This document shows, in pieces, positions 1-24,248 of a stretch of DNA of 24,248 nt. Origin of the DNA: a virus. The stretch is from positions 1 through 24,248 of IMG/VR virus record IMGVR_UViG_3300020469_000259. The stretch is one strand, 5' to 3'. Below the pieces are notes generated by a model. The model worked only from the letters and a program-made list of their open reading frames with translations. It was not told the DNA's origin and searched no databases. The position numbers were made by a program, and so were the translations under genes. How positions within the stretch are numbered: the stretch's first letter is position 1; each line of letters begins with the position of its first letter.

Positions 1-3000
1 GCCTTCAATTGAAAGTATTGCTGTGGATGTTGATGATTTAGAAGTTAATCCACCCATTAATATATCACCAGACTCTGAGATGCGAAGTCTTTCATAATCG
101 GTGCCACTTTCCCTTGTCTCAAAAGTTAAATCTCCACTTTTTATCCTAGCAGTAGCATATTCATTGTCTCCATCTCTCCATCTTAAAACAGGTTCTGCGT
201 TTCCACCAACCCAAACCTCACCTCTTACATCAAGTTTTGAACTTGGATTTGGAATAGAAGTTCCAATACCGACATTAGAGTGAAACGTGGCAATTCCCGT
301 AACACTTAGTGCTGAATTTATTTCTACCTTATCTGAAAAAGTAGAAACACCAGCTTTCACCACAAGTCCGCCTTGATTGATTCTTACTCCACTTCTTGCT
401 GTTACTAATCCGACAGAATCGATATTGGTTACATCATCATAAGTTAAAGTTCCTAATATTAATACATCTTTCTCAAATCGTGCATCATCCATAAAAGTAG
501 ATAAACCCGTTACTTTTAACTGTCCTGTTATTAAATTTTCTTGTGTTGTATTAACTTGCCCAATAAATTCAGTTGCATAAATCTTATTCCAAGGTGTACT
601 TAAAGCACCAATATCTTGACCAGTTCCAGTTCTAAGTAAATTACCTGTAATATCTACACCATTAGTAGTAGTTTGTAATTTTATACCAGAATTACTAGCA
701 CCTCTCCAAGAAAGTTCTACACCACCATCAGTATCAAATTTAGCACTATTGGCACCATTTTCATCTTCAATTACTACCTCATCACTTTGAATCTTAAGAT
801 CTCCTGTGCCAGTCTCCTTAATATAGCTGTTAAAACCATCATGATAAATTTCAAGATCTTTAGTATTAGACCCATCAGCACCAAATACTGCCTTGGCACC
901 AGTTATAAATTTTAAAGAACCAGTAGACTTATCAAATCTAATAGATGATATTCCAGCTTCTCCATAAAACTCAACATCATCATTAAATGTGGAAATACCA
1001 GCAACGGATAAGTTAGATCCTATTCCAACTTCACCACTTAATGTAGAAATACCTGAAACAAGTAGAGTACCAGTATCAGTTAAACCAGTAACTGTAACAC
1101 CCTCTTCTGTGGTGGTTAGTTTTTGGTTGCCATCAAAGTATAATTTTACTGGTCCATCATCTTCAATTAAAACACCATGCTCATCTTTCTTTGCTTGAAG
1201 TGCAATATTTCCACCATTATCTGTTTCTGTATTCAATCTTATATAAAGGTTTCTTGCTGAAGAATCTATGTAACTATCATTAGTACCTTCTAAATTTTGA
1301 CTATGATAAATCTCAAGACCATCGGTGCTACCAAATTTTAATTTTACATCATCGCCAAAAAATACGGTGCTTCCAAATCCAACAGTTGCTCCAGTTCCAA
1401 CAAAAATATCATCATTAAATGTGGAGATACCAGCAACGGATAAGTTAGATCCTATTCCAACTTCACCACTTAATGTAGAAATACCAGTAACGAATAAGTT
1501 AGATTCTATTCCAACTTGACCACTTAATGTAGAAATACCAGTAACTTTAATGTTACCATTAAAAATAGTATCACCATTATTTGTTACAGAACCTGCTAAA
1601 ACAACTCCTTGATAACTACCAGTTGTCTGCGCTGAGATTCTTGTAACACCATCAGCTACTAATGTAACATAATTATTATTAAATGTAAGTGAAGTATTTG
1701 TATCTCCAGTATGAACTATCTTACTGTCTACTGAGATACCTTCAGAATTACTAAATGTTGCTATACCAGTAACATATAAATCAGTAAGGATACCAACTGA
1801 TTCACTAAATGTTGAAACTCCTGATTGAACATGTATACCATTCCCAAAAGTTGACAATCCTACAAATGTAGATACTCCTGTCACTTTTAAATTATTAACT
1901 TCTAAATTTTCTTGAGTTGTTTGTATCTGACCTATAAATTCATCAGCATAAATTTTATTCCAACTAAAACTACCACTCTCTCCTATATTTCCACCCTTAT
2001 GGTTTTTTGGTAATATATTACCGTTAACTTCAAGATTTGAACCAACTGTTAATGATGAACCAACTGTGGTGATGCCAGTTATATTAACACTTCCAGACCC
2101 ATCAATAGTAAGTCTCTCAGTTCCATCCGTAGAGAACTTCATTAAATCATACGGATGAACATAATCAATTATACCTGCGTCTGAACCATCATTAAATCGA
2201 ATTGAACCAGTGCTATTATTTGCAATCGTAATTCCTTTTTCCGAAGATTGAGTTGTCTCTCCTATAATTAAATCATTAGCACCACTAAAGATATCTGAAA
2301 CATCATCTCCATTAATTTGAACTTTTCCATCACTATGAATACGTAATCTTTCTACCTGAGATACAGATGTTTTGAAAACAATCGCACCACCACCTTTTCC
2401 ATCAAGTACTAATTCTCCATAATTATTTTCAATAACACCGTTAGTGCTATTATGAATTAAACGTAAATTATCTGTCTTTCCAATCGAAACAACAGCAGTA
2501 TTTCCAACACCAGTAATTCTTACATCATCAACGAATGTTGAGATACCACTTACATAAAATGTCCCTAATACATCAACACCAGTATCAGTAGTTTCAAATT
2601 TCTTTGTATCATTAAAATATAATCCAACTGCTCCACCATTAGCAGCAGTTAACATAGTTTTAGTTCCATCCGCCTTTTGAAGACGAATATCATTACCTCT
2701 TATTGAAAGTATTCCAGTGCCATTTGCTATTATGGAGTTATTGTTATTATGATATATTTCTAAATCTTGATCGTCCCCAAATTTTGCTCCAACCTGATCA
2801 CCAAATTTTAATGAATCATCCGATTTATCAAAGAAAATATTTTTTGCATTGGCAGTTGTAAAGGTTACATCATCAGTAAAAGTTGTAAATCCTACAAAAG
2901 TTGTGACTCCTGTAAATCTTGAGTTACCAAGAACATCTAACAATCTATCAGGTATTGTGCTACCTATACCAACTCTATCATTATTAAAATCATAATAAAA

Positions 3001-3705
3001 TTTATCTGCACCATCAACAAGTCCAGTCGATCCATGAAACTGAATTTGTCCTATAGTTCCACCAGCACCAGCCTCAACACTATTTTGATTAGTCCACACA
3101 ACTCCACCAGTTGCAGTTTTAACCAATAAATCTCCTGTACTGCCAGGTTCATTATCCTCACCATATATTGTTTTATCTAATTTTACGTTACCAACTACAT
3201 GTAAGTTTTGAGTTGGTGATGTAGTCCCAATTCCAACCGATCCAATACCTGTTGTATTATCAAAAGTAAAATATGGTGATGTTGCAAACTCACCTGCATT
3301 ATTAAATAAAACTCCATGATCATCACCTGGTGGAGCAACTGTAACTGTAACTGCTGTGCCAGGAAATCCATTATCTTGAGTAAATCCCGTAACAGTAATC
3401 GCAGCACCCTTAAAGTTAACATCTGTTGTGCTGTTAATTCCAGAAGGAGGAACAACAGTTCCTTCTTCTCTCACAGTAATTGATCCAGGTTGAATACCAC
3501 CAGTCAGAGGAATCCAAAATCTCTCACCAGGTTTCTCCCTAACAGATATAATTTGAAATTGAGATCCACCTGGTGCATTTGGTAATGGGTTTAGAGGATC
3601 ACCTAAATTAGGTTCTGCTTGATCTAATCCAAGATATTGATATCTGTCTGTTGTTAATGAACCTTGTGGGGTTCTTTTAACTCTACCACTTAAATACTTT
3701 GGCAT
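1..3705 (-). CDS. Large tail fibre-like structural protein, C-terminus beyond window (partial)
   Basis: The reading frame opens with ATG at 3705-3703 and has no stop codon in any of its 1235 in-window codons, checked row by row, so the gene leaves the left edge. The N-terminus begins MPKYLSGRVKRTPQGSL, the kind of short conserved head that could anchor the protein to the virion. The rest is low-complexity beta-rich fibre built from many G-I/V-S-T-F and VGIGS/T units with modules such as FDKSxxSLKF and LEIYH. The same modules occur in the 1322-aa fibre at 4695-8663, so the two are paralogous in part. A short tandem duplication lies at residues 719-754. Probable role: distal fibre or baseplate appendage that contacts the host. 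The target is unknown. Its start lies 1 nt after the stop of the 328-aa gene and has no obvious Shine-Dalgarno, so coupled translation is likely. Confidence 0.85.
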   Translation of the reverse strand, partial: MPKYLSGRVKRTPQGSLTTDRYQYLGLDQAEPNLGDPLNPLPNAPGGSQFQIISVREKPGERFWIPLTGGIQPGSITVREEGTVVPPSGINSTTDVNFKGAAITVTGFTQDNGFPGTAVTVTVAPPGDDHGVLFNNAGEFATSPYFTFDNTTGIGSVGIGTTSPTQNLHVVGNVKLDKTIYGEDNEPGSTGDLLVKTATGGVVWTNQNSVEAGAGGTIGQIQFHGSTGLVDGADKFYYDFNNDRVGIGSTIPDRLLDVLGNSRFTGVTTFVGFTTFTDDVTFTTANAKNIFFDKSDDSLKFGDQVGAKFGDDQDLEIYHNNNNSIIANGTGILSIRGNDIRLQKADGTKTMLTAANGGAVGLYFNDTKKFETTDTGVDVLGTFYVSGISTFVDDVRITGVGNTAVVSIGKTDNLRLIHNSTNGVIENNYGELVLDGKGGGAIVFKTSVSQVERLRIHSDGKVQINGDDVSDIFSGANDLIIGETTQSSEKGITIANNSTGSIRFNDGSDAGIIDYVHPYDLMKFSTDGTERLTIDGSGSVNITGITTVGSSLTVGSNLEVNGNILPKNHKGGNIGESGSFSWNKIYADEFIGQIQTTQENLEVNNLKVTGVSTFVGLSTFGNGIHVQSGVSTFSESVGILTDLYVTGIATFSNSEGISVDSKIVHTGDTNTSLTFNNNYVTLVADGVTRISAQTTGSYQGVVLAGSVTNNGDTIFNGNIKVTGISTLSGQVGIESNLFVTGISTLSGEVGIGSNLSVAGISTFNDDIFVGTGATVGFGSTVFFGDDVKLKFGSTDGLEIYHSQNLEGTNDSYIDSSARNLYIRLNTETDNGGNIALQAKKDEHGVLIEDDGPVKLYFDGNQKLTTTEEGVTVTGLTDTGTLLVSGISTLSGEVGIGSNLSVAGISTFNDDVEFYGEAGISSIRFDKSTGSLKFITGAKAVFGADGSNTKDLEIYHDGFNSYIKETGTGDLKIQSDEVVIEDENGANSAKFDTDGGVELSWRGASNSGIKLQTTTNGVDITGNLLRTGTGQDIGALSTPWNKIYATEFIGQVNTTQENLITGQLKVTGLSTFMDDARFEKDVLILGTLTYDDVTNIDSVGLVTARSGVRINQGGLVVKAGVSTFSDKVEINSALSVTGIATFHSNVGIGTSIPNPSSKLDVRGEVWVGGNAEPVLRWRDGDNEYATARIKSGDLTFETRESGTDYERLRISESGDILMGGLTSKSSTSTAILSIEG
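976..1053. repeat. Direct repeat copy 1 inside fibre gene (second copy 1408-1485)
   Basis: The 78 bp here recur at 1408-1485 with a single mismatch (a at 994, g at 1426), exactly 432 bp (144 codons) apart and in frame. They encode fibre repeat units containing GEVGIGSNLSVAGISTFND. Near identity at the DNA level, including third positions, points to a recent in-frame duplication or gene conversion rather than protein-level constraint alone. Confidence 0.9.
1408..1485. repeat. Direct repeat copy 2 inside fibre gene
   Basis: This is the second copy of the 78-bp repeat at 976-1053, with one mismatch. It overlaps the 54-bp tandem repeat at 1441-1548. Confidence 0.9.
1441..1548. repeat. 54-bp tandem duplication, two units, inside fibre gene
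   Basis: Units 1441-1494 and 1495-1548 differ at two positions over their first 51 bases, plus the final codon. Each unit encodes 18 residues of the pattern VTGISTLSGxVGIxSNL. A related 45-bp copy sits at 1009-1053. The period of 18 residues is the likely structural repeat of the fibre shaft here. Confidence 0.85.
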
Positions 3706-3706
3706 A

Positions 3707-4693
3707 TTATGTCGTGCTGTTCTCTAGAATACTACAAATAAATTCCATCTGAAGTGGTCCGACTAATCCACCTGTTGTTGTTACTCCAACATTAACGGTG
3801 AAAGTATTAATACCAACAACTGTTACAGCTTTGTTATTACCATTTGCTGCTGGATCAGTGCTACGAGGATAAGTTTTTTCCGCAAAGTAATTATCCTGTG
3901 AACATTTAAAAACCAAAGAATTATTAGTAAATTGAATATTATCTGAATTTGAAAGTCCGTGTGCTGCAGCTGCTGTGACTGAAAGTATACCCGTCACACC
4001 ATCATATGTCGTTCCTCTTGCAGGGGTGATTTTAGTTCCATTTGCACTTCCACTTGTAACACTGATTGCATCTTTAGATGCTCGAATAAACTTGTGTAAA
4101 GATGGTGTAAATGTATGGGGTAAAGTTTTGACAACTCCTGTATTCGTTTCAAAGGTATTAACACCAACAATATTTTCAATTGTAAATGAAACTTGTGGAG
4201 CTGGGAAAATAGAACTTGTTATTCCTGCAGTTGATGGACAAGTAAATGCAATACCAGCCATTGTGATCTGATCATTCACACTTAATCCATGAGCAACTGA
4301 AGTGGTAACTGTCGTTAATCCTGTAGTGTGATCATATTTTACATCACTAATTGTTGTGATTCCAACTTGTGTTCCTGTTATTACAATTGAATCAGAAACA
4401 AGTGCAGTTCTTTCTAAAACTAATCTACCATCAATCAAAACAAGAGAATCATTTGGAGGTATCTCACCATCTTTAATTATTCTGTTATTTCGAATGTTTC
4501 CTGCTGTTCTTGTTGCAACACTTGTTCTTCGATGAGTAAAGGTTACAGTTGGGAAAGTGTTTATTCCAACGTTAGCTACCTGTGCATATAACACAATCGC
4601 AGATGTTCCCACTGGAGCTTTATATATTGTCTGTTCACCTGGTGCAACGGGAACAGCAATTGTCAAAAATTTATTTAGTGGTGCGACTGCCAT
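3707..4693 (-). CDS. Virion structural protein with duplicated YDxxTG...AHGLS modules
   Basis: A 328-aa protein starting at ATG 4693-4691, 1 nt after the stop of the upstream fibre gene. The N-terminal ~100 residues are beta-rich (PVAPGEQTIYKAPVGTSA onward) and resemble small head or tail decoration domains. The remainder holds two copies of one module. Copy 1 begins YDHTTGLTTVTTSVAHGLS with a following FTCPS, and copy 2 begins YDGVTGILSVTAAAAHGLS with a following FKCSQ. Each ends in a GINTF/GVNTF-type strand. Such AHGLS modules are familiar from structural proteins of T4-like cyanophages, but I know no specific function. Lying between two fibre genes, it is probably a fibre connector or baseplate-associated virion component. 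No membrane segment or enzyme motif is visible. Confidence 0.8.
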   Translation of the reverse strand: MAVAPLNKFLTIAVPVAPGEQTIYKAPVGTSAIVLYAQVANVGINTFPTVTFTHRRTSVATRTAGNIRNNRIIKDGEIPPNDSLVLIDGRLVLERTALVSDSIVITGTQVGITTISDVKYDHTTGLTTVTTSVAHGLSVNDQITMAGIAFTCPSTAGITSSIFPAPQVSFTIENIVGVNTFETNTGVVKTLPHTFTPSLHKFIRASKDAISVTSGSANGTKITPARGTTYDGVTGILSVTAAAAHGLSNSDNIQFTNNSLVFKCSQDNYFAEKTYPRSTDPAANGNNKAVTVVGINTFTVNVGVTTTGGLVGPLQMEFICSILENSTT

Positions 4694-4694
4694 A

Positions 4695-7600
4695 TTATCT
4701 CAATGCTAGTATTAATGGTGTTACTTCTGCTTGAAGTGATCTACTAAAATCTCTTCCAGAAATTGTAGAAGTTGTTTGGTTAATTTGTAAACCTTGACCA
4801 ATATCAAAATTACCTTTTTGGTCTGTAGATGTGAATGGAATCTGTGCACCATCTGTAGCTACGACTTCATTGGCCTTTATCGGAATTGCACCTTGTAGGG
4901 GTGTCGAAATATTTATATCCGTTCCAGTACCAACATATTCAAAAGAATGTGAACTTGTAAGTATTCGACTGATTCTTTGTAAAGTAAATGGATCATCGGC
5001 AAATAACTCATAAGGAATAAATTCATTAAAAGTAATCGTTGTAATACCACTGACTGGAACTGGATTAGTTGCAGACTCCACAGTGTAATATATCGGACTC
5101 ATTACTGCTGTGGCAAGACCAGTGTTTCCTTCAATATCAACAACTATATTTTGTGTCGGAAGATAATTTCTACCCTGTGCAACAACACTAATTTCAGTTA
5201 AAACTCCAGAAGCACTCACACTTGCGGTCGCCTCTGCAATAATTCCTTGAGGTCCTTTTGGTTCCTGTGATCCATCAAAATCTCTAATAAGAACATTAGG
5301 AGGATCTATTGCACTAAATCCACTTAAATTTGTACCAATAAGTTTTATAGATGATAACTGCTGAAGGGGTGCTGTAAGTCTTCCACCACCAGGTGTGTCT
5401 GGATAATTATCTAAATCAATTTTGAAATATAATGCCTGTCCATCAAAAGGTCTTCTAACACTATTGGACAAATCAGTAAGACCAACAGCAACAACTGTGT
5501 CTTGCTGTTCAGCATTTGTGCTAGTGATAATATCACCTGCAGTATCAGTATTACTTACGATACCAGTGAATGTTGTAGATCCCAATCCAGCTGCAACTAA
5601 TCCAAAATTACCAAAGGATGAATTAGAGTTTGTCAAATCACACTGTGCACCACTAGATGCATAAATTCCAATATCAGTATTAATTGTAAATATTGAAACT
5701 AACTGTGCATATGCATCATTAGTTAAAGATACACCTATACCTGCTTCGTTATATTGTGTAAATGAATCACATACCATTGATTTAAGATCTGCACCAATTG
5801 TTGATGCAGTCGCATCATTTCCATCTATTCTCATGCCAACACTTGCTGTCATAAAATTAGTACAGTTTCTAACATATGGTGATCTCCATCTTCCACTGGG
5901 ACCCTCAGTCGCAGGTCCAGGTTCAGTATATCCTGATACTGCAGAATTAGAACCAGATGGTGTCGGGAATGCAACACAAGCAGCACCTTGATGACTTACA
6001 CCAACATTAGATCCACCAAAGTTGAGATTCTCAACCAAACATCCTCTTCTTACATGAAAAATATCTTTGGTTGGGTTTTGAGATTGTATGATAACTAATC
6101 TTAAATCCTCACCTGTAACTGTAACATCTGTTCTTAAACCGATTGGATTATTTTCAACATATATTCCTGGTCTTACTTTTATTGTATCAGTTTCGACAGC
6201 AACAGCAGCTGCTGCACCTATAGTTGCTTTTGCATCTCCCTCTAGTAATCCACTATTACTATCATCACCATTTTTGGATACCCATATTGTTCTCTTTGTT
6301 TGTACACCAGATGGTCTCCATGATACTCCTGTTCCCACTGATGCTAAACGATAATCTGTTTTACCAGTAGCTACACTATTGTTTATATCTCTTATATGTG
6401 ATCCTAAGTCAAGTGTTTTTGCAATACCTACTTCATCTTTAAATGTAGAAATTCCTACAAACGTAGAGATTCCAGCAACAATAATGTCATTTTTAAAAGT
6501 TGTAAACCCTACAAATGTTGAAACTCCAGATACATTTAATCGTTGAGCAGTTAAATCAGTGGTGCTTGTAATTCCAAGAGTAGAAATACCAGTTACATTA
6601 AGATTTGCATTTATAGTTACATCCGCACCAAATATTGATGTTGCATTTACGGTTAAAGTATCACCAGATGCATCACCTAGTATCGTATTCCCTGCTACGT
6701 CTAAATTTGCATTAGCATCTATATTAGATTCAAATGTAGCTAACTCTGCTACATTTAATACATCTAAATCTGTTTGTCCATCTACATCTAAATTTGCATT
6801 CGCATCTATATTGCCACCAAAGGTAGAAACACCAGACACATTCACATTATCTAATTCTGTATGTTGATTAACATTTATACCTGCATTAAAAGTAGATCCT
6901 GCACTTACAAGTAATGAGTCGGAAGATGAATCACCAATATTTGTATCACCTTTTATAACAACATTAGCATTAAACGTGGCTAATTCGTCAACAATCAGTG
7001 CATCTAATGATGTATCTCCATCCACGTCAAGTGACGCATCAAAATCAACATCTCCACTCACTAGAAGTTCACCATCAATCTCCGAATTACCAGTGACTTT
7101 AAATTTTCTAGTTGTTTGAGTATAATCACCACCAATGTTTACTTCACCAGTTGCTGTAATTCTTAATCTTTCATTATTACCATTCGTCTTGAATATCATT
7201 GAGTCACTTGAGTGACTATATTGTATTCGACCAGATTGACCACTAGATTCATCTCCAAAGTAAATTGTTTGAGGATTTGTAGAACTTGATGGTGATAATA
7301 ATTGAATTGTTGCAGCATTGTTCGACTCTACAACTAATTCACCAATACCTGTACTTGTAGATCCACAACCCGTTCCATTGTAAACGTGTAATTTATGAGA
7401 TGCACCATTACTAAAGTCAGTTCCGATACCAACATTTGTCATCCTATAGATTTCGGCGTTAGCTCCAGATCCATTATATCCCCACAAATCATTCGTGAAT
7501 ATTGTTGATAAACCAGAACCTTGTGAAGTAGAAGTATCAGCAGCAGTCGCCACAAGTGTATCTGTACCAATACCAAGACTATTCGATTGTACAAAGTTTA

Positions 7601-8663
7601 AAGTGGTAAAGGTTTGAGCAAGTCCTGCTGATGGAACTTCTAGTCCTTCATTTTGTAATGTTATTCCACCTCCTGCACCTGGTGCAAGTAGTGTCCATCT
7701 TATACCAGTACCAGTTCTTTTCAAATAATAATTACTGTCACCAGGTGAACCTTCACTATCATAAATGTTTCTTGAAATAGAAATACTACCATCAACCACA
7801 AGTCTTAAAGTACCCTCACCAGCATCATCTAAATTATTTGGATTAACAGGCACTATATGTGTAGTTCCGATTCCAACTCTAGCTATAGGTGAGTTTGCAA
7901 GAGTATCAACTACTAACTCTCCATATACTGTAGCACCGACTCCAGATGTCTCAAATCTTTTTCTATCATTATGGAATAATTCAACAGCTGCATTTTCAAT
8001 AAACCTAGCCATATTTTTAGTATCAGTAGGATTATTGATAGTTAATAAATCACTCATCAATTTTAAATTTCCACTTCCAACATCTTTAATAATACTATGA
8101 TTTCCATCATGAAAAAGTTGAAAAGGAGCTTCTCCTTCTCCACTATCTCCTAATTTTAATATTGCATTATCAAGAAACTTAAGTGAATTATCTGATTTAT
8201 CAAATGTAATCGATGATATTCCATTTGTCCCATGAAATTCTACATCATCCTTAAAAGTTGATATTCCTGTAACTAAGAGATTCTGTAACTCTAAATCTTT
8301 TATTTTTGCTTTTCCAAATATATCTAATAACTCTGTTGGTTGAGTACTTCCAATTCCAACTTTACCAGGATTTAAATTTGAATCTGCAATCATAACAGTT
8401 CCACCAGATCCAACCTGAAGTCTGTCTCTAATTTCTAAATCTGGAAATGATAAGGCATCTTGGAAATTAACAGTATCTGTAAATGTGGTTTCACCATTTA
8501 TTGTTAACTGTGGATTACCTACAATTAATGGAGTAGTTAATTTTGTTAGTGTTAATTCCTGATCAGGAACTAATAATGTACCTTTAATATCAACGTCTTT
8601 AAGGAAAGTTACCTTTTCATTAAATTGTGCCTCGTTTCCAGTGATAGATATGTTTGACATCAT
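4695..8663 (-). CDS. Long tail fibre / virion protein with G-I-S-T-F repeats and pectate-lyase-like beta-helix
   Basis: A 1322-aa protein starting at ATG 8663-8661. A second ATG follows immediately at 8660, and a GGGGG-rich Shine-Dalgarno lies just upstream inside the spike gene. Residues 1-~780 are fibre shaft: VGIGST units, a FDKSxNSLKF module, and long runs of alternating ANLDVDG, ELATFxxN and GVSTF motifs. From about residue 790 (IWVSKNGDDSNSG) to ~1060 there is a segment of the pectate-lyase/right-handed beta-helix type with the usual TIKVRPGIY start. A C-terminal part carries a GxNYLPTQ-type module also seen in the gp5-like hub protein. The beta-helix could bind or cleave a surface polysaccharide, but no catalytic residues can be assigned. 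The overlap with the spike gene and its tail-block position suggest a baseplate-linked fibre. Confidence 0.85.
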   Translation of the reverse strand: MMSNISITGNEAQFNEKVTFLKDVDIKGTLLVPDQELTLTKLTTPLIVGNPQLTINGETTFTDTVNFQDALSFPDLEIRDRLQVGSGGTVMIADSNLNPGKVGIGSTQPTELLDIFGKAKIKDLELQNLLVTGISTFKDDVEFHGTNGISSITFDKSDNSLKFLDNAILKLGDSGEGEAPFQLFHDGNHSIIKDVGSGNLKLMSDLLTINNPTDTKNMARFIENAAVELFHNDRKRFETSGVGATVYGELVVDTLANSPIARVGIGTTHIVPVNPNNLDDAGEGTLRLVVDGSISISRNIYDSEGSPGDSNYYLKRTGTGIRWTLLAPGAGGGITLQNEGLEVPSAGLAQTFTTLNFVQSNSLGIGTDTLVATAADTSTSQGSGLSTIFTNDLWGYNGSGANAEIYRMTNVGIGTDFSNGASHKLHVYNGTGCGSTSTGIGELVVESNNAATIQLLSPSSSTNPQTIYFGDESSGQSGRIQYSHSSDSMIFKTNGNNERLRITATGEVNIGGDYTQTTRKFKVTGNSEIDGELLVSGDVDFDASLDVDGDTSLDALIVDELATFNANVVIKGDTNIGDSSSDSLLVSAGSTFNAGINVNQHTELDNVNVSGVSTFGGNIDANANLDVDGQTDLDVLNVAELATFESNIDANANLDVAGNTILGDASGDTLTVNATSIFGADVTINANLNVTGISTLGITSTTDLTAQRLNVSGVSTFVGFTTFKNDIIVAGISTFVGISTFKDEVGIAKTLDLGSHIRDINNSVATGKTDYRLASVGTGVSWRPSGVQTKRTIWVSKNGDDSNSGLLEGDAKATIGAAAAVAVETDTIKVRPGIYVENNPIGLRTDVTVTGEDLRLVIIQSQNPTKDIFHVRRGCLVENLNFGGSNVGVSHQGAACVAFPTPSGSNSAVSGYTEPGPATEGPSGRWRSPYVRNCTNFMTASVGMRIDGNDATASTIGADLKSMVCDSFTQYNEAGIGVSLTNDAYAQLVSIFTINTDIGIYASSGAQCDLTNSNSSFGNFGLVAAGLGSTTFTGIVSNTDTAGDIITSTNAEQQDTVVAVGLTDLSNSVRRPFDGQALYFKIDLDNYPDTPGGGRLTAPLQQLSSIKLIGTNLSGFSAIDPPNVLIRDFDGSQEPKGPQGIIAEATASVSASGVLTEISVVAQGRNYLPTQNIVVDIEGNTGLATAVMSPIYYTVESATNPVPVSGITTITFNEFIPYELFADDPFTLQRISRILTSSHSFEYVGTGTDINISTPLQGAIPIKANEVVATDGAQIPFTSTDQKGNFDIGQGLQINQTTSTISGRDFSRSLQAEVTPLILALR

Positions 8664-9250
8664 CCACCCCCAACATCTGGAACATCCCCAGTTCCAGACA
8701 CAACTGATTTTGATATAAATTTATCACCTGGTGGAGGATTACTAAGATAGTCCTCTCCAACATAACTACCTTTAAAAACTCTTTGTACAAAACTCCCTAC
8801 AGTTTTTTCAATCAAATTTCCAATAAGACCTCTTGCCTGAACTTTAGTTGCATTCAAAGTTATTGATGATGCAGCATTTAATGAAATATTTCTTCCAGCT
8901 TTCAAATTAATATCTTCATCTGCTTGTACTACAACGTTACCTCCAGATATTTTTATTTGACCATTTCCCATTACAGTTATTGTAATATCTCCCTCCACAG
9001 AACTAATTTTAACCGAAGTATCACTCCCACTATTTTTAGATCCTGCAACAACTTCAATCGTTCTTTCATTATGAACTCGAAATACTCCAGACTCACTTAA
9101 TGCACAAAATTGTTTATCTTGATTGTCGGTAACTGCATACTGTAACCATGTATTCCGACCATCGGCACCCATTTGAGGATTATTTGTATCGATACGAAAC
9201 TTCGGACCTCTACTATCAATATATCTTTGTTCCCAGTTTTGTTCCGACAT
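8660..9250 (-). CDS. Baseplate central spike, gp5 C-terminal-like beta-helix
   Basis: A 196-aa protein whose ATG (9250-9248) shares its A with the TAA of the gp5-like gene, so translation is coupled. Residues ~70-140 are a regular series of short alternating strands (VKISSVEGDITITVMGN, IKISGG, VVVQADEDINLKAG, ISLNAASSITLNATK). This is the pattern of the triple-stranded beta-helix of T4 gp5C and of VgrG spikes. The N-terminus (WEQRYIDSRGPKFRIDTNN) would link it to the hub, and the C-terminus is Gly/Pro rich. I infer that it is the membrane-piercing needle, encoded separately from the OB-fold hub subunit upstream. No PAAR tip protein is visible in the window. Confidence 0.75.
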   Translation of the reverse strand: MSEQNWEQRYIDSRGPKFRIDTNNPQMGADGRNTWLQYAVTDNQDKQFCALSESGVFRVHNERTIEVVAGSKNSGSDTSVKISSVEGDITITVMGNGQIKISGGNVVVQADEDINLKAGRNISLNAASSITLNATKVQARGLIGNLIEKTVGSFVQRVFKGSYVGEDYLSNPPPGDKFISKSVVSGTGDVPDVGGG

Positions 9251-11535
9251 TAGTAACCTCCTCCATATCCACCACCACCTGAAGGTGGAGCACTTGGTGG
9301 TGGACTACTTGGTGGTGTGGTATCTATATTATTTGTCATTGTTGATGTAGGAGTTATAATTGGTTGATCAGAAGTAGATTGTTGATTCATAGTAGAAGCA
9401 ACACTAACTATCGTTGGAGTAAAACTTTGTTCTGGTGTGTCATAAATTATTTCATGTGGTGTCGATGTATGTGCTATACCTACCATTTTCACACCTTTTG
9501 TTGGATGTATATGATAAGGACCGTAATAAGGTTTACCATTTACATATCCCACCAAATTATTAGTTTCAGGTCCCACACAATCAATAACCTGAATAATTTC
9601 TCCTTGTGGAGTGAGTGGTAATCTACCGATAATTGGTTTGATTAATGCACCAACACCAGTGGATGAAGATACATTAATTCTAGGTATTTCAGTAATCCTA
9701 ACATTATTTATCGGTGTTGCTGAAATAATTTTTCCATTTTCGATTGTTAGATTATATCCATCTGCAAACGCATCAACATATCCTTTTCCACCATCTGTTA
9801 CTTTAGTACCAATAACACCCACAGGAATTTCATCAGAATTTATAACATCATCAGTATTTGCACTCGGATAATTTTCACCATCAGAAATGATATCGACACC
9901 AATAATTTGACCATGTGTAGATGAATTTGGATTATAATCAACAATTGCTCTACCAATCGCACCGTATCCTTGTCCACATGGATCTTCGAAACTTACAACA
10001 GGAGGAGTCGTAAAATATGTTGATCCTGGATCTGTTATTTCTACACCTATAATACTTGCAGTTTGACTAACATCCGCAGTTACATCAGATAATCCCTCTG
10101 TGTTATCTACAATCCCACCTAATATTATTTTACCAAATCCACCAATACCATCACCACCAAAGAAACTGACGGTTGGAGGTCCGCAGAAAGTTTTAGATGC
10201 ACAATCTGGTTTTGTTATAGGACCACTATCAGCACCGAGTGTAGATGCAATATTCATATTTTCCAATACATTATCATAGGCATCTCGTAAATCAAATGTT
10301 CTAGCAGGACCATATCCAAGAGTAAATTTCTTAACTTGACCCACACATTTCCCATCACTCTGATTACAATCTATAAGTGCACCAATAGATTTAAATGTAT
10401 TAGAAGAACTTCGAAGAAAATCCTGAACTTTAAAAGCTTTTGGAACGATCTCACTTAATCCAGCTAATGGTGCATCAAGTGCATCAGATATATCATTTGT
10501 AATTCCATTCAATAATGATCCAACAAGTTGTTCTGTAATACAAAATCCAGTATCTACTACCTCAAAAACTGCTTGCTCAATCATTCCTCTAATCGTTTCT
10601 CCCAAACCAGCAACAATTTTACCTGACAAACAATTAAGATCACCTTGAAGAGATGCCACTTTTGATATTTGAGCTTTTTGTGCTTCAATACCAGCTAATG
10701 ATGCAAGAGAGCTATTTTGAGTCGCAGCAAAAACAGTCCCATAAGTTTTATCATATAAAGATTGTAATCCACCTTGAAGTTCTGGAATCATTTTAGAATA
10801 TACAGATTCCATCATTGTTGAAACTGCACTATTTGATAGATTCTGTATTTTTTTAGTTACATTTGCAACATCACCTAAAAAATCTGTGCTCTCACCTGCG
10901 ACTGACAATAAATTATCTAAACTTGCAGAAACTTTTCCTACAAAATTATCGGCACAAGCATCAGCAGGTATTTCTGCTTTTCCAAAAGTAGATGATGCAG
11001 ATATTTTATCTTCATCAGGTGCAGTTTTTCTTGTAACAGGCGATTCTTGTGCAGTTGTTTCTACACTACCTGACTCATTTGCTTTTAGTGTTCCATTTGG
11101 TGGTGGTATTTTATCAGTATAACCTGTGAATGGTGTAAATCCAATAGACTCAGAAGGTAAATCTTGTGAAACATCATTTGTTCTTGAAAAAGCACCCATT
11201 ATTATAGGTTGTTGTGCTGTTTCACCATCAAGAAAAAATCCTATTACTACATCACCTGGTCTTAAAGCAACAGATGCTGTAAAGTTTGCCCCACCCGTGC
11301 CTGATGTGGAAGGAAGCATGACATTTGCCCAAGGTAAATCTTTATCCTCCAACTCTGTTTTTGAGAAAGGATGATATCCCATGATACGAACTTTAAGACG
11401 ATTTCCCCAAGATTCAACATCTTTCTTCGGTGCAAGTTGCTCACCCTGAACGTTTGCAGGTGCAACTTGACCTACCCACCAACGGAAACCATCTTTTCCT
11501 ACAAAATTAGTTTTTAGTAATGCTTCATCTATCAT
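9250..11535 (-). CDS. 5: gp5-like baseplate hub subunit (OB-fold, no lysozyme domain seen)
   Basis: A 761-aa protein starting at ATG 11535, overlapping the gp27-like stop (TAATG), with a GGAG Shine-Dalgarno. Residues 1-~120 match the gp5 N-terminal OB-fold in character: WWVGQVAP, RLKVRIMGYHPF, DLPWANVMLP, RPGDVVIGFFLDG and PIIMGAF appear in order. Residues ~190-400 are helical. Residues ~480-660 carry repeats of the type ITDPGSTYFTTPPVVSF with DPCGQGYGA. A conserved YHIHPTKGVKMVG motif lies at about 674-686, and the last ~20 residues are Pro then Gly rich. T4 gp5 has a lysozyme domain after the OB-fold; I see none here. It should form the hub with the gp27-like protein and carry the separately encoded spike at 8660-9250. 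Confidence 0.8.
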   Translation of the reverse strand: MIDEALLKTNFVGKDGFRWWVGQVAPANVQGEQLAPKKDVESWGNRLKVRIMGYHPFSKTELEDKDLPWANVMLPSTSGTGGANFTASVALRPGDVVIGFFLDGETAQQPIIMGAFSRTNDVSQDLPSESIGFTPFTGYTDKIPPPNGTLKANESGSVETTAQESPVTRKTAPDEDKISASSTFGKAEIPADACADNFVGKVSASLDNLLSVAGESTDFLGDVANVTKKIQNLSNSAVSTMMESVYSKMIPELQGGLQSLYDKTYGTVFAATQNSSLASLAGIEAQKAQISKVASLQGDLNCLSGKIVAGLGETIRGMIEQAVFEVVDTGFCITEQLVGSLLNGITNDISDALDAPLAGLSEIVPKAFKVQDFLRSSSNTFKSIGALIDCNQSDGKCVGQVKKFTLGYGPARTFDLRDAYDNVLENMNIASTLGADSGPITKPDCASKTFCGPPTVSFFGGDGIGGFGKIILGGIVDNTEGLSDVTADVSQTASIIGVEITDPGSTYFTTPPVVSFEDPCGQGYGAIGRAIVDYNPNSSTHGQIIGVDIISDGENYPSANTDDVINSDEIPVGVIGTKVTDGGKGYVDAFADGYNLTIENGKIISATPINNVRITEIPRINVSSSTGVGALIKPIIGRLPLTPQGEIIQVIDCVGPETNNLVGYVNGKPYYGPYHIHPTKGVKMVGIAHTSTPHEIIYDTPEQSFTPTIVSVASTMNQQSTSDQPIITPTSTMTNNIDTTPPSSPPPSAPPSGGGGYGGGY

Positions 11536-12896
11536 TAAATTTCTCCTTCAAACGTATCTCTAACTAATGTCATTGAAGTGAATGATCTTTTTGCCTCAAA
11601 ATGATGGCATAGTTCTTTTATCATATATTTACCACTTGTTTGTCTATCAATTTCATTTTTATCTTCTCTAGATATTTTAGGAAACTCACAAGTAATTATA
11701 TCACCAGCTCGCAAATCAGTGTTACAAGGAACAATCATACTCACACTTTGTGTCATTAAAAGATTATATCTAACAATATTTTGACCTTGATACTGACTTG
11801 AAGGATAATTATCAGCAGTAGATACACCCACTGTTGCACCAATGTCTACGATTTGAGAGACAGCTCTTGTTGGAATTTGATCTAATGTCTGATTTGAATC
11901 ATCAGATATTTTTGGTAATTCCAAATCTCCTCCAAGGTTTGAAATTTTCTTATCTTTTCCTGTATTTTTTTCTCCGTAACTAAAAAAATCTTGAGTGAAA
12001 GCATGTGTCAGAGGGTTAAATGCCAATCTAACAAATGAATAAGTTCCCATTCTTAAATTTTCAATTAGATCTTGATTTTTATCAATATTGTATTTTAAAA
12101 TTTTATAATCATTATTTTCACTTATTGAACTTTTATTTACATCTGTATATCTATATGTTGCCTTTGACTTTCTTTTAATAAGAGAATCAATTGATGAAAA
12201 TTGAAATCCATCTTGAGTTTGAAAAAATACAAATCCAGCCGTTGAATTTTTTGAAACGTCAGGAACTGATTTAGATGCTAATGAAATTAACGTTGAAAAA
12301 GGTTTTCTTAAATTACCTATAAAATCATAAGATCCCCTTGTATTTTCAACTATATCATCAAGTTTTGATTTATCAACATTGAATCCAATCAATGGATCTG
12401 TCAGAATTTTTCTCACAGTTCCACTAATTGTTCCATTATATCTTTTCATAACTCTAGAGGTTTCATTTGTGATTGCTTCTCTTGAAACTAAATTTAATAA
12501 AAAACTCTCTCTTTGCGTCTCTTGAAGAACTTGAGTAATACTTGATACAAACAAATATTTATTAGGATCAGATGAAAAATCAAGTCCAGTTTTTTCTTTT
12601 CCATCAAATGTTTTACCTTGATCTAAAATCTTCATAACTAATCTCTCACCACCTCGAAGAGGAAGTCCATTATAAATTGATTGTTTAGCACCATCCGTTT
12701 TCTTTGGATCTTGAGAATCTTTAGGTGAAATACTATCACCTGTGTTTATCACTCTTACCTTTGCAGTTATTGTAGGTGAAAGAATGTCCTCATAATAATC
12801 AATACTAACAATACCTGCTCTTAAATCAGCGGTTCTCTCCTGATCATTTGATTCAAGTGTGAGTTCTTCAAAACTGGATGCTTCTGATGCTGACAT
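11535..12896 (-). CDS. 27: gp27-like baseplate hub protein
   Basis: A 453-aa protein from ATG 12896-12894, 3 nt after the preceding stop. The N-terminus (SFEELTLESND...AGIVSIDYYEDILSPTITAKVRV) is the start expected of a tail hub tube-like domain. Recognisable hub features follow: FVSSITQVLQETQRESFLLNL, then SGTVRKIL...IGFNVD and GFVFFQTQDGFQF. Near the end are AGDIITCEFPKIS and SGKYMIKELCHHFE, the segment seen in gpD/gp27/gp44-type hub proteins. T4 gp27 has 391 residues, so this is somewhat longer. It is followed directly by the gp5-like gene, as expected for a hub pair that forms a gp27-gp5 complex at the end of the tube. Confidence 0.8.
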   Translation of the reverse strand: MSASEASSFEELTLESNDQERTADLRAGIVSIDYYEDILSPTITAKVRVINTGDSISPKDSQDPKKTDGAKQSIYNGLPLRGGERLVMKILDQGKTFDGKEKTGLDFSSDPNKYLFVSSITQVLQETQRESFLLNLVSREAITNETSRVMKRYNGTISGTVRKILTDPLIGFNVDKSKLDDIVENTRGSYDFIGNLRKPFSTLISLASKSVPDVSKNSTAGFVFFQTQDGFQFSSIDSLIKRKSKATYRYTDVNKSSISENNDYKILKYNIDKNQDLIENLRMGTYSFVRLAFNPLTHAFTQDFFSYGEKNTGKDKKISNLGGDLELPKISDDSNQTLDQIPTRAVSQIVDIGATVGVSTADNYPSSQYQGQNIVRYNLLMTQSVSMIVPCNTDLRAGDIITCEFPKISREDKNEIDRQTSGKYMIKELCHHFEAKRSFTSMTLVRDTFEGEI

Positions 12897-12899
12897 GTG

Positions 12900-14063
12900 T
12901 TAAAATAAAGATAAGGTGAATTGATCTTTAAGACTATTATCTTTTTGAACTATTGTTGTAGTTCTACTTTTAGATCCCATTCCTATTTTTGTTTGAGATT
13001 GACCACTTTTATTTCCAACAATCATCACCATATTTTTTGATTTTCTTTGTGGTGTTATTGTGGTCGTTTTTATTTCTTTCTTAGGTGCACTAATATTTAA
13101 CTTATCACCAGTTTTTGATACTGAACTATTTACTACAGAACCAGATGTTTTAACTTCTTTCTTTAATGTGTCACGTTCTCCATTAAATTCCTTTAACTCC
13201 CCATTCATACCTGAATTACCACCAGAAGATCCTTCTACCTTTAAATTTGTAGGTTTTTCACCACTTTCTTTGATGACAGTTGATTGAACTTGTTCTGTTA
13301 GATTAGCATTATCATTACCGACAATATCGATTCCAGTTCCCTCCTTCTTCATTGTATCTAGAGTCTTATTGAATTCATCAGATTTACCAGACAATGTTTT
13401 TTTCACATCAGATACACTTGATTTCTGTTCATTCTTCTTATCTTCTTTTTTCATGTCTTCTGGTTTTTTATTTTTCATTCCAAGAAAACTTTTAACACCA
13501 TCCAGAAGTTTATCTTTGATATTATTAAATGAGTCTTTTATTTTTCCAAACGCATCCTTAATTGCATCACCTACATCTGAGATCTTTAAATTTGATATAA
13601 AATCAAGAGCATTACCAATTACCTTACCAATAGATTTAAAAAACCCAACTACACCATCAAAAAATCCCTTAAATTTATCAACAATATCACGAATAACTTT
13701 AATAACTTTTTTAATAAAATCAATAATTTGAGGTAATTTATTCAATACAAATCCAATCAAAAGTGCTTGAATAAGTGACATTATTCTTTCTAAAGGACCT
13801 GCTCCAGACCCCATTGATTTTTCACCTTTTCCCTGTTCTTGAGCTTTTTGTTGTTCTAAAAGAGCTTCTTTCTGTTTTCTTTTTTTATCTTCTCTCCTCT
13901 TTCTCTTCATTCTTATTCCCATTACTCTTATTTTCTTTTTTATTTTAATATTTTTCAGTATAGATTTTGAAAGATTATCACTGCTTTTGATGACACCCTT
14001 CATGGTGCCAGCAGATTTTGATGCTATCTTTGATCCTAGATTTAAAACTGATGATTCTGCCAT
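12900..14063 (-). CDS. Basic, coiled-coil and hydrophobic tail protein, tape measure candidate (second of two)
   Basis: A 387-aa protein with ATG 14063, 1 nt after the stop of the 423-aa gene. Residues ~36-75 form a very basic helix (RMKRKRREDKKRKQKEA). Residues ~90-160 are amphipathic to hydrophobic helices (ERIMSLIQALLIGFVLNKL, FFDGVVGFFKSIGKVIG), and the C-terminal half is polar, lysine-rich and probably disordered. Helical, basic and partly hydrophobic composition is typical of tape measure proteins. The position between gp51 and gp27 fits a protein that fills the tube lumen and sits on the hub. I do not recognise a specific family. In T4 the tape measure is gp29 (590 aa), for which no obvious counterpart is otherwise visible here. 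Confidence 0.75.
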   Translation of the reverse strand: MAESSVLNLGSKIASKSAGTMKGVIKSSDNLSKSILKNIKIKKKIRVMGIRMKRKRREDKKRKQKEALLEQQKAQEQGKGEKSMGSGAGPLERIMSLIQALLIGFVLNKLPQIIDFIKKVIKVIRDIVDKFKGFFDGVVGFFKSIGKVIGNALDFISNLKISDVGDAIKDAFGKIKDSFNNIKDKLLDGVKSFLGMKNKKPEDMKKEDKKNEQKSSVSDVKKTLSGKSDEFNKTLDTMKKEGTGIDIVGNDNANLTEQVQSTVIKESGEKPTNLKVEGSSGGNSGMNGELKEFNGERDTLKKEVKTSGSVVNSSVSKTGDKLNISAPKKEIKTTTITPQRKSKNMVMIVGNKSGQSQTKIGMGSKSRTTTIVQKDNSLKDQFTLSLF

Positions 14064-14064
14064 G

Positions 14065-15336
14065 TTACACTAAAATATTATACTGAGTTTTTGAATATAA
14101 TGTAAAATTATTATCAAAATTTGAGGAGGATATATTTGGTAATGATGTAGCTATTTTTTTCTCTCCAAGTGTCGATGATCCCCCACCACCAGCATTTGTA
14201 GTTGCATCTACAATGTTTGGGGGTGCTTCTTCGAGAGTAGAAACATCTTGTTTTTTAGGAACTGAATTTATAGTAGGTTCAGATTTAGAACTCTTTATGT
14301 TTAAATTACTCGATTTATATTTAATTTTACTAGGATCTACACCAACTTTACTCAGAGCAGCATTGATCTCCTCTTTAGTATCATATTTTGATGGGTTTTT
14401 CTCAATCTGAGACTTAACCATATCATACATGAGAGGTGGAACAAGATCCTTATTATTTTCTAATACAACAAATGGATCAACTTTATCATTTTTTGTAGTA
14501 TTCTTATTTCCTACATTTGTGTTGCCACCCCCATCTCCTTTAGGTTTCTCATATCCTATCGTTCTACCTCTACTGTTTTTGATAGGTTTACCTCTTATTT
14601 TCTCCAATTCTAATTTTTTTTCTTTGTTTTTATTAAATAATTTTTTTAAACCAAGAAAAGCTCCTACACCACCAGCTATAGCCAGTGCGATCAATCCAGC
14701 AGGACTAACTAAAAATGCTAATATTGCACCACCAATAGCAATAATACCAGAAACCACTCCTGTTATAATGGCTGGTAATGCCAATAAACCACCATTTAAA
14801 GCGAGAAATATACCACCAACCACTGCGACTGACTTAATTATTGTATTTCTCATCTTCTTAAACGTCTCATCGTCACCAGACATTTTTGCCTGAATCATTT
14901 TAATTGCCTTATTTGCCACAAATCCCGCAAAAAGTGCCATGAAAGCTTTGCCTAAGTTACTCAAGACACCCTTTACAGTTTTACCCACTGCCTCCACTGG
15001 TGCAAGTAGAGTTTTTTTTACTGATTTACCTACACGTTCTAGAAGTCCTTCTTTTTTATCAGATTTATCACTCTCATCTCCTAATTGTTGTTCTCTATCT
15101 TCCTCTCTCTGTGAATCCTGTGCGTTTTCTGTTTGTGTTGCTATTAGTTGAGTAATTTTATTTGTGTTTAGTATTACAACTTTTTTTAATAAATTTATTT
15201 CTCTTGAATTTCTTTTTACTTGTCTAGCAGTGCGATCTGAATTTTTATCAAATAATTTTGACGCATTCAATCTCCTCCTTCTAAGAATAGGACTAGAACT
15301 AATACCTAAATTTTGAGAAGTTGAAGAATTATCCAT
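14065..15336 (-). CDS. Coiled-coil plus hydrophobic tail protein, tape measure candidate (first of two)
   Basis: A 423-aa protein with ATG 15336-15334, overlapping the gp51 3' end by 8 nt. Residues ~20-90 are a basic to acidic coiled-coil region (RRRRLNASKLF, SREINLLKKVVILNTNK, ending in a run of E, D and Q). Residues ~98-150 form an amphipathic helix (GLLERVGKSVKKTLLAPVEA onward). Residues ~168-230 are a strongly hydrophobic, Gly/Ala-rich stretch long enough for two or three membrane spans, and the rest is polar and low complexity. A long hydrophobic block inside a helical tail protein is characteristic of tape measures, which enter the host membrane during DNA delivery. Being first after the chaperone-like gp26/gp51 pair strengthens that reading. 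A structural protein unrelated to gp29 remains possible. Confidence 0.75.
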   Translation of the reverse strand: MDNSSTSQNLGISSSPILRRRRLNASKLFDKNSDRTARQVKRNSREINLLKKVVILNTNKITQLIATQTENAQDSQREEDREQQLGDESDKSDKKEGLLERVGKSVKKTLLAPVEAVGKTVKGVLSNLGKAFMALFAGFVANKAIKMIQAKMSGDDETFKKMRNTIIKSVAVVGGIFLALNGGLLALPAIITGVVSGIIAIGGAILAFLVSPAGLIALAIAGGVGAFLGLKKLFNKNKEKKLELEKIRGKPIKNSRGRTIGYEKPKGDGGGNTNVGNKNTTKNDKVDPFVVLENNKDLVPPLMYDMVKSQIEKNPSKYDTKEEINAALSKVGVDPSKIKYKSSNLNIKSSKSEPTINSVPKKQDVSTLEEAPPNIVDATTNAGGGGSSTLGEKKIATSLPNISSSNFDNNFTLYSKTQYNILV

Positions 15337-15508
15337 TACTTTGTTGTTTGTTTTTTAAATTTTCTTCTTCAATATATTGTTCTAAAAGAGCAATGTATAC
15401 ATCTTTTTCCCACGGAATCATATTTTCAATTTCAGTTAATGAATATTTATGATGTTGCATTAAGGCAAAATTGACCTTATAGTATGACTCCAGACTTGTG
15501 TGAGCCAT
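15329..15508 (-). CDS. 51: gp51-like baseplate hub assembly protein; likely -1 frameshift partner of gp26
   Basis: A 59-aa frame from ATG 15508-15506 to TAA 15331-15329, starting MAHTSLESYYKVNFALMQHH. The core FALMQHHKYSLTEIENM then PWEKDVYIALLEQYIEEE is the His/aromatic, S-L-x-E-I, W-E, E-rich pattern of gp51-like proteins of T4-like marine phages. It also resembles the C-terminal domains of tail assembly chaperones such as P2 gpE'. T4 gp51 is needed for hub assembly and is much longer. The frame lies -1 relative to gp26 and stays open upstream across the gp26 stop, so gp51 may be made mainly as a gp26 fusion (see the frameshift signal). Independent initiation is possible from a weak GAG 5 nt before the ATG, but that ATG lies in the predicted hairpin. 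Confidence 0.8.
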   Translation of the reverse strand: MAHTSLESYYKVNFALMQHHKYSLTEIENMIPWEKDVYIALLEQYIEEENLKNKQQSNG

Positions 15509-15523
15509 ACCTACTCGAAAAAA
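15482..15523 (-). promoter_or_regulatory. Putative -1 programmed ribosomal frameshift signal joining gp26 to gp51
   Basis: Read on the minus strand, gp26 ends TCT TTT TTC GAG TAG. The heptamer T TTT TTC (15523-15517) is a canonical X XXY YYZ slip site in the gp26 phase. After a 5-6 nt spacer, GTATGGCTC (15510-15502) can pair with GAGTCATAC (15490-15482). This gives nine pairs including one G-U, plus an outer G-U, around an 11-nt loop. Slippage by -1 would read CGA GTA GGT and then the gp51 ATG, giving a fusion of 238 + 3 + 59 = 300 residues. Heptamer, spacer and stem are seen directly; their use is inferred from the lambda G/GT and P2 E/E' systems. Confidence 0.7.
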
Positions 15524-16230
15524 GACGATAACCCTTCTAAAACAACATCACTTTTAACTTTTGTTTCTGGATTTGTCACTTTAATAGTATGTGACAATTT
15601 AGGCATTGTATCAAAGAAATTTTCAATCTCTTTAAATTGTTTTGAATTTAATTGATCTAAAAATTCGGTCATCTCTTTCTTTGTGCAATCAGCAGATGTC
15701 CAAGACTCTTCTTCATTATATATCTGATCAATACATGAAATAATTAAATCAAATGACTCTTCGACTCCAATGTTACCACTCAAATCAAAATTACTTTTTA
15801 TAAATTCTGATAATGATGGATACTTCATTCTCATTACTAAATTTTCATCCAATTTAATATCTTTATTATGATCAGGATGTTTTTCAATTTTTATCTCATC
15901 AAGTGGAATTGTAACAGGAACTTGAGTTTTTTCATCATCAGGACATGTAACAATAACTTCTACATTTTCACCAACCGATTTACCTCTTATATTTAAAAAG
16001 AGATACTCAATATCAAAAGTGGATAGTTTATCGACTTTGATACCTCTTGTTAGTATACAGTTATTGATTACGGATTTAATAGCATTAGTTATCTGTTTCT
16101 GATCTTCAGACTCCATGGCTATGATCAAAATTTTCTCTTCTTTAACTAAAAATGGTCGATATTTTATTTTTCGATCAGAAGAAGGAAGAACCAACTCATA
16201 TGTTGGTGTTGCAATTTTTGGTAATGGCAT
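15511..16230 (-). CDS. 26: gp26-like baseplate hub subunit / tail assembly chaperone
   Basis: A 239-aa protein from ATG 16230-16228 (MPLPKIATPTYELVLPSS) to TAG 15513-15511. It matches the T4 gp26 family (208 aa in T4) in its opening PTYELVLPSSDRKIKYRPFLVKEEKILI. The following FDIEYLFLNIRGKSVGE and a helical acidic second half with a conserved SWTSADCTKKEMTEFLDQL also fit. In T4 gp26 is assigned to the baseplate hub. The gene order gp26, gp51, tape measure candidate also fits a tail assembly chaperone. The 3' end carries a slippery heptamer that would extend the protein into gp51. No good Shine-Dalgarno precedes the ATG; a TATAAATA late-type box lies about 26 nt upstream, so the mRNA leader would be short. 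Confidence 0.85.
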   Translation of the reverse strand: MPLPKIATPTYELVLPSSDRKIKYRPFLVKEEKILIIAMESEDQKQITNAIKSVINNCILTRGIKVDKLSTFDIEYLFLNIRGKSVGENVEVIVTCPDDEKTQVPVTIPLDEIKIEKHPDHNKDIKLDENLVMRMKYPSLSEFIKSNFDLSGNIGVEESFDLIISCIDQIYNEEESWTSADCTKKEMTEFLDQLNSKQFKEIENFFDTMPKLSHTIKVTNPETKVKSDVVLEGLSSFFE

Positions 16231-16234
16231 AATG

Positions 16235-16269
16235 TTTATAGCACTTCAGTATCTTTATTTATAGCACTT
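16235..16269. repeat. 12-bp direct repeat spanning the late promoter
   Basis: TTTATAGCACTT occurs at 16235-16246 and 16258-16269, 23 bp apart. On the minus strand each copy reads AAGTGCTATAAA. The distal copy continues as TATAAATA, the proximal one as TATAAACA. The proximal copy may be a degenerate second late box or a duplicated promoter element. Confidence 0.6.
16256..16263 (-). promoter_or_regulatory. T4-type late promoter box TATAAATA for the gp26 tail operon
   Basis: The minus strand reads TATAAATA at 16263-16256, a perfect match to the T4 late promoter -10 box, which is recognised by gp55 with gp33 as coactivator. It is the only exact match I found in the window. It lies in the 57-nt gap between gp54 and gp26, about 26 nt before the gp26 ATG, so a start near 16249 would give a leader of about 20 nt. 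A gp33-like gene is present at 22041-22301. Confidence 0.7.
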
Positions 16270-16287
16270 TTTAAAAACCTTTTTGTT

Positions 16288-16956
16288 TTATCTGAGAGCT
16301 AACCCTTGTCTGAGATTTTCACTTCTTCCTCTATTAAATGATAAACTTGTTTCCTCACCTGCAATATATCTCTCATAACTAAACGTCACATTTGTTCTCA
16401 GAACATCAGAACCACCATACTGAACAGGAGTCGATGAGAAATTAATTGGGAATAGTCCAAAAAAAGTATACTCGATTTCTGAACGATAGTCAATATTGAA
16501 CTTTACAATTTTTGTTTTATCGCATTTGTACCCTGAGTTACCACGAGGATATCTCATGCGATAGAAGTAACCTAAATCCCTTTTATCAACACCTGCACTA
16601 TCAGATCCACTTGCAACATAATCTATCCAATGCTCAAAAAATTTAATCATTTTATAGTCCTTGTCAACATAAAATTCTAATGATAACTCCGTAAATATTC
16701 TTGTATGTGCAAACTTTTCCTGAACACCTGTAAAATTACCAAATATATCACTTGTTCCCAAAGTACTACCTGGTATTGATGCTCGATTACAAAGTAGTCC
16801 AACATTTTCTGTTATGAATCTCTTATTAACTCCTTTATCTCCAAGAAATCTAAAAAGAGATGGTGATAACCCATCAAAAAACACCTGATAATGAGATGTT
16901 TGTGCTACATTAGTCAGTATTGGTTTTATATCAGCTATTTTCTTAGGACGAACCAT
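16288..16956 (-). CDS. 54: gp54-like baseplate tail tube initiator
   Basis: A 222-aa protein from ATG 16956-16954. The sequence has the tail-tube fold signature of T4-like gp19/gp54/gp48 proteins: SHYQVFFDGLSPSLFRFL, LLCNRASIPGSTLGT, FTELSLEFYVDKDYKMIKFFEHWIDYV, then KIVKFNIDYRSEIEYTFFGLFPINFSS near the end. T4 gp54 (320 aa) sits on the hub with gp48 and starts tube polymerisation. This copy is shorter but of the size I expect in marine T4-like phages. It is transcribed divergently from gp4 and lies directly upstream of the gp26 late promoter. A tube protein (gp19) is the alternative, but gp54 fits the baseplate neighbourhood better. Confidence 0.7.
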   Translation of the reverse strand: MVRPKKIADIKPILTNVAQTSHYQVFFDGLSPSLFRFLGDKGVNKRFITENVGLLCNRASIPGSTLGTSDIFGNFTGVQEKFAHTRIFTELSLEFYVDKDYKMIKFFEHWIDYVASGSDSAGVDKRDLGYFYRMRYPRGNSGYKCDKTKIVKFNIDYRSEIEYTFFGLFPINFSSTPVQYGGSDVLRTNVTFSYERYIAGEETSLSFNRGRSENLRQGLALR

Positions 16957-16994
16957 CTAAATACTTTATATTTTATCTTATATCTATTTAGATG
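16954..16994. promoter_or_regulatory. Divergent promoter region with 10-bp perfect inverted repeat over both start codons
   Basis: The arms catctaaata (16954-16963) and tatttagatg (16985-16994) are exact reverse complements and each contains the start codon of the adjacent divergent gene, so both genes begin TATTTAGATG. The 21-bp centre is almost entirely A/T. On the minus strand it contains TATAAAG, close to the late box, about 11 nt from the gp54 ATG. Neither gene has a Shine-Dalgarno. The region must hold promoters in both directions, but exact elements cannot be assigned. Confidence 0.55.
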
Positions 16995-17432
16995 TCATAT
17001 AAGGGAAGATATAGACCATCCAACCCAAAAAAGTATAAGGGTAACCCATCAAACATAGTTTATCGGTCACTCTGGGAAAGAAAGTTCATGGTCTATTGTG
17101 ATAATCATACTAAAATACTTGAGTGGGGGAGTGAAGAAATCGCACTTCCATATCGATCACCCATCGATAATAAAGTACATCGTTATTTTCCTGACTTTTA
17201 TATAAAAGTAAAAGAATCAAATGGAAAAATAAAAAGATACATTATTGAGATCAAACCAAAAAAACAAACGATAGAACCAAAGGTAAAGAAAAGAAAAACA
17301 AAGGGATATATTTACGAAGTATATGAATATGCAAAAAATCAAGCAAAATGGAAAGCAGCAGAAGAATTTTGTAAGGATCGTATGTGGGAGTTTAAAGTAT
17401 TGACAGAAGACGAACTGGGTATTAAGAAATGA
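16992..17432 (+). CDS. 4: gp4-like head completion protein with nuclease-like core
   Basis: A 146-aa protein from ATG 16992, about the length of T4 gp4 (150 aa). It begins MSYKGRYRPSNPKKYKGN, and YRSLWERKFMVYCD, ILEWGSEEIALPYRSPIDNKVHRYFPDFYI and RYIIEIKPKKQT follow. E103/D-type spacing in PDFYI...EIKPK is the PD-(D/E)XK arrangement shared with TnsA-like endonucleases, with D in PDF and E-x-K in EIKPK. In T4, gp4 joins filled heads to tails and is a structural head completion protein; whether it cuts DNA is not settled. The stop overlaps the next gene as ATGA, so the two are translationally coupled. Confidence 0.8.
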   Translation: MSYKGRYRPSNPKKYKGNPSNIVYRSLWERKFMVYCDNHTKILEWGSEEIALPYRSPIDNKVHRYFPDFYIKVKESNGKIKRYIIEIKPKKQTIEPKVKKRKTKGYIYEVYEYAKNQAKWKAAEEFCKDRMWEFKVLTEDELGIKK

Positions 17433-17806
17433 ATAGTTATCCAACTGATGATAATTCTAACCGTGTAAGATCTGTAATTGATAGTCTCATCGGAACAGAG
17501 GGAGCTGATGATATCATGATAGAATTGATGGATACTTTAACCAACACAGTCACATCATCTCCAAGTGCTGGAAAATATTATGTATTTGTATACAATGCCA
17601 AAACTCCTAACATACAATTTGATTCCAATCCATTAGTTGCTGTTACTGATGTATTTGAATGGGGTTTCCGTGGTATCAATCTACATATCGGTCAATATCG
17701 AAATTACACCTACAACGAACTGGTAGGACAACTGTACGAAGTCAACTCCGATGAACTCTCAGATGTAAGAGAACTACCTTTTGGTAATATCACGCTAAAT
17801 AGTTAA
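17429..17806 (+). CDS. Conserved-looking protein of unknown function between gp4 and gp48
   Basis: A 125-aa protein whose ATG (17429) overlaps the gp4 TGA. The first ~50 residues are polar and helical (NRVRSVIDSLIGTEGADDIMIELMDTLTN). The middle is beta-rich (GKYYVFVYNAKTPNIQFDSNPLVAVTDVFEWGFRGINLHIG), followed by QYRNYTYNELVGQLYEVN and a short tail. The acidic, aromatic beta part (FEWGFRGIN) looks like a compact structural domain. I cannot assign a family. Coupling to gp4 and proximity to gp48 and gp53 suggest a head-tail joining or baseplate function in the virion assembly programme. It ends 12 nt before gp48. Confidence 0.75.
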   Translation: MNSYPTDDNSNRVRSVIDSLIGTEGADDIMIELMDTLTNTVTSSPSAGKYYVFVYNAKTPNIQFDSNPLVAVTDVFEWGFRGINLHIGQYRNYTYNELVGQLYEVNSDELSDVRELPFGNITLNS

Positions 17807-17818
17807 AAAAAGATATAA

Positions 17819-18859
17819 ATGCCAAACTTTTTTGTAGATAGTAACAAACAGAAAGCAGCTAACGAAGCCTTGGCTAGAGGTGAGAAGGATTATATGCAAA
17901 CAGGATTGAAGGCGCGTGCATCTAATACAACCAGTACAAAAAAATCAGGAAACAGAAAATTTGGATCATTTAGATATCCAGTGGCAAGATTGGATAATGA
18001 TAGTGACTATCTTGAAGTAAAAATCGTAGAATATAAAGCACCAGGAACTGATGTTAGTGGAACTGGACAATCTCTTCGATTACAATCAAGTTCAGAATCT
18101 CTTAAGAAAAATATTGAAAATCCATTAGGGACTATTTTTCTTCCTGTTCCAGAGACAGTGACTGATTCTAATGGTGTAACTTGGGGAGAGAGTAGTTTAG
18201 ATGGAATTTCAGCTACTGGTGTTGGATTAGCTAATGATCTAATAACTTCTGGTTTTAATATGAAAGATTTAGGAGAGGTGGGAAATCGTGGACAGAATGC
18301 TTTAAATGATTTTATGAAAGATGATACAACTGCATCTGCTATCAATGCAAGGTTTGCATCAATGGCAGTTAAAGCTCTTGGTGGTAGTGTAGATCCTGAA
18401 AAACTTCTTTCAAGACAAACTGGATCAGTGTTAAATCCAAATATGGAATTATTGTTTAATGGTGTTCAATTAAGAAGTTTTAATTTTGATTTTGATCTTG
18501 TTCCTAGAGATGAAAACGAAAGTGCCGTAATTAAAAATATCATCCGTACTTTTAAAAAAAGTATGAATGCAAAAAGTGGATCAACGGGAGGTGATTCATC
18601 CAGTGGACTTTTTATTAAATCACCAGATGTATTTAAATTAACATACAAAACGGGAAAAAGAAATCATCAATTTTTACATAAATTCAAACCGATGGCTTTA
18701 CTTAACATGGCTGTTAATTATACTGGTGCAGGAACATATGCAACATATGACAATACAGCACCTGTTCATATGAAAATAAACTTATCATTCCAAGAGTTGA
18801 ATCCAATTTACTCTGAGGATTATGAAACTAAAGAAGGTCAGGAGGGCACAGGATTCTAA
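17819..18859 (+). CDS. 48: gp48-like baseplate tail tube cap
   Basis: A 346-aa protein from ATG 17819 (T4 gp48: 364 aa). The start MPNFFVDSNKQKAANEALARG is followed by a region with FGSFRYPVARLDNDSDYLEVKIVEYKAPG. Further on are NPNMELLFNGVQLRSFNFDFDLVPRDENE and FLHKFKPMALLNMAVNYTGAGTYATYDNTAPVHMKINLSFQELNPIYSEDY. That second half is the tube-like domain typical of gp48, which caps the baseplate hub and, with gp54, nucleates the tail tube. No Shine-Dalgarno is visible; the sequence before the start is A-rich and reads TATAAATG. Its TAA shares a base with the ATG of gp53 (TAATG). Confidence 0.8.
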   Translation: MPNFFVDSNKQKAANEALARGEKDYMQTGLKARASNTTSTKKSGNRKFGSFRYPVARLDNDSDYLEVKIVEYKAPGTDVSGTGQSLRLQSSSESLKKNIENPLGTIFLPVPETVTDSNGVTWGESSLDGISATGVGLANDLITSGFNMKDLGEVGNRGQNALNDFMKDDTTASAINARFASMAVKALGGSVDPEKLLSRQTGSVLNPNMELLFNGVQLRSFNFDFDLVPRDENESAVIKNIIRTFKKSMNAKSGSTGGDSSSGLFIKSPDVFKLTYKTGKRNHQFLHKFKPMALLNMAVNYTGAGTYATYDNTAPVHMKINLSFQELNPIYSEDYETKEGQEGTGF

Positions 18860-19572
18860 TGGGATACTTTAGAGAACTACCAAATATAGAATATCAATCA
18901 CCATACTCAGATCGTATTTCGAGTAATAGTTATGTGAATGTAAAAAATTTATTTCGTAGAATGAAAATACGTGATGATCTACAAAATGTTTTCACTATTT
19001 TTAATAAATTTACAATAAGTGATGGTGACAGACCAGACACAGTTGCCTTAGATCTTTATGGAAAATCAAGTTTAGATTGGGTAGTTTTAACAACTGCTGG
19101 TATTATTAATGTGCGTGATCAGTGGCCTCTTTCAAGTAAAGAATTATATGATTTCACAGTATCAAAATATGGTCTAACTGAGATCAATGAAATTAAACAT
19201 TACGAAACCAAAGAAGTTAAAAACAGTCGTGGAAATATAATCATACCTAAAGGTAAAATAGTTGACGAAAAAAGGCAAGATGGTATGACAAAAGATGAAA
19301 ATGATAATGATGTTCCAAACATGGTCGATTATTTTGTGGACTATTATGATGGTGGATATAAAAGAGTGAGTGGAAATGAAGTTAGAGTAGGAATATCAAA
19401 TTATGAATATGAAAGTAATTTAAATGAAGAGAAAAGAAATATATTTGTTCTTCGTCCAGAGTATTTACAACAATTTTTAAACGACATAAGAAATGAGATG
19501 ACCTATAAGAGATCATCTCAATATGTAAACGATAAATTAATTCGAACAGAAAATACTAGAGTAACAATTTAA
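18859..19572 (+). CDS. 53: gp53-like baseplate wedge protein
   Basis: A 237-aa protein from ATG 18859, coupled to gp48 and preceded by an AGGAGG Shine-Dalgarno inside gp48. The opening MGYFRELPNIEYQSPY is characteristic of T4-like gp53. It is followed by VNVKNLFRRMKIRDDL, TFxISDGDRPDTVALDLYGKSSLDWVVL with NVRDQWPLSSKELYDF, and a C-terminal YLQQFLNDIRNEMTYKRSSQYVNDKLI. T4 gp53 (196 aa) staples neighbouring wedges around the hub. The conserved D-R-P-D...L-Y-G-x-x-x-L-D-W pattern contains the LysM-like part of the family. The stop abuts the convergent gp32 stop with no gap, and I see no terminator hairpin between them. Confidence 0.85.
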   Translation: MGYFRELPNIEYQSPYSDRISSNSYVNVKNLFRRMKIRDDLQNVFTIFNKFTISDGDRPDTVALDLYGKSSLDWVVLTTAGIINVRDQWPLSSKELYDFTVSKYGLTEINEIKHYETKEVKNSRGNIIIPKGKIVDEKRQDGMTKDENDNDVPNMVDYFVDYYDGGYKRVSGNEVRVGISNYEYESNLNEEKRNIFVLRPEYLQQFLNDIRNEMTYKRSSQYVNDKLIRTENTRVTI

Positions 19573-20457
19573 TTACTCTTCTGCAAGTTTCTGAAAATAT
19601 GATAATGCATCATCATCATCCTCGTTTACAGATGATGGTGTTGTAGATACGGCAGCAGTAACTAACTCTTCAGCAGCACCACGATCAGTATCTTCCTCTT
19701 CAATAGAACTGGTTGGTCTCTTACTACCAAGCACATACTCTAAACGTTTTTTCAAGTCATCATATGATTTGAACTGATCGGCATCAACAAACTCTTTAAG
19801 AGAGTTTTCTTTCTTCCAAACAGATTCAAGTGCGTCATCATCATCAAGTAAAGGAGTGACAGCAGTGAACTCAGAACTATCATAGTTTCTGTATCCTGCT
19901 ACATTCTTTGCTTTTAATTTGAAGTTAGCACCTTGCCAGAAATCGAATGGATCGATTGCTTCTTCATCTTCAAACTCAGGTTGCATTGCTGCTGTGAGTT
20001 TATCAAATATTTTTTTACCATACTTATACAAGAATACTTTTCCTTCGTTCTCAGGATTAGTAGGGTCTTTTACAACATAGATGTTACTAATGTAAGTAAG
20101 TTTACGTTTCTGCTTACGAGCAGCTTCCTTACCTGCATCTGTCCCATTGTTCCATAACTGAGAGTTGTACTCTGATACTGGATCTTTACCACCAAGAGTA
20201 GTAAGACTGTTCTCTATATACCACCCACCAGGACCTTGGAATGCATGACTATAAAGTTTTACAAACGGTAGATCTTCATTATCTGGTGCTGGTAAAAATC
20301 GAATAACGGCATATCCGTTACCTGATTTATCTACTTCCAGTTTCCACAAACGATCATCTCCTGATGAACCGTTAGTGTTTAATTTTTCGACTTCCTTAAC
20401 TAACTTTGCAGTTAAAGAACCTAGTTTTGATTGCTTTTTAAGATTAGCAAATGACAT
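19573..20457 (-). CDS. 32: gp32-like single-stranded DNA-binding protein lacking the zinc site
   Basis: A 294-aa protein (T4 gp32: 301 aa) from ATG 20457, with GAGG 7 nt upstream. It has the three-part gp32 layout. A basic N-terminal cooperativity segment (MSFANLKKQSKLGSL) comes first. An OB-fold core follows with AVIRFLPAPDNEDLPFVKLYSHAFQGPGGWYIENS at about 50-84 and NIYVVKDPTNPENEGKVFLYKYGKKIFDKL. The tail is acidic and ends DDDDALSYFQKLAEE. H71 remains in place, but the cysteines of the T4 zinc ribbon are absent; the protein has no Cys at all. It coats ssDNA in replication and repair and works with gp59. A strong sigma70-type promoter with an AU-rich leader lies just upstream. Confidence 0.93.
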   Translation of the reverse strand: MSFANLKKQSKLGSLTAKLVKEVEKLNTNGSSGDDRLWKLEVDKSGNGYAVIRFLPAPDNEDLPFVKLYSHAFQGPGGWYIENSLTTLGGKDPVSEYNSQLWNNGTDAGKEAARKQKRKLTYISNIYVVKDPTNPENEGKVFLYKYGKKIFDKLTAAMQPEFEDEEAIDPFDFWQGANFKLKAKNVAGYRNYDSSEFTAVTPLLDDDDALESVWKKENSLKEFVDADQFKSYDDLKKRLEYVLGSKRPTSSIEEEDTDRGAAEELVTAAVSTTPSSVNEDDDDALSYFQKLAEE

Positions 20458-20498
20458 TTGGATACCTCGGATTAAATTAGATTTCTTTGGATGTTTAG

Positions 20499-20527
20499 AT
20501 TATAATAGATTAATTATGATTTGTCAA
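20499..20527 (-). promoter_or_regulatory. Consensus sigma70 promoter of gp32
   Basis: On the minus strand TTGACA (20527-20522) and TATAAT (20504-20499) are separated by exactly 17 nt, a perfect bacterial housekeeping promoter. The -35 box lies inside the 3' end of the DUF1825-like gene. A start near 20492 would give a leader of about 35 nt that is AU-rich, holds ATCCAAA twice and then GAGG. Such a leader suits autogenous translational control by gp32, as in T4, though no pseudoknot is apparent. Confidence 0.85.
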
Positions 20528-20849
20528 TGTTGTCTTTAAGTTTTGAGATTGTTTCTCTCATACCATCAAAGAGCAAGTTCATATCAGTTCCTTTGGGAAA
20601 TCCCATTAAAGGAATTGATTTTTGCAAATAATCTTTCAATTTTGTAGCTTCAGGATCATCAGATAATGACAGTCGAGCATACATAACTCTCTGTTTATCT
20701 AACAATTCTGATAACAAATCAATGTGTTCTATTTGTTCAATGCGTTCCATAGTAGGAAATTGCATAACATTACCATATAATTCTTTTTGAAGTTGATTAA
20801 TCTCTTCAAGTTCTTCTTGAATGATTTCTGAATCAAAAAATTTACTCAT
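20514..20849 (-). CDS. DUF1825-like small acidic protein between gp59 and gp32
   Basis: I place the start at ATG 20849 (MSKFFDSEIIQEELEEINQL). A TTG two codons upstream also lies in frame, but GAGAG lies 7 nt before the ATG. That gives 111 residues. The order FFDSEIIQEEL, a long helical segment with LLSELLDKQRVMYARLSLSDDPEA, then GFPKGTDMNLLFDGMRETI resembles the DUF1825 family of cyanobacteria and their T4-like phages. Function is unknown. It overlaps the gp59 stop by 8 nt, and its 3' end contains the -35 box of the gp32 promoter, so it is made with gp59 upstream of gp32. In T4 this neighbourhood holds gp59 and gp33, but I regard the 22041-22301 gene as the better gp33 match. Confidence 0.75.
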   Translation of the reverse strand: MSKFFDSEIIQEELEEINQLQKELYGNVMQFPTMERIEQIEHIDLLSELLDKQRVMYARLSLSDDPEATKLKDYLQKSIPLMGFPKGTDMNLLFDGMRETISKLKDNIDKS

Positions 20850-21438
20850 CCACAATCTCTCTTAGAATTTTTTTATATTGAAACACATTAATATTTAGGA
20901 AAGGAACATACTTTTTCATTTTCATGCTGACGGTTTCCCACACTGGATCTTTAAGTTTACGATTAAATTTTTTCCCAAAAGAAAAGATTTTTTCGAAGAT
21001 AACTAAAGTTTCTAAACTTATCTCTCCTCCTAGATATTTTTTGAGTATCGGTGGATGACCTTTCGAACAATTGAAAACTTCTTCTAATTCTTTTTCCGAT
21101 AGTAATTTTTTTGATTGTTCTTTGAATAAGTAAGTCAAACTCTGTTGTCGTCTCATCCAATCTGCGTATGTTCTTTCTCCAGAATTTATAATTTCTCCAA
21201 TCCATAAGTTTTGTGGTGTTTCAGTGGTTACAAAATTTGATAATAAAAAATCAGTGATTTCCTGATCGGAATATTTTCTTGATGTTTTTTCAAACCAATA
21301 CTTATCCTTTCTCTTATTGAAGGATGTCATTGTTGCTCTTGACTTACCTCCATACTTAAAAAAGTCATATCTTTTATTAGTGAAGTGACTTTTCATTGAA
21401 AGATATGTCTGATAGGTTTCAAACGGTGTCACTTTCAT
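20842..21438 (-). CDS. 59: gp59-like loader of the replicative helicase
   Basis: A 198-aa protein (T4 gp59: 217 aa) from ATG 21438. It begins MKVTPFETYQTYLSMKSHFT, then KRYDFFKYGGKSRATMTSFNKRKDKYWFEKTSRKY, the conserved N-terminal basic DNA-binding region of gp59. ITDFLLSNFVTTETPQNLWIGEI follows, and ETLVIFEKIFSFGKKFNRKLKDPVWE lies in the C-terminal half. Gp59 binds forked DNA and gp32 and loads the gp41 helicase. It lies one gene upstream of gp32, as expected for functional partners. Its start overlaps the upstream 66-aa gene by 20 nt. Confidence 0.88.
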   Translation of the reverse strand: MKVTPFETYQTYLSMKSHFTNKRYDFFKYGGKSRATMTSFNKRKDKYWFEKTSRKYSDQEITDFLLSNFVTTETPQNLWIGEIINSGERTYADWMRRQQSLTYLFKEQSKKLLSEKELEEVFNCSKGHPPILKKYLGGEISLETLVIFEKIFSFGKKFNRKLKDPVWETVSMKMKKYVPFLNINVFQYKKILREIVDE

Positions 21439-21619
21439 TCACTTCCTCACTTTCTAATTCTTCAATTGCATCAACGGGAACCTCATTCCCATCAATCGAA
21501 TACCAATGTTGACTCATACCAATACTATCAGGTCTTACACCCAAGTATTGTAAATCAGGGAAAGAATGCTCACGAAGCATCGCTTGCAATCTCCAATGTA
21601 TCAATTCTGATTTTTTCAT
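21419..21619 (-). CDS. Small conserved-looking phage protein of unknown function
   Basis: A 66-aa protein from ATG 21619, coupled to the DoxX-like gene by TAATG. It starts MKKSELIHWRLQAMLREHSF, a helical segment, then DLQYLGVRPDSIGMSQHWYSIDGNEVPVDAIEELESEE. The centre suggests a small beta unit and the end is acidic. No metal-binding or DNA-binding motif is evident. I do not recognise a named family. Tight coupling on both sides indicates a real gene of the replication block. Confidence 0.7.
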   Translation of the reverse strand: MKKSELIHWRLQAMLREHSFPDLQYLGVRPDSIGMSQHWYSIDGNEVPVDAIEELESEEVNESDTV

Positions 21620-22041
21620 TATTCAAAAGGTAAATGTGGTCTATTAAATTTTATTCTAAACTTACTAAGAAGTCTATCAATAGCAAAGTCTCCTCCACCA
21701 TAACAAAGGATACAGAATGCTCCTCCAAAGTATAACACAAGAAGTTCTAAAAGGTATATGTTAAAACCTGCTGTAACTATAGCATGATATATTGCAATTG
21801 TTATAGTTCCTACGACTGCTAATGCACCAAACCTTGTCAATAGTCCTACAATTAATAACCAACTACCATAAATTTCAGAGTATGCTGCTATGTAAGATGC
21901 TATGATTGGAAAGGGTATTCCAATAGGTCTTACAAATGCATCTGCGAAATTTTCTATATCTGCTGTCTTTTCATAACCATGATGTATCAGCATAGTTCCT
22001 ATTGATAATCTTAAAATCAATAAACCAAATGATTTAATCAT
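21619..22041 (-). CDS. DoxX-like integral membrane protein
   Basis: A 140-aa protein from ATG 22041, with TAATG coupling to the upstream gp33-like gene. It has about four hydrophobic segments: FGLLILRLSIGTMLIHHGYEK at ~5-25, IIASYIAAYSEIYGSWLLIVG, FGALAVVGTITIAIYHAIV and LLELLVLYFGGAFCILCYGGG. The opening R-L-x-x-G-x-x-x-x-H-H-G, the central E-x-x-G-x-x-L-x-x-G-L-x-T-R and the final G-G-G-x-F/W-S/A-x-D are DoxX family features. DoxX proteins are small inner-membrane, quinone- or redox-linked proteins of mostly unknown function. In a phage it is an auxiliary gene, probably acting on host membrane redox state, although the sequence does not prove this. Confidence 0.8.
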   Translation of the reverse strand: MIKSFGLLILRLSIGTMLIHHGYEKTADIENFADAFVRPIGIPFPIIASYIAAYSEIYGSWLLIVGLLTRFGALAVVGTITIAIYHAIVTAGFNIYLLELLVLYFGGAFCILCYGGGDFAIDRLLSKFRIKFNRPHLPFE

Positions 22042-22301
22042 TACAAAGGTAGTTTAGCACGAGAAGTCTTCTTCATAAAGTTTAACTGAATTGCATCATA
22101 TTTCAACCTTTCTTTAAGAGGTTTTGTAATAAGTTTAGATACAGACTGAACCTCTATGTCATTCATCTCACAATATTGACATATTGCATCTATATAATTT
22201 ATTTTATCTTCAGCAACTATTTTCTCAATCTCCATTGAAAATTTAGTAGGAGTTATAAACTTACTCTCTATTGCCTTTTCCAGTTCTTTATTTGGTTCCA
22301 T
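22041..22301 (-). CDS. 33: gp33-like late transcription coactivator
   Basis: I chose ATG 22301 (MEPNKELEKAIESKFITPTK), which gives 86 residues. It has GGAG 4 nt upstream and overlaps the exonuclease end by only 14 nt; the longer frame to 22406 would overlap by 119 nt. The sequence FITPTKFSMEIEKIVAEDKINYIDAICQYCE, then VQSVSKLITKPLKERLKYDAIQLNFMKKTSRAKLPL, fits the phage late-transcription coactivator family that includes T4 gp33. Gp33 links RNA polymerase beta-flap to the sliding clamp and works with the gp55 sigma factor at TATAAATA promoters, one of which precedes gp26 here. The family call is from memory of the motif pattern. Confidence 0.7.
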   Translation of the reverse strand: MEPNKELEKAIESKFITPTKFSMEIEKIVAEDKINYIDAICQYCEMNDIEVQSVSKLITKPLKERLKYDAIQLNFMKKTSRAKLPL

Positions 22302-22968
22302 AAAACTCCAGTTTGTCTTTAACAAATTTGTCGATGTATCTACCAAGAAGTCTGATATACTTGGCTTTGTCAGTTTCTTCATAAACAACGCATTCTCCAT
22401 TTTCACATGCCATAATAATGACTAATTTTTTTACGGCTATATTTTTCATTTCATATAGCATACAACCATAACCCATAGCTTGAACAAAATAATGTTCAAT
22501 CCACTCCCGTGGTTTTGGTTTCTTAGATGTTTTAAAATCTATTATTGCTAATTCACCATCGTGTTCTGCAATACAATCAACAGTTCCTGCAATACCTAGT
22601 TGTTTACTATATAGTGCACCTTCTAGAGTGTGAATTTGATTAATTCTACTCAACTCTTTTTTAGATATTTTGAATAGAAAATTAGATATTGGAGGAACAT
22701 CTGGCAATTTATCATTTTTAAGATAATGCTCTGTGAGTGTATGCATATCAGTTCCACGAGTTGTAGCAGCCTTTGTAATACGATCTGCTTTCTCATTACC
22801 AACTTTCTTCCTCCAATTAATAAAGATTTCTTTATTAAAGTGACTGGTAATTGATGTGATAGAAACTAATTTAATTAGTTCATCTTCATCAGGAATTTTA
22901 TAAAACCTTACACCGTCTATTGTCTCTCTTGCAATTGGTTTAAGATCTAGGTCTACATGATTAAACAT
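22288..22968 (-). CDS. PD-(D/E)XK exonuclease, MGME1/Cas4/RecB-like
   Basis: A 226-aa protein from ATG 22968; the TTG one codon upstream is not needed. Nuclease-core elements appear in order. These are RGTDMHTLTEHYL at ~71-83, E116 in TLEG, and GIAGTVDCIAEHDGELAIIDFKTSKKPK with D131, D144 and K146 of the D...D-x-K core. Q163 in FVQAMGYGCMLYE follows. This is the RecB-type nuclease fold of MGME1-like exonucleases that is common in T4-like cyanophages. The enzyme probably degrades single-stranded or flap DNA during recombination or host DNA turnover. Its start overlaps the PhoH stop by 8 nt, so the two are coupled. Confidence 0.85.
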   Translation of the reverse strand: MFNHVDLDLKPIARETIDGVRFYKIPDEDELIKLVSITSITSHFNKEIFINWRKKVGNEKADRITKAATTRGTDMHTLTEHYLKNDKLPDVPPISNFLFKISKKELSRINQIHTLEGALYSKQLGIAGTVDCIAEHDGELAIIDFKTSKKPKPREWIEHYFVQAMGYGCMLYEMKNIAVKKLVIIMACENGECVVYEETDKAKYIRLLGRYIDKFVKDKLEFYGTK

Positions 22969-23728
22969 CAAAATTTATCTCTAGTTTCGATAAAAGATAT
23001 TCTTTGACAAGTCCAGAACGAACGATGTCGTTGATATCAAACTCTATTATATCAAATGATGGCATTTTACGCAAGATGTTCATAAAGTTTACGATACCAT
23101 TCTTATCATTTGTTTTTATCAAGTCAGTCTGACTTGCATCACCACAGAAACATATCTTTGTATTTTCACCCACACGAGTAACAATACTATCAAGTTCATG
23201 AAAGTTTAAATTCTGAAATTCATCGACAATAATGATTGCATTATCTAATGTTGTTCCACGAATGAAAGATGTGCTCCAAAACTTAATTGTTTCCTGTGCC
23301 TTTAGATTACCATACAGCATCTCAAAGTCTGCGTCAGAAGGCATCTGAAACATATACTTGACCATATTTTTATATGGTATCTGATAAATATCTGCCTTGT
23401 CCTCATGATCACCTGGTAGGAATCCTATCTCTCTTGTAGATACTAATGATCTTACTAGATAAATTTTTTCATATGGTGTACTCTCATCTAAAACATCAGA
23501 GAGTGCTTTATATAAAGTGACAAATGTTTTACCTGTCCCTGCACATCCATACGCCACAATATTTTTTTGATCTTCATATGAATCAAATAACCTTTTTTGA
23601 TTATCTGACAATGGTTCAATATCAATAAGATAACCATTATTAACAGGTTTTTTTCTTTTCATCTTTTTGACAGTCATGCCAACACCAATTGGTTGTTCAG
23701 AATTAGATCCTCTTTTCCTTCTTGGCAT
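22961..23728 (-). CDS. phoH: PhoH-like P-loop ATPase
   Basis: A 255-aa protein from ATG 23728. After a basic N-terminus (KKMKRKKP) come Walker A GCAGTGKT at 61-68, the PhoH-specific VRSLVSTREIGFLPGD at ~92-107, Walker B IIIVDE at 165-170 with FQNL, and motif GDASQ at 196-200. The core corresponds to a superfamily 1 helicase-like ATPase domain. PhoH belongs to the phosphate regulon in E. coli and is widespread in marine phages, but its substrate is uncertain; RNA metabolism is one proposal. All the ATPase residues I can see are intact. The start lies 1 nt after the stop of the 87-aa gene. Confidence 0.93.
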   Translation of the reverse strand: MPRRKRGSNSEQPIGVGMTVKKMKRKKPVNNGYLIDIEPLSDNQKRLFDSYEDQKNIVAYGCAGTGKTFVTLYKALSDVLDESTPYEKIYLVRSLVSTREIGFLPGDHEDKADIYQIPYKNMVKYMFQMPSDADFEMLYGNLKAQETIKFWSTSFIRGTTLDNAIIIVDEFQNLNFHELDSIVTRVGENTKICFCGDASQTDLIKTNDKNGIVNFMNILRKMPSFDIIEFDINDIVRSGLVKEYLLSKLEINFDV

Positions 23729-23729
23729 A

Positions 23730-23993
23730 TTAACTAATACCTCTTCTTGCTAGTTTACCTTGGATACCACCAGATTTTTCTGATTTTTTAATCACTTCTT
23801 TCCAACTAGGGTGTTTTTTATTTAATTTATCTTGCCAATCTCCAACCTCACCCACACCAGGAACTGTCGATGGATCTGAGTAATCTCTTAACCAATCAGG
23901 ATTATCTTGTGTCCATTGATCCCATTTTGTGATACTCATCACAACTTCTTTTTGTTCACCAGTTTTTGTATTAACAACAGGATATGTAGGCAT
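23730..23993 (-). CDS. Small protein of unknown function (MPTYPVVN start)
   Basis: An 87-aa protein from ATG 23993. It begins MPTYPVVNTKTGEQKEVVMS, then ITKWDQWTQDNPDWLRDYSD, PGVGEVGDWQDKLNKKHPSWK and a basic end SGGIQGKLARRGIS. The start resembles that of FmdB-type zinc ribbon proteins and similar short proteins recur in T4-like marine phages, but no cysteine is present, so it cannot bind zinc in that manner. Trp/Asp-rich repeats (WDQW, PDWLRDYSDP) stand out. Function is not known. It lies between thyX and phoH and is transcribed with them. Confidence 0.75.
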   Translation of the reverse strand: MPTYPVVNTKTGEQKEVVMSITKWDQWTQDNPDWLRDYSDPSTVPGVGEVGDWQDKLNKKHPSWKEVIKKSEKSGGIQGKLARRGIS

Positions 23994-24017
23994 AATTATA
24001 AAGTATTGTAAAGTTAT

Positions 24018-24248
24018 TTAGACCCATTCAAGAGCTTCAGATACTGCAGGGAATTGTTCGGTAAATACCTTACGACATGCCTCTGCAATCTCCATATGCT
24101 CTTTCTGAGTACCGTGTGCAGACCTTAGATTAATATAGTGAATCCATGATCTACATGAACCAGTCATATAGATCTTGGTGGGTGTACACAGTGGTAATAC
24201 CATTCTAGCACACTCCTTCGCAACACCCTCTTCAATCATTTGATTATA
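24018..24248 (-). CDS. thyX: ThyX flavin-dependent thymidylate synthase, C-terminal part (partial)
   Basis: The frame is open to the right edge, so the N-terminus lies outside. The visible 76 residues read [19 protein letters not shown] at the start, then [38 protein letters not shown] and EALEWV. This is the C-terminal ThyX signature: G-x-A-x-E-x-A-R-x-x-L-P, then a Y-x-T-G-x-x-R-S region that binds dUMP and FAD, and A-x-x-x-x-x-x-x-F. The enzyme makes dTMP from dUMP with FAD and methylenetetrahydrofolate and supplies precursors for phage DNA synthesis. Its frame ends 24 nt before the 87-aa gene. Confidence 0.88.

Follow-up and report, generated by a model that had tools for sequence, protein, structure and literature searches.

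The question raised by this locus is whether gp51, a short reading frame that follows gp26 on the same strand, is made as a small protein of its own or as the end of a longer protein that begins with gp26. In the window, i.e., the whole stretch of 24,248 nt analysed here, which comes from an uncultured marine T4-like phage and whose closest isolate is Synechococcus phage S-SKS1 (75% identity), gp26 is encoded on the minus strand at 15511..16230 (239 aa; PF12322 T4_baseplate, E 2e-75; phrog_150, E 1e-82) and is a candidate TAC-N, the short form of a tail assembly chaperone. Its TAG stop was read from the sequence at 15511..15513 (-). The gp51 segment (15329..15508, minus strand) lies in the -1 frame and counts 59 aa from its ATG, or 62 aa from the shift site at 15517. 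The 59 aa match phrog_634, baseplate hub assembly catalyst (E 6e-28), and also positions 239-278 of phrog_150, directly behind positions 5-233 matched by gp26, indicating that the phrog_150 profile already includes single-chain proteins with both parts. No NCBIfam model was found for either the gp26 or the gp51 part.

The final gp26 codons, TCT TTT TTC GAG TAG on the minus strand, contain a slippery heptamer, T_TTT_TTC, in the gp26 phase (15517..15523, minus strand). The -1 frame, reading TTT TTT CGA GTA GGT ATG GCT, opens 34 nt upstream of the gp26 stop and continues through gp51, stop-free up to the TAA at 15331-15329; the gp51 ATG (15508-15506) lies in this frame, 2 nt past the gp26 stop and three codons past the slip. 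A frameshift at the heptamer is therefore predicted to give a gp26-gp51 product of 238 + 62 = 300 aa (15329..16230, minus strand), a TAC-NC candidate and putative equivalent of full-length T4 gp51. An earlier note on this DNA had read the codons, the heptamer and its phase in the same way, and had placed gp51 exactly in a -1 frame that is open across the junction; all of its coordinates and counts hold to the base.

A lone heptamer in phase is ordinary, because 69 occur in the 6,649 codons of this AT-rich window, and its significance comes from conservation. The junction was readable in 258 loci, obtained from three scans of a viral contig collection and from 18 annotated phages (a scan with phi-ST2 gp26 as query found only 2 viral contigs). 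The earlier note had proposed aligning the junction over T4-like relatives, and had regarded other relative phases of the two genes, or random loss of the heptamer, as speaking against a frameshift; T_TTT_TT(C/A/T) is found near the gp26 end, in the gp26 phase and with gp51 in the -1 frame, in 256 of the 258 loci. Elsewhere in gp26 the same heptamers occupy 25 of 54,944 in-phase codon positions. Isolates carrying the signal include Kyanoviridae, Prochlorococcus and freshwater Synechococcus phages, Pseudomonas phage pf16, Stenotrophomonas phage YB07, a Desulfovibrio phage, Vibrio Schizotequatrovirus, Aeromonas phage CC2 and Rhizobium phage LG08. In the body of gp26, Phe-Phe is spelled TTT TTC more rarely than in any other way (10 of 259), yet this spelling dominates at the junction; the amino acid in front of it there can be Ser, Asp, Asn, Ala, Thr or Arg, with a codon that always ends in T. 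The gp26 stop is displaced 7 codons downstream in 29 loci, with the heptamer retained 31 nt ahead of the later stop; its apparent absence from these loci was an artefact of viewing the last 24 nt only. Since the stop moves and the preceding residue varies while the heptamer is kept, it is the heptamer that is conserved, not the end of the protein.

The -1 frame is open at the junction in all loci except one (L074:2501-3391). This locus lies on a viral contig of 236 kb and has lost 2 nt at the slip site, so that gp26 and gp51 are joined in frame into a single protein of 297 aa. No second gp26 copy was found on this contig, and either regulation has truly been lost here or the assembly is at fault. 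Such a fusion, together with the homopolymeric nature of the site, is what might be expected if gp26-gp51 were one continuous gene, split elsewhere by errors of sequencing or assembly. This explanation can practically be dismissed, as the same -1 split recurs in 256 independent contigs and is refuted as an error by the sequenced isolates of many genera that carry it.

The heptamer is followed by a hairpin (15481..15511, minus strand), identified by folding and covariation, which holds the gp51 ATG. Its arms (15510-15502 and 15490-15482) form 9 bp, including one internal G-U, around an 11-nt loop, with an outer G-U pair between 15511 and 15481, and it is separated from the heptamer by 6 nt (5 counting the outer pair); spacer, stem, loop and buried ATG had all been described correctly beforehand. 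Folded alone, the hairpin reaches -14.2 kcal/mol (z -3.5), a value equalled by 1 of 200 shuffles, and the MFE structure has two additional pairs within the loop. Mean folding z over 191 junctions was -2.5, versus -0.6 to 0 at five control positions.

Covariation was assessed in 71 distinct close relatives, where 92% of the cells of the 10-bp hairpin are paired. Cells with a double change numbered 38, against 16.1 in shuffles (0 of 500) and 1-6 in slid controls; variation on both sides is seen at only one pair, so that the covariation, though strong, rests on one position, the remaining pairs being invariant or changed on one side only. At the varying pair, the third position of an Ala codon (GCT, GCG, GCA), where changes are silent, faces a base that changes the amino acid (GAG Glu, GCG Ala, GTG Val), and the matching GCT/GAG, GCG/GCG and GCA/GTG holds in 61 of 64 GCN cases. 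By parsimony, the gp26 DNA tree requires 14 changes at one of the two sites and 13 at the other, but 16 when they are scored as a pair, indicating that most changes are joint; on starred branches the independent pairs agree in direction in 5-6 of 6-7 cases and never take the opposite one. In addition, each of the 67 sequences that have Ser in the 3' arm spells it TCA, a codon accounting for 27% of Ser elsewhere. Judged from these sequences, the hairpin is maintained by compensatory change. A different, putative stem (GCCTC/GAGGC) brackets the gp26 stop in the L124-L181 clade (e.g., L126:2700-2760), where the stop lies 7 codons later and no gp51 start codon is present.

On the upstream side, a Shine-Dalgarno-like stretch, AGAAGGGT, lies 7-8 nt ahead of the heptamer (15531..15538, minus strand), with a pairing energy to the anti-SD of -3.6 to -3.9 kcal/mol. 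It is a possible upstream stimulator, weak in the phage of the window. Across relatives the energy is -6.2 kcal/mol, versus -4.7 kcal/mol in synonymous shuffles, with no excess in controls, and Glu within the stretch is spelled GAG in 64% of cases against a background of 30%.

These flanking features bear on a further explanation, namely that the two forms arise from slippage of the RNA polymerase on the T run and not of the ribosome. The site is indeed a homopolymer, but in most loci the run has only six T, which is shorter than usual for efficient transcriptional slippage, and what surrounds it is typical of a ribosomal shift: the reading phase of gp26, a covarying hairpin at a constant distance and the Shine-Dalgarno-like excess. 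Polymerase slippage is thus regarded as most unlikely.

The start codons of gp51 were considered next to the possibility that gp51 is made as a small protein of its own, through termination-reinitiation at the ATG 2 nt past the gp26 stop. Such an ATG is present in the window and in many relatives (within the first four codons in 78 of 191 distinct junctions), and gp51 is annotated as its own gene in the records. However, 67 of the 191 distinct junctions show no ATG, GTG or TTG in the -1 frame over the 14 codons that follow the heptamer, and where a nearby start codon is missing the conserved start of gp51 could hardly be made except within the fusion. The sole gp51 start of P-TIM40 is a TTG at codon 5, while P-HM2 has only an internal ATG, and its gp51, annotated from that internal Met, loses the start of the conserved segment. 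Moreover, 29 loci have their gp26 stop downstream of any gp51 start, the gp51 ATG falls within the conserved hairpin, and reinitiation would give no reason for the preservation of the heptamer. We therefore consider reinitiation a very unlikely source of gp51 as compared with a ribosomal frameshift. Under the frameshift reading, some free gp51 could still be produced by reinitiation in the phage of the window, which retains the in-frame ATG; with this codon hidden by the hairpin, it would probably be little or none.

The shift also appears to have caused misannotation, with internal gp51 starts in P-HM2 and C48C1 and with gp51 absent from the annotation of Aeromonas phage CC2 (L084:2289-2381, L089:2283-2387, L092:2206-2372). 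In Vibrio phage D492 (L094:2160-2260) a gp51-like sequence is present in the -1 frame without the T6 heptamer and with a stop/ATG overlap, TAATG, suggesting that reinitiation may have replaced the shift there.

As for the identity of the products, both parts match the T4 gp26/gp51 family (PF12322, phrog_150, phrog_634) in the order of full-length T4 gp51, and a search with the virtual fusion of the window matches, in one piece, complete gp51 proteins of Acinetobacter and coliphage T-evens. T4 gp51 (249 aa) contains PF12322 complete over residues 1-201 and matches phrog_150 over residues 3-248, while T4 gp26, which belongs to the same family, consists of the PF12322 portion alone. Since the domain layout of T4 gp51 is that of the fusion, the frameshift product would correspond to T4 gp51 and unshifted gp26 to T4 gp26. 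T4 gp51 is needed for assembly and is absent from the particle (PMC3004832). This correspondence would also explain a previous record, in which gp51 of cyanophages was noted to reach about 20% of the usual gp51 length, with the first ~200 aa missing (PMC3037559).

The arrangement of the genes, in contrast, differs. Genes 26 and 51 of T4 are transcribed in divergent directions, gene 51 coding for the complete protein. The same separate, full-length gp51, divergent from gene 26, is found in Shewanella phage Thanatos-1 and in Aeromonas phage avDM7, and none of the three phages needs the shift. This T4-type arrangement is absent from the window and its relatives, whose genes are on the same strand, overlapping and in the -1 phase. 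The signal consequently does not extend to T4, which the earlier note had proposed to include in the alignment, and our interpretation is supported, at the level of sequence, for the phage of the window and its wide kin but not for T4. In a tree of the N-domain, frameshift gp26, T4 gp26 and T4 gp51 form three separate groups, requiring two changes; the tree is unrooted and does not give the direction of change, a duplication in the T-even lineage being our inference.

A structure was modelled on the naturally fused relative mentioned above (297 aa; alignment of 86 rows). The model (pLDDT 87) predicts an N-domain with confidence (1-230), followed by a flexible link (238-261) and by helices at the C-terminus. 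Foldseek returned no significant match of this model in the PDB, 0.47 for 3FGX and 0.25-0.28 for the HK97 chaperone 2OB9 being among the highest probabilities, with E above 1; searching PDB sequences with the family profile found no relative either. 3FGX and 2OB9 have been named together as tail assembly chaperone structures (PMC9603447), and these matches, weak if taken alone, may point toward a tail assembly chaperone fold.

The neighbouring genes belong to the same context. On the upstream side, the ORF at 16288-16956 encodes a member of a tail tube family (PF23849, E 3.5e-17). The next gene, which overlaps the gp51 end by 8 nt (14065..15336, minus strand), is, by its position and a central long hydrophobic stretch, a candidate tape measure or internal virion protein; it gave no family match, and its counterparts showed weak tape-measure matches, the best being phrog_58 (E 2e-10) in Vibrio phage D481. 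In S-PM2 the protein following gp51 (L083:2386-3888) carries an ADP-ribosyltransferase-like domain (PF01129, E 4e-6; PF03496, E 2e-5), and its counterparts in other phages resemble peptidases or endolysins, which suggests that the tape-measure position carries varied enzyme domains.

Taken together, it is very probable that gp26 and gp51 meet in a cassette for programmed -1 ribosomal frameshifting, which yields short and long tail assembly chaperones, as lambda G/GT does. The earlier note had arrived at the same reading and analogy, which are supported by the conservation in 256 of 258 loci, the loss of gp51 start codons, the compensatory changes in the hairpin and the domain layout. Signal, phase, conservation, compensatory change and layout are seen in the sequence; from them we infer the slippage itself, its rate and the chaperone role. 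Most ribosomes would halt at the TAG, releasing gp26, whereas a minority would slip back by one base at T_TTT_TTC, aided by the hairpin 5-6 nt downstream and perhaps also by the Shine-Dalgarno-like stretch, and would pass the TAG to yield the 300-aa form. By analogy with lambda gpG/gpGT, the two forms would handle the tape measure and recruit the tail tube during tail assembly, the short form coating the tape measure and the long form recruiting the tube (PMC5009743).

Lambda G/GT and P2 E/E' resemble this locus in having two overlapping frames in the tail operon, a slippery site for a -1 shift shortly before the first frame ends, and a short and a long product with the same N-terminal domain (PMC5009743). 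Unlike gp26/gp51, to which no sequence similarity was found, they have an N-domain of about 140 aa instead of about 240, and the conserved downstream hairpin burying the second start codon is a feature of the present locus. The lambda slippery site is G_GGA_AAG, whereas the heptamer here is U_UUU_UUC. A comparable signal is that of the chaperone of Vandenendeviridae/Andersonviridae, where a -1 shift occurs at a poly-T (GTTTTT) ending TAC-N and the second frame is never interrupted (PMC12846349), although protein and phage family are different and the site here is TTTTTT(C/A/T).

The frameshift had seemed undescribed to the earlier note, but the core finding is probably already in print. Vladimirov et al. 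2022 (Virology), as represented in the papers that cite it, identified chaperone genes of T4-like phages; according to PMC10885494 some of these phages have a short gene and a longer fused gene, and PMC12846349 credits the same work with poly-T frameshift signals in their TAC-N genes. In the open literature, where Vladimirov et al. 2022 is represented by the citing papers, no description of gp26/gp51 frameshifting was found for cyanophages, nor was the hairpin, the loss of gp51 start codons or the Shine-Dalgarno-like excess. The latter three may thus be undescribed even if the shift is known.

We give about even chances to a wider proposal, in which a Shine-Dalgarno-like stretch, a U_UUU_UU heptamer and a hairpin burying the start codon would be the usual route to the long chaperone in T4-like phages other than T-evens, with free gp51 largely suppressed, and the separate gp51 of T4 would have arisen later by duplication and in-frame fusion. 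Frameshifting of the G/T type has been reviewed as widespread in long-tailed phages except T4 (PMC5009743). Contrary to that exception, a large share of the T4-like phages, abundant marine cyanophages among them, would use such a shift, and the short cyanophage gp51 records (PMC3037559) would be the tail end of a fusion protein, whose annotation needs correcting in hundreds of genomes. With the shift so widely used among T4-like phages, the separate genes of T4 look like a special case.
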